From the NCBI RefSeq assembly GCF_000802965.1, contig NZ_JSAK01000008.1, positions 411,220-475,219 on the forward strand: 64,000 nucleotides of DNA. The letters run 5' to 3'. A model generated the notes under the pieces. The model had not been told where the DNA came from. It did no database searches and saw nothing but the letters and a program-made list of their open reading frames with translations. Position numbers and translations under genes: made by a program. This stretch comes from Pseudomonas fluorescens. GTDB lineage: Bacteria; Pseudomonadota; Gammaproteobacteria; Pseudomonadales; Pseudomonadaceae. Positions 1-64,000 of the stretch are shown in pieces (within the stretch, counting starts at the first letter, position 1; the number at the start of each line of letters is the position of its first letter).

Positions 1-1588
1 TGACCGGCGCGTTGCGCTGGCGGTACTCCACCAACCAACGGGTGTAGTCCTCCAGGTCGCCATCGAACTCTTCGACCTTGCCGTCCGCCACCAGGTAGAA
101 ATTATCGGTGGTGCTTTTGAGCAGGTGACGGTCGTGAGAGACCACCAGTACCGCGCCACTGAATTCCTGTAGGGCCATGGTCAGTGCCAGGCGCATTTCC
201 AGGTCCAGGTGGTTGGTTGGTTCGTCGAGCAGCAACAGGTTCGGCCGATCCCACGCGATCAAGGCCAACGCCAGACGCGCCTTTTCACCACCGGAGAAAT
301 TAAGCACTGGCTCGTCGATTCGCGCACCACGGAAATCGAAGCCGCCGAGGAAGTCGCGCAGGGTCTGCTCGCGCTCAGTCGGTGCCAGGCGCTGCAAGTG
401 CAGCAATGGGCTGGCCTTGGAGTCCAGAGAGTCCAATTGATGCTGGGCGAAGTAACCAACCACGGTGTTCTCGCCACGGGTCAACCGACCCGACAGTGGC
501 GACAGCTCGCCTGCGAGGTTTTTGATCAGGGTCGATTTACCGGCACCGTTCGGGCCGAGCAAACCGATCCGCGCACCCGGGGTCAGTTGCAGCTTGACCT
601 TCTCCAACACGGCTTTGTCGCCGTAACCCAGGCGAGCGTCAGACAGGTCGATCAGCGGGCTGGAGATCTTCTGCGATTCGCGGAAGACGAAATCGAACGG
701 CGAATCGACGTGGGCTGCGGTCAGCTCCTCCATGCGCTCCAGCGCCTTGATCCGGCTCTGGGCCTGGCGGGCCTTGGTGGCCTGGGCCTTGAAGCGGGCG
801 ATGTAGCTTTCCATGTGCGCACGTTGCACCTGCTGCTTCTCGTAGGCCTGCTGTTGCTGGGCCAGACGTTCGGCACGGGCGCGTTCGAAGGCGCTGTAGC
901 CACCGCGGTACAAAGTGATCTTGCGCTGATCGACGTGGGCCACATGATCGACCACGGCATCAAGGAAATCCCGGTCGTGGGAGATCAGCATCAAGGTGCC
1001 GGGATAGCTTTTAAGCCACTCCTCCAGCCAGATGATGGCGTCGAGGTCCAAGTGGTTGGTCGGTTCGTCGAGCAGCAACAGGTCCGATGGACACATCAAG
1101 GCCTGCGCCAGGTTCAGACGCATCCGCCAGCCACCGGAGAAATCGCCTACTTGCCGATCCATCTGCTCGTTGGTGAACCCAAGGCCGGCCAACAACTTGC
1201 GCGCCCGGGCGTCGGCGGTGTAACCGTCGGCGCTGTCGAGTTCCGAGTGCAGGCGGGCCTGAGCGGCACCGTCATGGGCCGCTTCGGCTGCCGCCAGGTC
1301 GCGTTGCACCTGGCGCAGGCGCAGGTCGCCATCGAGCACGTAGTCGACCGCGAGGCGCTCGAGCGTGTCGACCTCCTGGCGCATATGGGCGATACGCCAG
1401 TCGGCCGGCAGGAAGCAATCACCCGAGTCCGGGTGCAGCTCGCCCCGAAGCAAGGCGAACAAGCTCGATTTGCCGGCGCCGTTGGCACCGATGAGGCCGG
1501 CTTTCTGGCCGGCGTGCAGCGTCAGCTCGGCGTCTTCTAGCAGACGTTGCGGGCCACGCTGTAAAGTCAGGTTCTGAAGTCGAATCAT
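1..1588 (-). CDS. yheS: ABC-F family ATPase, YheS-like (partial, C-terminus beyond the window)
   Basis: Soluble twin-ATPase protein of the ABC-F group. Members act on the ribosome rather than as transporters; the exact role of YheS-type proteins is not settled. Reading from ATG at 1588, the protein begins MIRLQNLTLQRG. A first Walker A (GANGAGKSS) lies near residue 40, followed by signature SGGWRMR and Walker B LLLLDEPTNHLDLD. A charged linker, rich in Gln, Lys and Arg, leads to a second Walker A (GPNGAGKST). There is no membrane segment. About 529 residues are present; the family is about 635 long, so the end lies left of base 1. It is divergent from the next gene with a 50-base gap. Family assignment is very firm; function is inferred from the family. 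Confidence 0.95.
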   Translation of the reverse strand, partial: MIRLQNLTLQRGPQRLLEDAELTLHAGQKAGLIGANGAGKSSLFALLRGELHPDSGDCFLPADWRIAHMRQEVDTLERLAVDYVLDGDLRLRQVQRDLAAAEAAHDGAAQARLHSELDSADGYTADARARKLLAGLGFTNEQMDRQVGDFSGGWRMRLNLAQALMCPSDLLLLDEPTNHLDLDAIIWLEEWLKSYPGTLMLISHDRDFLDAVVDHVAHVDQRKITLYRGGYSAFERARAERLAQQQQAYEKQQVQRAHMESYIARFKAQATKARQAQSRIKALERMEELTAAHVDSPFDFVFRESQKISSPLIDLSDARLGYGDKAVLEKVKLQLTPGARIGLLGPNGAGKSTLIKNLAGELSPLSGRLTRGENTVVGYFAQHQLDSLDSKASPLLHLQRLAPTEREQTLRDFLGGFDFRGARIDEPVLNFSGGEKARLALALIAWDRPNLLLLDEPTNHLDLEMRLALTMALQEFSGAVLVVSHDRHLLKSTTDNFYLVADGKVEEFDGDLEDYTRWLVEYRQRNAPV

Positions 1589-1638
1589 AATGGCGGCGGA
1601 GTCTAACAGCTTCGCTCGCAACTGGCGCGAGTAGCACT

Positions 1639-2103
1639 ATGTCCTCTGACCTGTGGAGCTTTTCCCTGGCGACTTATGCCCGTCCGGGTGTTGAACAAGC
1701 CTGTCTGCAATTGCAGTCGGCGGGTGTCAACGTGTGTCTGCTGCTGTGCGCAGCTTGGTTGGGACAGCGGGGAACAGCCTGCAATGAGCAACGTTTGCGG
1801 CAACTTCGCAGTGTGGTTGATCCTTGGGACGCCGATGTCGTGCAGCCGCTGCGCGAGTTGCGCATGCAATGGAAAGCCCTCGCCACGCAGGACGCCGATC
1901 TGAATGCGCTGCGCGAACAGGTGAAGAATCTGGAATTGGAAGCCGAGCGAACTCTGTTGTTACGACTTGAGCGAATATCAGAGGGTTGGCCGCAAGATGC
2001 CGCGACCGATCTTTCAGTCTGGCTGGAAGGTGTAGCGGCGGGCGCCGTTCACCTGGACCGCGACGCGCTGCATCAGCTGCGCGTCGCGGTAACCGGCACT
2101 TAG
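1639..2103 (+). CDS. TIGR02444 family protein
   Basis: Small protein of 154 residues of a family found mainly in Pseudomonas and relatives, with no known function. It begins MSSDLWSFSLATYARPGVE and has a leucine- and cysteine-rich helical N-terminal half containing LLLCAAWLG, then charged helices. I see no signal peptide or catalytic motif. Its stop codon overlaps the stop of the convergent algP by three bases (4-base shared tail at 2100-2103). It sits 50 bases from the divergent ABC-F gene, so both promoters must lie in or next to that gap. The family name is recognised from the sequence; the function is unknown. Confidence 0.85.
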   Translation: MSSDLWSFSLATYARPGVEQACLQLQSAGVNVCLLLCAAWLGQRGTACNEQRLRQLRSVVDPWDADVVQPLRELRMQWKALATQDADLNALREQVKNLELEAERTLLLRLERISEGWPQDAATDLSVWLEGVAAGAVHLDRDALHQLRVAVTGT

Positions 2104-3305
2104 GAAGCGCTGGTTGGGGAGGTGCTGTTGCTCGACGGCGCAACTGGCGTTGGCGCAGTGGTAGCAGTCGAGGTCGTTGCTGTCGGCGCAGGAGCAGCCG
2201 ATGCAGATGGCGCTGGCGACGCTGGCTTGGCAGCAGGAGCCGGCGTCGGCTTGGCAACAGCGGCCGGTTTTTTCACGGCTGGCCTGGTTGCTGGTTTTGC
2301 AGCTGGTTTTGCAGCGGCTGGTTTTGCAGCGGCTGGTTTGGCTGCTGGTTTCGCTGCGGCAGGTTTTGCGGTAGTGGCTGGCTTGGCGGCAGCCGTCTTG
2401 GCAGCAGCAGGTTTCGCAGCAGAGGCTGGCTTGGCAGCAGCAGTTTTAGCAGCTGGTTTTGCGGCAGGTTTGGCTGCAGTTTTTGCCACTGGCTTAGCGG
2501 CTGGTTTTGCAGCTGGCTTGGCAGCAGTTTTAGCTGCGGCAGGTTTTGCGGCCGGCTTGGCAGCAGGTTTTGCAGCAGCAGTTCTAGTCGCTGGTTTTGC
2601 GGCTGGTTTGGCAGCTGCGGTTTTCGCCACGGCGGGTTTCGCAGCAGCAGTTCTTGCGGCCGGTTTGGCGGCAGCTGTTTTGGCAGCGGCTGTTTTGGCA
2701 GCAGGTTTGGCAGCAGCAGCAGTTCTGGCAGCCGGTTTTGCAGCGCTGGCCGCGACTGGTTTTCTCGCCGCAGGTTTCGCAGCAGGTTTGGCTGCGGCTT
2801 TCACCGGTGCCTTGGCGGCAGGTTTGGCGGCAGGCTTGGCCGGTGCTTTTGCAGCAGCCGGTTTGGCAGCGGCTTTCTTCGCAGGGGCCGCAGCAGGCTT
2901 GGCCGAACGCAGGGACAACGCCTTGCCGACAGCCTCCTGTACACGGCCGATGCCCTGGGCCAATTTCAGGCTTTCTTGAGCATCGCGCTTGAGTTGCAGA
3001 ATGTAGCCGCGAGTGTCCGACTGACGCTCCTTCAGGGCATCAAGCAGGTCTTCCAGATCCTTCACTCCGTCTTTGGCTTTGGCTTGTGCCTTGGCCTTGC
3101 CGGCGGCTGCGGCGTCCTGCAATTTGGTGCGGGATTTATGCAATTTTTCCTGCGCTTTTCCGCGCTGCTTTTCCAGTTTGGCGAGCAGTTTTTCAGCATC
3201 AGCCAAGGCTTCGGAACAAGCGGTTTCCAGATGCTCGAGCAAGCTGCCCGAGAGTTGTTGGAGTAAGTGCAACGGGGTATTTACAGGCTTCTTGGTGGCC
3301 GACAT
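2100..3305 (-). CDS. algP: AlgP, histone H1-like alginate regulatory protein
   Basis: Basic DNA-binding protein of 401 residues linked in P. aeruginosa to control of alginate genes. Residues 1 to about 130 form a charged, helical domain with heptad-like leucines (HLLQQLSGSLLEHLETA onwards), probably a coiled coil. From about residue 133 to 370 the chain is almost only Lys, Pro, Ala and some Thr/Val, made of KPAA, AAKPA and AAKTA units like eukaryotic histone H1 tails. The last part is Pro/Ala/Thr/Ser rich. The repeat length is prone to change between strains. It lies beside the FKBP gene and algQ, the same order as in P. aeruginosa. The regulatory role is known from that species only. Confidence 0.93.
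   Translation of the reverse strand: MSATKKPVNTPLHLLQQLSGSLLEHLETACSEALADAEKLLAKLEKQRGKAQEKLHKSRTKLQDAAAAGKAKAQAKAKDGVKDLEDLLDALKERQSDTRGYILQLKRDAQESLKLAQGIGRVQEAVGKALSLRSAKPAAAPAKKAAAKPAAAKAPAKPAAKPAAKAPVKAAAKPAAKPAARKPVAASAAKPAARTAAAAKPAAKTAAAKTAAAKPAARTAAAKPAVAKTAAAKPAAKPATRTAAAKPAAKPAAKPAAAKTAAKPAAKPAAKPVAKTAAKPAAKPAAKTAAAKPASAAKPAAAKTAAAKPATTAKPAAAKPAAKPAAAKPAAAKPAAKPATRPAVKKPAAVAKPTPAPAAKPASPAPSASAAPAPTATTSTATTAPTPVAPSSNSTSPTSAS
2150..2905 (-). repeat. Degenerate tandem codon repeats encoding the KPAA tail of algP
   Basis: The tail-coding part of algP is a run of imperfect 12-15 base units; on the plus strand they read as GCAGCTGGTTTTGCGGC-like blocks. The units are not identical, so exact tandem copies are short. 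Repeats of this sort can expand or contract by slipped pairing and commonly give length differences between strains. Confidence 0.75.
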
Positions 3306-3497
3306 GGTTTACCTCCTGGCTGACGTGGGTGCGGCTCATACTAGACCTCTGCTGTTACCGCCGCTAGGGCATCTTGACAGTATCGAAAGCGATGCGTTGC
3401 AACGAAGCGAAAATGTTCTGCGCTTGCGCAAAAGCAGTTCACCGTTGAAGGCATTCCCACTGGCATAATCGCCCGCATCTCAGGTTGGAGAGTGCCC

Positions 3498-4163
3498 ATG
3501 TCGCGCTACTTTTTTTTATCGCTGTGTGTGATTTTTTCCGCAACCCACGCTGCTGAAAAAACGCCGGAAAATGACGCACACGATCTTGCTTACAGCCTGG
3601 GCGCGAGCCTTGGTGAACGCTTGCGCCAGGAGGCTCCCGACCTGCAACTCCAAGCGCTGGTCGAAGGTTTGCAACAGGCCTATCAGGGCAAGCCACTGGC
3701 GTTGAAAGACGAGCAGATCGAACAGATTCTGAACGAGCACGAAGCCCGGATTGCGATGCAGTCTCCTGCGCCGCAAAGCGAACTGGCGCTGGAAAACGAG
3801 CAGCGCTTTCTCGCCGCGGAAAAAACCAAACCCGGCGTTCGTGAGTTGGCGGACGGAATTTTGCTGACAGAGTTGACGCCGGGTACCGGTGCCAAAGCCG
3901 GACCCAACGGCAAGGTGCAAGTGCTGTACATCGGTCGCCTGCCCGACGGTACCGTGTTCGACCAGAACAGCCAGCCGCAGTGGTTCAGTCTCGATAGCGT
4001 GATCAGCGGCTGGCGCAGTGCATTGCAGCAGATGCCGGTCGGCGCAAAATGGCGACTGGTGATTCCATCAGCCCAAGCCTATGGCGCCGAGGGCGCCGGC
4101 GACTTGATTGCACCCTTCACGCCTCTGGTCTTTGAAGTCGAATTACGCGGCGCTACAGGCTGA
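3498..4163 (+). CDS. FKBP-type peptidyl-prolyl cis-trans isomerase, exported
   Basis: Proline isomerase of the FkpA/FklB type that should assist folding in the periplasm. The ATG at 3498 is chosen because TTGGAG stands seven bases upstream; a GTG two codons earlier is less likely. Residues 1-18 (MSRYFFLSLCVIFSATHA) are a signal peptide with probable cleavage before AEK. Residues 25-110 match the helical dimerisation domain (DLAYSLGASLGERL). Residues 125-220 are the FKBP fold with VLYIGRLPDGTVFDQN, VISGWRSALQQMPVGAKW and AYGAEGAG. Total 221 residues. It lies between algP and algQ on the opposite strand and ends at a terminator. The enzyme class is clear; the natural clients are unknown. Confidence 0.92.
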   Translation: MSRYFFLSLCVIFSATHAAEKTPENDAHDLAYSLGASLGERLRQEAPDLQLQALVEGLQQAYQGKPLALKDEQIEQILNEHEARIAMQSPAPQSELALENEQRFLAAEKTKPGVRELADGILLTELTPGTGAKAGPNGKVQVLYIGRLPDGTVFDQNSQPQWFSLDSVISGWRSALQQMPVGAKWRLVIPSAQAYGAEGAGDLIAPFTPLVFEVELRGATG

Positions 4164-4176
4164 ATGGCGGAAATGA

Positions 4177-4203
4177 AAAACGGCGCGCAGAGCGCACCGT
4201 TTT
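4177..4203. terminator. Bidirectional terminator between FKBP gene and algQ
   Basis: AAAACGG at 4177-4183 pairs with CCGTTTT at 4197-4203, extended by GCGC pairs around an AGA loop with one mismatch. It lies between two convergent stop codons and can serve both strands. Confidence 0.7.
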
Positions 4204-4225
4204 CAGATTTTGCGGGACCGGAGGA

Positions 4226-4684
4226 TCAGGCCTGAACCGGATCTTCTTCCTTGTGAGCGGTGTGGAGCACTTCGATCAGGCAGTCTTCGAGCTCGAAGCG
4301 TTCATGCAACAGCCCGCCCAGCTCCTTGAACTTCTCTGCTACACACTTCCCTTCATCGCACAGGTCATTGAATGCGAGCAGCTTCTCGGTGATGACATCA
4401 ATGCGCGGATAGATGGTTTCTGCCAATTCCAGACCACGCTTGTCATTGAAAGCCTTGGCTTCACCGGTGAGCTGTTCGTAGATCTCGAAATGCCCGGCAG
4501 ACACATAGTCGACCAGCACGCCGCAAAACTCCTGCAAGGGCTTGCGGTTTTCACCCAGCGCCTCGGGTTTGGCGCCGAGAGCATCGTAAGCCCGAACCAG
4601 TTCGTGACGTTCCTGCAACCAGCGATCGATCAGCAGATGTACTCCACCCCAACGTTCCTGAGCATTCTGACAACTTTCGAGCAT
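4226..4684 (-). CDS. algQ: AlgQ / Rsd, anti-sigma-70 regulator
   Basis: Rsd/AlgQ proteins bind region 4 of the housekeeping sigma factor and shift RNA polymerase use. In P. aeruginosa AlgQ also affects alginate and siderophore genes. The protein begins [23 protein letters not shown] and is an all-helical chain of 152 residues with no signal or membrane segment. The ATG at 4684 is preferred because AAGGGAAGAGAGA precedes it; an upstream ATG at 4711 would add nine residues. Neighbours dsbB and algP match the P. aeruginosa order. Identity is secure; the target is inferred from the family. Confidence 0.95.
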
Positions 4685-4860
4685 GGCGATCTCTCTTCCC
4701 TTGTGGGTCATGCTGCCCTACACCCGTCGCAATCCTGAAGTCAGGAGTCGGCCAGGCAGAGCGTCATCGAGCAACATAATTCCAATGACACGTGCGGGCC
4801 AGATTATGCCCGCACGACGGTGGCTTCAAGGTACTCAGACGATAAAGTTCATACAAGTGT

Positions 4861-5412
4861 TTAATCGCGTACCAGGGTCTGGTGCGACGACTCGCCGCTG
4901 AGCGGTCGCTGGAAGCTGATCCAGACAAGCCGCAAGAGTTGATAAACACTCAGAATCACCATCCCGACGAAGAACAGCAGACTCCACTCCGGGATGCTCA
5001 GGTCGAACAGCGTCCAGGAAATCTGTGCGCAATCGATGGTGCCCCTGAACATCTCCTGAACAACACACATCCACGGCGCACTGGCGAACAGATCCCCCAG
5101 ACTGGGCGCACAGGACGCTAGTTGGTGCACCGGATCGTTTTGCAACAGCACCTGTCGCCACGCCGTGGCAGTACCGGCCAGGCTGCTGGCCAAGCCAATC
5201 AACCAATACAAAAAAGATCCAACGCGACCGGGGCCATGTACTGATGCCACCAGGCAGATTCCTGTCAGCAGCGCCAGGCAAACCCGTTGCATCAGGCACA
5301 AGCCACATGGCTTGAGACCGACTGCATACTCCAGGTGATAGGACACGCCCAAGACCAGTGCGCCTGCAATGAAAACCGTGAAGAACAAGGAGCGTGAACA
5401 GCCCAAAGACAT
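4861..5412 (-). CDS. dsbB: Disulfide bond formation protein B (DsbB/DsbH)
   Basis: Inner-membrane quinone reductase that reoxidises DsbA. It has 183 residues with four predicted membrane helices: SLFFTVFIAGALVLGVSYHL, a second after the CGLC redox pair, a third (FLYWLIGLASSLAG) and a fourth (SLLFFVGMVILSVYQLL). The first periplasmic loop holds CGLC at about residues 36-39. The second holds a Cys pair in SCAPSL and DCAQIS with an extra Cys in MCVVQE. P. aeruginosa has two DsbB paralogues, and the one beside algQ is called DsbH; this gene is in that position. The electron partner is inferred. Confidence 0.92.
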   Translation of the reverse strand: MSLGCSRSLFFTVFIAGALVLGVSYHLEYAVGLKPCGLCLMQRVCLALLTGICLVASVHGPGRVGSFLYWLIGLASSLAGTATAWRQVLLQNDPVHQLASCAPSLGDLFASAPWMCVVQEMFRGTIDCAQISWTLFDLSIPEWSLLFFVGMVILSVYQLLRLVWISFQRPLSGESSHQTLVRD

Positions 5413-5761
5413 GGCTTTTCCGTAACAGTAAGAGACCGACAGCTACGGTAGAGGAAAGCGCGACAGCCTTTCAAGGCTGGCCGGCGGGGACAGTTCAGCA
5501 GGGGTGTAGGGAATTCCCGACAGAAGCTAGAGGATCAGGTGTAGTCCTTTGTAGGACTCTGCTGAAGACGCGTCTGGGACGGAAAATTCCGACATTGAAA
5601 TGCACATTTTTTGGGGCGGGAGATTGCCTGTGGCGAGGGAGCTTGCTCCCGCTCGACTGCGCAGCAGTCGCGAAATCAAACTTCCCTCTATCCTGAAAAA
5701 ACGGCCCAGCGGGAGCAAGCTCCCTCGCCACAGGTTATTTCGTCAGCCGTTGCTGCGCAGC
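5413..5761. other. Gap between hemY end and dsbB start
   Basis: No gene seen. The dsbB-proximal part should hold the dsbB promoter. It has two TCCGACA/CCCGACA-type motifs (about 5505-5522 and 5578-5595). The hemY-proximal part is filled by a long inverted repeat described separately. Confidence 0.6.
5627..5734. repeat. REP/BIME inverted repeat, family A
   Basis: A perfect 27-base inverted repeat: the left arm starts CCTGTGGCGAGGGAGCTTGC at 5627-5653 and its complement is at 5708-5734. The spacer is 54 bases. The same arm recurs at 19.5, 34.5, 58.4 and 61.0 kb. Confidence 0.9.
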
Positions 5762-7000
5762 TCAGGCATGAACCGGCACCGGCAGTGGCGCCGCCAGCAA
5801 GCGCTCATCCAGCAAACCAAGACCTTCCTGGAACAGTTGATTGCTGCGCTCGGTATCACCCATTTGCGCCAGCAGGCGTGCCAGTTCGGCGCACGCTTCC
5901 GGATTGCGCTGCACACGCAGGCTGCTTTCCAGGTAGTCCCGGGCCTTGCCCCACAGGCTGGTTTGCAGACACAGGCGACCCAGTGTCAGCAACAGGCTTG
6001 GATCCGCCGGATGATCCTTGAGCCAACCTTCGGCGAGTTGCAGCTGACGTGCCGGATCAGCACCGCGCACCAACCCGTAAAGACGCGCCAGGTGGCTGTC
6101 GTACTTGCGCTTGAGTGCGGTGCGCAGGACTTCTTCGGCCTCGGCTTGAGCGCCCAATTGCCGCAGTTGATCGGCATAGGCGAGAACCAGTGCCGGCTCC
6201 TGACGCTGACTCGAAGTCAGTTGCTGCCAGGCGCGATTGAGTGACTGCAAGCCGACAGTTCCGTCCGCTTCCTGATGCGCTGCCAGTGACAGGTTCTCGC
6301 CCCAGGCACGGCGCTCCAGCTCTGCCAGTTCAGCCGGTGGCAGGACCTTATCCTTGCGCAACTCTGGTAGCAGGCGAATTACCGCCGACCATTCGCCGCG
6401 CTGCTGGTGCAGGCGCTGCAATTGGCGCAGGGTCTGTGCGTTATGGGGGTGACGTTCGTGCATTGCCTGAAGAGTCGCCAGGGCGCCTTCGGTATCGCCG
6501 CGATCGGTCTGCAATTGCGCGTGGTTCAAGGCGATCGCCAACTCGGCCTGGGGCTGACGCTCCAAGGCGCGCTCCAGCAGATTGTCGCTTTGCTCGTAAT
6601 GACCTTGTTCGTTCGCGGCGCGGGCGGCACCGAGGTAATACAGCAATGGCTGATGCTCGGCTTCGGCAGCCCGAGACAAATGACGCTGCGCGCTGGCCCA
6701 ACGACCTTCCGCCAGATCCAGCTGACCGTGTTCGATTGCCACCTGCACCCGACGGCTGCGATTGCGCCGCGACCAGGGATTGACCACACCGCTGGACGTC
6801 ATCACCAATTCGATCAACGCCTTGATGCCCCAGATCACCAGCCAAAGCACGGCGATCAGCGCCAGTGTCGCCCACAGGCTCGATTCGTAGCGGAAGGACT
6901 TGTAGGCGATCAGCACGTAGCCGGCGTGCTCGGCAATCGCCAACCCCAGCGCGGCCGCGGCGGCGATGACCAGGAATACGATCACATACAGGCGTTTCAT
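5762..7000 (-). CDS. hemY: HemY, haem biosynthesis-associated membrane TPR protein
   Basis: HemY proteins accompany hemX in gamma-proteobacterial hem operons. They are membrane proteins with a TPR region; the exact role is not established, and this is not protoporphyrinogen oxidase. Residues 1-25 (MKRLYVIVFLVIAAAAALGLA) are a first membrane helix. A second is near residues 42-62 (LWATLALIAVLWLVIWGI). From about residue 95 the chain is helical TPR-like repeats (LSRAAEAEHQPLLYYLGAARA; LERALERQPQAELAIALNHA) to the end at 412. The start overlaps the hemX stop by four bases, indicating translational coupling. A REP element follows the gene. Confidence 0.92.
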   Translation of the reverse strand: MKRLYVIVFLVIAAAAALGLAIAEHAGYVLIAYKSFRYESSLWATLALIAVLWLVIWGIKALIELVMTSSGVVNPWSRRNRSRRVQVAIEHGQLDLAEGRWASAQRHLSRAAEAEHQPLLYYLGAARAANEQGHYEQSDNLLERALERQPQAELAIALNHAQLQTDRGDTEGALATLQAMHERHPHNAQTLRQLQRLHQQRGEWSAVIRLLPELRKDKVLPPAELAELERRAWGENLSLAAHQEADGTVGLQSLNRAWQQLTSSQRQEPALVLAYADQLRQLGAQAEAEEVLRTALKRKYDSHLARLYGLVRGADPARQLQLAEGWLKDHPADPSLLLTLGRLCLQTSLWGKARDYLESSLRVQRNPEACAELARLLAQMGDTERSNQLFQEGLGLLDERLLAAPLPVPVHA

Positions 7001-8139
7001 GGCGTGGCCTCCTGCGTGGTATTCGCGGCAGGTTTGGCCAGTGGCTTGATCGAGTCCTCGGCATTGACGTTACGTCGCTCCAGGTAACCCTGCACCGCAC
7101 TCAGTGTGCCGGCCAGGTCCGGGGTGACGACGGTGACGGGTTGTTTGCTCAATTCGGCCACCTGCTCGAGCATCACTTTGCTCTGCGGATTGTCCGGATT
7201 GAAATTGCCCTTGAGCACGTCCCGCGCCTCATCCAACGCTTGGGAGTAAACCGCCGCCTGCCCATTGAGCGCGGCCCATTGTGCCTGCTCCAGCGCCAAG
7301 CTAAGTGCGAGGCGCACTTGGCTCAGACTTTGTCCGGCAAGCAACGGACGAACATTTTTATCGGCATTGAAATCGATACGGATGTAACGCGAAATCTGAT
7401 CCCACCATTGCGCCCAGCGACTCGCGCCATCGCCATCGGCGGTCAGGCCGAGCAAGGATTCGCCCCGGTCCTTGTACTCGGGCGCCAGCTCGGTCAGGCC
7501 CGTCACGCGGTCTCGCAGTGCACCCAATTGCAGGAACAGACCGGTGCGATCCGGTTGCTCGGTGCTGCGCAAGGCCACCAGGGTTTTCGCCACTTGTTCG
7601 CGAGCGGCAAAGGAGCCGGGATCGTTCTGTTCACGGAGAATTTCGTCGGCACCCTGGACCAGGGCCTGGGCGCTGCTGATGTCCTGCAAGGCCGAAAGAC
7701 GCAGGCTGGCCAGACGCAGCAAGTGCTCGGCCTCGGCCAGACGCCAGTCCTTGCGGCTGGCGCCGAGGACGGTTTCCAGACGTTGACTCAGGCGTTGCTG
7801 ATCGCCCTGCAACTGCGCCACCAGGCGGCTGCGTTCTTCAATCACATCGGCAGCCGGCAGCTGGTCCAGGCGTGCGCTCAGACGCTGTTCATTGAGCTTG
7901 AGACTTTGCGCCTCATCACTCAATGCCTGCACTTGACTCAACTGCTGTTGATTAGTCGCTTGCAGGTGGCGCACCTGCCAGACTCCCCAACCACCGACGG
8001 CAACTCCGGCAGCCCCGAGCAGCAGCGCGACGATTGCCAGCCCGTTGCCTTTGCGCTGCTCTGCGGCAGGAGGTGGAGTTTCAACCGGCGCATCGAGCAC
8101 TGGCTGGACGTCATCTTTAGGCAAGGCTGTTTCGCTCAC
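6997..8139 (-). CDS. hemX: HemX, uroporphyrinogen-III C-methyltransferase-like membrane protein
   Basis: Member of the HemX family (pfam04375), 380 residues. Although often named uroporphyrinogen-III methyltransferase, it has no recognisable SAM-binding motif, so that activity is doubtful. Residues 1-32 are a cytoplasmic Pro/Glu-rich tail. Residues 33-52 (LAIVALLLGAAGVAVGGWGV) are a membrane helix. A long coiled coil follows at about residues 60-130 (Gln/Leu/Glu rich). The rest is a helical periplasmic domain containing WRLAEAEHLLRLASLRLSALQD. The C-terminus is Ala/Thr rich. It lies between hemD and hemY in one operon, 16 bases after hemD. Confidence 0.92.
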   Translation of the reverse strand: MSETALPKDDVQPVLDAPVETPPPAAEQRKGNGLAIVALLLGAAGVAVGGWGVWQVRHLQATNQQQLSQVQALSDEAQSLKLNEQRLSARLDQLPAADVIEERSRLVAQLQGDQQRLSQRLETVLGASRKDWRLAEAEHLLRLASLRLSALQDISSAQALVQGADEILREQNDPGSFAAREQVAKTLVALRSTEQPDRTGLFLQLGALRDRVTGLTELAPEYKDRGESLLGLTADGDGASRWAQWWDQISRYIRIDFNADKNVRPLLAGQSLSQVRLALSLALEQAQWAALNGQAAVYSQALDEARDVLKGNFNPDNPQSKVMLEQVAELSKQPVTVVTPDLAGTLSAVQGYLERRNVNAEDSIKPLAKPAANTTQEATP

Positions 8140-8155
8140 GTATCCATCCTTTGCA

Positions 8156-8923
8156 TTAGAGAACGGCCACGGGATGCTCCCGTAACGCCGTCAGCAAAGC
8201 CGCGGCACTGGCGCCGCGGCAATCCACAACTGTCAGGGCCCCGGCGGCACGTGCCAGCTCGGCGACCCTGGGGCTTGGTACAAACAACGGCAACTGCGCC
8301 AACTGCGGCCAGGCATCGCCGGCCAATTGATGCAGATGCTCAAAACCCTGTCCACTGCTGACCACCAGCCCGTTCAGGCGTTCCGCCCTGATGCGGTCAG
8401 GCAGCGTTGCCGGCGGGTATTGCGGCAGCTCGCGACGGTACAACTCCAGATACTCGACACTAGCACCTAGCTCGCGCAAACGCTCCGCCAGCAACTCGCG
8501 CCCGCCCTGCCCGCGCATGATCAGCACACGCGGACCCGGTCGGGCGATAGCCTCGCGCAATGCCGGGAGTTGAAGCAAGGCTTCGCTGTCATCGCCTTCC
8601 GCCGGGAAGCTTGTGTCCAGCTTGTGATCTTCGAGAATCTGCGCCGTCGCCGCACCGACGCTGAACCACTTCACACGCGGTAAGTTCGACCCCATCTGAT
8701 CGAGCAGATCGACGCCGATCCGGGCGGCCGGTTTGCTGACCACGATCACTGCGCAGTAACGATCCAGATCCCGGATCACGCCGCGCATTGTGTCAGTCGC
8801 GGGGATCGGCTCTATGTCCAAAAGCGGCAAGCTGCTGCTGAAAATCCCCTGTTCGGCCAGAACGCTGCTCAGCGCTGCCGACTCATCCGCCGGACGCGTC
8901 AGCAGCAGGCGCCAGTTCGTCAC
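8156..8923 (-). CDS. hemD: Uroporphyrinogen-III synthase
   Basis: Cytoplasmic enzyme that inverts ring D and closes hydroxymethylbilane to uroporphyrinogen III, the branch point for haem, sirohaem and B12. It has 255 residues, normal for the family. It begins [20 protein letters not shown] and shows the two-lobed HemD pattern, with [12 protein letters not shown] near residue 60 and the family motif region [17 protein letters not shown] near residue 180. The sequence is poorly conserved in this family, so position in hemC-hemD-hemX-hemY supports the call. The start overlaps the hemC stop by four bases. Confidence 0.95.
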
Positions 8924-9861
8924 TCGTGACCTGCCTCGCCATAGACCGCCTTGAGAATGTCATTGGCGCCCTGGCTCAAAAGGTCTTCGGCCACTTGCAC
9001 ACCCAGCGCCTCGGCATCGGCACGTGGTGCACGGGCCTGTGCACTGAGCAACAAACCACCACTCGGATCGCCCACCAGGCCACGCAACCAGATCTGTTCG
9101 CCTTCAAGCACGGCGTAGCAGGCGATCGGCACTTGGCAGCCGCCATTGAGGTGTTTGTTGAGAGCACGTTCGGCGGTGACGCGGGTGGCGGTGTCCTGAT
9201 GGTGCAGCGGCGCCAGCAGCGCGTGAATCTCGCTGTCGGCGGTTCGGCATTCGATGCCCACCGCGCCCTGGCCACCGGCCGGCAAGCTGTCGTCGACGCT
9301 GATGGCCGAAGTGATGCGATCTTCAAAGCCCAGACGAATCAACCCGGCGGACGCGAGGATGATGGCGTCGTATTCGCCGGCATCGAGCTTGGCCAGGCGA
9401 GTGTTGACGTTGCCGCGCAGGAAGCGGATTTCCAGGTCCGGGCGACGGGTCAGCAACTGGGCCTGACGGCGCAGGCTCGACGTTCCGACAATGCTGCCTT
9501 GCGGCAACTCATCCAGGCTGGCGTAAGTGTTGGAGACGAATGCATCGCGTGGGTCTTCGCGCTCGCAGATACAGAACAAACCAAGGCCTTCAGGGAAGTC
9601 CATCGGTACGTCTTTCATCGAATGCACGGCGATGTCGGCTTCATTTTCCAGCAGCGCGGTTTCCAGTTCCTTGACGAACAGGCCTTTGCCACCGATTTTC
9701 GACAGCGGCGAATCGAGCAGCTTGTCGCCACGACTGACCATCGGGACCAGCGTCACGAGCAGGCCGAGGTGGGCCTCCTCCAAACGGGCTTTGACGTATT
9801 CGGCCTGCCACAGGGCGAGAGCACTTTTGCGGGTGGCGATGCGGATTTCGCGAGAGGACAT
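8920..9861 (-). CDS. hemC: Hydroxymethylbilane synthase (porphobilinogen deaminase)
   Basis: Condenses four porphobilinogen units into hydroxymethylbilane in the cytoplasm. It has 313 residues. The dipyrromethane cofactor attaches to Cys242 in [12 protein letters not shown]. Catalytic and substrate-binding motifs are present: [10 protein letters not shown] near residue 10, the HSMKDVP motif with catalytic Asp near 84, and [10 protein letters not shown] near 128. It is the first gene of the minus-strand hem block. The gap to algR (9862-9999) is 138 bases, so hemC may have its own promoter or be read through from algR as in P. aeruginosa. Identity is certain. Confidence 0.97.
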
Positions 9862-9999
9862 GGATCAATCCGTACTGAATAGATGCGACGGATAATAACA
9901 GCTCAGCCAAATCCACTTTGACTTGTATCAGATACTGCTCGGCCTCCCTGGCCCCGGGTCTCCGGCAATCGGGTGTGAAATCCGCCTGCGACCAGCGAA

Positions 10000-10746
10000 T
10001 TAAAGCTGTTGCATCATTTTTCGAACGCCGGCCACATGGCGCCGGCTGACGATCAGGGCGTCACCGTTCAACCCTTTGAGGAACAGCTGGAAATGCCCCA
10101 GAGGCGTTCGTTGCAGGCGCTCGATGCGCTCGCGAGCGACCAGGGCGTTGCGGTGGATGCGCACAAACCGGTCGCCGAATTCATCTTCCAGCGCCTTGAG
10201 CGGTTCATCCAGCAACACTTCGCCGGTCTCGTGGCGCAGGGTCACGTACTTGTGATCGGCGATGAAATAGACCACCTGATCCAGCGGGATCAACTCGATG
10301 CCCTTTCGGGTTCGGGCACTGATGTGGCTGCGTGGGCCACTGCCGCTTTCAGCAGCAGGTCGAGTCAAAGCCGAAAGTTGCACACGATTGGGGCGCTCGG
10401 CTTTCTTTAATGCATCATGTAAATGTTCAGTTCTCACAGGTTTCACCAGATAGCCTACGGCGCTGGCCTGTAAGGCTTCCACGGCAAATTCATCGGAACC
10501 TGTGCAAAACACCACGGCAGGCGGGGTTTCGCGTTCGCACAGTCGCGCTGCCACTTGCAGGCCATCGAGGCCTGGCATGCGGATATCGAGCAGGACGATA
10601 TCCGGTTTGTGGCTGTCGATCAGTGCCAACGCCTCTTCGCCGTTCGTGGCGCTCGGCTCCAGGACGCTGTATCCCTCGAGTTCACCAACCATTTGGCTCA
10701 GGCGCTCGCGGGCAAGGGGGTCGTCATCAACGATCAGGACATTCAT
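10000..10746 (-). CDS. algR: AlgR, LytTR-type response regulator
   Basis: Response regulator controlling alginate, twitching and other envelope functions in P. aeruginosa. It has 248 residues, the same length as in P. aeruginosa. The ATG at 10746 gives MNVLIVDDDPLARERL; a longer reading from 10779 adds eleven residues unlike the family. The receiver domain spans 1-120 with acidic pocket D7-D9, phosphoacceptor Asp54 in IVLLDIRMPGLDG, and a Lys in the VGYLVKPV motif. A LytTR DNA-binding domain spans about 140-245 (VVYFIADHKYVTLRH; RIHRNALVARERI). The partner kinase gene algZ/fimS, usually next door toward argH, is missing. Confidence 0.96.
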   Translation of the reverse strand: MNVLIVDDDPLARERLSQMVGELEGYSVLEPSATNGEEALALIDSHKPDIVLLDIRMPGLDGLQVAARLCERETPPAVVFCTGSDEFAVEALQASAVGYLVKPVRTEHLHDALKKAERPNRVQLSALTRPAAESGSGPRSHISARTRKGIELIPLDQVVYFIADHKYVTLRHETGEVLLDEPLKALEDEFGDRFVRIHRNALVARERIERLQRTPLGHFQLFLKGLNGDALIVSRRHVAGVRKMMQQL

Positions 10747-11277
10747 ATTGCGCTGGATTCCTGCGTGAGTCTCGCACAAGGATAGCGTAGACAGGGGAAG
10801 TGACGTCTGTCACCGCGATCCACGCTAAGACTAGCGCGAGCGTGAAAAAGTGCCGCTGGTCGGGCAGCTAAATTTTCATCTGCCGGGCGATTAGCGGCCC
10901 AGGCCCGCTTTGGCGACACATCGCCACAGGGTTTGCTGATACGCAATATGAACACCCCCTCTTCTTATAGTCCTCTCGCGCACCGAGAAGTGCGCTGATC
11001 CTACTGTCCAACTGTAGACGGTTGCCGGAACGATATTGCTCAAATGAAAAATATCGTTGTACTAATAGGGAAAACTGTTGGAGCGAGCCTGCTCGCGATG
11101 AACCTGAGGGCCACGGGTTTATTCAAAAAGCACGCGTGATCGTTAACATCCATCGCGAGCAGGCTCGCTCCCACATGAGAAAACCAGTCGACCAGTGCCA
11201 GCGACAGGATTGGCAACCCTGTTATTATCCGCGGCAGCTTTCAACGCCATCTTTTTTCAGCCGATACGAGCGAATTC
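10747..11277. other. Divergent gap between algR and argH
   Basis: 531 bases without a convincing gene. A minus-strand reading frame at 10743-10955 is short and resembles nothing known. The middle is A/T-richer near 11030-11065 and could hold the argH promoter. A REP element occupies 11076-11175. A sensor kinase of about 355 residues could not fit here. Confidence 0.7.
11076..11175. repeat. REP/BIME inverted repeat, family D
   Basis: Arms of 25 bases with one mismatch: the left starts TGTTGGAGCGAGCCTGCTCG (11076-11100) and the right starts CATCGCGAGCAGGCTCGCTC (11151-11175). It lies about 100 bases before argH, unusual in being upstream of a gene. Confidence 0.85.
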
Positions 11278-12672
<1,395 letters not shown>

Positions 12673-12690
12673 GACGACAGCAAATATGAA

Positions 12691-12718
12691 GCCCGATGGC
12701 CAAAACCATCGGGCTTTC
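12691..12718 (+). terminator. argH terminator
   Basis: GCCCGATGG at 12691-12699 pairs with CCATCGGGC at 12706-12714 around CCAAAA, followed by TTTCCC. The stem is perfect but the T tract is short. It stands 18 bases after the argH stop. Confidence 0.7.
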
Positions 12719-12722
12719 CCTC

Positions 12723-13397
12723 TCAGCGATTCGAATTCCCCACTGCCCGCACCCGCTTAAGAAAAGCAGGCGCCTCCGCCTGTCTGTCAGCGGCGACTAT
12801 TCTCACGTTCGGATTCTCGCCCAAGTGCTCCAGCAACGCCTTGGCACCTGGCATGTCGGACAAGAAGTCGATGTCGAACAAGCGCTTTCCGACGTCTACG
12901 GCCAGGTCAACACTGTATAGAAAATACAAATCGGCAAGCGTGAAGTGCTCTCCTGCCACATATGGCGCAAACCGCGCACGTTGCTTCAAGGCCGTAAACC
13001 CTTTGATCAGATCCCGCTGTGCCTTGGCCTTCAGCTCCTCGGGAGTCGGCCTGCCGTCGAAAAACACTTCGACGTAACAGACACGCGCCGGCAGCTCGAT
13101 GTACAACTCGATTTCTTTGGCCAGTGCTCGAACACTTGCCCGCGCAAACGGATCGGTCGGCAATAGCGCTTTGCCTGACTGGGTCTCTTCTATGAAGTCG
13201 AGGATGGCGTCCGTTTCGCTTACAAAGCCCTGCTCGGTCTCCAGGACCGGAACCTTCCCTCGGGGGCTGACGGCGAGAATGTCCGGATTCTGGCAACCAT
13301 GAAACGGCACGGTTTCAAAAGGCACACCTTTTTCCAGGAGTGCCAACTTGACCATATTGAAATAGTTACTCGCCGCAAAACCATAAAGTTTGAGCAT
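12723..13397 (-). CDS. Glutathione S-transferase family protein (copy 1)
   Basis: Cytosolic GST fold protein of 224 residues that probably conjugates or transfers glutathione to an unknown substrate. The N-terminal thioredoxin-like domain (1-78) has MLKLYGFAASNYFNMVKLALLEKG, the cis-Pro segment GKVPVLET and the glutathione-binding ETDAILDFIEE. The helical C-terminal domain has LADLYFLYSVDLA. It is a clear paralogue of the next gene, 210 bases away on the same strand: the same start, the same KVPVL block and similar helices. The C-terminal tail FLKRVRAVGNSNR differs. It is convergent with argH. Substrate unknown. Confidence 0.88.
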   Translation of the reverse strand: MLKLYGFAASNYFNMVKLALLEKGVPFETVPFHGCQNPDILAVSPRGKVPVLETEQGFVSETDAILDFIEETQSGKALLPTDPFARASVRALAKEIELYIELPARVCYVEVFFDGRPTPEELKAKAQRDLIKGFTALKQRARFAPYVAGEHFTLADLYFLYSVDLAVDVGKRLFDIDFLSDMPGAKALLEHLGENPNVRIVAADRQAEAPAFLKRVRAVGNSNR

Positions 13398-13607
13398 TAC
13401 CGGGTCTCCTTGACCGCGACGTTTCCTGATCGGAAAACGATTCGATGCTCAAGGTAAACACTGTCCAGAACCGGGGAAGATTTTGGTTATTACCACGTAC
13501 GACGAAATCGCCTGAAGGTGTTGGCCGACTTGGGTGTGGGCAATGTAGGACAAGAGATTGCGAATCTCCTGACACGTACTGATCACACCCGTCAGACGCC
13601 TCCGCAA

Positions 13608-14267
13608 CTACTTCTTGGACGCGACCATCGCCATAAACGCCGGCATTGCCGCTTCCTTGTCCGCCGCAATCCGCTGCACGTTCGGGTTTTGCTCCAGACG
13701 CTCCAGCAACGCCTTGGCCGCCGGCAGTTCGGCCAACAGATCGATATCAAACAGCTTTTTCGCCACTGCACAGGCCAGCGGCACGCTGTACAGGAAATAC
13801 AGATCCGCCACGCTCAAACTGTCGCCCGCCACATAAGGGCTGAACTTGCCGTGCCTGCCCAGGGAGGCAATGCCCAGCAATAGCTCGGTCTTGGTCTTTT
13901 CCTTGATCGCATCAGGCAGCGTCATGCCGAAAAATGCTTGCGGATAGCAGGCCCGGCCCGGCAGTTCGATGTAAAGTTCGATTTCCTTGGCCAGCGCGAG
14001 CACCTGCGCCCGTTCGAAAGGATCGCTCGGCAGCAGCGGCGTGCCTTTTTGGCTTTGCTCGATGTATTCGAGAATCACGCTGGTTTCGTTGATGAAACCC
14101 TGTTCGACACCCAGCACCGGCACCTTGCCGCGCGGACTGATGACCAGCGCTTCAGGCGCCTGGCCAGCGTAAAACGGCACCTCTTCGAACGGCAGTCCCT
14201 TTTCCAGCAGCGCCAGCTTGACCATGTTGTAGTAGTTGCTGACGGAAAATCCATAAAGCTTGAGCAT
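13608..14267 (-). CDS. Glutathione S-transferase family protein (copy 2)
   Basis: GST of 219 residues from the second of two adjacent ATGs (14270 and 14267). The N-terminal domain has MLKLYGFSVSNYYNMVKLALLEKG, GKVPVLGVEQGFINETSVILEYIEQ; the C-terminal helical domain has LSVADLYFLYSVPLACAVAKKLFDID. It resembles copy 1 along its whole length, so the pair is a tandem duplication, now well diverged. The glutathione-site Glu-Thr/Glu-Ser pair after the cis-Pro is kept. Physiological substrate unknown; which of the two is ancestral cannot be told from the window. Confidence 0.88.
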   Translation of the reverse strand: MLKLYGFSVSNYYNMVKLALLEKGLPFEEVPFYAGQAPEALVISPRGKVPVLGVEQGFINETSVILEYIEQSQKGTPLLPSDPFERAQVLALAKEIELYIELPGRACYPQAFFGMTLPDAIKEKTKTELLLGIASLGRHGKFSPYVAGDSLSVADLYFLYSVPLACAVAKKLFDIDLLAELPAAKALLERLEQNPNVQRIAADKEAAMPAFMAMVASKK

Positions 14268-14391
14268 CACAAAGCCTCCAGGCCGTGCAGGGGTTGGCAG
14301 TGCCTTTTATAGAACGCCGGGACGGTTCTTGCCAGCAGCATCACGGCGCTGAATGCAGGTAAACTGGCCGCCTTTCCTTGAGGAGCCTGCC

Positions 14392-14676
14392 ATGAGCGAG
14401 CCAACAGATATCGACAGCGACGAAGAAGAATTCACCGAGAACACGCTGATCGAGGCCATTGAAAACCAGATTGAGAGCGACAACCCGCCGGCCGCCAAAG
14501 CGACCTTCAACAAGCTGACACTGGTGGGTTACGAGCGCGAGGAAATCCTCAACCTGATGGCTCACGTTTTGGCGGTGGAAATCGACGCGATCCTCGAAGA
14601 AGACCGCGCGTTCAATACCGAATGGTATGAAGCTGCACTGCGTGCGTTGCCGGAATTGCCGCCGGAAAAGAAATAA
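14392..14676 (+). CDS. Conserved hypothetical protein, acidic
   Basis: A 94-residue acidic soluble protein starting MSEPTDIDSDEEEFTENTLIEAIENQ. ATG at 14392 is supported by AGGAG at 14381-14385. After an acidic tail of about 15 residues it is predicted to be mainly helical (FNKLTLVGYEREEILNLMAHVLAVEIDAIL). It has no signal, no Cys and no known catalytic motif. Similar short proteins are common in Pseudomonas with no assigned role, as far as I recognise. It is followed at once by a REP element. Confidence 0.8.
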   Translation: MSEPTDIDSDEEEFTENTLIEAIENQIESDNPPAAKATFNKLTLVGYEREEILNLMAHVLAVEIDAILEEDRAFNTEWYEAALRALPELPPEKK

Positions 14677-14680
14677 GATC

Positions 14681-14754
14681 AAAAGATCGCAGCCTTCGGC
14701 AGCTCCTGCAGGGATCGTATTTCATGTAGGAGCTGCCGCAGGCTGCGATCTTTT
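14681..14754. repeat. REP inverted repeat, family B
   Basis: Arms AAAAGATCGCAGCCTTCGGC onwards (14681-14707) and the complement ending GGCTGCGATCTTTT (14728-14754), one mismatch in 27. The T run after the right arm also makes it a likely rho-independent terminator for the small gene upstream. Confidence 0.88.
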
Positions 14755-14911
14755 TTTTGCGGTCTACACTCTATTAACCCCGCTGCCGCCGCATTCAACC
14801 GGGGAATGCATCCCATGGCGAAAAAACCCTGTCGCGAGCACTGGACATGCCGGGCAAGTGGGCTCACCTTAGGGGCGCTGTCGTCCAATTCCTAGAAAGT
14901 CTGGAGTCCTT

Positions 14912-15157
14912 ATGTCGCTTACCCCTGAGTTGGTTGCCGAACTGGAAGTCCTCGCACTCTTCAACCTGGACAGTTCCCAGGAAGGTTTGAAAATTCATCA
15001 GACCGCTGCCCCGAAACACATTGCCGCTGCCAAACGCTTGCATGAAAAAGAACTGATCGACCAGCCCGATGGCGGCTACCTGACTAGCCTGGGTCGTGAT
15101 GCTGCGCAAAATGTACAAACCGTTCTGACCATCCTGAGCGTCCAGGAAACTGCCTGA
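14912..15157 (+). CDS. TIGR02647 family protein
   Basis: An 81-residue protein beginning MSLTPELVAELEVLALFNLD. The family is small, uncharacterised and mostly from Pseudomonas and related gamma-proteobacteria. The fold looks helical and resembles a small winged-helix (LHEKELIDQPDGGYLTSLGRDAA has the look of a recognition helix plus wing), but DNA binding is only a guess. It stands just before cyaA, as in P. aeruginosa, with 192 bases between them. Confidence 0.85.
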   Translation: MSLTPELVAELEVLALFNLDSSQEGLKIHQTAAPKHIAAAKRLHEKELIDQPDGGYLTSLGRDAAQNVQTVLTILSVQETA

Positions 15158-15349
15158 ATTCCCCGCATCGCCCACGGAAACCCCAGGCTCGGGATTTCCG
15201 CGGGCACGGCCTGACAACGGCCGTCGCCATACGGTAAAAATCTGACGCCAGAAAAACAAAATCAGCTTAAAAGTCCCGGGACCAAGGCGCTACACTCCCC
15301 ATACCCGAGAACCCCGATTCCGAGCCCCTGCGAGCCGGTTTGAGCTGAC

Positions 15350-18196
15350 ATGACCCGCACCCACGAAATCCGCCCCGATCTGGACGAGGGAATCGACCGC
15401 AAGGTTCTCAGCCAACTGCGCGCACGTTTCCTGAAGCTCAACGAGGGCCGCATGGCGCGCGCCATGGAAGGATTGTCGACCCGGCAGCAAGGGGTGCTGA
15501 ACCTCCTCCCGCTGTTTTTCCACGTCAATCATCCGCTGTTGCCGGGTTACGTTTCCGGCAGCACGCCGGCCGGACTGTCGAACTACGAACCGGACGCCAA
15601 TGCCCTCGCCGAAGCCCAGCGCCTGACCCGCTCGTTTTCCTACAAGCCGCGCCACGGCAGCAACCCGCCACGCCCGATTCACGGCCTGTTCCTGATGGGC
15701 AGCCTCGGCACACTGGCCCAGGCCGACCAGAGCGACATGGACGTGTGGGTATGTCATGCGCCCGATTTGAGTGAGCAGGAGCTGTCCGAACTGCGCAAAA
15801 AGTGCCAGTTGCTGGAAACCTGGGCCGCCAGCCAGGGGGCCGAGGCGCATTTCTTTCTGATCGAGCCGACGCGCTTCGTACTGGGTGAGCGCGACAATCA
15901 ACTCAGCTCCGAAAACTGCGGCACCACTCAGCACTATCTACTGCTGGACGAGTTCTACCGCACTGCGATCTGGCTCGCCGGGCGCACGCCGATCTGGTGG
16001 CTGGTGCCCGTTTATGAGGAAGCGAATTACGACCGCTACACCCACACGCTGCTGTCCAAGCGCTTCATCCGCACCGACGAAACCCTGGACCTGGGAAATC
16101 TGGCGTACATTCCTCCCGGCGAATTCATCGGTGCCGGGCTCTGGCAGCTGTTCAAGGGTATCGAGTCGCCTTACAAGTCGGTGCTCAAGCTGTTGCTGAC
16201 CGAGGTTTACGCCAGCGAACATCCGAGGGTCCAGTGCCTGAGCCTGCGCTTCAAACAAGCGGTGTTCGCCAATCGGCTCGACCTCGATGAACTGGACCCA
16301 TACGTCGTGGTTTACCGGCGTATCGAGGAATACCTCATCGCCCGTAACGAGCCGGAACGGCTGGAATTGGTGCGACGCGCGCTGTACCTGAAGGTCAATC
16401 GCAAGCTCACCGTCGGTAGTGGCCGCACCCAGAGTTGGCAACGCTCGTTGCTTGAACGCCTCGCCCACGAATGGCAATGGGACCCGCGGCAACTGGCGCT
16501 GCTCGACAGCCGCAGCCAATGGAAAGTCCGCCAGGTCAGCTCGGAGCGCCGGGCTCTGGTCAACGAACTGAATTACAGCTACCGCTTCCTGACTCAGTTT
16601 GCCCGCAATGAACAGACCGTCAGCCTGATCAACAAGCGTGACCTCAGCGTGCTGGGTCGACGCCTGTACGCGGCGTTCGAGCGCAAGGCAGACAAGGTCG
16701 AGTTCATCAATCCGGGCATCGCCCCGGATTTGGCCGAAGACACCCTGACGCTGGTCCATGCACCGAACAAAAAAGAGCCGACGCAAAATCAGTGGGGCTT
16801 GTACAACGGCAGCCTGACCGCGCTTGAGTGGGAGCATTTCGCCCCGATCAAACGCAGTCGCCATCTGCTCGAACTGCTCACCTGGTGCCACCGCAACGGC
16901 GTGATCGACAGCAGCACCCGCCTCGCCTTGCACCCCGGCAGCAGCGACTTGAGCGAGTTCGAACTGTTCAACCTGCTCGGTAGCCTGCAACAGACTATTC
17001 CCCTGCCCTTGCCGACCGTCGCGGAGGAACCATTGCTGCGTGCCGCCGTGCCCGGCAACGTGCTGATGCTGGTGAACGTCGGTGTCGACCCGCTCAAGCA
17101 CCACCGCGACCTGAACATCCTGATGACCACCGAGCGCACCGACTCACTGAGTTACGCCGGCGTCCGGGAAAACCTGGTGCTGACCCTGGACCAGGTCACG
17201 CTCAATAGCTGGAACGAAGTGCTGGTCAATCACTTCGACGGACCACACGCCCTGCTCGACTGCGTGCGTGACTACCTCAACAACCTGCCGAGCGGGCCGC
17301 AGCAGCCCCGACTGCGCGTGCGTTGCTTCTGCCATAACCGCGCGCAGTTCATTGCCCAGCGGGTCGAAGGGATCCTTGACATTGCGCAGAACCTGCTGCT
17401 GAGCAAACTCAATTACCGCTACCTGATTCAGGTCCAGCAGCATTACCACGTGCTGGAGTTGGTGCCCGGCCAGGTCAATCACGTTGCGCTTGCCACCTTG
17501 CCGGCGCTGTTCGATTACCTGGGTGAGGAACAGGCTCGTTACAGCCCATTGCACCTGGACCCGATGGCGCTCGAAGACCACGACCTGGCAATGCTTCTGC
17601 CCATGGGCCAGCGGGGTTGCATTCAAGTGTTCTACCGGATCAACGAAGCCCAGGCCGATCTGTACGTACTCGATGAATTCAACGCGTTGTGGCAGCAGCG
17701 TTTGCCCTGGCATGACGAGCAAAGCCTGCTGGTTCCGTTGCAGCGATTCCTGCAGTCGATCCAGTACCGACGCGATGCGTTGCTGCCGATGGATGCGACT
17801 TCCCCGCAGAATCTGGAGACGTTGTATTACCAATTGTTGCCTTCCGGCCCGGGCCGAGCGCGTCGGGTCGACGCGAGGCCGCCACCACAAAACCCGGTCA
17901 ACAAGCCGTTCTACGACGTGCAGGCGATCGTCGGCAAAGCGGCGCCCGGCACGGTGCACGTCACGTTGTATTGCAATCAGCGGGAATTTTCAGAGTTGGA
18001 ACATGGCGACCAACTGTTCAGTGTGGTCGCCCGGGAAATCATCGAGCAGCGCCGCGAGACCGAGCGCTATCGCTGCTACATCACCGACCTGGACTTGTCG
18101 GGCCTGATAGGTGATGGGCAGAGTTCGAGCAATTTGTATCTGCGTTACAAGGCCGACCTGGAGCGCGCATTGAACGAGGCGCTCGCGCAGGTCTGA
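15350..18196 (+). CDS. cyaA: Class I adenylate cyclase
   Basis: Makes cyclic AMP from ATP in the cytoplasm; in Pseudomonas the signal acts through Vfr/Crp. It has 948 residues, close to other Pseudomonas CyaA. The N-terminal catalytic half has the class I nucleotidyltransferase motif GSLGTLAQADQSDMDVWVCH near residue 120, with the DMDVW Asp pair, and a class I segment near residues 213-260 containing RTPIWWLVPVYEEANYDRYT. The C-terminal half is regulatory and lacks a known catalytic motif. A TACACT -10-like element lies at 15291. Its stop is seven bases from the convergent rnk stop. Confidence 0.97.
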   Translation: MTRTHEIRPDLDEGIDRKVLSQLRARFLKLNEGRMARAMEGLSTRQQGVLNLLPLFFHVNHPLLPGYVSGSTPAGLSNYEPDANALAEAQRLTRSFSYKPRHGSNPPRPIHGLFLMGSLGTLAQADQSDMDVWVCHAPDLSEQELSELRKKCQLLETWAASQGAEAHFFLIEPTRFVLGERDNQLSSENCGTTQHYLLLDEFYRTAIWLAGRTPIWWLVPVYEEANYDRYTHTLLSKRFIRTDETLDLGNLAYIPPGEFIGAGLWQLFKGIESPYKSVLKLLLTEVYASEHPRVQCLSLRFKQAVFANRLDLDELDPYVVVYRRIEEYLIARNEPERLELVRRALYLKVNRKLTVGSGRTQSWQRSLLERLAHEWQWDPRQLALLDSRSQWKVRQVSSERRALVNELNYSYRFLTQFARNEQTVSLINKRDLSVLGRRLYAAFERKADKVEFINPGIAPDLAEDTLTLVHAPNKKEPTQNQWGLYNGSLTALEWEHFAPIKRSRHLLELLTWCHRNGVIDSSTRLALHPGSSDLSEFELFNLLGSLQQTIPLPLPTVAEEPLLRAAVPGNVLMLVNVGVDPLKHHRDLNILMTTERTDSLSYAGVRENLVLTLDQVTLNSWNEVLVNHFDGPHALLDCVRDYLNNLPSGPQQPRLRVRCFCHNRAQFIAQRVEGILDIAQNLLLSKLNYRYLIQVQQHYHVLELVPGQVNHVALATLPALFDYLGEEQARYSPLHLDPMALEDHDLAMLLPMGQRGCIQVFYRINEAQADLYVLDEFNALWQQRLPWHDEQSLLVPLQRFLQSIQYRRDALLPMDATSPQNLETLYYQLLPSGPGRARRVDARPPPQNPVNKPFYDVQAIVGKAAPGTVHVTLYCNQREFSELEHGDQLFSVVAREIIEQRRETERYRCYITDLDLSGLIGDGQSSSNLYLRYKADLERALNEALAQV

Positions 18197-18203
18197 GCGG
18201 TCG

Positions 18204-18614
18204 TTACTCTGGGAAGTCGCCGCCATGGGCTGGTTGAGATTCAACTTCCAGCAAAGTCAGTTTCAGGGTTTTGCCACCCGGAGCCGGCCAGTCGATGTGC
18301 TGGCCAACTTTCAGGCCCAGCAGTGCACTGCCCACTGGCGCCAGGATGGAAATCCGTCCCTCGTCGGCGTTGGCATCCTTCGGATAAACCAGGGTCAGGT
18401 GATAATCCTTGCCACTGCTTTCTTCACGGCAGTGCACGCGGGAATTCATGGTCACGACATCGGCGGGCACTTCATCGTGACCGACCAGTGTATCGGCGCG
18501 ATCCAGCTCGGTTTGCAGCGCGATAACGCCCGGCAGCGTGTCATCCAGGCTGTCGATCAGACGCTCCAGACGCTGTACGTCCAGACGGGTAAGGGTGATG
18601 GAAGGTGCGGTCAT
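18204..18614 (-). CDS. rnk: Rnk, regulator of nucleoside diphosphate kinase (GreA-like)
   Basis: Small RNA-polymerase-binding protein of the GreA/Rnk group, 136 residues. In P. aeruginosa and E. coli, Rnk influences Ndk levels and alginate. Residues 1-45 form a short coiled coil (LTRLDVQRLERLIDSL), shorter than that of GreA. The C-terminal FKBP-like domain contains ISILAPVGSALLGLKVGQHIDWP near residue 90-112. ATG at 18614 is chosen because AAGGAG stands upstream; frames opening further up read through the hairpin at 18652. The leader carries a terminator-like stem-loop. Identity is strong. Confidence 0.94.
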   Translation of the reverse strand: MTAPSITLTRLDVQRLERLIDSLDDTLPGVIALQTELDRADTLVGHDEVPADVVTMNSRVHCREESSGKDYHLTLVYPKDANADEGRISILAPVGSALLGLKVGQHIDWPAPGGKTLKLTLLEVESQPAHGGDFPE

Positions 18615-18651
18615 GATCAGGGCAGACTCCTTTCTTCTGCACGAAAAAAGC

Positions 18652-18680
18652 AAAACCCCGCCAGAAAAAGGCGGGGTTTT
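18652..18680 (-). terminator. Terminator-like hairpin in the rnk leader
   Basis: AAAACCCCGCC (18652-18662) pairs perfectly with GGCGGGGTTTT (18670-18680). On the minus strand it is followed by TTTTGCTTTTTT. It lies only 37 bases before the rnk start codon, so it either ends the cyaY-DUF1289 transcript or acts as an attenuator for rnk. Confidence 0.75.
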
Positions 18681-18764
18681 CACAAGGCCTCGATGGGTTG
18701 AGGCGTATCCGGACACTAACACAGCTCAAAAAATATACAAGTCGCCACCAGACAGCGCGCACTC

Positions 18765-18850
18765 CCTGTGGGAGCCGGCTTGCTGGCGATAGGATTCCGG
18801 ACGTTACAGCGCCCTCCTGGCCGCCATCGCTAGCAAGCCAGCTCCTACAG
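18765..18850. repeat. REP/BIME inverted repeat, family C, overlapping a gene end
   Basis: Left arm CTGTGGGAGCCGGCTTGCTG and right arm AGCAAGCCAGCTCCTACAG with two or three mismatches. The right arm covers the stop codon (18845-18847) of the DUF1289 gene. Confidence 0.8.
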
Positions 18851-19072
18851 AAGATTGGCGTTGACCTTGCGATTGGAGGCCTGGGCGCAGATGACCCGAC
18901 GGCGCTCGTCATCGGCCGAACGCCATTCGCGGATGTCTTCGACATGACGGAAGCAGCCCAGACAGACCTTCTGCTCATCCAGCCGGCACACGCCGCTGCA
19001 CGGCGAAGGGACGGCCGGGCTGACGTTGCTGTAAAGCGGCTTCGGTGGGCGGACGGGTGCTGACTGGGTCAC
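18845..19072 (-). CDS. DUF1289 family protein
   Basis: A 75-residue protein from a GTG start at 19072, four bases after the cyaY stop, which argues for coupled translation. The family signature is visible: PSPCSGVCRLDEQKVCLGCFRH, with four Cys in C-x3-C-x(7)-C-x2-C spacing, then EIREW-like DIREWRSADDERRR. The Cys set suggests a bound metal or iron-sulphur centre, which would fit the iron chaperone next door, but this is inference. Function is unknown. The end of the gene overlaps a REP element. Confidence 0.85.
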   Translation of the reverse strand: MTQSAPVRPPKPLYSNVSPAVPSPCSGVCRLDEQKVCLGCFRHVEDIREWRSADDERRRVICAQASNRKVNANLL

Positions 19073-19076
19073 GACG

Positions 19077-19409
19077 TTACAGGCCTTCGAAATCGAGTTC
19101 GACACCGGCCTGCTGATTGACGATGCGTTCGAGCATCTCGCCCAGTTGCTCTTCGCTCTTGTCGCACATCCAGCGCTCGCTTTCTTCGTCGTAGTCGAAG
19201 TGGAAGCCACCGGACACCGCCGCCAGCCACAACTGACGCAGCGGCTCCTGCCGACTGAAGATCAACTGGCTGCCGTTTTCGAACTTGACGGTCAATACAC
19301 CGGCCGAGCTTTCGAGATCGATATCCAGGTCGCTCTCGTCAAAGATGTCCTCCAGTGTTTGCTGGGTGGCATCGACCAGATCGTGGAAACGGGCTTCGGA
19401 CAAACTCAT
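19077..19409 (-). CDS. cyaY: CyaY, bacterial frataxin
   Basis: Iron-binding modulator of iron-sulphur cluster assembly on IscS/IscU, cytoplasmic, 110 residues. It starts MSLSEARFHDLVDATQQTLED with the acidic first helix (EDIFDESDLDIDLE) typical of frataxin iron ridges, then the beta sheet with GVLTVKFENGSQLIFSRQEPLRQLWLA and SGGFHFDYDE. Divergent from lptM-lysA as in many gamma-proteobacteria. The acidic residues that bind iron are kept. Identity is strong. Confidence 0.95.
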   Translation of the reverse strand: MSLSEARFHDLVDATQQTLEDIFDESDLDIDLESSAGVLTVKFENGSQLIFSRQEPLRQLWLAAVSGGFHFDYDEESERWMCDKSEEQLGEMLERIVNQQAGVELDFEGL

Positions 19410-19540
19410 TACGGCAACCTCAAAAAGTGTCTGATCAGGCTCAAGCGCCGCAAGATACGGACGAGCCCCGCTGATTGCAAAGGATAACGATCATGGGCCG
19501 ATATAGGTACATCAAACACGGTTCCGGTGGGAGCGGGGTT

Positions 19541-19637
19541 GTGTGGCGAGGGAGCTTGCTCCCGCTGGGTCGCGAAGCGACCCCGAAAGCATTGCGCCTG
19601 CTTCGCAGTCGAGCGGGAGCAAGCTCCCTCGCCACAC
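19541..19637. repeat. REP/BIME inverted repeat, family A
   Basis: Perfect 26-base arms: GTGTGGCGAGGGAGCTTGCT onwards at 19541-19566 and the complement at 19612-19637. The spacer holds a second small hairpin (GGGTCGCGAAGCGACCC). Confidence 0.9.
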
Positions 19638-19713
19638 AAGCCCGCTACCACAATGGATTGCGCGCGACTTACCTGCATCAAGCCAAGGCCCGCCGGACGG
19701 GCGGTTCGTTGCA

Positions 19714-19742
19714 TAGGCAAGCTGCCGGGTGGCCGGTATACT
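19714..19742 (+). promoter_or_regulatory. Probable sigma-70 promoter for lptM-lysA-dapF operon
   Basis: TAGGCA at 19714-19719 and TATACT at 19737-19742 with a 17-base spacer, 34 bases before the lptM start. The -10 is near consensus and the -35 is fair. Confidence 0.5.
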
Positions 19743-19776
19743 CCGGCGCAATTAATGCATTTTCAAGGATTTCGCC

Positions 19777-19950
19777 ATGAAGCGCCTGATCTCTTCCCTT
19801 GCTGCGCTCCTCGCGGTTGCCTGCCTTGTGTCGGCCTGCGGTCAAAAAGGCCCGTTGTACCTGCCCGACGAAGACCAGGACCCTGCAGAGCAGGCCCAGT
19901 CCTCGCAGAAGCAGCCGTCCAAGGCCCACAAGCACGACGTCTACCAATAA
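19777..19950 (+). CDS. lptM: LptM-like small lipoprotein (YifL family)
   Basis: A 57-residue lipoprotein. It opens [21 protein letters not shown], a lipoprotein signal with cleavage before Cys21, followed by the family motif [10 protein letters not shown]. The rest is a polar, Gln- and Lys-rich tail ending HKHDVYQ. In E. coli LptM helps mature the LptD-LptE complex that inserts LPS in the outer membrane; the family match is by the motif and by the position before lysA. AAGGA precedes the ATG. It is ten bases from lysA, so the two are cotranscribed. Confidence 0.9.
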
Positions 19951-19959
19951 GGGAACCTC

Positions 19960-21207
19960 ATGGACGCTTTTAACTACCGTGACGGTGAACTGTTCGCGGA
20001 AGGTGTTGCCCTGTCTGCCATCGCCGAGCGCTTTGGCACACCGACCTACGTTTACTCGCGCGCCCACATCGAAGCCCAGTACCTGGCTTACGCCGATGCG
20101 CTGGCCGGCATGCCGCACCTGGTCTGCTTCGCGGTCAAGGCCAACTCCAACCTGGGTGTACTGAATGTCCTGGCGCGCCTGGGCGCCGGTTTCGACATCG
20201 TCTCCCGTGGCGAGCTGGAACGCGTACTGGCCGCTGGCGGCAGCGCCGACAAGATCGTGTTCTCCGGCGTCGGCAAGACCCGTGACGACATGCGTCGCGC
20301 CCTTGAAGTCGGCGTGCACTGCTTCAACGTCGAATCCACCGACGAACTGGAACGCCTGCAAGTGGTGGCCGCCGAGCTCGGCGTTCGCGCGCCGATCTCG
20401 CTGCGCGTCAACCCGGACGTCGATGCCGGCACCCACCCGTACATTTCCACCGGTCTCAAAGAGAACAAGTTCGGCATCGCCATCGCCGACGCCGAAGACG
20501 TGTACGTGCGCGCCGCGCAGTTGCCGAACCTGGAAGTGGTCGGCGTCGATTGCCACATCGGCTCGCAACTGACCACCCTGCCGCCGTTCATCGACGCTCT
20601 CGACCGCCTGCTGGGCCTGGTCGACCGCCTCGGCGATTGCGGCATCTACCTGCGCCACATCGATCTCGGTGGTGGCCTGGGTGTGCGTTATCGTGATGAA
20701 GAGCCGCCATTGGCCGCCGACTACATCAAGGCCGTGCGCGAACGTCTCGACGGTCGTGATCTGGGACTGGTGTTCGAGCCGGGTCGCTTTATCGTCGCCA
20801 ACGCCGGCGTGCTGCTGACCCAGGTCGAGTACCTCAAGCACACCGAACACAAAGACTTCGCCATCGTCGACGCGGCCATGAACGACCTGATCCGCCCGGC
20901 GCTGTACCAAGCCTGGATGGATGTCACCGCCGTACGCCCGCGCACCTCCGCTGCCCGCGCCTACGACATTGTTGGCCCAATCTGCGAGACCGGCGACTTC
21001 CTGGCCAAGGATCGTGAACTGGCCCTGGAAGAAGGCGACCTGCTGGCCGTGCATTCGGCTGGCGCCTATGGGTTTGTCATGAGCTCCAACTACAACACCC
21101 GCGGTCGTGCCGCTGAAGTGTTGGTGGACGGTGATCAGGCATTTGAAGTGCGTCGCCGTGAAACGGTAGCCGAGTTGTTTGCTGGCGAAAGCCTGCTGCC
21201 GGAGTAA
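19960..21207 (+). CDS. lysA: Diaminopimelate decarboxylase
   Basis: PLP enzyme that removes CO2 from meso-diaminopimelate to give lysine. It has 415 residues, the typical length. The PLP Lys60 is in CFAVKANSN near the N-terminus. [12 protein letters not shown] around residue 230 binds the phosphate, [11 protein letters not shown] around residue 270 is the second family signature, and [16 protein letters not shown] near 345 holds the catalytic Cys of the neighbouring subunit. Next to dapF, which makes its substrate. Identity is certain. Confidence 0.98.
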
Positions 21208-21211
21208 AACC

Positions 21212-22042
21212 ATGCTGCTGCGTTTTACCAAGATGCACGGCTTGGGCAATGACTTCATGGTCCTCGACCTGGTCAGCCAGCACGCGCACATTCTGCCCAA
21301 GCACGCCAAGCTGTGGGGCGATCGGCACACTGGCATCGGTTTCGACCAGTTGCTGATCGTCGAAGCACCGAGCAACCCGGACGTGGATTTCCGCTATCGG
21401 ATCTTCAACTCCGACGGCTCGGAAGTGGAACAGTGCGGCAACGGTGCGCGCTGCTTCGCCCGCTTTGTGCTCGACAAACGCCTGACCGCTAAACGGCAGA
21501 TCCGTGTCGAAACCAAAAGCGGCATCATCGAACTGGATGTGCGCAGCGACGGGCAGATCGGCGTGAACATGGGTGCCCCGCGCCTGGTGCCAGCGGATAT
21601 TCCGTTTCAGGCGCCTGAACAGGCGTTGAGCTATCAGGTCGACGTCGACGGTACGCCGGTCGAACTGGCCGCGGTGTCCATGGGCAACCCCCATGCGGTG
21701 CTGCGAGTCAGCGATATCAACAACGCACCGGTGCATGAGCTGGGGCCGAAAATCGAACATCACCCGCGCTTCCCGGCACGGGTCAATGTCGGTTTTCTAG
21801 AGGTCATCGACCGGGGCCGCGCGCAGTTGCGCGTCTGGGAACGCGGCGCCGGGGAAACCCAGGCCTGCGGCACCGGCGCCTGCGCCGCTGCCGTCGCTGC
21901 GATCAGCCAGGGGTGGATGGATTCGCCGCTGTTGATCGACCTGCCAGGCGGGCGCCTGTCCATTGAATGGGCAGGCCCTGGCCAACCGGTGTTGATGACC
22001 GGCCCGGCAGTCCGTGTATACGAAGGACAAGTACGTCTTTGA
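21212..22042 (+). CDS. dapF: Diaminopimelate epimerase
   Basis: Cofactor-independent racemase converting LL- to meso-diaminopimelate for lysine and peptidoglycan. It has 276 residues. The catalytic Cys pair is visible: Cys75 in [15 protein letters not shown] and Cys219 in [13 protein letters not shown]. The start [15 protein letters not shown] is the family opening. The ATG at 21212 lies four bases after the lysA stop. It is the middle of the lptM-lysA-dapF-DUF484-xerC run. Identity is certain. Confidence 0.98.
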
Positions 22043-22055
22043 GTGAGCCAAAACC

Positions 22056-22781
22056 ATGACCGATAAGCCTCAGGTACCCGCCCGACAGTCCGACGAATCG
22101 CCGTCCGAGAGCCTGGAGGCGGCGGCGATTGCCGCGTACCTGGAGGCTCATCCGGACTTCTTCGTCGAGCACGAAGAACTGCTGCCGGCAATGCGCATTC
22201 CCCACCGCCGCGGCGACACCGTGTCGCTGGTGGAACGGCAGATGACCATCCTGCGCGACCGCAACATTGAGCTGCGTCATCGTCTTTCGCACTTGATGGA
22301 CGTGGCCCGCGACAACGACCGACTGTTCGAAAAAACCCGCCGACTGATCCTCGCACTGATGGACGCCGCCACGCTGGAAGACGTGGTGATGTGCGTCGAA
22401 GACAGTTTGCGCCAGGACTTTCAGGTGCCCTTCGTCAGCCTGATCCTGCTCGGCGACAACGCCATGCCGGTCGGCCGCTGGGTGACCCACGCGGACGCCC
22501 AGGTGGCCATCGGTGGCCTGTTGCTGGAAGACAAAAGCGTCAGCGGCAGCCTGCGCGAACATGAACTCGACTTCTTGTTCGGCGAAGAGCAGCGCAAGCA
22601 AATCGGCTCCACCGCCGTCGTCGCCATCAGTCACCAGGGCATCCACGGCATCCTCGCTATCGCCAGCCGTGATCCGCAGCAATATAAAAGCTCGGTGGGC
22701 ACGCTGTTCCTCAGCTACATTGCCGAAGTCATGGGCCGCGTGCTGCCACGGATCAACAACTCCCTGCGCTCGGTTCGCTGA
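22056..22781 (+). CDS. DUF484 family protein
   Basis: A 241-residue protein with a C-terminal GAF-like fold typical of DUF484 (YigA-like) proteins between dapF and xerC. The N-terminal part (25-90) is helical, with [22 protein letters not shown] and [28 protein letters not shown]. The C-terminal part (95-240) has [24 protein letters not shown] and a final [26 protein letters not shown]. No membrane segment or catalytic residue is known. It could sense a small ligand, but function is unestablished. Two bases separate it from xerC. Confidence 0.9.
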
Positions 22782-22783
22782 TC

Positions 22784-23683
22784 ATGGAACGACAACTGGA
22801 CGCTTACTGCGAACACCTGCGCAGTGAGCGACAGGTGTCGCCGCACACGCTGTCGGCCTACCGCCGCGACCTCGATAAAGTGCTGGGCTGGTGCGTCAAA
22901 CAGAACATTGGCAGTTGGGCCGCCCTGGACATCCAGCGCCTGCGCAGCCTGATCGCCCGCCTGCATGCACAAGGTCAATCGTCCCGCAGCCTGGCGCGAC
23001 TGCTGTCGGCGGTGCGTGGGCTCTATCACTACCTGAACCGCGAAGGCCTGTGCGATCACGACCCGGCCAACGGCCTGGCGCCGCCCAAGGGCGAACGCCG
23101 CCTGCCGAAAACCCTCGACACCGACCGCGCCCTGCAATTGCTGGAAGGTGGCGTGGAAGACGACTTTCTCGCGCGTCGGGATCAGGCGATTCTTGAGCTG
23201 TTCTATTCTTCCGGCCTGCGGCTTTCGGAACTGACCGGGCTCAATCTCGATCAGCTTGATTTGGCGGACGGTATGGTCCAAGTGCTCGGCAAAGGCAGCA
23301 AAACCCGCTTATTGCCGGTAGGAAAAAAAGCTCGAGAAGCGCTGGAGTTGTGGTTGCCATTGCGAGCCATGGCCAACCCGGCGGACGACGCCGTGTTTGT
23401 CGGCCAGCAAGGTCGACGCCTCGGCCCGCGGGCGATCCAGCTGCGGGTAAAAGCAGCGGGCGAGCGCGAACTGGGGCAAAACCTGCACCCACACATGTTG
23501 CGACACTCCTTCGCCAGCCACTTGCTGGAGTCCTCGCAGGATCTGCGCGCGGTGCAGGAATTGCTCGGCCACTCGGACATCAAGACCACCCAGATCTACA
23601 CCCACCTGGACTTCCAGCACCTGGCCAGCGTCTACGACAGCGCTCACCCACGGGCCAAACGCATTAAAGGCGATGATTCATGA
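22784..23683 (+). CDS. xerC: XerC, site-specific tyrosine recombinase
   Basis: With XerD it resolves chromosome dimers at dif during division. It has 299 residues. N-terminal SAM-like core-binding domain at 1-95 ([23 protein letters not shown]). The catalytic domain has the Arg in [14 protein letters not shown], the Lys in [14 protein letters not shown], the [13 protein letters not shown] His/Arg pair, [16 protein letters not shown] with the second His and nucleophile Tyr. All five key residues are present, so it should be active. It overlaps the next gene by four bases. Position after dapF is the usual one for XerC rather than XerD. Confidence 0.97.
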
Positions 23684-24396
23684 CTCTCCAACTGATCACC
23701 TTCGACCTCGACGACACCCTGTGGGACACCGCCCCGGTGATCGTCAGCGCCGAAGCCGTATTGCGTGAATGGCTGACTGAACATGCACCCAACTTGGGCG
23801 CGGTGCCGGTGGAGCATTTGTGGGCCATTCGCGAACGCATCCTGAGCATCGAGCCGAACCTCAAGCACCGCATCAGCGCTTTGCGTCGCCGCGTGTTGTT
23901 CCAGGCTCTGGAAGAAGCAGGCTATGCCCACGCAGTCGCTTCCGAGTTGGCCGACCAAAGTTTCGAAGTGTTTCTGCATGCACGGCATCAGCTGGAAATC
24001 TTCCCGGAGGTGCAACCGACCCTCCAGGCACTGGCCAACCATTACACCCTCGGCGTGGTCACCAACGGCAATGCTGATGTGCGACGGCTGGGGTTGGCGG
24101 ACTACTTCAAGTTTGCGCTGTGCGCGGAAGACATCGGCGTCGCCAAGCCAGATGCGCGACTGTTCCATGAGGCGTTGCAACGCGGAGGTGCGACCGCCGA
24201 GACGGCGGTGCATATCGGCGATCATCCGGGCGATGACATTGCCGGGGCGCAGCAGGCGGGGTTGCGGGCGATCTGGTTCAACCCTGCGGGAAAAACCTGG
24301 GAAGCCGAGCGCCTGCCCGATGCGGAAATTCGCAGCCTGACCGAACTGCCGGCGTTGTTGGCGCTCTGGAATGCCAGCGCAGCATCACCTCTGTAG
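23680..24396 (+). CDS. HAD-family hydrolase, YigB-like
   Basis: Haloacid dehalogenase superfamily phosphatase, 238 residues. Motif I is [11 protein letters not shown] with nucleophile Asp9 and acid/base Asp11. Motif II is VVTNGNADV. Motif III/IV is [11 protein letters not shown] and [17 protein letters not shown]. The cap is helical. In E. coli the equivalent xerC-linked YigB dephosphorylates FMN and other phosphates; the natural substrate here is not shown by the sequence. It is the last gene of the operon. A family C REP starts five bases inside its end and forms a possible terminator. Confidence 0.92.
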
Positions 24397-24482
24397 GAGC
24401 CGGCTTGCTGGCGATCACGGTTCATCATTCAACAACGATGTTGCCTGACCTGGCGCCATCGCCAGCAAGCCGGCTCCTACAG
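24391..24482. repeat. REP/BIME inverted repeat, family C
   Basis: Perfect 25-base arms: CTGTAGGAGCCGGCTTGCTG onwards (24391-24415) with the complement at 24458-24482. The spacer carries CAACAACGATGTTG, an inner palindrome that recurs at 28.0 kb. Confidence 0.9.
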
Positions 24483-24511
24483 GGGTTACGCAGGATTTTG
24501 TTTGAGGCATG

Positions 24512-24540
24512 AAAAAGCCCGCAGCGACGGCGGGCTTTTT
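24512..24540. terminator. sutA terminator
   Basis: AAAAAGCCCGC (24512-24522) pairs with the GCGGGCTTTTT complement (24530-24540) around AGCGACG. It stands 19 bases past the sutA stop on the minus strand and has T runs in both directions. Confidence 0.8.
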
Positions 24541-24559
24541 CAGCAAGCAGGTAGCCGCC

Positions 24560-24883
24560 TCAGATAGGCCGGCTACCGTACTTGTTATCCGGCTTCTTGG
24601 GCGGATCGGCGACCACGTTGGCCTCCACTTCCTGCACCTTGCCACCACGCGCAAGGAACTCTTCCATGGCCTTGGCCAGGGCGTCGCGCTCCTTGTTCTT
24701 GGCTTCGACACTCGGCAGCTCATCGACCGATACCGCTGCCTTGGCTTTGCCTTTGGCAGTCGGCGCGGGCGCATCACCGCCGTCGTCGTCAGCAACGTCT
24801 TCCGCTGCTGCTTCCAGGCCTTCTTCGGCCTCGTCTTCGTCGCCTACTTCGAGGTCGTCGTTTTCCAGATCATCGTCGCTCAT
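24560..24883 (-). CDS. sutA: SutA, RNA polymerase-binding transcription regulator
   Basis: Small acidic protein that binds RNA polymerase and favours ribosomal and maintenance gene expression in slow-growing P. aeruginosa. It has 107 residues. An acidic disordered N-terminus (MSDDDLENDDLEVGDEDEAE onwards) runs to about residue 45. A conserved helix follows (LPSVEAKNKERDALAKAMEEF), and then the C-terminal GGKVQEVEANVVADPPKKPDNKYGSRPI. The C-terminal block is the family signature; matches are confined to Pseudomonas. The acidic tail is a candidate for interacting with the polymerase. Well supported. Confidence 0.92.
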   Translation of the reverse strand: MSDDDLENDDLEVGDEDEAEEGLEAAAEDVADDDGGDAPAPTAKGKAKAAVSVDELPSVEAKNKERDALAKAMEEFLARGGKVQEVEANVVADPPKKPDNKYGSRPI

Positions 24884-24984
24884 GTTCTACCTCATGACTT
24901 GCGAAAAGCAGATTAGTTATAGCCCAGCTTTGCCCTCTGTCGAAGGCTGCCGGAAAAAAATCAACAACCGCTGCTGACCAGCGG

Positions 24985-25410
24985 TTATGCCCCTTCACCG
25001 TGCACGGTGGCGAGGACTTTACGAGCACCGCCATGATCACGGTGCTCGCCCAGATAAACGCCTTGCCAGGTCCCTAACGCCAGTCGGCCCGCCGAGATCG
25101 GCAAACTGAGCTGACAGCCAAGCACGCTGGCCTTGAAGTGCGCCGGGAGGTCGTCCAGGCCTTCGTCGTTATGCTCATATCCGTCTGTTCCTTGTGGGAT
25201 CAGACGATTGAAAAATCGTTCGAAGTCGCGACGTACCGCCGGATCGGCGTTCTCGTTGATGGTCAACGACGCCGAGGTATGCTGCAGCCACAAATGCAAC
25301 AGACCGACCCGACACGCCTTGAGTTCAGGCAGGCCGGCGAGTAACTCGTCCGTTACCAGATGAAAGCCCCGGGGCCTCGCCCGCAGGGTAATCAGAGTCT
25401 GTTGCCACAT
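24985..25410 (-). CDS. yjbQ: YjbQ family protein (UPF0047)
   Basis: Small soluble enzyme family with weak thiamine phosphate synthase activity reported for the E. coli member; real physiological role unclear. It has 141 residues from ATG 25410. Family motifs: LQHTSASLTINENADP (metal-binding His and Asn) near residue 47, GYEHNDEGLDDLPAHFKASVLG near 80, and ALGTWQGVYLGEHRDHG near the C-terminus. No signal or membrane segment. Between sutA and amtB. Family is firm, function is not. Confidence 0.9.
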   Translation of the reverse strand: MWQQTLITLRARPRGFHLVTDELLAGLPELKACRVGLLHLWLQHTSASLTINENADPAVRRDFERFFNRLIPQGTDGYEHNDEGLDDLPAHFKASVLGCQLSLPISAGRLALGTWQGVYLGEHRDHGGARKVLATVHGEGA

Positions 25411-25581
25411 ACAGTTCTCCGCACGTTCGGGGCGCATTCTAGCGCGCTCTGGGAAAAAACAAAGGCCCTAATATTCCTTCTATCCTGTAAGCCATTGGCG
25501 GCACAAAAACACTCGTCGTAAACGTCGTAAAAGCTGTAAGAAAAAACCTTTCAGCGCTTCCTTTGATGACAAATTCCAGAC

Positions 25582-25606
25582 AAAAAAATGCCCGGCAAGC
25601 CGGGCA
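25582..25606 (-). terminator. amtB terminator
   Basis: TGCCCGG (25589-25595) pairs with CCGGGCA (25600-25606) around CAAG. On the minus strand it is followed by a seven-base T run (plus-strand A run 25582-25588). It lies 19 bases past the amtB stop. Confidence 0.8.
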
Positions 25607-25624
25607 AGTTTTTTATGCGCGTAC

Positions 25625-26962
25625 TTACAAGTTGTAGCCGCGTTCGTTGTGAAGCGCCAGATCGATACCGACAGCCTCTTCTTCTTCAGTGATGCGCAGA
25701 CCCATGACGGCATCCAGCACCTTGAGAATGATGAAGGTGACGATCGCGGTGTAGATCACCGTGAAGCCCACGCCTTTGCATTGAATCCACACTTGTGCGG
25801 CGATGTCGGTCACGGTGCCGAAGCCACCCAGGGACGGTGCAGCGAACACACCGGTCAGGATCGCGCCGAGGATACCGCCGATACCGTGTACGCCGAAGGC
25901 ATCCAGGGAATCGTCATAGCCGAGTTTGCGTTTCAGGGTGGTTGCGCAGAAGAAGCACACCACACCAGCTGCAAGACCGATCACCAGAGCGCCCATCGGG
26001 CCTACGGTGCCAGCCGCCGGGGTAATCGCAACCAGGCCAGCAACCACACCCGAAGCAATACCCAGTGCGCTTGGCTTACCGTGGGTGACCCACTCAGCGA
26101 ACATCCAGCCCAGTGCAGCGGCAGCGGTAGCGATTTGTGTAACGAGCATCGCCATGCCGGCGGTGCCGTTGGCCGCAGCAGCGGAACCGGCGTTGAAACC
26201 GAACCAACCGACCCACAGCATCGCCGCGCCCATCAGGGTATAGCCGAGGTTGTGCGGCGCCATCGGCGTGGTCGGGAAGCCTTTGCGCTTGCCCAGTACC
26301 AGGCAGGCAATCAGACCGGCCACACCGGCGTTGATGTGCACCACGGTGCCGCCAGCGAAGTCGAGCACGCCCCAGTCCCACATCAGGCCGCCGTTGCCGG
26401 ACCAGACCATGTGCGCGATCGGTGCATAAACCAGGGTGAACCAGATGCCCATGAAGATCAGCATCGCGGAGAACTTCATCCGCTCGGCGAAGGCACCGAC
26501 GATCAGCGCTGGGGTGATGATGGCAAAGGTCATCTGGAAAGTGATGAACACCGCCTCAGGGAACAGCGCTGCCGGGCCGGTCAGGCTGGCTGGCGTGACA
26601 CCGGCGAGGAACGCCTTGCCCATGCCGCCGAAGAACGAGTTGAAGTTGACGACGCCCTGCTCCATGCCCGTGGTGTCGAACGCGATGCTGTAGCCATAAA
26701 TGACCCACAGGACGCTGATCAGACCGGTAATGGCGAAGCACTGCATCATCACGGAAAGAATGTTTTTCGACCGAACCATGCCGCCGTAGAACAGCGCGAG
26801 GCCGGGAATGGTCATGAACAGCACGAGGGCTGTCGAGGTCAACATCCAGGCGGTGTCGCCGGAGTTGAGGACTGGAGCTGCCACTTCGTCTGCCGCCATG
26901 GCCAGGCTGGGCATTACGAGGGACAACAGGGCTCCTAGCCCTGCGAATTTACGCAGAGTCAT
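25625..26962 (-). CDS. amtB: AmtB ammonium transporter
   Basis: Trimeric inner-membrane channel for ammonium under nitrogen limitation. It has 445 residues with a cleavable signal peptide (MTLRKFAGLGALLSLVMPSLAMAA) and eleven predicted helices. The pore His pair is in GGTVVHINAGVAGL near residue 190 and FGVHGIGGILGAI near residue 342. A Trp/Phe gate is likely in WMLTSTALVLFM and the C-terminal tail VMGLRITEEEEAVGIDLALHNERGYNL binds GlnK in relatives. It follows glnK by 35 bases on the same strand, the usual glnK-amtB operon. Identity is certain. Confidence 0.98.
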   Translation of the reverse strand: MTLRKFAGLGALLSLVMPSLAMAADEVAAPVLNSGDTAWMLTSTALVLFMTIPGLALFYGGMVRSKNILSVMMQCFAITGLISVLWVIYGYSIAFDTTGMEQGVVNFNSFFGGMGKAFLAGVTPASLTGPAALFPEAVFITFQMTFAIITPALIVGAFAERMKFSAMLIFMGIWFTLVYAPIAHMVWSGNGGLMWDWGVLDFAGGTVVHINAGVAGLIACLVLGKRKGFPTTPMAPHNLGYTLMGAAMLWVGWFGFNAGSAAAANGTAGMAMLVTQIATAAAALGWMFAEWVTHGKPSALGIASGVVAGLVAITPAAGTVGPMGALVIGLAAGVVCFFCATTLKRKLGYDDSLDAFGVHGIGGILGAILTGVFAAPSLGGFGTVTDIAAQVWIQCKGVGFTVIYTAIVTFIILKVLDAVMGLRITEEEEAVGIDLALHNERGYNL

Positions 26963-26997
26963 ATTGTTTTCTCCTGGGGCGTTGGGTTTGTGGCGGC

Positions 26998-27519
<522 letters not shown>

Positions 27520-27700
27520 TCAGTGCATGGGTCATCAGGGGCTAAGCAGAAAGCTTGCCATCTCCAGAATTTTCACTGATTTCAAGCCTTTGCCCTCTGA
27601 TCGTAACCACTTCGCAACAACACTCGGCTCGTTACGCACAACAACGGTGCGACGCCGTCCGTCTGCATGCGCGAAAAGCGTGCATCCCTTGCCTGCGAAT

Positions 27701-27727
27701 TTGACTATAGACACTGCGTGATACACT
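27701..27727 (+). promoter_or_regulatory. Extended -10 promoter for ubiK
   Basis: TTGACT (27701-27706), a 15-base spacer and TGATACACT with -10 TACACT (27722-27727). The short spacer is compensated by the TG extension. The predicted start is about 25 bases before the ubiK ATG. Confidence 0.45.
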
Positions 27728-27755
27728 GCCCGCCATTGATACCAGGACATTTCCC

Positions 27756-28022
27756 ATGCTCGCGCCCAAAGACTTCCTCGACGCCCTGACGGGCACCGCC
27801 TCCCGCCTCTTCAGCGGCGACACCCCACTGCCGAAAGCAGAGATCGAAAGTCAGTTCAAAATGTTGCTACAGAGTGGCTTCAGCAAACTGGATCTGGTGA
27901 GCCGGGAAGAGTTTGATAGTCAGATGGTCGTACTGGCGCGGACACGGGCACGGTTGGAGGCACTTGAGGCCAAGGTCGCTGAGATGGAAGCGAAGCTAAA
28001 CCCACCAGCACAAACCGAATAA
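27756..28022 (+). CDS. ubiK: UbiK, ubiquinone biosynthesis accessory factor (YqiC/BMFP)
   Basis: Short accessory protein of the ubiquinone-synthesis complex that binds UbiJ and lipids. It has 88 residues. An N-terminal amphipathic region (MLAPKDFLDALTGTASRLF) is followed by the trimeric coiled coil (SREEFDSQMVVLARTRARLEALEAKVAEMEAKL). AGGA lies ahead of the ATG. Its position next to comM is the same as in P. aeruginosa. Well supported by fold and family. Confidence 0.92.
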   Translation: MLAPKDFLDALTGTASRLFSGDTPLPKAEIESQFKMLLQSGFSKLDLVSREEFDSQMVVLARTRARLEALEAKVAEMEAKLNPPAQTE

Positions 28023-28114
28023 CTGCAGGAGCCGGCTTGCTGGCGATCGCGTTTGATCATTCAACAACGATGTTGACTGACTTGTCGCCATCGCCAGCAA
28101 GCCGGCTCCTACAG
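28023..28114. repeat. REP/BIME inverted repeat, family C
   Basis: Arms CTGCAGGAGCCGGCTTGCTG and CCAGCAAGCCGGCTCCTACAG with one mismatch (CTGCAGG against CTGTAGG). The spacer includes TCAACAACGATGTTGA, nearly the same as in the element at 24391-24482. Confidence 0.88.
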
Positions 28115-28236
28115 GTTAAGCACCTGCAACATCCAGTGAAGGTTTGCCTCCTCAACCGCCCCGCCAGAATCTCCCCCGCCAACTACCCTTGAAAAACCCG
28201 CAGGAAGCGGCCCCCTGTACAATTCAAGGAACGACC

Positions 28237-29730
28237 ATGTCTCTCGCCATCGTCCACAGCCGCGCCCAGGTGGGTGTGGAAGCGCCTGCTGTTACCGTCG
28301 AAGTCCATCTGGCCAACGGCTTGCCGTCGCTGACCATGGTCGGCCTGCCCGAGGCCGCGGTGAAGGAGAGCAAGGATCGGGTGCGCAGTGCGATCATCAA
28401 TTCGGGGCTGCAATTTCCGGCACGGCGGATCACGCTCAATCTGGCCCCGGCGGATTTGCCCAAGGATGGCGGGCGGTTCGATTTGGCGATTGCCTTGGGG
28501 ATTCTTTCGGCCAGTGTGCAGGTGCCGGCGTTGACGCTGGATGATGTGGAGTGTCTGGGAGAACTGGCGCTGTCAGGCGCGGTGCGGGCGGTTCGTGGGG
28601 TGTTGCCAGCGGCATTGGCGGCGCGCAAGGCCGGGCGTTCGTTGATGGTGCCGCGGGTGAACGCCGAGGAGGCCTGTCTCGCGTCGGGACTGAAGGTGAT
28701 TGCGGTGGATCATCTGCTGGAAGCCGTCGCCCATTTCAACGGGCACACGCCGGTTGAACCGTATGTCTCGGATGGTTTGATTCACGCGAGCAAGCCCTAC
28801 CCCGATTTGAATGAAGTACAGGGGCAGCAAGCTGCCAAACGGGCGCTGTTGATTGCTGCAGCGGGGGCGCACAACTTGCTGTTCAGCGGGCCTCCAGGTA
28901 CCGGCAAGACGCTTCTGGCGAGCCGCCTGCCAGGATTGCTGCCACCGCTGAGCGAAAGCGAAGCTCTGGAAGTGGCGGCAATTCAGTCAGTCAGCAGTTG
29001 CACGCCGTTGAGCCATTGGCCGCAGCGCCCGTTCAGGCAACCCCATCACTCTGCCTCCGGCCCGGCGTTGGTTGGCGGCAGCTCGAAACCACAACCCGGC
29101 GAGATCACACTTGCTCATCATGGCGTGCTGTTCCTGGATGAGCTGCCAGAGTTTGATCGCAAGGTGCTGGAGGTTTTAAGGGAGCCACTGGAATCCGGCC
29201 ATATCGTGATTTCGCGGGCGAAAGATCGTGTTCGGTTTCCGGCGCGTTTTCAGTTGGTGGCGGCGATGAATCCGTGCCCCTGTGGATATCTTGGTGAACC
29301 CACTGGGCGGTGCTCTTGCACACCTGACATGGTTCAGCGTTATCGCAACAAACTCTCAGGACCGTTGCTGGATCGGATCGACTTGCACCTGACCGTGGCG
29401 CGGGAGGCCACCGCGTTGAATCCGGCAGTGAAACCAGGAGAGGACAGCGCCAGCGCAGCAGCACTGGTCGCTGAGGCTCGCGAACGACAGCAAAAACGTC
29501 AGGGCTGCGCCAACGCTTTCCTTGATCTGCCGGGGGTTCGTCGGCACTGCAAGTTATCCACAGCCGATGAGCATTGGCTGGAAAACGCCTGTGAACGGCT
29601 AACCCTTTCGCTGCGTTCGGCGCACCGGTTGCTGAAGGTAGCGCGGACGTTGGCGGATCTGGAGCAGGTCGAAGGGATCAGCCGCGAGCATCTGGCCGAA
29701 GCATTGCAGTATCGGCCGGCGACGCAATAA
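28237..29730 (+). CDS. comM: ComM/YifB, AAA+ Mg-chelatase-like helicase
   Basis: Hexameric helicase of the MCM/Mg-chelatase group that promotes branch migration during natural transformation in other gamma-proteobacteria. It has 497 residues from ATG 28237 with AAGGA upstream; in-frame codons before it lack a site. The N-terminal Lon-protease-like fold domain covers 1-165. Walker A is GPPGTGKTLL near residue 220, Walker B is GVLFLDELPEF near 300, sensor region NPCPCGYLG near 345. The C-terminal domain has LLDRIDLHLTVAREATAL and SLRSAHRLLKVARTLADLE. Role in this species not shown. Confidence 0.94.
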   Translation: MSLAIVHSRAQVGVEAPAVTVEVHLANGLPSLTMVGLPEAAVKESKDRVRSAIINSGLQFPARRITLNLAPADLPKDGGRFDLAIALGILSASVQVPALTLDDVECLGELALSGAVRAVRGVLPAALAARKAGRSLMVPRVNAEEACLASGLKVIAVDHLLEAVAHFNGHTPVEPYVSDGLIHASKPYPDLNEVQGQQAAKRALLIAAAGAHNLLFSGPPGTGKTLLASRLPGLLPPLSESEALEVAAIQSVSSCTPLSHWPQRPFRQPHHSASGPALVGGSSKPQPGEITLAHHGVLFLDELPEFDRKVLEVLREPLESGHIVISRAKDRVRFPARFQLVAAMNPCPCGYLGEPTGRCSCTPDMVQRYRNKLSGPLLDRIDLHLTVAREATALNPAVKPGEDSASAAALVAEARERQQKRQGCANAFLDLPGVRRHCKLSTADEHWLENACERLTLSLRSAHRLLKVARTLADLEQVEGISREHLAEALQYRPATQ

Positions 29731-29750
29731 GTGCCGACACCGCGTCGCTC

Positions 29751-29842
29751 CCATCGCGGGCAAGCCACGCTCCCAGAGGTTCAGCGTGCTTCACACGATT
29801 GCAGACCAACAAACCCTGTGGGAGCGGGCTTGCCCGCGATGG
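29751..29842. repeat. REP/BIME inverted repeat, family D
   Basis: CATCGCGGGCAAGCCACGCT (29752 onwards) pairs with TGGGAGCGGGCTTGCCCGCG (29819 onwards), one mismatch. It lies between convergent comM and the chemoreceptor gene. Confidence 0.82.
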
Positions 29843-29858
29843 CGATTTCAGCCGCGCC

Positions 29859-31835
29859 TCAACGGAAGCGGTCAACCTCGGAACGCAAATCCGCCGCCAG
29901 TTTCTCCAGCTCTTTAGCAGTGACCGCCAGGTTGGACACCACCTCACGCTGCTCACTGTTGGCCAGGGCAATACTCTGCAAATTGCTGCTGAGCAAAGTC
30001 GCAGTGCTGCTCTGCTCCTGAGTCGCCGTGGTAATCGCAGCAAATTGCTGACCGGCCGAGCGGCTTTGTTCGTCGATCCGCGCCAGTGCCGAAGCCACGT
30101 TGGCATTGCGCGACAAGCCTTCCTGCATCAGCACATTGCCCTGCTCCATGGTGCTAATGGCGTTGCCGGTTTCCTGTTGGATGCTCTGGATCATCACGGA
30201 AATTTCGTCCGTGGCCTGACGGGTCCGCGAGGCCAGGTTGCGCACCTCATCTGCTACTACGGCAAAACCACGACCCTGCTCACCGGCGCGAGCGGCTTCG
30301 ATCGCAGCATTCAGCGCCAGCAGGTTGGTCTGTTCGGCAATCGAGGTGATCACACCGACGATGCCGCCGATTTCCTGGGAGCGTTGACCCAAGGTGTTGA
30401 TCACCGTCGCCGTGCTGTTCAACGCACCGGCGATTTGCTCCAGCGACGAGGACGCTTCGTCCATGGACGTGCGACCGATCTGGGTTTGCTGTGCGTTTTC
30501 CTGGGCCAGACGCTGGGTGCTGCCCATGTTGTCGGCGATGTTCAGGGACGTGGCGCTGAACTCTTCCACGGCCCCGGCCATGCTGGTGATTTCGCCGGAT
30601 TGCTGCTCCATGCCTTCATAGGCGCCACCGGACAAACCGGACAAGGCCTGAGCGCGGCTATTGACCTCCATCGAGGCGTTGCGGATGTGCTCGACCATGG
30701 TCGACAGCGCTTGGCTCATCTGATTGAAAGCGCGGGCCAGCTGGCCGATTTCGTCGTTGCTCGACACGCTCAGGCGCACGCTCAGATCACCGGCACCCAA
30801 CGCCTCGGCCTGACGTACCAGATCACCCAGCGGCGCGAGTTTGCTGCGCAGCAACCAGACCGCTGAACCCACCGCGATCAGCATCGCCAACAGACTGCCG
30901 ATGGCCAATTGAATGCCGACGCTCCAGGTCACGGCGCTGATCTCGGTTTTCGGCATGCTCGCCACCACCGACCACGGCCCGCCTTCGAACGGCACGGCCA
31001 CGCTATAGAAATCTTCGGACTTGTCGCTCCAGAAATCTCCCTTGCCTGGTGTTTTCGCCAAGCCGTTGATGGTCGCAATGGCCTGATCCGGTACTTGCAC
31101 CCCGGCAATCGGCACCAGCCACTTGTTCTGCTCGTCCAGCAACGCCAGAGAACCGGTCTGACCGATGCGGAAACGCTTGAGGTTTTCGAACTGCGCTTTC
31201 TGCGCGTCGGTGTAATCAAATCCTACAAACAGCACGGCGATGACCTTACCGCCGCCATCCCGCACGGGGGTGTATTGCGTCATATAGAAACGATCAAACA
31301 GCAGCGCGCGTCCGACATAGCTCTGCCCCGCCATCAAGCGTGCATAAGCCGGGTTGGCGTGATCGAGCAGCGTACCGATAGCCCGATTGCCATCCTGCTT
31401 GGTCAAGGATGTGCTGACGCGAATGAAGTCTTCACCGCTGCGCACGAATACCGTGGCCACCCCCGCAGTCAATTGCTTGAACTCGTCCACTTCGTTGAAA
31501 TTATTGTTCAGTACGTCGCTGCCCAGGTGCAGCCCCGGCGTCTGAGTACCCGCGACGGCCACCGGCTCATCCGGGTGCACGCTCAGGCCGGCACTGAAAC
31601 GCTTCTCGAACAGACCGGCGAGACGCTGGGTGCTCTCACGCAACGTGCCGTGAAAGGTGCTCAATTGATCGGCCAGCAACCGGGCCTCGCTGGCCAGGTG
31701 CTCTTCGCGGGTAGCGAGGTTGGCGGTATCCAGCGAGCGCAGGGCGAACACGCTACTGCCAGTGATGACAATCGCTAGAATCACGGCGAGCGCGAGACCA
31801 AGCTGTGAAGCGATCCGGGCACGAGGTTGAGACAT
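29859..31835 (-). CDS. Methyl-accepting chemotaxis protein
   Basis: Transmembrane chemoreceptor of 658 residues. A GGAG stands before the ATG at 31835 ([16 protein letters not shown]); a longer reading would add 46 unrelated residues. Residues 8-32 are the first membrane helix. A long periplasmic sensor domain (about 33-310) is of the Cache type, with [24 protein letters not shown] second helix lies near 315-340 ([22 protein letters not shown]). A HAMP domain follows ([22 protein letters not shown]), then the methyl-accepting signalling domain with tip [35 protein letters not shown]. Ligand unknown. Confidence 0.95.
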
Positions 31836-32020
31836 GACAGCTCCTGGCCGAGCAGCCAGATCATCCTGATCGCAGCGCATACTCAGCAAAATTTCTAATA
31901 ATGGGGAAAGCATCGAACCTGCACGAAGGTTCCATGTGCAGATATTCGGCGGCCAGCGGGAATACTTGAGCAATTAACCGGGATATGGCTCAAGGCCGCT
32001 ACTGCGGCGGCTTCATCGTT

Positions 32021-32941
32021 TCAGCTCAAGTGCTCGACATCGGGCAATTCCATGGCCCTGACTTCGTTTTGCAGGAAGTCGCTGAGCCGGCGCATCCGCT
32101 CACCGCCGGGGCGGGTTTTCGGCCAGACCAGGTAATATTTCTCACCGCTGGCAACGGCGGTCGGCCACGGCAGACTCAGACGTCCCTGGGCCACATCCTC
32201 CGCCACCATCAGCAAATCGCCCATGGACACGCCGTAACCTCGGGCGGCCGCGATCATGCCCAGCTCCAGCGTGTCGAACACCTGCCCGCCCTTGAGCGAC
32301 ACCTGCTCGGCGAGCCCCATGCGCTCCAGCCAATTGCGCCAGTCGCGGCGGTCCGGTGTCGGGTGCAGCAGTTCGGTGTTGACCAGACGCGCCACATCCC
32401 ATGGCTGATCGTTCAGGAGATTGGGCGCGCCCACCGGGATCAATTCCTCGGGGAACAGGTAACTCGCCTCCCAATCCGGAGGGAAATGTCCGTTGCTCAA
32501 TAACACTGCGCAATCGAACGGCTCATCGTTGAAGTCCACCGAATCGATATCCATCCAGGCGCTGGTCAATTGCACCTCGTTGCCCGGCTGCAAATGGCGG
32601 AAGCGACTGAGGCGCGCAAGCAGCCAGCGCATGGTCAGGGTCGACGGGGCTTTCATGCGCAGGATGTCGTCTTCGGCGCGCAAGGTATTGCAGGCTCGCT
32701 CCAGGGCAGTGAAGCCCTCGCGAATGCCCGGCAACAGCATTCGGGCTGACTCGGTCAGCTGCAAATTGCGACCACTGCGGTGAAACAAGCGGCAGGCAAA
32801 ATGCTCTTCGAGCGTACGAATATGCCGACTGACCGCACTTTGGGTGATCGACAGCTCTTCAGCGGCACGGGTGAACGAACTGTGCCGCGCCGCTGCTTCG
32901 AATGCGCGCAGGGCATACAAGGGAGGAAGACGACGTGACAT
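32021..32941 (-). CDS. LysR-family transcriptional regulator
   Basis: DNA-binding regulator of 306 residues. ATG at 32941 yields MSRRLPPLYALRAFEAAARH, with the winged helix-turn-helix FTRAAEELSITQSAVSRHIRTLEEHFACRLFHR at 20-52. The effector domain follows to residue 305 with a GcvA-like pattern (NLLNDQPWDVARLVN; GYGVSMGDLLMVAEDVAQGRL). It resembles the GcvA/DgdR branch. It is divergent from the MATE gene (gap 32942-33093), so it may control the exporter, as in the same position in P. aeruginosa; the signal is unknown. Confidence 0.92.
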   Translation of the reverse strand: MSRRLPPLYALRAFEAAARHSSFTRAAEELSITQSAVSRHIRTLEEHFACRLFHRSGRNLQLTESARMLLPGIREGFTALERACNTLRAEDDILRMKAPSTLTMRWLLARLSRFRHLQPGNEVQLTSAWMDIDSVDFNDEPFDCAVLLSNGHFPPDWEASYLFPEELIPVGAPNLLNDQPWDVARLVNTELLHPTPDRRDWRNWLERMGLAEQVSLKGGQVFDTLELGMIAAARGYGVSMGDLLMVAEDVAQGRLSLPWPTAVASGEKYYLVWPKTRPGGERMRRLSDFLQNEVRAMELPDVEHLS

Positions 32942-33093
32942 TGGGAAAGCTCCTACAACCGAATTCGGCCACCCTAGCAGAAACTTGCCAGCATGAGTTT
33001 GACTCATGCCATCCATCCTTTTTATCCCTTTGTGCAAACCCCGCAGAGCGCCGAGAATCGACGCTTTCCTGTTCTCTCTGACCATCGAGCGTG

Positions 33094-34497
33094 ATGACCA
33101 TGCAGCATCCAGCGCGTATTGAACTCTGGGCCATCCTGCGGCTGGCGGGGCCGTTGATTGCCTCGCAGTTGGCGCACATGCTGATGGTCCTCACCGACAC
33201 TTTGATGATGGCGCGCTTGAGTCCCGAGGCACTGGCCGGCGGCGGTCTCGGCGCTGCGACCTATTCCTTCGTATCGATTTTCTGCATCGGCGTGATTGCG
33301 GCGGTCGGCACATTGGTGGCGATCCGTCAGGGCGCGGGCGACATTGTCGGCGCGACCCGGTTGACCCAGGCCGGATTGTGGCTGGCGTGGTTGATGGCGT
33401 TGGTCGCCGGTTTGCTGTTGTGGAATCTGAAACCGGTGTTGCTGTTGTTCGGCCAGACCGAAAGCAACGTGCAGTCGGCCGGACAGTTTCTGATTTTCCT
33501 GCCGTTCGCCTTGCCCGGCTACCTCAGCTTCATGGCCTTGCGCGGCTTCACCAGCGCCATTGGCCGCGCGACGCCGGTGATGGTCATCAGCCTGGGCGGT
33601 ACGGTGGCCAACTTCCTGCTCAACTATGCATTGATCACCGGCATGTTCGGCCTGCCGAAACTGGGCTTGATGGGCATCGGCCTGGTCACGGCGATCGTGG
33701 CCAATCTCATGGCACTGGCGCTGGCGTGGCACATTCGCCGGCATCAAGCTTATGACGCTTATCCGCTGCGTCAGGGACTATCGCGGCTGAACCGGCAATA
33801 CCTGAAAGAGCTGTGGCGCCTGGGCCTGCCGATTGGCGGCACCTATGCGGTGGAAGTCGGGCTGTTTGCCTTCGCGGCGCTGTGCATGGGCACCATGGGC
33901 AGCACGCAATTGGCGGCACATCAGATCGCCCTGCAAATTGTTTCCGTGGCGTTCATGGTCCCGGCGGGGATTTCCTACGCGATCACCATGCGCATCGGCC
34001 AGCACTACGGCGCCGGGCAACTGCTGGACGCGCGACTGGCCGGACGGGTCGGCATCGCCTTCGGTGCGGCGGCGATGCTGTGCTTTGCCATGGTGTTCTG
34101 GCTGCTGCCGAATCAGTTGATCGGCCTGTTTCTCGACCACAACGACCCGGCGTTCCGTGACGTCATCAACCTGGCGGTAAGCCTGCTGGCAGTGGCGGCG
34201 TGGTTTGAACTGTTCGACGGCACGCAAACCATCGCCATGGGCTGCATCCGCGGGCTCAAGGATGCCAAGACCACGTTCCTCGTTGGACTGGGTTGTTACT
34301 GGCTGATTGGCGCACCGGCCGCGTGGTGGATGGCGTTCCATTTGAATTGGGGGCCGACGGGCGTGTGGTGGGGGTTGGCGTTGGGCCTGGCGTGTGCGGC
34401 GGTGAGTCTGACGTTGGCGTTTGAGTGGAAGATGAAGCGGATGATTCGGCGCGAGCCGGCGGCAGAGAATGGTTTCCAGATGGCCCAGCCTGACTGA
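33094..34497 (+). CDS. MATE-family multidrug efflux transporter
   Basis: Twelve-helix cation antiporter of the NorM type, 467 residues. It starts M-T-M-Q-H-P with ATG at 33094; a GTG at 33091 and an ATG at 33100 are alternatives. Helices begin ILRLAGPLIASQLAHMLMVLTDTLMM. The paired halves show SYAITMRIGQHYGAGQLLDAR at the start of the second. The acidic residue near the N-terminus (Asp in TDTLMMARL) is the likely ion site. The divergent LysR gene is a candidate regulator. Substrate not deducible; drug and organic cation export is typical. Confidence 0.93.
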   Translation: MTMQHPARIELWAILRLAGPLIASQLAHMLMVLTDTLMMARLSPEALAGGGLGAATYSFVSIFCIGVIAAVGTLVAIRQGAGDIVGATRLTQAGLWLAWLMALVAGLLLWNLKPVLLLFGQTESNVQSAGQFLIFLPFALPGYLSFMALRGFTSAIGRATPVMVISLGGTVANFLLNYALITGMFGLPKLGLMGIGLVTAIVANLMALALAWHIRRHQAYDAYPLRQGLSRLNRQYLKELWRLGLPIGGTYAVEVGLFAFAALCMGTMGSTQLAAHQIALQIVSVAFMVPAGISYAITMRIGQHYGAGQLLDARLAGRVGIAFGAAAMLCFAMVFWLLPNQLIGLFLDHNDPAFRDVINLAVSLLAVAAWFELFDGTQTIAMGCIRGLKDAKTTFLVGLGCYWLIGAPAAWWMAFHLNWGPTGVWWGLALGLACAAVSLTLAFEWKMKRMIRREPAAENGFQMAQPD

Positions 34498-34509
34498 AAT
34501 CCGCCTTGC

Positions 34510-34610
34510 TTTTGTGGCGAGGGAGCTTGCTCCCGCTCGGCTGCGGAGCAGTCGCAAAGCTTTTGGGGTCGCTGCGCGACCCAGCGGGAGCAAGCTCCCT
34601 CGCCACAAAA
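34510..34610. repeat. REP/BIME inverted repeat, family A
   Basis: Perfect 28-base arms TTTTGTGGCGAGGGAGCTTG onwards (34510-34537) and the complement (34583-34610). Between convergent MATE and GGDEF/EAL genes. Confidence 0.9.
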
Positions 34611-34633
34611 CCGCGTTCTTACAGGTTTTACGG

Positions 34634-36307
34634 TTAAACCACGATTTCCAACGGCGCCTGCTGACTGCTGCCGAACGTCAAGTACTCCACCAACTCCGCC
34701 AACGGCAACGGCTTGCTGATCAGGTAACCCTGCACCTGATCGCAATCAAACCCACGCAACAAGTCCAGCTGCTCCGGCGTTTCTACCCCTTCAGCAACCA
34801 CTTCCAGATTAAGGTTGTGCGCCAGGTTGATCATGGCGTGGACCAGTTTGCGGTTCTCTTCCCGTTGTTCCATGCCGCCGACAAAGCTCTTGTCGATCTT
34901 CAGCAAGGTGATCGGCAGGCTGTTGAGGTGCACGAACGATGAAAACCCGGTGCCGAAGTCATCGAGGGAGAAGCGCACGCCGAGGCGCCCCAGAGCGTCC
35001 ATGGTCTGCTTGACCAGATCACTGCGGCGCATGACCGCGGTTTCAGTCAATTCGAATTCCAGCCACTGCGCCTCGACACCGCGCTCTGCAATCAGTCGGC
35101 TCAGGGTCGAGAGCAACTGGCTGTCCTGAAACTGGCGGAACGACAGGTTGATCGCCATGTGCAACGGTGGCAGACCGCGTTCGCGTAACGCCTGCATGTC
35201 GCGCAACGCTCGGGAAATCACCCAGTAGCCGAGTGGCACGATCAAACCGCTTTGCTCGGCCAGCGGCACGAATTCGCTTGGCGGCAGCAAGCCGCGCTCA
35301 CTGTGACGCCAGCGCACCAAAGCTTCGAGACCGACGATTTGCCCGTCCTCAAGGTTCAGGCGTGGCTGGTAATGCAGCTCCAGCTCATCGCGGCGTAACG
35401 CCCGGCGCAACTCGGTTTCGAGGTCGGCGATGCTGCGGGCATTGCGGTTGATGCGTTCGTTGAAGATGTGAAAGGTGCAACCCTGGGTGCTCTTGGCTTG
35501 TTGCATGGCGATGTGTGCGTGCCACATCAACGGATCGGCACCGGCCTGGGCACGGGCGTGGGCAATGCCGAGGCTGGAGCCGATCAACAGGCTTTCACCG
35601 TCGACCCAATAGGGTTCGGCCAGCGCTTCGGTAATGCGTTCGGCCATCCATTCGGCGCGCTGTGGAGCGCGGCGGGTGTCGATCAGCAAGGCGAATTCAT
35701 CGCTGCCCAGTCGTGCCAGTTGATCGCCGGCCTCAAGCTGGCTTTTGAGCCGCGCAACCACTTGCAGGATCAAACGATCACCGGCCTGGTGGCCGAGAGC
35801 ATCGTTGGCGTGACGGAAGTTGTCGAGATCGAGGTGGCCCAGTGCCAGGCCGCGCCCCTCGTTTTCCGCCAGTCGCGCTGTCAGCAAGGTCTGAAAACCC
35901 TGGCGGTTGGCGATGCCGGTCAGCGGGTCTTGTTCGGCCAGGCGTTGCAGAGTGGTTTCCAGCACGCCACGTTCACGCACATGCCGCAGGCACCGGCGCA
36001 GCATGCCCGGGTCGAGATGGTCGCGGACCAGCCAGTCGCTCACACCGTCAGGCGCAAACTGTGGTTCATGTTCGAGCAACAACACCGTTGGCAGACTGCA
36101 ACGGCCGGGTGCCGGCTGAAGTGCCGGGATCGTCAACAACACCGCACTGCGGTTGTCTTCAAACAGGCTGCTGACCGACTCCCAACTCGGCGCGCTGATG
36201 AGCACGGCCGAGCTCCCCATCGGAGCCAGACACTCGCGCAACAACGCTGCCCACGCTGGCTCTTCGGCCAGTAGCAGCAAACGCAAGGGTTCGACAGGCG
36301 TAGACAA
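34634..36307 (-). CDS. GGDEF/EAL cyclic-di-GMP protein, probable phosphodiesterase
   Basis: A 557-residue protein. Residues 1-110 are a receiver-like fold lacking the phosphoacceptor Asp motif. The GGDEF domain (about 120-290) has the signature changed to GSDEF at 201-205, so cyclase activity is doubtful. The EAL domain (about 300-550) is intact: EAL at 328-330, Asn in MAINLSF, ELTETAVM, DDFGTGFSS, KIDKSFVGG and AEGVETPEQL. It should hydrolyse cyclic-di-GMP. The same position in P. aeruginosa holds ProE, an exopolysaccharide-controlling phosphodiesterase, so a similar role is plausible but not shown. Confidence 0.9.
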   Translation of the reverse strand: MSTPVEPLRLLLLAEEPAWAALLRECLAPMGSSAVLISAPSWESVSSLFEDNRSAVLLTIPALQPAPGRCSLPTVLLLEHEPQFAPDGVSDWLVRDHLDPGMLRRCLRHVRERGVLETTLQRLAEQDPLTGIANRQGFQTLLTARLAENEGRGLALGHLDLDNFRHANDALGHQAGDRLILQVVARLKSQLEAGDQLARLGSDEFALLIDTRRAPQRAEWMAERITEALAEPYWVDGESLLIGSSLGIAHARAQAGADPLMWHAHIAMQQAKSTQGCTFHIFNERINRNARSIADLETELRRALRRDELELHYQPRLNLEDGQIVGLEALVRWRHSERGLLPPSEFVPLAEQSGLIVPLGYWVISRALRDMQALRERGLPPLHMAINLSFRQFQDSQLLSTLSRLIAERGVEAQWLEFELTETAVMRRSDLVKQTMDALGRLGVRFSLDDFGTGFSSFVHLNSLPITLLKIDKSFVGGMEQREENRKLVHAMINLAHNLNLEVVAEGVETPEQLDLLRGFDCDQVQGYLISKPLPLAELVEYLTFGSSQQAPLEIVV

Positions 36308-36528
36308 GCTAGCTCCCTAGACTCTGCAAAGATGTAGGCGACCGGCATTATGCCGTGCCGATAACTAATGACAATGACATCAGTTATCAAACGAGACCTT
36401 TGTATCCGGAATTACGAACATTAGCCGCAATTTCCTTGCGCATCCTGCGTGAAAGTATCAAAACCGGCAAATATAGATAGCGTTGTGCGTCACAAGTCGG
36501 ACAGAGCAGCACAATTCGCTGAGCCTGT

Positions 36529-36534
36529 TAAAAT
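36529..36534 (+). promoter_or_regulatory. Extended -10 element of the rep promoter
   Basis: TGTTAAAAT contains TAAAAT at 36529-36534, 36 bases before the rep ATG. No good -35 is seen 17 bases upstream; the TG extension may compensate. Confidence 0.4.
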
Positions 36535-36570
36535 GCCGGCCCATTTCGTGACTGACTCCTGAATTTACGT

Positions 36571-38580
<2,010 letters not shown>

Positions 38581-38635
38581 AATTGAGCACTTTTTAATCA
38601 AAGCATTTTCAAACAAACAACTTTTGACAAGCTAG

Positions 38636-39238
<603 letters not shown>

Positions 39239-39247
39239 CGCTGTGAT

Positions 39248-39343
39248 CCCTGTAGGAGCTGGCTTGCCAGCGATGACGGTGTAACTGCCAACATACATGT
39301 TGAATGTTATGGCCTCATCGCTGGCAAGCCAGCTCCTACAGGG
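39248..39343. repeat. REP/BIME inverted repeat, family C
   Basis: 29-base arms CCCTGTAGGAGCTGGCTTGC (39248-39276) and the complement (39315-39343). The spacer holds CAACATACATGTTG. It sits after xpt and in front of the 3' end of the next gene. Confidence 0.9.
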
Positions 39344-39358
39344 GATCATCGTTCCTGG

Positions 39359-41281
39359 TTATTGCGCAGTGGCCTTGAGGCCGGTGAGCAGCAAACGCTG
39401 ATACAGATCTTCTTTCAGCCCTTGAGGGCTCGTCAGCCGCACGCGCTCCAGATGCTCAGGAAAGGCCGAAGGTTCCGGCGCATCCAGCGCAGCCTTCCCC
39501 AGTTCCAGCACTTCACTCAGCTTGAACTTGCTCTTGAGCCAGTTCAGCGCCCGTAACACATCCCGCTCCACTTCAGTGAAATCACAGCCTAACGGATACT
39601 CTGCAAACAACTGCGCATGCCGTGCCTGAATCGCCTGCAAACGCTCAGGATGGTTATCGGTGAAACGCGGATCGAGGCGGAATTCCTTCGGTAACTTGCC
39701 AACCTTCTGTGCTTGCTCAATCAGCCCCGCCTGGAAGCGCGAATCACTGATATTCAGCAACGCCTCGATCACCGCCGCATCGGTCTTGCCGCGCAAATCG
39801 GCGATGCCGTATTCGGTGACCACGATGTCCCGCAGGTGTCGCGGGATCGTGCAGTGCCCGTACTCCCAGACGATGTTGGAACTGACCTCTCCGCCCGATT
39901 CCCGCCAACTGCGCAGCAGCAACACTGACCGCGCACCTTGCAGCGCATGACCCTGGGCAACGAAGTTGTATTGCCCGCCCACACCGCTAAGCACGCGCCC
40001 GTCTTCCAGCTGATCGGCCACGCCAGCGCCGAGCAACGTCATGGTGAACGCGGTATTGATGAACCGCGCATCAATCCGCTGCAAGCGTTTCAGCTCTTCC
40101 TGCCCGTAAAGCTCGTTGATGTAGCTGATGCGAGTCATGTTGAATTCGAGCCGCTTGCTTTGCGGCAACTCGCGCAAGCGTTCGTAGAAGCTGCGCGGCC
40201 CGAGGAAAAAGCCGCCATGCACCGAAATGCCGTCGGTTTGCGCGGCTTCGTCGAGGATGCCGGCATTGGCCTGCTGTTGAGTCGGTACATCCGGGTAGAC
40301 CTTGCGCCGCACGATCCCGGCATCGGCCAGTACCAGCAAGCCGTTGACGAACATTTCGCTGCAACCGTACAGGCCTTTGGCGAACGGTTCGATGCCGCCT
40401 TCGCGCTCGATCAGTTGCGCCCATTGGCTGAGATCCACGTCAGCCAGCAAGGCCTTGTAAGCGTCACTGTCGGCCTGACGCGCCAACAACGCAGCAGTCA
40501 ACGCATCGCCCATGGCACCGATGCCGATCTGCAAGGTGCCGCCATCGCGCACCAGCGTACTGGCGTGCAAACCGATGAAGTGATCCTGGAAACCCACCGG
40601 CATGTTAGGCGTGGAAAACAGCGTGGCGCTGTCCTTCTCGTCGATCAGCAGGTCGAAGGTGTCGATCCCGACTTCGGCATCACCAGGCATGTAGGGCAAA
40701 TCGTCATGCACCTGGCCGAGCATCAGGATCGTCTCCCCGGCAGCCCGACGCTTGGCGATCATCGGCAACAGGTCGAGGGTGATGTCCGGGTTGCAGCTCA
40801 GGCTCAAGCGGTCTGGATGCTCGGGATGACTGGCCACCAATTGCGCCACCAGGTTCAACCCGGCGGCATTGATGTCCCGAGCGGCGTGGCTGTAGTTGCT
40901 GCTGACGTAGTCCTGCTGAGCCGATGCGCTGTCAAGCAGGCTGCCCGGCAGCATGAAAAACTGCTGGATGTGAATGTTGGCTGGCAGGTTGTCACGCTGC
41001 AGGCCGGCGAGGAAATCCAGCTCCGGATAATCACCAAAAACCCGTTCTACAAAGGGCTCGAGAAAGCGCTTTTGCAGCCCGTCACCCAACGCAGGACGGC
41101 CGAGGCAAAGGGCGGTGTAGATCGTCAGCTGACGGTCGGGCAATTGCGCGATGCGTTGATACAACGCGTTGACGAAGTGGTTGGGTTTGCCCAAGCCCAG
41201 GGGCAGGCCCATGTGAATATGCGCCGGCAATCGCGCCAACACATCATCAACCGCTTGCTCGATAGAACACAACTGCACCAT
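39359..41281 (-). CDS. Acetyl-CoA hydrolase/transferase-family protein
   Basis: Family I CoA-transferase-like enzyme of 640 residues, related to acetyl-CoA hydrolases and 4-hydroxybutyrate CoA-transferases. ATG at 41281 gives MVQLCSIEQAVDDVLARLP; the frame is open further up through a REP element but that reading is not protein-like. N-terminal domain (1-240) and C-terminal catalytic domain (from about 280) with SGVGGQYNFVAQGHALQGARSV and EYGHCTIPRHLRDIVVTEYGIADLRGKTD. Which acyl-CoA it uses cannot be told; it is not the standard Ach1 or Scc pair. Ends 16 bases from the xpt-side REP. Confidence 0.85.
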   Translation of the reverse strand: MVQLCSIEQAVDDVLARLPAHIHMGLPLGLGKPNHFVNALYQRIAQLPDRQLTIYTALCLGRPALGDGLQKRFLEPFVERVFGDYPELDFLAGLQRDNLPANIHIQQFFMLPGSLLDSASAQQDYVSSNYSHAARDINAAGLNLVAQLVASHPEHPDRLSLSCNPDITLDLLPMIAKRRAAGETILMLGQVHDDLPYMPGDAEVGIDTFDLLIDEKDSATLFSTPNMPVGFQDHFIGLHASTLVRDGGTLQIGIGAMGDALTAALLARQADSDAYKALLADVDLSQWAQLIEREGGIEPFAKGLYGCSEMFVNGLLVLADAGIVRRKVYPDVPTQQQANAGILDEAAQTDGISVHGGFFLGPRSFYERLRELPQSKRLEFNMTRISYINELYGQEELKRLQRIDARFINTAFTMTLLGAGVADQLEDGRVLSGVGGQYNFVAQGHALQGARSVLLLRSWRESGGEVSSNIVWEYGHCTIPRHLRDIVVTEYGIADLRGKTDAAVIEALLNISDSRFQAGLIEQAQKVGKLPKEFRLDPRFTDNHPERLQAIQARHAQLFAEYPLGCDFTEVERDVLRALNWLKSKFKLSEVLELGKAALDAPEPSAFPEHLERVRLTSPQGLKEDLYQRLLLTGLKATAQ

Positions 41282-41370
41282 CCGAACCTCCCTTCCATTC
41301 CATGACGTGGGGTTGGACCGAGCTTGCCGGGTCTTTGCTGCATTGAACAGCCTCTGAAGATCACCCTGAC

Positions 41371-41459
41371 CTGTAGGCGCTGCCGAAGGCTGCGATCTTT
41401 TGATCTTGTTTTTATCAATCAAGATCAAAAGATCGCAGCCTGCGGCAGCTCCTACAGGG
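41371..41459. repeat. REP inverted repeat, family B
   Basis: Two arms CTGTAGGCGCTGCCGAAGGC and GCCTGCGGCAGCTCCTACAG bracket TTTTGATCTTG and its complement AAGATCAAAA. It lies between the CoA-transferase-like gene and cytochrome c5. Confidence 0.82.
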
Positions 41460-41473
41460 AACCACCAGGCACA

Positions 41474-41499
41474 AAAAAGCCGCTCGAAAGCGGCTTTTT
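41474..41499 (-). terminator. Cytochrome c5 terminator
   Basis: AAAAAGCCGCT (41474-41484) pairs perfectly with AGCGGCTTTTT (41489-41499) around CGAA. It lies 20 bases past the cytochrome stop. Confidence 0.82.
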
Positions 41500-41518
41500 C
41501 GCGAAAGAGACGGGCGTG

Positions 41519-41944
41519 TTACAGGCCGGACATCTCTTTGATGGCGCCCTTCAGCTCGTCATCGGAGCAGTCAGCGCAGGTGCCTTTAGGCGGCATCGCG
41601 TTGATACCGGTAATGGCTTTGGCCAGGATGCCGTCGAGACCGCCCTGGTGATCGGCACGTTCTTTCCAGGCGGCCTTGTCGCCGATTTTCGGCGCGCCGA
41701 GCAGGCCCGTACCATGGCAAGCGTTGCAATGTTTTGCAATAACGTCTTTAGGTGCTTTGGCACCGCCACCGCCGCCAGTAGCAGCGGCGACTTCCATGCC
41801 CTTGCACTCTTGACCCGTCACACAGACCTGGCCAACTGGCTCCAGGCGCTTGGCAATTTCGTCGTTCGTCGCAGCTTGAGCGCTGACAGCCCACAGGGCC
41901 AATACGGTTGCTGGTACGGCCAGCATTTTCATAATTAGGTTCAC
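41519..41944 (-). CDS. Cytochrome c5, CycB-type
   Basis: Periplasmic mono-haem c-type cytochrome, 141 residues from GTG 41944. The GTG is preferred because GAGGGTG stands nine bases upstream; an ATG four codons further in lacks a site. A signal peptide ends near SAQA-ATNDE. Haem attaches at C73 and C76 in CNACH with axial His77; the distal Met is in INAMPPKGTCADCSD, and two further Cys lie there, typical of cytochrome c5. A glycine run (ATGGGGGAK) links to the haem domain. Electron carrier; its partners are not shown by the sequence. Confidence 0.9.
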   Translation of the reverse strand: MNLIMKMLAVPATVLALWAVSAQAATNDEIAKRLEPVGQVCVTGQECKGMEVAAATGGGGGAKAPKDVIAKHCNACHGTGLLGAPKIGDKAAWKERADHQGGLDGILAKAITGINAMPPKGTCADCSDDELKGAIKEMSGL

Positions 41945-42114
41945 GCGTTCACCCTCAATGGTGGCTAGTCACGCCTACGGCCACGGTTCGCAGGCGGGCG
42001 CAAGTATAGCGGTTAGCCCGCGACACTGAAACAACCCCAAAGTCGAAGGGGTCTTGTTGCGCAACGGTAAAACAGCTCGGGTTCCTCGGCCATGCTGGCA
42101 GGGCGCCTCTTTTG

Positions 42115-42663
42115 TTAAAAGTTTGCCGGTGTTGCTGCGCTGATTAGTCGCGCCGGCGCATCGAACGGATTACGGAAACGATGCGGCTTGGTACTTTCAA
42201 AGTAGTAGCTATCGCCGGCTTCGAGCACAAATGTTTCAAGCCCGACCACCAGTTCCAGCCGCCCTTCCACCAAAATGCCGGTTTCCTCGCCCTCATGGGT
42301 GAGCATCTCGTCACCGGTGTCGGCGCCTGGCGGATAGATTTCATTGAGGAATGCGATAGCCCGGCTCGGGTGTGCCCGGCCGACCAGTTTCATGGTCACT
42401 GCGCCATCGGAAATATCGATCAGTTCGTTAGCCTTGTAGACGATCTGAGTCGGTTTTTCCTGCAGGATTTCTTCGGAAAAGAACTCGACCATGGACATGG
42501 GAATCCCGCCCAACACCTTCCTCAGCGAACTGATCGAGGGGCTGACGCTATTTTTCTCGATCATCGAAATCGTGCTGTTGGTGACGCCCGCCCGTTTGGC
42601 GAGTTCACGCTGGGAAAGACCTTTGAGCTTGCGGATCGATTGCAGTCGTTCACCGACGTCCAA
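42115..42663 (-). CDS. pauR: PauR, HTH-cupin regulator of polyamine catabolism
   Basis: Repressor of the polyamine-degradation genes in P. aeruginosa, where it lies in the same place beside dadX. It has 182 residues. The helix-turn-helix spans about 5-58 (IRKLKGLSQRELAKRAGVTNSTISMIEKN). A cupin sensor domain spans about 100-178 with AIAFLNEIYPPGADTGDEML, HEGEETGILVEGRLEL and DSYYFESTKPHRFRNP. The E. coli parallel is PuuR. The ligand is likely a polyamine such as putrescine. A promoter candidate lies just upstream. Confidence 0.88.
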   Translation of the reverse strand: MDVGERLQSIRKLKGLSQRELAKRAGVTNSTISMIEKNSVSPSISSLRKVLGGIPMSMVEFFSEEILQEKPTQIVYKANELIDISDGAVTMKLVGRAHPSRAIAFLNEIYPPGADTGDEMLTHEGEETGILVEGRLELVVGLETFVLEAGDSYYFESTKPHRFRNPFDAPARLISAATPANF

Positions 42664-42707
42664 TGCAGGAGCCTCCAGGGATTCAGGTTGTTGGAATATT
42701 GAGCGTT

Positions 42708-42736
42708 ATCATGGCGACAGCGTTCAGTATTTACAA
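42708..42736 (-). promoter_or_regulatory. Candidate sigma-70 promoter for pauR
   Basis: On the minus strand TTGTAA (plus 42731-42736), a 17-base spacer and CATGAT (plus 42708-42713), 44 bases before the pauR start. Confidence 0.4.
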
Positions 42737-42791
42737 CACTTTGACCTGAATCCCGCTTGGCGAGGCGACTTCGGGCGCGGGTGGTTTGGCG

Positions 42792-43865
42792 TCAGCTCCC
42801 GGAATAGAGCATTGGCACCCGGCGCAGGTTGCAGAAGATCTGGTAAGGAATTGTGCCGGCGGCGATGGCCACGTCGCTGGCGAGGATGTTTTTACCCCAC
42901 AACTCGACGGTCGAACCGAGGCCGGCTTGCGGCACATCGGTCAGGTCGATGCAAAGCATGTCCATCGACACTCGGCCGATCAACTGGCTGCGCTGTCCGG
43001 CGACCATTACTGGCGTGCCGGTCGGTGCCAGACGCGGGTAACCATCGGCGTACCCCATGGCCACCACGCCAACACGCATCGGCTTCGGGGTGATGAATTT
43101 CGCGCCGTAGCCGATCGGCTCGCCGGCCGGCAGCTCGCGCACACTGATCACTTTTGATTCTAGGGTCATCACCGGTTGCAGGCGCGAGGCCACGGCGTTG
43201 GCCTCTTCGAAAGGCGTGGCGCCATAGAGCATGATGCCCGGACGTACCCAATCGCTCGGCACCTGTGGCCAACCGAGCACCGCCGGCGAGTTGCGCAAGC
43301 TGACCTCGGCGGACAAACCTTGACGCGCCGCTTCGAACACCGCGACCTGTTCGGCACTGGCTTGACTGTGCAGTTCATCGGCGCGGGCGAAGTGGCTCAT
43401 CAGCACGATTTTCGCCACGTTGCCGCTGGCCAGCAGCCGTTGATAACCCGCCTGATAATCCTTCGGATGCAGACCGACCCGGTGCATGCCCGAGTCGAGC
43501 TTGAGCCAGACCACAATCGGTTTGCTCAATGCAGCTTTCTCGATCGCTTCGAGTTGCCACAGCGAATGCACCACGCACCAGAAATCATGCTCGACGATCA
43601 GCGACAGCTCATCGGCTTCGAAAAAGCCTTCCAGCAGCAATACCGGCGCACGAATGCCCGCCGCTCGCAGCTCCAGGGCCTCTTCAATGCAAGCGACGGC
43701 AAACCCGTCCGCCTCGGCTTCCAGCGCCTGGGCGCAACGCACCGCACCATGGCCATAGGCATCAGCCTTGATCACCGCGAGGGCTTTGGCCCCCGTGACT
43801 TCACGGGCAATCCGGTAGTTGTGACGCAGGGCTTGAAGGTCGATCAGGGCACGGGCAGGACGCAT
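42792..43865 (-). CDS. dadX: Alanine racemase, catabolic
   Basis: PLP racemase interconverting L- and D-alanine, 357 residues. PLP Lys33 is in [10 protein letters not shown]. The Tyr base of the second face is in the [28 protein letters not shown] segment near residue 255. The start [17 protein letters not shown] is the family opening. It lies in the dadA-ridA-dadX run on the minus strand, giving D-alanine for DadA to oxidise. DadX rather than Alr on position. Separated from pauR by 128 bases. Confidence 0.96.
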
Positions 43866-43961
43866 GGCGGCAGACTTCTGGTCGTCGATGGGAAGAAAAA
43901 CCGGCGCTGGTTGTCGGCGTGAACCGCCAGCAGCACCGGAAGAGGGATCTTGCAGAATTGC

Positions 43962-44315
43962 TTATGGAAGAGCGGCTACAACCGACAGCTCGACCAGGAT
44001 TTGCGGTTCGCACAACTTCGCTTCAACGGTGGCACGGGCCGGTGCGACGCCTTTTGGCAACCACTGGTCCCACACAGCGTTCATACCTTCGAAGTGCGCA
44101 TCGATGTCTTTCAGGTAAATCGTCACCGACAGCAGACGGCTTTTGTCGGTCCCGGCCAGGTCGAGCAAGCGCTCGATGTTGGCGAGGGTTTCACGGGTCT
44201 GCTGTTCAATCCCGGCGTTCATGTCGTCGCCAACCTGTCCGGCCAGATACACCGTGCCGTTATGGATGACGATCTGACTCATGCGCTCATTGGTGAGCTG
44301 GCGCTGGACTGACAT
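43962..44315 (-). CDS. ridA: RidA-family protein (YjgF/YER057c/UK114)
   Basis: Hydrolyses reactive enamines/imines, such as 2-aminoacrylate, that PLP enzymes release. It has 117 residues. ATG at 44315 is inside the end of dadA (overlap of 29 bases). Family motifs: [13 protein letters not shown] near residue 17, [26 protein letters not shown], and the C-terminal [23 protein letters not shown] with the conserved Arg. It lies between dadA and dadX, whose PLP chemistry can generate the toxic intermediates it removes. Specific substrate is inferred. Confidence 0.92.
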
Positions 44316-45591
44316 GTTTTTCAGACTCCTGGGATTTGCTGCCATAACGGGAAATATCGAGGCCTTCGGCGCTGATCTGCGGCTTTCTCTTGGCCATCAG
44401 GTCAGCCAGCAAACGGCCGGAACCGCAGGCCATGGTCCAGCCGAGTGTGCCGTGACCGGTGTTCAGGAACAGGTTCTTGAATGGCGTGGCCCCCACAATC
44501 GGGGTGCCGTCCGGCGTGGTCGGACGCAGGCCGGTCCAGAAGCTGGCCTCAGCCAGATTGCCGCCCTGAGGATAAAGGTCGTTGACGATCATCTCCAGGG
44601 TTTCGCGCCGACGCGGGTTCAGCGACAGGTCAAAACCGGCGATCTCGGCCATGCCGCCAACGCGGATGCGGTTGTCGAAACGGGTGATTGCGACTTTGTA
44701 AGTCTCGTCGAGAATGGTCGAAGTCGGGGCCATTGCCGGGTTGGTGATCGGCACAGTCAGGGAGTAACCCTTGAGCGGATACACCGGCGCCTTGATCCCC
44801 AGCGGCTTGAGCAGTTGCGGCGAATAGCTGCCGAGCGCCAGCACGTAGCGATCGGCGGTTTCGAGCTTGCCGTCGATCCATACGCCGTTGATGCGATCAC
44901 CGGCGAAGTCGAGGCGCTGGATGTCCTGGCCAAAACGGAATTGCACCCCGAGGTTCGCGGCCATTTCTGCAAGCTTGGTGGTGAACATCTGGCAGTCGCC
45001 AGTCTGGTCGTTCGGCAGTCGCAAGGCACCGGCGAGGATGTCGGTGACGCTGGCGAGTGCCGGCTCAACGCGGGCAATGCCTTCGCGGTCGAGCAGTTCG
45101 AACGGTACGCCGGACTCTTTCAGCACCGCGATGTCTTTCGCGGCGCCATCGAGCTGAGCCTGGGTGCGGAACAGCTGTGTAGTACCGAGGCTGCGGCCTT
45201 CGTAGGCAATACCGGTTTCGGCGCGCAGTTCGTCGAGGCAGTCACGGCTGTACTCGGACAAACGGACCATGCGCTCCTTGTTCACCGCATAACGGCTGGC
45301 GGTGCAGTTGCGCAGCATCTGCGCCATCCACAGGTATTGGTTGATGTCGCCGGTGGCTTTGATCGCAAGCGGTGCGTGACGCTCCAGCAGCCACTTGATG
45401 GCCTTGAGCGGCACGCCCGGCGCGGCCCACGGCGAGGCATAACCCGGCGACACCTGGCCGGCGTTGGCGAAACTGGTCTCCATAGCGGCAGCCGGCTGCC
45501 GGTCCACCACCACTACTTCAAACCCGGCACGCGCCAGATAATAAGCACTGGTGGTACCGATGACGCCGCTACCCAAGACCATAACGCGCAT
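44287..45591 (-). CDS. dadA: D-amino acid dehydrogenase small subunit
   Basis: FAD membrane-linked dehydrogenase that turns D-alanine into pyruvate and ammonia, feeding electrons to the quinone pool. It has 434 residues. [19 protein letters not shown] is the GXGXXG FAD-binding opening. The family also has [27 protein letters not shown] near residue 38 and the C-terminal [39 protein letters not shown]. The start follows GAGG by nine bases. Overlaps ridA. Divergent from lrp, which activates it in P. aeruginosa as DadR. Confidence 0.97.
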
Positions 45592-45748
45592 TTTCATATC
45601 CCTCATCGCGGCTAACCGCTGACGTTTGTTGTTCAGAGCTTCAGATGTGCGCAGTGTAAAAAAGATTAGCCAGTGATTTTCACTATATAAGCGCCTATAT
45701 TTGGCGACAATTCTCGGCAAAAACCCTTTTCACGGAGGCGCATCCCCT
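45592..45748. promoter_or_regulatory. Divergent dadA/lrp control region
   Basis: 157 bases, A/T-rich in the middle (TTTTCACTATATAAG and GCCTATATTTGGCG). TACACT-like -10 for dadA is seen on the minus strand but no strong -35, as expected for an Lrp-activated promoter. Lrp sites are degenerate and were not scored. Confidence 0.4.
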
Positions 45749-46237
45749 ATGCGTACCAACACTCAAACCAAACGGGAACTGGACAAGATCGACCGCAACA
45801 TCCTGCGGATCCTGCAAGCGGACGGACGAATTTCCTTCACTGAACTGGGGGAAAAGGTCGGGCTCTCGACCACGCCTTGCACTGAGCGGGTCCGGCGCCT
45901 GGAGCGTGAAGGGATCATCATGGGCTACAACGCACGGCTCAATCCGCAGCACCTCAAGGGCAGTCTTCTGGTGTTCGTCGAGATCAGCCTCGACTACAAA
46001 TCCGGCGACACTTTCGAAGAGTTCCGACGTGCGGTGCTAAAGCTGCCCCACGTGCTCGAGTGCCATTTGGTGTCAGGGGATTTCGACTATCTGGTGAAGG
46101 CGCGGATTTCCGAGATGGCCTCGTACCGCAAATTGCTGGGCGACATCCTGCTCAAGCTGCCGCATGTGCGGGAATCCAAGAGCTATATCGTGATGGAAGA
46201 GGTGAAAGAGAGCTTAAGCCTGCCGATTCCAGATTGA
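45749..46237 (+). CDS. lrp: Lrp (DadR), leucine-responsive/AsnC-family regulator
   Basis: Regulator that activates dadAX in P. aeruginosa in the presence of alanine. It has 162 residues from ATG 45749 (CGGAGG upstream). The winged helix-turn-helix is at about 10-60 (LDKIDRNILRILQADGRISFTELGEKVGLSTTPCTERVRRLE). The RAM ligand-binding domain is at 75-155 with LPHVLECHLVSGDFDYLVKAR. The longer frame from 45701 is unlikely, having no ribosome site. Divergent from dadA with 157 bases between. Similar in sequence to E. coli Lrp; the local role is DadR. Confidence 0.95.
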   Translation: MRTNTQTKRELDKIDRNILRILQADGRISFTELGEKVGLSTTPCTERVRRLEREGIIMGYNARLNPQHLKGSLLVFVEISLDYKSGDTFEEFRRAVLKLPHVLECHLVSGDFDYLVKARISEMASYRKLLGDILLKLPHVRESKSYIVMEEVKESLSLPIPD

Positions 46238-46242
46238 AGATC

Positions 46243-46318
46243 AAAAGATCGCAGCCTTCGGCAGCTCCTACAGGGAAACGCGATCCCATGTAGGAGCTGC
46301 CGAAGGCTGCGATCTTTT
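46243..46318. repeat. REP inverted repeat, family B
   Basis: Perfect 30-base arms AAAAGATCGCAGCCTTCGGC onwards (46243-46272) and the complement (46289-46318). The right arm overlaps the last two bases of the next gene. A T run follows, so it may also end both lrp and the YkgJ gene. Confidence 0.9.
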
Positions 46319-46670
46319 AAACCAGCACCTGCCGGGTGCTGGCCATGTATTCGTGAATCTGCTTCTCAACCCGCGGATGAATCAACTCAACCGGACGCCT
46401 GCCATTAGGGCACGGTAGGGTTTTGGTCGTGCCGAATAGCCGGCAAATCAGCGGCCGCTCGTCATACACCGTGCAGCCGTTTGGCCCGAGATGCACACAG
46501 TTGAGCTCATCCATGGCCGCATCCTGCTCGGCGCGGGTCTTGCGCGGCAGGCGCGACATTTCTTCCGGCGAGGTGGTCACCGGGCCACAGCAGTCATGGC
46601 AGCCGGGCACGCACTCGAACGAGGGAATCTGCTGGCGCAGTGTGCGAATTTTCTGACTGTTGCAACTCAT
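46317..46670 (-). CDS. YkgJ-family cysteine-cluster protein
   Basis: A 117-residue protein with a Zn/Fe-binding Cys cluster. ATG at 46670 gives MSCNSQKIRTLRQQIPSFEC. The Cys pattern is C-x3-C-x2-CC (FECVPGCHDCCGP), then NCVHLGPNGCTVYDERPLICRLFGTTKTLPCPNGRRP, typical of the family. The function is unknown; related proteins bind zinc or an iron-sulphur centre. No signal. The end overlaps a REP element. A longer frame from 46799 is not expected as it lacks an ATG/GTG with a ribosome site. Confidence 0.85.
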   Translation of the reverse strand: MSCNSQKIRTLRQQIPSFECVPGCHDCCGPVTTSPEEMSRLPRKTRAEQDAAMDELNCVHLGPNGCTVYDERPLICRLFGTTKTLPCPNGRRPVELIHPRVEKQIHEYMASTRQVLV

Positions 46671-46816
46671 CGAAACGGTGACCGATAGCGGATAGAGCGC
46701 GATTCTGACGCAAAAGCCCGGATCCAGACAGCAGCAACCGACCAATGTTGCCCGCCCGGGAACGTCCGGCTTATGCTCCGTCAAATTTTCTAAACACACG
46801 AACCAGGATCACGCAC

Positions 46817-48130
46817 ATGACCGTCCGTGCCCAACAGCCTGCCCCGAACCATCAGCACACCGCCTCTTACTACGCGGCCAGCAGCCTGCCGCAGCCGGAA
46901 TACCCTGCGCTGCAAGGCGAAGTGATGGCCGACGTGTGCGTGGTCGGCGGCGGGTTTTCGGGACTGAACACGGCGCTGGAACTGGCGGAACGTGGTTTGA
47001 GTGTGGTGCTGCTCGAAGCCCACAAGATCGGTTGGGGCGCCAGCGGCCGCAATGGCGGGCAGTTGATTCGCGGCGTAGGCCACGGCCTTGATCAGTTTGC
47101 CAACGTCATCGGTGTGGACGGCGTGCGTCAGATGAAACTCATGGGCCTGGAAGCGGTGGAAATCGTCCGACAGCGAGTCGAGCGTTTTCAGATCCCCTGC
47201 GACCTGACCTGGGGCTATTGCGACCTGGCCAACAAGCCCCGCGATCTGCAAGGTTTCGCCGAAGACGCCGAAGAACTACGCAGCCTCGGCTACCGCTACG
47301 AAACCCGATTGTTGCAACCCGATGAAATGCGCAGCGTGGTCGGCTCCGACCGCTACGTCGGTGGCCTGATCGACATGGGCTCCGGGCATCTGCACCCGCT
47401 GAACCTGGCGCTGGGCGAAGCCGCCGCCGCGCAACAACTGGGCGTGAAGCTGTACGAGCAGTCTGCCGTCACACGCATCGATTACGGTCCCGAGGTCAAG
47501 GTGCATACCGCCCAAGGCTCGGTCCGTGCCAAGACGCTGGTGCTGGGCTGCAACGCCTACCTCAATGAGCTCAACCCCGAACTCAGCGGCAAAGTGTTGC
47601 CCGCCGGCAGTTACATCATCGCCACAGTGCCTTTGAGCGAAGAGCTGGCCCACGCCCTACTGCCGCAGAACATGGCGGTTTGCGATCAACGGGTGGCGCT
47701 GGATTACTACCGGCTCTCGGCAGATCGGCGTCTGCTGTTCGGCGGCGCATGCCACTATTCGGGGCGCGATCCGAAAGACATCGCCGCCTACATGCGACCG
47801 AAGATGCTGGATGTCTTCCCGCAGCTGGATAGTGTGAAGATCGATTATCAGTGGGGCGGCATGATCGGCATCGGCGCTAATCGCTTGCCGCAGATCGGCC
47901 GGCTCAAGGACCAACCAAATGTGTATTACGCCCAGGCCTATTCCGGACACGGGGTGAATGCCACGCATCTGGCCGGCAAGCTGCTGGCCGAAGCAATCAG
48001 CGGACAACACAGTGGTGGCTTCGATCTGTTCGCCCAGGTGCCACACATCACCTTCCCCGGCGGCAAGCATTTGCGCTCGCCGTTGTTGGCATTGGGGATG
48101 TTGTGGCATCGACTTAAAGAGCTGATCTGA
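46817..48130 (+). CDS. FAD-dependent oxidoreductase, gamma-glutamylputrescine oxidase-like (PuuB/PauB)
   Basis: Probable amine oxidase of the DAO family that oxidises the glutamylated polyamine to an aldehyde. It has 437 residues. FAD site: ADVCVVGGGFSGLNTALELAERGLSVVLLEA near residues 37-67; the second FAD motif GWGASGRNGGQLIRG; C-terminal YYAQAYSGHGVNATHLAGKLLAEAI. P. aeruginosa PA5309 (PauB4) lies in the same position and belongs to the PauB oxidases. A role in polyamine use is supported by pauR and kauB nearby, but other amines are possible. AGGATC stands before the ATG at 46817. Confidence 0.85.
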   Translation: MTVRAQQPAPNHQHTASYYAASSLPQPEYPALQGEVMADVCVVGGGFSGLNTALELAERGLSVVLLEAHKIGWGASGRNGGQLIRGVGHGLDQFANVIGVDGVRQMKLMGLEAVEIVRQRVERFQIPCDLTWGYCDLANKPRDLQGFAEDAEELRSLGYRYETRLLQPDEMRSVVGSDRYVGGLIDMGSGHLHPLNLALGEAAAAQQLGVKLYEQSAVTRIDYGPEVKVHTAQGSVRAKTLVLGCNAYLNELNPELSGKVLPAGSYIIATVPLSEELAHALLPQNMAVCDQRVALDYYRLSADRRLLFGGACHYSGRDPKDIAAYMRPKMLDVFPQLDSVKIDYQWGGMIGIGANRLPQIGRLKDQPNVYYAQAYSGHGVNATHLAGKLLAEAISGQHSGGFDLFAQVPHITFPGGKHLRSPLLALGMLWHRLKELI

Positions 48131-48138
48131 TCATAAAT

Positions 48139-48230
48139 CCCTGTAGGAGCTGCCGAAGGCTGCGATCTTTTGACTTTGATTTTTAAAAAACAAAATCAAA
48201 AGATCGCAGCCTGCGGCAGCTCCTACAGGG
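48139..48230. repeat. REP inverted repeat, family B
   Basis: CCCTGTAGGAGCTGCCGAAG at 48139 and its complement ending at 48230, with inner TTTTGA and TCAAAA pairs. One mismatch. Just after the oxidoreductase gene. Confidence 0.88.
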
Positions 48231-48244
48231 GAAAGTGTTTCGTC

Positions 48245-48490
48245 TTACAGATGCCAGAAAGGCTTGAGCCCCTCCTCCCGCGCCTGTTCACGCGTCAGTC
48301 CGATGTCCTTGAGCTGGTCCGGTGTCAGCTCCAGCAACGCCTTGCGTGTGTGCAGACGACGCCAGAACAGATCCCAGCGATTCAGGCCGGACGATGCAGG
48401 GCGCATGTCCGCAGCGCGTGCGCCGTTTTGTTGCCCTGCCGCCAGTTCCTGACTGTGTAACGTCAACCGCACATCGCTCAAGCCGTTCAT
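48245..48490 (-). CDS. DUF1127 (YjiS-like) small protein
   Basis: An 81-residue protein with the DUF1127 signature in the C-terminal half: WDLFWRRLHTRKALLELTPDQLKDIGLTREQAREEGLKPFW. Members in other bacteria are small, arginine-rich helical proteins linked to RNA or phosphate metabolism, with no firm function. Begins MNGLSDVRLTLHSQEL. Divergent from the MocR-type regulator gene with 179 bases between the starts; that regulator may control it, but this is only positional. Confidence 0.88.
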   Translation of the reverse strand: MNGLSDVRLTLHSQELAAGQQNGARAADMRPASSGLNRWDLFWRRLHTRKALLELTPDQLKDIGLTREQAREEGLKPFWHL

Positions 48491-48669
48491 TTTGATCGCT
48501 CCTGTTTACTTGGGTAGCCAGAGATTCCATGATGCGCGGGCAAGAAAAAGCATTACAGATTCAACGCGACTGTATTATTTCCATACAGATTTGCCGTTCG
48601 AGGCTCTGAATTGTCATTTTTTGTCACATCTGTACTGGTCAACCCAATCACCCGCGCCGAGGCAGTGCC

Positions 48670-50103
48670 ATGACCCTTTATGTGAACCTTGCCGAATTAC
48701 TCGGCACACGTATCGAACAGGGCTTCTATCGCCCGGGTGATAGGCTACCGTCGGTGCGGGCGCTGAGCGTCGAACACGGCGTCAGTCTGAGCACGGTGCA
48801 GCAGGCCTACCGCATGCTTGAAGACAACGGACTGGCCATGCCAAAACCCAAGTCCGGCTATTTCGTACCGGTCAGTCGCGACCTGCCGGATTTGCCGGCC
48901 ATCAGCCGCCCGGCCCAGCGTCCGGTGGAGATTTCGCAATGGGAGCAGGTGCTTGAGCTCATTCGCGCCGTGCCGCGCAAGGATGTGGTGCAACTGGGCC
49001 GCGGCATGCCGGACATCACCACCCCGACCCTCAAACCGCTGCTGCGCGGTCTGGCGCAATTGAGCCGACGGCAAGACATGCCCGGCCTGTATTACGACAA
49101 CATCCACGGCAACCTCGGACTGCGCGAACAAATCGCCCGCCTCATGCTCGATTCCGGCTGCCAACTGAGCCCCGGCGATCTGGTGGTGACGACCGGCTGC
49201 CATGAAGCGCTGTCCACCAGCATCCGTTCAATCTGCGAGCCGGGAGACATCGTCGCGGTGGACTCGCCAAGCTTTCACGGCGCCATGCAGACGCTCAAGG
49301 GCCTGGGCATGAAAGCCCTGGAAATCCCCACCGACCCACTCACCGGGATCAGTCTGGATGCATTGGAAATGGCTTTGGAACAGTGGCCAATCAAGGCCAT
49401 ACAGTTGACGCCGAACTGCAACAACCCGCTGGGCTACATCATGCCGGAGTCGCGCAAACGCGCGTTGTTGACGCTCGCACAGCGCTTCGACGTGGCGATC
49501 ATTGAGGACGATGTGTATGGCGAACTGTCCTACAGCTATCCACGCCCGCGCACGATCAAGTCCTTCGACGAAGACGGCCGCGTCCTGCTCTGCAGTTCAT
49601 TTTCCAAGACCCTGGCCCCCGGCCTGCGCATCGGCTGGGTCGCACCGGGCCGCTATCTTGAACGCGTGCTGCACATGAAATACATCAGCACCGGCTCTAC
49701 TGCGCCGCAACCGCAGATTGCCATCGCGGAATTCCTCAAGGGCGGCCACTTCGAACCCCATTTGCGGCGGATGCGCACCCAATACCAGCGTAATCGCGAC
49801 TTGATGATCGATTGGGTCAGCCGCTACTTCCCGGCGGGCACCCGCGCCAGCCGCCCGCAAGGCAGCTTCATGTTGTGGGTTGAACTGCCGGAAAGTTTCG
49901 ACACCCTGAAACTGAATCGTGCCCTGCACGACCAGGGCGTACAGATTGCCGTCGGCAGCATCTTTTCCCCCTCGGGCAAATACCGCAATTGCCTGCGCAT
50001 GAACTACGCTGCCAAACCGACAGCACAGATCGAAGACGCTGTGCGCAAGGTCGGTGCCGAAGCCATCAGACTGTTGGCGGAAAACGATCAACTTAGTGAC
50101 TGA
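48670..50103 (+). CDS. MocR-type regulator (GntR helix-turn-helix plus aminotransferase domain)
   Basis: 477-residue PLP-containing transcription factor. N-terminal GntR winged helix (about 1-70): EQGFYRPGDRLPSVRALSVEHGVSLSTVQQAYRMLEDNGL. C-terminal aminotransferase class I fold from about 110, with the PLP Lys in CSSFSKTLAPGLRIGW near residue 318 and TTGCHEALSTSI, NCNNPLGYIMP and IIEDDVYGELSY upstream. The MocR family senses amino or polyamine-derived PLP ligands and regulates genes beside it. The divergent DUF1127 gene is a natural target. Ligand unknown. Confidence 0.92.
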   Translation: MTLYVNLAELLGTRIEQGFYRPGDRLPSVRALSVEHGVSLSTVQQAYRMLEDNGLAMPKPKSGYFVPVSRDLPDLPAISRPAQRPVEISQWEQVLELIRAVPRKDVVQLGRGMPDITTPTLKPLLRGLAQLSRRQDMPGLYYDNIHGNLGLREQIARLMLDSGCQLSPGDLVVTTGCHEALSTSIRSICEPGDIVAVDSPSFHGAMQTLKGLGMKALEIPTDPLTGISLDALEMALEQWPIKAIQLTPNCNNPLGYIMPESRKRALLTLAQRFDVAIIEDDVYGELSYSYPRPRTIKSFDEDGRVLLCSSFSKTLAPGLRIGWVAPGRYLERVLHMKYISTGSTAPQPQIAIAEFLKGGHFEPHLRRMRTQYQRNRDLMIDWVSRYFPAGTRASRPQGSFMLWVELPESFDTLKLNRALHDQGVQIAVGSIFSPSGKYRNCLRMNYAAKPTAQIEDAVRKVGAEAIRLLAENDQLSD

Positions 50104-50163
50104 CCTTTCTCGGGATCCCAGCGTCCATATGCCAACGCCTGCCGCCAATCGGAACGATCCTAC

Positions 50164-51732
50164 GTGAGAGTCAGACAGCCCCTGCTTGCTCTTGTGATAC
50201 TTGCCTCGCTCCTGAGTGGATGCGCCAATTTCGATTTGCAGCGCGGATCGAGCCAGGCCTTGCCAGCGAGTGATTCGGCGTTCGGCCGCTCGGTACAAGC
50301 CCAGGCTGCACCGCACCAGGGGCAATCCGGTTTTCGCCTGCTGTCCGACAGCACCGAAGCGTTCACCGCACGCGCCGAGCTGATCCGCAACGCCCAAAGC
50401 AGCCTCGACTTGCAGTACTACATCGTGCATGACGGCGTCAGCACGCGGATGCTGGTGCAGGAGCTGCTCAAGGCCGCCGACCGTGGCGTACGCGTACGCA
50501 TTTTGCTCGATGACACCACCAGCGACGGCCTGGACCAAACCATCGCCACCCTGGCGGCGCATCCGCAGATCCAGATTCGCGTGTTCAACCCCTTGAACCT
50601 GGGCCGTAGCACTGGCGTGACGCGCACCCTGGGGCGCTTATTCAACTTGTCGCAGCAACATCGGCGCATGCACAACAAGCTGTGGCTGGCCGACAGCAGC
50701 ATGGCCATCGTCGGTGGGCGCAATCTGGGGGATGAGTATTTCGATGCCAAGCCCAACCTCAATTTCACCGACATCGACATGCTCGGCGTCGGCCCGGTCG
50801 CCGAGCAGTTGGGCCACAGTTTCGATCAGTATTGGAACAGCGCCCTGAGCAAGCCGATCGATGAATTCGTATCCAGCAAACCGACGGCCGAGGATCTGCA
50901 AAACACCCGAACCCGGCTGGAACAATCCCTGGAAGAATCCCGCAAACAGAACCACGCGCTCTATCAGCAGCTGATGACTTTCGCCACGCAACCGCGCCTG
51001 GATATCTGGCGCAGTGAGCTGATCTGGGCCTGGAGCCAGGCGCTGTGGGACGCGCCGAGCAAGGTGTTGGCCGACGGTGAGCCTGACCCACAGTTGCTGC
51101 TGACGACTCAGTTGGCGCCCGCACTCAATGGCGTCAACAAAGAGCTGGTGTTGATCTCGGCCTATTTCATTCCCGGCCCGCCGGGGCTGGTGTACCTGAC
51201 CGGGCGCGCTGACGCCGGTGTGTCTGTCCGGTTGCTGACCAATGCCCTGGAAGCCACAGACGTACCAGCGGTGCATGGTGGCTATGCACCGTATCGCAAG
51301 GCGCTGCTGGAGCACGGCGTGCAACTCTTCGAGCTGCGCCGTCAGCCCGGCGACAGCAGCGGTAGCGGACCTCGGCTGTTTTCCAGCAAGTCGTATGGGG
51401 ATTCCGATTCCAGCCTGCACAGCAAGGCCATCGTTTTCGACCAACAGAAATCCTTCATCGGCTCATTCAACTTCGACCCGCGCTCAGTGCTGTGGAACAC
51501 CGAAGTCGGGGTGCTGGTCGACAGCCCGGAACTCGCCGCCCGCGTCCGCGAACTGGCGCTGCAGGGCATGGCGCCGCCCCTGAGTTATCAGGTGAAACTG
51601 GAAAATGAACAGATCGTCTGGGTCACCGAGGACGACGGCAAGATGCACACCCTGACCAAGGAGCCGGGCAGTTGGTGGCGGCGCTTCAATGCGTGGCTGA
51701 GCAATACCGTCGGATTGGAGCGGATGCTTTAA
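50164..51732 (+). CDS. Phospholipase D-like lipoprotein
   Basis: A 522-residue protein with two HKD motifs: HNKLWLADSSMAIVGGRNLGDEYFD near residue 169 and LHSKAIVFDQQKSFIGSFNFDPRS near residue 418. The N-terminus has a lipoprotein signal (MRVRQPLLALVILASLLSGC) with Cys20 as the lipidation site, so the enzyme should be membrane-anchored at the periplasm. GTG at 50164 is the apparent start. The family includes cardiolipin synthases and phospholipases; ClsC-like function is possible but not shown. Followed by a family B repeat. Confidence 0.88.
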   Translation: MRVRQPLLALVILASLLSGCANFDLQRGSSQALPASDSAFGRSVQAQAAPHQGQSGFRLLSDSTEAFTARAELIRNAQSSLDLQYYIVHDGVSTRMLVQELLKAADRGVRVRILLDDTTSDGLDQTIATLAAHPQIQIRVFNPLNLGRSTGVTRTLGRLFNLSQQHRRMHNKLWLADSSMAIVGGRNLGDEYFDAKPNLNFTDIDMLGVGPVAEQLGHSFDQYWNSALSKPIDEFVSSKPTAEDLQNTRTRLEQSLEESRKQNHALYQQLMTFATQPRLDIWRSELIWAWSQALWDAPSKVLADGEPDPQLLLTTQLAPALNGVNKELVLISAYFIPGPPGLVYLTGRADAGVSVRLLTNALEATDVPAVHGGYAPYRKALLEHGVQLFELRRQPGDSSGSGPRLFSSKSYGDSDSSLHSKAIVFDQQKSFIGSFNFDPRSVLWNTEVGVLVDSPELAARVRELALQGMAPPLSYQVKLENEQIVWVTEDDGKMHTLTKEPGSWWRRFNAWLSNTVGLERML

Positions 51733-51784
51733 AAGATCGCAGCCTACGATCCCTGTAGGAGCTGCCGAAGGCTGCGATCTTTTG
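51731..51784. repeat. Short REP, family B, shortened left arm
   Basis: AAAAGATCGCAGCCT at 51731 pairs with AGGCTGCGATCTTTT ending near 51783. The left arm lacks the GGCAGCTCC part found in full copies, so it is a decayed element. Confidence 0.78.
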
Positions 51785-51797
51785 ATCTTTGGACGGC

Positions 51798-52940
51798 CTA
51801 TGCCGGCTGAACGCTGCCAAACGCCCCCTGCCGCGAAACAACGATCAGCACCCCCAACGCCCCCGCCGCCATCAACCACGGCAACGCATGCCCGCTCACC
51901 CACTGACTCCCGGCACCGGCAAGCAACGGCCCGACGAGACACCCAATCCCCCACAATTGCGCGATATGCGCATTGGCCCGGACCAGCGCGTCATCGCGAT
52001 ACCGCTCGCCGATCAGAATCAGCGACAAGGTAAACAATCCGCCAGCACTGGCGCCGAACAATACCCACAACGGCCAGATCAGCAGCGTGTCGATCAAAAT
52101 CGGAATCGCCAGGCTCGACACCAGCAGCACCACCGCACAACCGGTGAACAACGATCGCCGCGACAGGCGATCCGCCAGCGCACCGATCGGCAATTGCAGC
52201 ACTGCATCTCCGACCACCACCGTACTGACCATGGCCAGGGCGATTTCCGTGGTGAAGCCCTGGCGCAGGCAGTACACCGGCAGCAATGTCAGGATCATCG
52301 CTTCAAACGCAGCAAACAGCGACACCGCCCAGGCAATCGCAGGCAGGCCACGGCAGAACTCGAGCAGATCCCTGAAGGTCACGCTGCTGGCCTCGCTGCT
52401 CGGCGCACCGCTGCGGCCCAGCAACAGGAACGGCGCAGCCATCAGCAAGCCGACGCCGACCCAAAAGCCGTAATCGTGCTCGGTGCCAATGAAACCCAGC
52501 AACACCGGCCCGGCCAGTTGACTCAGGGCATAGCTGCTGCCGTACAGCGCCACCAGGCGTCCGCGCCATTCCTCGACCACCAGTTGATTGATCCAGCTTT
52601 CACCAATGATGAAGACGAGGGTCAGGATCACCCCGATCATCAAGCGCAGCACCAGCCAGATCGGATAACTCGGCAACAGCGCCAGCAATCCGATGGACAC
52701 CGCCCCGGCCCACAGGCACAGGCGCATCAGATTGGCCGTGCCGAGACGCGCCGCCAGATGACTGGAAATCTTCGCCCCCAGCAGCACGCCAATGGCCGGC
52801 ATCGCCGCCATCACACCGATGGCAAACGAGCCGTAGCCCCAACTCTCCAGGCGAAACGACACCAGCGGCATGCTGACGCCCAGGGCCAGGCCAACACTCA
52901 AGACAGACGCCAACACGGCGAAATACGTCGCCCAACGCAT
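51798..52940 (-). CDS. Major facilitator superfamily transporter
   Basis: A 380-residue membrane protein with twelve predicted helices, starting MRWATYFAVLASVLSVGLALG. The pattern (SYAL, VLLGFIGTEHDYGFWVGVGLL, GALADRLSRRSLFTG) is of the YcaD-like MFS group. The loop after helix 2 carries RLGTAN in place of the longer GxxxDRxGR motif, seen in this family. Substrate unknown. In P. aeruginosa an MFS transporter also lies next to kauB, so amine transport is possible. Convergent with the PLD lipoprotein gene. Confidence 0.9.
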   Translation of the reverse strand: MRWATYFAVLASVLSVGLALGVSMPLVSFRLESWGYGSFAIGVMAAMPAIGVLLGAKISSHLAARLGTANLMRLCLWAGAVSIGLLALLPSYPIWLVLRLMIGVILTLVFIIGESWINQLVVEEWRGRLVALYGSSYALSQLAGPVLLGFIGTEHDYGFWVGVGLLMAAPFLLLGRSGAPSSEASSVTFRDLLEFCRGLPAIAWAVSLFAAFEAMILTLLPVYCLRQGFTTEIALAMVSTVVVGDAVLQLPIGALADRLSRRSLFTGCAVVLLVSSLAIPILIDTLLIWPLWVLFGASAGGLFTLSLILIGERYRDDALVRANAHIAQLWGIGCLVGPLLAGAGSQWVSGHALPWLMAAGALGVLIVVSRQGAFGSVQPA

Positions 52941-52988
52941 GTTCCACGCTCCTGTGGATTGTTATTTTTTCAGGACACTCAAAACAAT

Positions 52989-53077
52989 GTGGGAGCAAGC
53001 TTGCTCGCGATAGCGGTGCAACATTCAACATTGAAGTCGACTGTTACACCGCTATCGCGAGCAAGCTCGCTCCCACA
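52989..53077. repeat. REP/BIME inverted repeat, family D
   Basis: 31-base arms TGTGGGAGCAAGCTTGCTCG (52989) and the complement ending 53077, one mismatch (AAGC against GAGC). The spacer has CAACATTCAACATTGAA. Between the MFS gene start and the kauB end. Confidence 0.88.
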
Positions 53078-53122
53078 GGGATCGGTGTCGTTCGGGAGGC
53101 CTGCTACTCCTCCCTTACTGAC

Positions 53123-54616
53123 TTACAACTTGATCCAGGTCGCCTTCAGCTCGGTGTATTTGTCGAACGCGTGCAGCGACTTGTCGCGACCGTTGCCGGA
53201 TTGCTTGAAGCCACCGAACGGTGCGGTCATGTCGCCACCGTCATACTGGTTGACCCACACGCTACCGGCACGCAGGGCGCGGGCAGTGAGGTGAGCCTTG
53301 GAGATGTCGGCAGTCCACACCGCAGCGGCCAGGCCGTAAGGCGTGTCGTTGGCAATTGCGACGGCTTCTTCGGCGCTGTCGAAGGTGATAACCGACAGCA
53401 CTGGCCCGAAGATTTCTTCCTGGGCAATTTTCATCGCGTTGCTCACACCGTCGAAAATCGTCGGCTCAACGTAAGTGCCACCGGTTTCCTGCAGGATGCG
53501 CTTGCCGCCCGCGACCAGTTTGGCGCCGTCGCTGTGACCCGACTCTATGTAGGACAGCACGGTGTTCATCTGCTGGGTATCCACCAGCGCGCCGACGTTG
53601 GTCGCCGGATCCAGCGGGTTGCCCGGCTTCCAGGTTTTCAGCGCCTCGATCACCAGCGGCAGGAATTTGTCCTTGATCGAACGCTCCACCAGCAGGCGCG
53701 AACCGGCGGTGCAGACTTCGCCCTGGTTGAAAGCGATGGCACCGGCAGCGGCTTCGGCAGCCTCTTGCAGGTTCGGTGCATCGGCGAACACGATGTTCGG
53801 GCTCTTGCCGCCGGCTTCAAGCCAGACGCGTTTCATGTTCGATTCGCCGGAGTAGATCAGCAGTTGCTTGGCGATCTTGGTCGAACCGGTGAACACCAGG
53901 GTGTCGACATCGTTATGCAGGGCCAGGGCCTTGCCAACGGTGTGACCGTAACCCGGCAGCACGTTCAACACGCCTTTCGGGATGCCGGCTTCAACGGCCA
54001 GGGCCGCGATGCGGATGGCGGTCAGTGGCGATTTTTCCGACGGCTTGAGGATCACCGAGTTACCGGTGGACAGCGCCGGGCCGAGTTTCCAGCACGCCAT
54101 CATCAGCGGGAAGTTCCACGGCACGATGGCGCCAACCACACCTACCGGCTCGCGAGTGACCAGGCCCAGTTGATCGTGCGGGGTAGCGGCCACTTCGTCG
54201 TAGATCTTGTCGATGGCTTCGCCGCTCCAGCTCAGGGCTTGCGCCGCGCCGGGAACGTCGATGTACAGGGAATCGCTGATCGGCTTACCCATGTCCAGGG
54301 TTTCAAGCAGGGCCAGCTCTTCGGCGTGCTGTTTGAGCAGGCCGGCGAAACGGATCATGGTGGCTTTGCGCTTGGTCGGCGCCAGGCGCGACCAGACGCC
54401 GGAATTGAAGGTGGCGCGAGCGTTTTCAACAGCGCGCTGGGCGTCGGCGGCGTCACAGCTGGCGATCTTGCCCAGCAGACGGCCATCGACCGGGCTGATG
54501 CACTCGAAGGTCTCGGCGGAGACTGCGTCGGTGTATTCGCCATTGATGTAGGCGCGGCCTTCGACCTTCAGGTCCTTGGCGCGTTGTTCCCAGTCGGCAC
54601 GGGTCAGGGTGGTCAT
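53123..54616 (-). CDS. kauB: KauB, 4-guanidinobutyraldehyde/gamma-aminobutyraldehyde dehydrogenase
   Basis: NAD-dependent aldehyde dehydrogenase of 497 residues that oxidises aminated or guanidino-aldehydes from arginine, agmatine and polyamine breakdown. The catalytic Cys is in FNQGEVCTAGSRLLVERS near residue 303, the Glu in VWLEAGGKSPNIVFADAP near 269, the NAD motif in FTGSTKIAKQLL near 245, and substrate-binding WNFPLMMACWKLGPAL near 170. It has the same position as PA5312 in P. aeruginosa. The usual partner gabT2 is not next to it here. GGACAC stands ahead of the ATG at 54616. Well supported as the family; the exact substrate is inferred. Confidence 0.92.
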   Translation of the reverse strand: MTTLTRADWEQRAKDLKVEGRAYINGEYTDAVSAETFECISPVDGRLLGKIASCDAADAQRAVENARATFNSGVWSRLAPTKRKATMIRFAGLLKQHAEELALLETLDMGKPISDSLYIDVPGAAQALSWSGEAIDKIYDEVAATPHDQLGLVTREPVGVVGAIVPWNFPLMMACWKLGPALSTGNSVILKPSEKSPLTAIRIAALAVEAGIPKGVLNVLPGYGHTVGKALALHNDVDTLVFTGSTKIAKQLLIYSGESNMKRVWLEAGGKSPNIVFADAPNLQEAAEAAAGAIAFNQGEVCTAGSRLLVERSIKDKFLPLVIEALKTWKPGNPLDPATNVGALVDTQQMNTVLSYIESGHSDGAKLVAGGKRILQETGGTYVEPTIFDGVSNAMKIAQEEIFGPVLSVITFDSAEEAVAIANDTPYGLAAAVWTADISKAHLTARALRAGSVWVNQYDGGDMTAPFGGFKQSGNGRDKSLHAFDKYTELKATWIKL

Positions 54617-54851
54617 GCGAGTGTCCTCCTCTTATTGAATACGACACCCGCGATCTTCGCGGGCGCTGTCAGGAATTCTGCCCGGCCAGCCTGCTTTTCG
54701 GCCCAAGGCATCCGCCACCCTAAACCAGCCGCCCCTCATGTTTCAATATATTTGACATAAGGCCGGCAAACGGCCTTGCGATGTTCAATTTAATAAACAT
54801 AGACTTCGCTCAAATCAACCACTCGTACCGCAATGACGGGGGAATACAACA

Positions 54852-55214
54852 ATGAGCATCCAGAACATCGTCGACTTCAGCCAGGCCACCACCGCCGCCG
54901 AGCGTTATCGACCAGACCCGGCCAAAGTCCTCAAGGGCGACCCCGAGCAAGTGGTGTACAACCACTTCAACAGCCCATGCGGCCAGTTGAATGCGGGCGT
55001 GTGGGAAGGCGCCATCGGCCAGTGGCTGGTGAACTTCACCGAGCATGAATACTGCGAAATCGTTCAGGGTGTTTCCGTACTGCGCGACAACGACGGCAAC
55101 AGCAAAACCGTGCGCGCAGGTGATCGCTTCGTGATTCCGGCCGGTTTCCGCGGCACTTGGGAAGTGCTAGAGCCGTGCCGCAAGATTTACGTGGCATTCG
55201 AACAAAAGGCCTGA
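54852..55214 (+). CDS. Cupin-domain protein
   Basis: A 120-residue single-domain cupin. Motif 1 is about 51-68 (GAIGQWLVNFTEHEYCEI, with His as metal ligand) and motif 2 about 90-112 (GDRFVIPAGFRGTWEVLEPCRKIY). The likely fold is a beta-barrel of the EutQ-like small cupins; the metal and substrate are unknown. Starts MSIQNIVDFSQATTAAERYR. Divergent from kauB with 235 bases between. It might act on an amine or aldehyde downstream of KauB, but this is only positional. Confidence 0.85.
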   Translation: MSIQNIVDFSQATTAAERYRPDPAKVLKGDPEQVVYNHFNSPCGQLNAGVWEGAIGQWLVNFTEHEYCEIVQGVSVLRDNDGNSKTVRAGDRFVIPAGFRGTWEVLEPCRKIYVAFEQKA

Positions 55215-55318
55215 CCACGATAAATAATTACCGCACTGCGTAGCCTGCGCTGGCAGATCATTGGCGGGCGCTTCGATCGAAGAAGCGCCTCGTCAAGAAC
55301 TCATCGCAAGGAAGCAAC

Positions 55319-55540
55319 ATGGCTAACGCAACCACCTATACCGACGAACAGGTCCTCGAACTGATCAAATCTGTTGTCGGCTCGCCGTACTCCGAAGCAC
55401 TGCGCCAACAGGTCGAAGACACGACCGGCCGCCCTACTCGCCCGTGGGGCAACTACGTCGCCACCTACGACTCACGCGCAGAACGCATTAACCTGAACGT
55501 CAACGAAAGCGACATCATCATTTCCGTCTACTTCGGTTGA
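55319..55540 (+). CDS. I78-family peptidase inhibitor-like protein, no signal peptide
   Basis: A 73-residue protein starting MANATTYTDEQVLELIKSVV. The C-terminal half (TRPWGNYVATYDSRAERINLNVNESDIIISVYFG) has the I78 pattern R-P-x(4)-T-x-[DE]-Y-x-x-[ED]-R-[IL]-N with a closing -V-x-G, but the usual Cys is replaced and the domain lacks a conserved second half. The helix part is more like a short Met/Leu helix. No export signal, so it is expected in the cytoplasm, which is odd for a protease inhibitor. ATG at 55319 with GGAA upstream. Confidence 0.7.
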   Translation: MANATTYTDEQVLELIKSVVGSPYSEALRQQVEDTTGRPTRPWGNYVATYDSRAERINLNVNESDIIISVYFG

Positions 55541-55579
55541 TTTGACACGTTTGCAATCCCTTCACAAGGAAGTGAAACC

Positions 55580-55846
55580 ATGAAGACATTACTCGGCACT
55601 GGCCTACTGGCTGGTCTCATCTTTGCGTTGCCAGCGTACGCTGAAGAGCCGCCACCGCGATGTTATGCGCAGCGGGCAGACTTCCTCATCGGCCAGCGCC
55701 TGACACGGGAAGTCAGGGAGCAAGCTCGCGTGGAGGCGCGTGCGACCACGGTTACCGTCAACTCGCTCAGCCAGGAATATGAACCCGAGCGCCTCCGAAT
55801 CACTACCGATTGGGATAACGTGATCACTCGAATGAACTGCGGTTGA
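55580..55846 (+). CDS. I78-family peptidase inhibitor, exported
   Basis: An 88-residue protein with a signal peptide (MKTLLGTGLLAGLIFALPAYA). The mature part has RCYAQRADFLIGQRLTREVREQARVEARA and then QEYEPERLRITTDWDNVITRMNCG, matching the I78 inhibitor family (Cys pair bracket and F-x-x-G-Q-x-L-T motif). It would block serine proteases in the periplasm. GGAAGTG lies ahead of the ATG. It follows a related gene by 39 bases, so the two form a tandem pair, one secreted and one not. Confidence 0.82.
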   Translation: MKTLLGTGLLAGLIFALPAYAEEPPPRCYAQRADFLIGQRLTREVREQARVEARATTVTVNSLSQEYEPERLRITTDWDNVITRMNCG

Positions 55847-55874
55847 CGACCAGGCATACTCAATCATCTGGCAA

Positions 55875-55910
55875 CAAAAAAGGCCCGTATCTCGCGATAC
55901 GGGCCTTTTT
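55875..55910. terminator. Bidirectional terminator between I78 genes and rpmG
   Basis: GGCCCGTATC (55882-55891) pairs perfectly with GATACGGGCC (55896-55905) around TCGC, with an A run before and a T run after, so it works for both strands. Confidence 0.85.
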
Positions 55911-55929
55911 CGTAAGAGGGAAAAATCAA

Positions 55930-56085
55930 TTACTTGATTTTGCCTTCTTTGTAGATCACGTGCTTGCGAACAACCGGATCAAATTTCTTGATCTCGATTT
56001 TGTCCGGAGTAGTACGCTTGTTCTTGTCGGTAGTGTAGAAGTGACCAGTACCGGCGCTCGAAATCAAACGAATCAATTCACGCAT
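55930..56085 (-). CDS. rpmG: 50S ribosomal protein L33
   Basis: A 51-residue ribosomal protein, [20 protein letters not shown] onwards, ending with [12 protein letters not shown]. The Cys-free form has no zinc site. Follows rpmB by eleven bases on the same strand, the normal rpmB-rpmG operon. Read from the sequence, stop TAA at 55930-55932. Confidence 0.97.
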
Positions 56086-56096
56086 GATTAGCTCCC

Positions 56097-56330
56097 TTAG
56101 ATCTTGCCGGCTTTGCGGATTTCGGCCAGCACGGCAGTGATGCCACGCTTGTCGATGATACGCATGCCTTTGGCAGATACGCGCAGACGCACGAAACGTT
56201 TCTCTTCTTCAACCCAGAAGCGGTGATGCTGCAGGTTCGGCAGGAAACGACGACGGGTTTTGTTGTTTGCGTGGGAAATGTTATTCCCAGTTACCGGACC
56301 CTTACCGGTAACTTGACATACTCTAGACAT
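56097..56330 (-). CDS. rpmB: 50S ribosomal protein L28
   Basis: A 77-residue ribosomal protein, [20 protein letters not shown], then [21 protein letters not shown] and [16 protein letters not shown]. Full length and canonical. First gene of rpmB-rpmG, with a strong promoter and a long leader carrying a stem-loop. Cys5 is the only Cys. Confidence 0.98.
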
Positions 56331-56355
56331 GCCTCAGCCCTCTAAAACCACATGC

Positions 56356-56374
56356 CCAACCCGGCATGGGTTGG
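56356..56374 (-). ncRNA. Stem-loop in the rpmB 5' leader
   Basis: CCAACCC (plus GGGTTGG at 56368-56374) pairs with GGGTTGG (plus CCAACCC at 56356-56362) around a five-base loop, 26 bases before the rpmB ATG. Candidate ribosomal-protein leader element, not a separate gene. Confidence 0.45.
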
Positions 56375-56478
56375 CCGCTTAATCTCTCAGTCATTTGGCG
56401 CCAGGCGCCGCGTTTCTTTAGAGGTCTTACCGGCTACACCTACAGTGAAGGAACCGGGCCCCTAGAAAAGAGCGCTGC

Positions 56479-56507
56479 TTTATACCAGAAAGACTGGAGA
56501 GCAACAA
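56479..56507 (-). promoter_or_regulatory. Strong sigma-70 promoter for rpmB-rpmG
   Basis: On the minus strand TTGTTG (plus 56502-56507), a 17-base spacer and TATAAA (plus 56479-56484). Predicted start about 140 bases before rpmB, giving a long leader. Confidence 0.6.
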
Positions 56508-56776
56508 CATTCGCTGTGCCTTGAATGGATAAAAACCCCACTTTTCGCGCGCCAGGCGCTTTGGATAAAGGCTGTCGTCGATTCCGACCGCTCGTCGCAG
56601 AGAAACGTCCGACACGCTAATCCCAAGGTTTTCTCAGCCAAGGCTCACTCAAATCAGGCGCCTATAGTCCCCTCAAAATGAAAAAGGGGATAGTCATTTG
56701 CAAAAGAGCCCACTAGGGTAGGCCTTTTCCAGACTGCACTTGCAGATGGGCCTTCGATCTGTAAAGGAATCCGACC

Positions 56777-58363
56777 ATGCGCCTCGCTGCCCTACCGCTG
56801 TTGCTTGCCCCTCTGTTGCTGAGCCCACTGGCCCAGGCCGCCGCCCTGAGCGTCTGCACCGAGGCCAGCCCCGAAGGGTTCGACGTGGTGCAATACAATT
56901 CGCTGACCACCACCAACGCCTCGGCCGATGTGCTGATGAACCGCCTGGTAGAATTCGACACCGCCAGCGGCAAAGTGGTCGCCAGCCTCGCGGACAGTTG
57001 GGAAGTCAGCCCCGATGGCCTGATTTACGTCTTCAAGCTGCACCCGCAGGTGAAATTCCACCGCACCGATTATTTCAGCCCGACCCGGGAGTTGACCGCC
57101 GAAGACGTCAAATTCAGCTTCGACCGCATGCTCGATCCGGCCAACCCGTGGCACAAAGTCGCCCAGAGCGGCTTCCCGCATGCGCAATCGATGCAATTGC
57201 CGGCGCTGATTAAGAAGATCGACGCCCTCGACCCGCTGACCGTGCGCTTCAGCCTGGACCACCCGGATTCGACCTTCCTCGCGACCCTGAGCATGGGGTT
57301 CGCTTCGGTTTATTCGGCTGAATACGCCGATAAATTGCTCAAGGCGGGCACCCCGGAGAAGCTCAACAGCCAGCCAATCGGTACGGGGCCGTTCGTTTTC
57401 ACCCGATTCCAGAAAGACGCCTCGGTTCGCTACAAGGCCAACCCGGATTACTTCGGGGGCAAGCCATCGGTGGACCCACTGATCTTCGCCATCACCCCGG
57501 ACGCCAACGTGCGCCTGCAGAAGTTGCGCCGCAACGAATGCCAGATTGCCCTGTCGCCAAAGCCCCTGGACGTACAGGCCGCGCTGAAAGAGCCGACCCT
57601 GAAAGTGGAAAAGACTGACGCCTTCATGACCGCGTTCGTGGGCATCAACAGTCAGCATCCACCTCTGGACAAGCCAGAAGTGCGACAGGCGATCAACCTC
57701 GCCTTCGACAAGGCCAACTACGTCAAAGCCGTGTTCGAGGACACCGCCGAAGCGGCCAACGGTCCTTATCCGCCTAACACCTGGAGCTACGCGAAAAACC
57801 TGCCGGGCTATCCGCATGACATCGAGAAGGCCAAGGCTTTGATGGCCAAGGCTGGGCTCAAGGACGGTTTCCAGACCACCATCTGGACCCGTCCGTCAGG
57901 TAGCTTGCTGAACCCGAACCCAAGCCTCGGCGCGCAACTGCTGCAATCCGATCTCGCGGAAATCGGCATTCAGGCCGAAATTCGCGTAATCGAGTGGGGT
58001 GAATTGATTCGCCGCGCCAAGGCTGGTGAACACGACCTGCTGTTCATGGGCTGGGCTGGCGATAACGGCGACCCGGACAACTTCCTCACGCCGCAGTTTT
58101 CCTGCGCCGCGGTCAAATCCGGCACCAACTTCGCCCGCTACTGCAATCAGGATCTGGACAAGCTGATCAGCGCCGGCAAAACCACCGGCGAACAAGGTGT
58201 GCGCACCAAGCTTTATGAGCAGGCACAAGCGCAGATTCAGCAGCAAGCGTTGTGGCTGCCGCTTGCTCATCCGACCGCTTTCGCCCTGACACGCAAAGAC
58301 GTTGAAGGTTATTCGGTCAGCCCGTTTGGCCGGCAGGACTACTCGAAGGTCAACCTCAAATAA
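56777..58363 (+). CDS. Periplasmic peptide/dipeptide-binding protein (SBP family 5, DppA-like)
   Basis: ABC-transporter binding protein of 528 residues. A signal peptide (MRLAALPLLLAPLLLSPLAQA) precedes the family 5 fold, with ALSVCTEASPEGFDVVQYNS at the start, then GLIYVFKLHPQVKFHRTDYF and DVKFSFDRMLDP, near residues 78 and 112. Residue pattern GVNSQHP-like GINSQHPPLDKPEVRQAINLAFDK is present. Its transporter genes are not in the window. P. aeruginosa has a DppA paralogue in this position beside rpmB. Binds peptides, haem or opines in the family; ligand unknown. Confidence 0.9.
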   Translation: MRLAALPLLLAPLLLSPLAQAAALSVCTEASPEGFDVVQYNSLTTTNASADVLMNRLVEFDTASGKVVASLADSWEVSPDGLIYVFKLHPQVKFHRTDYFSPTRELTAEDVKFSFDRMLDPANPWHKVAQSGFPHAQSMQLPALIKKIDALDPLTVRFSLDHPDSTFLATLSMGFASVYSAEYADKLLKAGTPEKLNSQPIGTGPFVFTRFQKDASVRYKANPDYFGGKPSVDPLIFAITPDANVRLQKLRRNECQIALSPKPLDVQAALKEPTLKVEKTDAFMTAFVGINSQHPPLDKPEVRQAINLAFDKANYVKAVFEDTAEAANGPYPPNTWSYAKNLPGYPHDIEKAKALMAKAGLKDGFQTTIWTRPSGSLLNPNPSLGAQLLQSDLAEIGIQAEIRVIEWGELIRRAKAGEHDLLFMGWAGDNGDPDNFLTPQFSCAAVKSGTNFARYCNQDLDKLISAGKTTGEQGVRTKLYEQAQAQIQQQALWLPLAHPTAFALTRKDVEGYSVSPFGRQDYSKVNLK

Positions 58364-58385
58364 ACCACTGCAGGAATGCTTTTCT

Positions 58386-58478
58386 GTGGCGAGGGAGCTT
58401 GCTCCCGCTGGGCTGCGCAGCGGCCCTTAAGATCTTGTGAGCGCTGCGCACTCAAGCGGGAGCAAGCTTCCTCGCCAC
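58386..58478. repeat. REP/BIME inverted repeat, family A
   Basis: 24-base arms GTGGCGAGGGAGCTTGCTCC (58386) and the complement with one mismatch (58455-58478). The spacer has a second hairpin GGGCTGCGCAGCGGCCC. Between the DppA-like gene and radC. Confidence 0.88.
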
Positions 58479-58496
58479 TGAAGCCTGCTCCCAGCC

Positions 58497-59171
58497 CTAC
58501 ATCCACCCATACTCGGCCATCGACAACGGATCGCCGTCGCCGATGATGAAATGGTCGAGCACCCGCACATCGATCAGCTCCAGTGCCTTTTGCAGACGCT
58601 TGGTCAGCACCCTGTCAGCTTGACTGGGATCGGTGTTGCCCGACGGGTGGTTATGGCAGAGGATCAGCGCCGCCGCGTTATGCGCCAGCGCACGCTTGAC
58701 CACCTCCCGTGGATGCACGCTGGTGTTGTCGATAGAGCCACGAAACAGCGCCTCGAAAGTCAGCACCTGATGCCTGGAGTCCAGAAACAGGCAGCCGAAC
58801 ACCTCATGAGGCTCGTGGCGCAGCATCGATTTCAGGTACTCACGAACCGCGTGCGGGTTTTCCAATGTCGGTTTTTGGCGAGCCCGCTCCGCCAAATGCC
58901 GACGACTCATTTCCTGCGCCGCCTGCAATTGCGCGAATTTCGCGGGCCCAAGCCCCAAATGCCCGCTGAAGGTGGCCTGATCAGCCTCGAGTAATGAGCG
59001 CAGGCTGCCAAACTGGCTCAGCAGATGACGCGCCAGATCCACTGCGCTTTTGCCGGATACGCCGGTTCGTAAAAAAATCGCCAGTAACTCGGCGTCCGAA
59101 AGACTCGCCGCCCCCAGCGTCAGTAACCTCTCCCGCGGCCGCTCCGCCGCCGGCCAATCGCGAATACTCAT
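58497..59171 (-). CDS. radC: RadC, JAMM-domain protein
   Basis: Putative DNA-related protein with a JAB1/MPN metalloprotease-like domain. It has 224 residues. The N-terminal helix-hairpin-helix (1-100: [33 protein letters not shown]) is of the UPF0758 type. The JAMM motif is [19 protein letters not shown] near residue 170. The role in repair is not firmly established and is not needed in E. coli. Divergent from coaBC, as in E. coli. The start is [12 protein letters not shown] with AGGTGC before the ATG. Confidence 0.94.
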
Positions 59172-59305
59172 AGCACCTCCCTGTCTGTGGGCGCCGCTGT
59201 TCCGTAGCGGTCGCTGTGATATCGTAGCCCATCTTTTTTGCGAGCGATTTCACTCCTGGGGAGGGGGTTTCGCACGCAGTCATCAACGAATTGAAAGGCA
59301 GGCCT

Positions 59306-60514
59306 ATGCAGCGGCTGTATCGGAAACGCATTGTTCTGGGCGTCGGCGGCGGCATTGCTGCCTACAAGAGCGCCGACCTGGTTCGCCGCCTGATGGACCA
59401 GGGCGCCGAAGTACGCGTGGTCATGACCCGTGGCGGCGCCGAGTTCATCACCCCGCTGACCATGCAGGCCCTGTCCGGGCACCCTGTGCACCTGGATTTG
59501 CTGGACCCGGCGGCCGAAGCCGCGATGGGCCACATCGAACTGGCGAAATGGGCCGATCTGGTACTGATCGCCCCCGCCACCGCGGACCTGATCGCCCGCC
59601 TGGCCCAAGGCATCGCCGATGACCTGCTGACCACGCTGGTGCTGGCCACTGATGCGGTGGTCGCTGTCGCCCCGGCAATGAACCAGGCCATGTGGCGCGA
59701 CCCTGCGACCCAGGCCAACCTGCAGACCCTCGAAAGCCGTGAGATCAAGGTCTTCGGCCCGGCCTCCGGCAGCCAGGCCTGCGGCGATGTGGGCCTTGGG
59801 CGCATGCTCGAAGCCACGGACCTCGCACTGCTCGCCGCCGACTGCTTCCAGCGTCAGGCGCTGACCGGCAAACACGTGGTGATTACCGCAGGCCCAACCC
59901 AGGAAAACATCGACCCGGTGCGCTACATCACCAACCACAGCTCCGGCAAAATGGGCTTCGCCCTGGCCGAGGCCGCGGTAGAAGCCGGCGCCCGGGTCAC
60001 CCTGATCAGTGGCCCCGTGCACCTGCCGACGCCGGATCGGGTCACGCGCATCGACGTGGTCAGCGCCCGCGACATGCTCGCCGCTTGTGAAGCCGCGATT
60101 CCGTGTGACATTTTCATCGCCTCGGCTGCGGTCGCGGATTACCGCCCGGAAGTTGTCGCCCCACAAAAACTCAAGAAAGACCCTACAAGCGGCGACGGTT
60201 TTGTCCTGCAAATGGTGCGCAACCCGGACATTCTGGCCAGCATCGCCACCCGTCCCGACCGTCCGTTCAGTGTCGGCTTCGCCGCCGAAACCGAACACCT
60301 GCTCGATTACGCTGCCCGCAAATTGAAAGACAAGAACCTCGATTTGATCGTCGCCAACGACGTCGCCAACCCGACCATTGGCTTCAACAGCGAAGAAAAC
60401 GCCTGCAGCGTGATCGACCGTGAGCTTCACGCCACACTTTTCGCCCAGACCAGCAAGAGCAAGATTGCTCGCCAGCTGATCACTTTTATCGCCGAACGTC
60501 TGAACCAGGTTTAA
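59306..60514 (+). CDS. coaBC: Phosphopantothenoylcysteine decarboxylase / phosphopantothenate-cysteine ligase
   Basis: Bifunctional coenzyme A enzyme, 402 residues. ATG at 59306 chosen; the in-frame TTG at 59291 has no site. CoaC part (1-190): [42 protein letters not shown] with the catalytic His, and [22 protein letters not shown] holds the Cys. CoaB part (190-402): [40 protein letters not shown] and GFAAETEH. Next to dut in a tight run; five bases to its start. Identity is certain. Confidence 0.98.
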
Positions 60515-60519
60515 TTTAC

Positions 60520-60975
60520 ATGCACGCTTTGCAAGCCAAGATCCTCGACCCCCGCATCGGTACCGAATTTCCGCTGCCGCAATACGCCACGCCAGGCTCC
60601 GCCGGCCTCGACCTGCGCGCCATGCTGGAGCAGGACACCGTGATCAAGCCGGGTGAAACCGTGCTGATCCCTACCGGCCTGTCGGTCTACATTGGCGACC
60701 CGAACCTCGCTGCGCTGATCCTGCCGCGCTCGGGCATGGGCCATAAGCACGGCATCGTTCTCGGCAACCTCGTTGGCCTGATCGACTCCGATTACCAGGG
60801 GCCATTGATGGTCTCCTGCTGGAACCGCGGCCAGACCGAATTCACCATGCCGGTCGGCGAGCGCCTGGCGCAACTGGTGCTGGTGCCAGTGGTGCAGGCT
60901 CACTTCGAAATGGTTGAAGAGTTTGTGGAAACCGAGCGCGGCACGGGCGGTTTCGGCCATACCGGTACTCGATGA
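60520..60975 (+). CDS. dut: dUTP diphosphatase
   Basis: Cleaves dUTP to dUMP. It has 151 residues with the five dUTPase motifs: [61 protein letters not shown] and the C-terminal arm [12 protein letters not shown]. It follows coaBC with five bases between, a conserved pairing (dfp-dut). Trimer-forming family. Identity is certain. Confidence 0.98.
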
Positions 60976-60992
60976 TCCGATGGAGATTCAAT

Positions 60993-61085
60993 GTGGCGAG
61001 GGAGCTTGCTCCCGCTGGGCTGTGAAGCGGCCCCAATAATTTTGTGAGCGCTTCGCGCTCAAGCGGGAGCAAGCTCCCTCGCCAC
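60993..61085. repeat. REP/BIME inverted repeat, family A
   Basis: 24-base perfect arms GTGGCGAGGGAGCTTGCTCC (60993-61016) and the complement (61062-61085), with a second inner hairpin GTGAGCGCTTCGCGCTCA. It separates dut from algC on the same strand, so may control read-through. Confidence 0.9.
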
Positions 61086-61246
61086 AAAATCGAGGCATTG
61101 ACCGGTGAGAATGCCGCTGACATTGCTGGGATGGCCTTTTCGCACCACGAACTCTCTGCGGAAAACGCCGTCATACCCTTCAGTTTGAGCCTGCCGAGTC
61201 ACTCGCAGGCAGGTCCAGCCACATTCGAGATGGAGTATTCCCCCAG

Positions 61247-62644
61247 ATGAGCACCCCGGCCAAAATTGCCCCCAAGTTCCCCGACAGCATTTTCCGCGCC
61301 TACGACATTCGCGGCACCGTCCCGGAATTTCTGAACGCAGAAACGGCCTACTGGCTCGGTCGCGCCATTGGTGCCCAAAGTCTGGCCCAGGATGAGCCGA
61401 ACGTCTCCGTTGGCCGTGACGGGCGCCTGTCCGGCCCGGAGCTGGTGGAACAACTGATTCAGGGCCTGGCCGACAGCGGCTGCCACGTCAGCGACGTTGG
61501 CCTGGTGCCGACTCCTGCGCTGTATTACGCCGCCAACATCCTGGCCGGCAAATCCGGCGTGATGCTGACCGGCAGCCACAACCCGTCGAACTACAACGGT
61601 TTCAAAATTGTGATCGCCGGCGACACCCTGGCCAACGAACAGATCCAGGCCCTGCATGACCGCCTCAAGACCAACAACCTGAGCCGCGGCGAAGGCAGCA
61701 TCACCAAAGTCGAAATCCTCGACCGCTACAGCACCGAAATCGTCCAGGACATCAAGCTGGCCCGACGCCTGAAAGTGGTCGTGGACTGCGGCAACGGCGC
61801 GGCCGGCGTCATCGCCCCGCAACTGATCGAAGCGCTGAACTGCGAAGTCATCCCGCTGTTCTGCGAAGTCGACGGCAATTTCCCGAACCACCACCCGGAT
61901 CCGGGCAAGCCTGAAAACCTTGTAGACCTGATCGCCAAGGTCAAGGAAACCAACGCGGATATCGGCCTGGCCTTCGACGGCGACGGCGATCGCGTGGGCG
62001 TGGTGACCAACACCGGCAGCATCGTCTTCCCGGACCGTCTGCTGATGCTGTTCGCCCGCGATGTCGTGGCGCGCAACCCGAATGCGGAAATCATCTTCGA
62101 CGTCAAATGCACCCGCCGCCTGATCCCGCTGATCAAGGAATACGGTGGTCGTCCGCTAATGTGGAAGACTGGTCATTCGTTGATCAAAAAGAAGATGAAA
62201 CAATCCGGCGCCCTGTTGGCCGGCGAAATGAGCGGGCACATCTTCTTCAAGGAACGCTGGTTCGGTTTCGACGACGGCATTTACAGCGCCGCGCGGTTAC
62301 TGGAGATCCTCAGCAAGGAAAAATCCTCGGCCGAAGAGCTGTTCGCGACCTTCCCGAACGATATTTCTACGCCGGAAATCAATATCCATGTGACCGAAGA
62401 GAGCAAATTCAGCATCATTGATGCACTGCACGACGCGAAATGGGGCGAAGGCGCTGACCTGACCACCATCGACGGCGTGCGAGTCGACTATGCCAAAGGC
62501 TGGGGCCTGGTTCGCGCCTCCAACACCACACCGGTGCTGGTACTGCGTTTCGAGGCCGATGACGAGGCTGAATTGCAGCGCATCAAGGACGTTTTCCACG
62601 CCCAGTTGAAGCGTGTTGCACCTGATCTCCAACTACCGTTTTGA
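61247..62644 (+). CDS. algC: AlgC, phosphomannomutase/phosphoglucomutase
   Basis: Interconverts mannose and glucose 1- and 6-phosphates for alginate, LPS and rhamnolipids. It has 465 residues. The phosphoserine Ser110 is in GVMLTGSHNPSNYNGFK, two residues more than in P. aeruginosa. The metal loop DGDGDRVGVV is near 242 and the substrate loop GEMSGHIFFKERW near 325. The C-terminal phosphate-binding site is RASNTTPVLVLRFEA. This form lacks the long N-terminal fusion sometimes annotated in pseudomonads. Upstream gap (61086-61246) has no obvious algU site. Confidence 0.97.
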   Translation: MSTPAKIAPKFPDSIFRAYDIRGTVPEFLNAETAYWLGRAIGAQSLAQDEPNVSVGRDGRLSGPELVEQLIQGLADSGCHVSDVGLVPTPALYYAANILAGKSGVMLTGSHNPSNYNGFKIVIAGDTLANEQIQALHDRLKTNNLSRGEGSITKVEILDRYSTEIVQDIKLARRLKVVVDCGNGAAGVIAPQLIEALNCEVIPLFCEVDGNFPNHHPDPGKPENLVDLIAKVKETNADIGLAFDGDGDRVGVVTNTGSIVFPDRLLMLFARDVVARNPNAEIIFDVKCTRRLIPLIKEYGGRPLMWKTGHSLIKKKMKQSGALLAGEMSGHIFFKERWFGFDDGIYSAARLLEILSKEKSSAEELFATFPNDISTPEINIHVTEESKFSIIDALHDAKWGEGADLTTIDGVRVDYAKGWGLVRASNTTPVLVLRFEADDEAELQRIKDVFHAQLKRVAPDLQLPF

Positions 62645-62668
62645 TTCATTGAAGCACCGGAGCCCTGA

Positions 62669-63574
<906 letters not shown>

Positions 63575-63590
63575 GCGATAGCGCAAACAA

Positions 63591-63630
63591 AAAAGACCCC
63601 GCTCGGCCAGGCTGAGCGGGGTCTTTTTTT
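63591..63630 (+). terminator. argB terminator
   Basis: AAAAGACCCCGCTC (63591-63604) pairs with GAGCGGGGTCTTTT (63614-63627) and a T run follows. It lies 16 bases past the argB stop. Confidence 0.85.
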
Positions 63631-63638
63631 GCCTGCAA

Positions 63639-63730
63639 TCCCTGTAGGAGCTGCCGCAAGCTGCAATCTTTTGACTTTGGTTTTTCAAGAACAAGATCAA
63701 AAGATCGCAGCCTCCGGCAGCTCCTACAAC
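63639..63730. repeat. REP inverted repeat, family B, with a downstream half copy
   Basis: CCCTGTAGGAGCTGCCGCAA at 63639 pairs with its complement ending about 63729, several mismatches. A single arm of the same family (CTGTAGGAGCTGACGAAGCC) follows at 63756-63788 without a partner. Confidence 0.8.
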
Positions 63731-63891
63731 AGCAGAATTTCGGATGTGAGAAAGATCTGTAGGAGCTGACGAAGCCGGCGATCTTTTTTATGCGCGCAGG
63801 AAATGTCTGACTTGTTGTAGCGAAACGTCCGACATCCCGCCAGCATAAGTCCGCATAGGATCTTCCCCTGTATCCACAGGAGAATGACCTC

Positions 63892-64000
63892 ATGCAAAAA
63901 AACTACGTTCCTTACGGCAGCGATGTTTCCTCAGGTACCTTTGAATGCGTGGACTGCGGACATCAGTATTCGAACCAGGCAAAAACCTCGATCCCGCCGT
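63892..64000 (+). CDS. Small zinc-ribbon-like protein (partial, 3' end beyond the window)
   Basis: The window holds 36 residues, MQKNYVPYGSDVSSGTFECV and beyond, ending SNQAKTSIPP. FECVDCGHQYS has a C-x2-C pair like a zinc ribbon; a second pair would lie beyond the edge. AGGAGA stands eight bases before the ATG. The product is short or of unknown length; function cannot be stated. Confidence 0.6.
   Translation, partial: MQKNYVPYGSDVSSGTFECVDCGHQYSNQAKTSIPP

Follow-up and report, generated by a model that had tools for sequence, protein, structure and literature searches.

The I78 fold and family are already known, and a characterized member is AFUEI, the Aspergillus fumigatus elastase inhibitor (PDB 3W0D/3W0E), which we take to be the type inhibitor of MEROPS family I78. 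Among the open-access full-text matches listed, no title or retrieved passage describes an experimental study of a bacterial I78 protein. The passages retrieved report AFUEI in liquid culture and describe it as an inhibitor of human leukocyte elastase (PMC8954713). AFUEI has two Cys residues and Met at P1. CI-2 and eglin c, eukaryotic members of the potato inhibitor I family (PF00280), are Cys-free domains. Ecotin is a periplasmic broad serine protease inhibitor of bacteria, and its fold is unrelated to the I78 fold. Within Pseudomonas, an I78 protein read by eye as a lipoprotein is found genus-wide, usually as one copy per genome; its P1 is Leu in 20 of 22 distinct copies (from 30 loci) and Met in the other 2.

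Here, two adjacent I78-like genes, ORF1 and ORF2, are described from a 64,000-nucleotide stretch of Pseudomonas fluorescens DNA (contig NZ_JSAK01000008.1; the window), where they lie in a slot between a cupin gene and rpmG. ORF1 shares with AFUEI the predicted fold, the length, the loop with Thr at P2, and a conserved Arg, and ORF2 also has the Cys pair in common with it; ORF1 differs in having no Cys or export signal and in carrying Tyr at P1. The predicted fold of both ORFs is like that of CI-2 and eglin c, and ORF1 shares their lack of Cys, but the sequence profiles of the slot proteins place them closer to I78 than to potato inhibitor I. The slot genes share with ecotin the proposed role of a bacterial inhibitor of non-self serine proteases, whereas ecotin is exported and does not form a variable tandem set. 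The other I78 gene of this genome (L001; G000:C64:20770-20964) encodes the genus-wide lipoprotein; it lies outside the slot, scores 45 bits against PF11720, and has the same loop architecture as the slot proteins, and its P1 is Leu, unlike the two slot genes here. ORF2 finds a match at an E value of ≤0.01 in 145 of 149 Pseudomonas genomes, and from the 30 loci read we infer that these matches are all the lipoprotein. As far as the open-access literature matches listed show, three things are new, namely, the hotspot between the cupin gene and rpmG, the mixture of exported and non-exported products in it, and a non-exported branch that lacks the Cys pair.

Two tandem genes with different predicted destinations

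ORF1 (55319..55540, plus strand; 73 aa) and ORF2 (55580..55846, plus strand; 88 aa) lie head to tail with 39 bp between them, and each start has a clear ribosome-binding site, AAGGAAG. They are bordered on the left by the cupin gene (Cupin_3; 54852..55214, plus strand; PF05899, E = 3.5e-23) and on the right by rpmG (55930..56085, minus strand), which is convergent and is followed by rpmB (56097..56330, minus strand). ORF2 begins with a hydrophobic segment ending in ALPAYA, which both a simple rule and inspection by eye identify as a signal peptide, and it carries Cys28 and Cys87, so that both features of exported I78 inhibitors, the signal peptide and the N-/C-terminal Cys pair, are present; ORF1 has neither. 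The original prediction, made from the DNA letters and their open reading frames, had described such a tandem pair with one exported and one non-exported product, and its description is correct in each of these respects. It had also left room for a signal peptide of ORF1 under another start. The ORF1 frame is open for 25 codons 5' of its ATG and contains no ATG, GTG, or TTG and no hydrophobic stretch, and an export signal from another common start codon is therefore ruled out, as the prediction had assumed. In four loci with ORF1 orthologs (six pairs), dN/dS is 0.08 to 0.17, with one pair near saturation at a dS of 1.5, and ORF1 therefore looks like a genuine gene under purifying selection; pairs of ORF2-type genes give 0.19 to 0.46.

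The I78-like ending that had been noticed in both proteins was found in both sequences (ORF1, ...TYDSRAERINLNV...SVYFG; ORF2, ...QEYEPERLRITTD...RMNCG). A BLASTP search of ORF1 against ORF2 gives no match at an E value of ≤100, which rules out that they are recent duplicates, and a single hhalign comparison of the ORF1 family profile with the ORF2 family profile gives 97.6% and an E value of 2.9e-12. The two genes are not tied to each other. Among the 149 genomes that were sampled first, a single close relative of ORF1 is present, in G029 (82%), in the same chromosomal place but without ORF2; L213, the locus of this genome, and L126 carry ORF1 without ORF2, and L070, L096, L118, and L085 carry an ORF2-type gene alone, while in L074 and L080 an ORF2-type gene stands beside other I78 types. 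Among the slots examined, just two, those of the window and L119, combine an ORF1-type with an ORF2-type gene, and the co-occurrence of the pair across Pseudomonas that the prediction proposed to look for is thus not a general trait. Elsewhere, the C-terminal end of a 179-codon frame (L018; G108:C1:3260976-3261140, minus strand) resembles ORF1 (E = 0.0089), and it is possible that this frame encodes an I78-like domain fused to a further N-terminal part.

A variable slot between the cupin gene and rpmG

Slots were located by using rpmB as an anchor, which is found in 149/149 genomes, and were taken from 147 of them (genus set), omitting G000, which is the genome of the window, and G133, in which rpmB lies at a contig end. 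rpmG is present in 147/147 of these slots (136 at first and 11 more by a further search), and the cupin gene is on the left in 137 of them. A second, named set consists of the best 80 of 92 confirmed loci, all from Pseudomonas, of which 73 reach rpmG and 7 end before it; the two sets overlap in strains, and their counts should therefore not be added. ORFs in the slots were detected with a home-made profile built from 18 seeds in three rounds, which finds 77 I78-like ORFs, all 77 on the plus strand and transcribed toward rpmG. The same profile finds no I78-like ORF in reversed sequences and none in 939 kb of flanking sequence (13,997 frames).

The content of the slot is variable. I78-like genes are present in 35 of the 137 cupin-bordered slots of the genus set and in 26 of the 73 slots of the named set, in both cases with one to three genes per slot in changing combinations, and one of the 10 remaining genus-set slots, which have no cupin gene on the left, also holds one. 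I78-like genes are absent from the short slots: in the genus set, they occur in 0/91 cupin-bordered slots of ≤250 bp and in 35/46 longer ones, and in the named set, they occur in 0/47 short slots and in 26/26 longer ones. Among the 11 longer genus-set slots without I78, 7 were examined (L225, L228, L230, and L233 lie outside these 7), and 5 of these hold other cargo, namely, an element in L180 that we take to be IS3-like and to encode a transposase, an ORF of 466 to 475 aa in L224 and L227, and a gene in L277 and L291 that is presumably haloalkane dehalogenase-like, while L186 and L271 have no ORF of at least 46 aa. On a tree of 197 distinct loci, which was built from about 710 nt of the cupin gene and rpmG/rpmB and is short and without support values, the presence (59 loci) and absence (138 loci) of I78 require 38 changes, compared with 51 on average, and never fewer than 43, in 300 shuffles. 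The I78 content of the slot is thus patchy, with some vertical inheritance. I78 genes are missing from 13 of the window's 16 closest neighbors on this tree, the closest two among them.

Removal of four exact duplicates (L151, L168, and two in L174) leaves 73 distinct slot proteins. By a simple rule for export, with L118 and the second L119 gene set by hand to having a signal peptide, 41 of these are non-exported without a Cys pair, 16 are non-exported with a Cys pair, and 16 are exported with Cys, so that the cytoplasmic kind to which ORF1 belongs is the commonest here. The original prediction had regarded a non-exported I78 protein as unexpected, which is not supported by the slot, where 57 of 73 distinct proteins have no recognizable signal peptide. 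Two or three genes are found in thirteen slots (one strain is counted twice), and six slots, those of the window, L119, L074, L080, and L094 with its duplicate L174, mix the kinds of export; in all six, the non-exported gene or genes come first and the exported gene comes last, adjoining rpmG.

Family membership and predicted fold

ORF2 matches PF11720 (Inhibitor_I78) over the full profile (1 to 65) with 24.4 bits, which is marginal against the gathering cutoff of 23.6, whereas ORF1 is below the gathering cutoff and alone gives no match even at an E value of ≤1. The profile search that had been proposed to confirm both proteins as I78 thus succeeds for ORF2 only, and the assignment of ORF1, which fails with its single sequence, holds by three other routes that all reach AFUEI. 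A phmmer search of PDB sequences with ORF1 finds AFUEI at an E value of 0.0018; a profile of ORF1 and 38 non-exported slot relatives finds AFUEI at 2.3e-7 and CI-2 at 0.008; and AFUEI is the top structural match of the ORF1 model. The ORF2 family profile also finds AFUEI, at 4.3e-6, and the ORF1 family profile matches the third slot class, the non-exported proteins with Cys. Since the seeds of the home-made profile include slot proteins, PF11720 serves as an independent check on the slot set: at an E value of ≤0.01, it matches 32 of 39 non-exported slot proteins without a Cys pair, with ORF1 among the misses, 15 of 16 non-exported proteins with a Cys pair, and 15 of 16 exported proteins. PF00280 gives weak matches to 4 of the 39 and to 2 of 16 in another slot class.

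The AlphaFold models of ORF1 (pLDDT, 87.6) and ORF2 (pLDDT, 83.4, with a low-confidence N terminus) both consist of two helices, a strand, a long loop, and two strands. With the ORF1 model, Foldseek places AFUEI at the top (probability, 1.00; TM, 0.57/0.60; E = 0.003), and the ORF2 model aligns to AFUEI with a Z score of 7.2 over 60 residues and a root mean square deviation of 2.0. In Foldseek and VIA-align, AFUEI, CI-2, eglin c, and plant trypsin inhibitors make up nearly all of the 50 matches listed and belong to one inhibitor superfamily. Neither model reaches a Foldseek E value of <0.001, and the best Z scores are 6.6 and 7.2, in a range (6 to 7) that by the warning of the tool can reflect a common arrangement; the fold evidence therefore supports the sequence evidence and is insufficient alone. 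Taken with the profiles, both proteins belong to the I78/potato inhibitor I fold group.

Searches for known mobile or defensive cargo gave no clear match. PADLOC gives no match for ORF1 and an E value of 0.052 at best for ORF2, so that a known antiphage defense gene was rejected for both. PHROGs gives no match for either ORF at an E value of ≤0.1, and ORF1 as known phage or plasmid cargo was likewise rejected, with no match in the phage collection and one match of 34%, on a 1.17-Mb replicon of Pseudomonas silesiensis; ORF2 has no plasmid match at an E value of ≤0.001.

Terminator and leader

The prediction had also placed a shared terminator behind the two genes, and one is present between ORF2 and the convergent rpmG (55877..55910). 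It is a palindromic intrinsic terminator with a 15-bp stem, usable from both sides, in a region that folds with -26.1 kcal/mol (z = -5.5), and it is also present in G029. A fold below -12 kcal/mol is obtained for the 60 nt that precede rpmG in each of the 63 slots filled with I78 genes. A terminator consensus scan does not contain 55877 to 55910 in its output, and all nine Rfam matches listed at an E value of ≤1 span the terminator and are below the gathering score.

A sigma-70 scan of the locus found nothing. A 19-bp element, CGATAAATAATTACCGCAC (55218..55236, plus strand), is promoter-like by its position 82 nt before ORF1, and in L070 it recurs before the ORF2-type gene, identical at 19/19 positions and at the same distance of 82 nt. 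Weaker copies lie 78 to 85 nt before eight other ORF1- or ORF2-type genes, with the corrected start used for L118. Scores of at least 14/19 occur in 10 of 73 slot genes compared with 0 of 73 in mononucleotide-shuffled leaders (20 each), a count that is not independent, as the motif was derived from the same leaders. Eight of these ten genes are of the ORF1 or ORF2 type, while the elements of L265 and L270 stand at different distances and could be chance matches. The elements of L213 and L085 score 13/19, at 84 and 78 nt, a value that some shuffles also reach. The presence of a matching element before both kinds of gene suggests that ORF1-type and ORF2-type genes can occupy the same place behind one promoter-like leader. 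In Pseudomonas sp. PB120 (L070; 4364-4556), the ORF2-type gene is separated from the cupin gene by a second, similar hairpin of terminator-like form, and the same leader element follows this hairpin.

The ORF1 leader folds with a z score of -2.6 and contains an apical hairpin, GGCGCTTC-GATCGAA-GAAGCGCC (55267..55289, plus strand). The leaders of ORF1- and ORF2-type relatives in other species have a hairpin in about the same place with a different stem sequence, and RNAalifold on a MAFFT alignment of the leaders gives no consensus structure. Among ten ORF1/ORF2-type leaders, z is -2.6 to -5.4 in eight, -1.65 in L118, and +0.5 in L096 (the corrected start of L118 was used both here and in the hairpin comparison). 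Slot leaders overall have class means of -1.4 to -1.7, compared with -0.5 in controls, and a mean pairing of the Shine-Dalgarno sequence of 0.48 to 0.51 by class, which is not above the control value of 0.60 (calculated from 22 control ORFs, out of 50, in which a Shine-Dalgarno sequence was recognized, the controls being mechanical ORFs of at least 220 aa in the window and not verified genes); the hand-shortened starts of L118 and L254 enter these class counts. An RNA thermometer that masks the Shine-Dalgarno sequence was rejected on the basis of this pairing and of the RNAalifold result, and control of translation by the leader hairpin is not supported.

The predicted reactive loop

P2, P1, and P1' were assigned by alignment to CI-2 and AFUEI, and we take these positions to be the reactive site from what is known of CI-2. 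Alignments and loop counts cover 71 of the 73 distinct slot proteins, L232:2190 and L270:2089 being omitted for poor fit, with the starts of L118, L235, L254, and L269 shortened by hand. The Arg after the loop is present in 71/71 proteins, Thr occupies P2 in 52 and Ser in 8, and the P1' residue is acidic (Asp or Glu) in 59. P1, in contrast, is variable, with Lys in 20 proteins, Arg in 16, Leu in 7, Tyr in 5, Gln in 5, Met in 4, and other residues in the rest; its entropy of 3.04 bits is exceeded by nine columns. ORF1 fits the pattern of P2 Thr, acidic P1', and downstream Arg, with a predicted P2-P1-P1' of Thr49-Tyr50-Asp51 and the conserved Arg56. ORF2, with a predicted Ser64-Gln65-Glu66 and Arg71, has Ser at P2, and loops of its type are about four residues shorter and have Pro at P1 in L074, L118, and L119, which would fit a canonical inhibitor poorly. 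By its loop, ORF1 appears to be the more canonical of the two. One slot protein (L194:2227-2457) has a 10-residue insert just before the predicted reactive site.

The degree of P1 variation differs between subfamilies. In the non-exported, Cys-bearing MPVLPDQCD subfamily (23 sequences), P1, a column selected in advance by the alignment to CI-2, has more amino acid changes than any other of the 65 columns, with 7 amino acid changes among 8 codon changes compared with 120 of 342 overall (binomial P = 0.004); in a 17-sequence subset, the residue is Trp in 8, Phe in 4, His in 2, Tyr in 2, and Leu in 1. P1 is identical in 4/4 ORF1 orthologs, and in the MTTDLKQH-type proteins it is Lys in 9/9 aligned sequences and Arg in a tenth, L061.

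Proposed function and alternatives

It is probable that ORF1 and ORF2 are members of a fast-changing I78-type slot set and are canonical-loop serine protease inhibitors that act in two compartments on foreign targets. We infer that the slot proteins inhibit by tight, substrate-like binding. The exposed loop of ORF1 (...Val-Ala-Thr49-Tyr50|Asp51...) would enter the active site of a serine protease of the chymotrypsin or subtilisin fold, P1 would determine the specificity of each inhibitor, and the conserved Arg downstream would keep the loop in place; for ORF2, an inhibitory role is less certain because its loop is short. The exported members would guard the periplasm or the cell surface, and the non-exported members, which mostly have no Cys pair and so presumably need no disulfide, would guard the cytoplasm or act once freed by cell lysis. 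Together with the changing family content of the slot, this suggests a protection of both compartments of the cell from foreign proteases. The targets would most likely be proteases of predatory bacteria, protists, hosts, or competitors. Foreign targets are favored because the patchy presence and the P1 variation of the slot genes contrast with the near-constant loop of the genus-wide I78 lipoprotein. They are also favored by the protease content of the genome: a search limited to PF00082 (S8) and PF00089 (S1) gives no PF00082 match and two PF00089 matches, both read as periplasmic HtrA-type proteases and presumably AlgW and MucD.

The location of 57 of the 73 slot proteins together with the proteases of the cell itself, and the purifying selection on ORF1, would also be expected if ORF1 and the other non-exported members inhibited or regulated an endogenous cytoplasmic protease (Lon, ClpP, or an unrecognized one) and only the exported members faced outward. 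We regard this as unlikely, since the PF00082 and PF00089 results leave no cytoplasmic candidate in those two families, a presence in 35 of 137 slots is a bad fit to a housekeeping regulator, and P1 differs between close relatives. The loss of Cys and export in ORF1, together with odd loops such as that with the insert in L194 and the short ones with Pro at P1, might instead point to a fold that was reused for a non-inhibitor role, such as protein-protein binding in the cytoplasm, with the loop as a mere binding surface. That the original prediction was right to suggest another function for the non-exported protein seems doubtful to a similar degree: the ORF1 loop retains the P2 Thr and the invariant Arg, the slot proteins at large keep P2 Thr, the acidic P1', and the Arg, and substitutions in one subfamily are most frequent at P1, as would be predicted for a canonical inhibitor.

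Least probable is that I78 genes are one kind of small cargo without a common purpose, taken up by a slot that is no more than an integration-tolerant gap behind a strong terminator. The other cargo in L180, L224, L227, L277, and L291 agrees with such a gap, whereas the prevalence of I78-like genes in slots of >250 bp in both sets, their single orientation, and the leader element common to ORF1- and ORF2-type genes do not; the comparison of I78 frequency outside the slot covers the 939 kb of flanks. Returning to inhibitors of foreign proteases, a more specific version, which we offer as a tentative and rather less than even possibility, is that the slot is a dedicated hotspot in which sets of I78 genes with differing P1 residues and destinations are swapped between lineages, guard two compartments, and diversify under attack by foreign proteases. 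The attackers could be serine proteases of predatory bacteria or protists. Bdellovibrio is reported to enter and kill Gram-negative bacteria as its prey, and one of its proteases, Bd2269, to lyse Escherichia coli cells that express it internally (PMC12546842); as a hypothesis, Bdellovibrio is a candidate source of the target proteases. If true, the hotspot would be a protein-level counterpart of a defense island.

I78-type genes are near-universal in the sampled Pseudomonas genomes, yet in the literature matches listed the characterized member is the fungal AFUEI. The present locus raises the questions of which proteases drive the variation of the loop and why an inhibitor should be kept in the cytoplasm, and the slot, with a varying loop on a constant scaffold, is a natural series of P1 variants.
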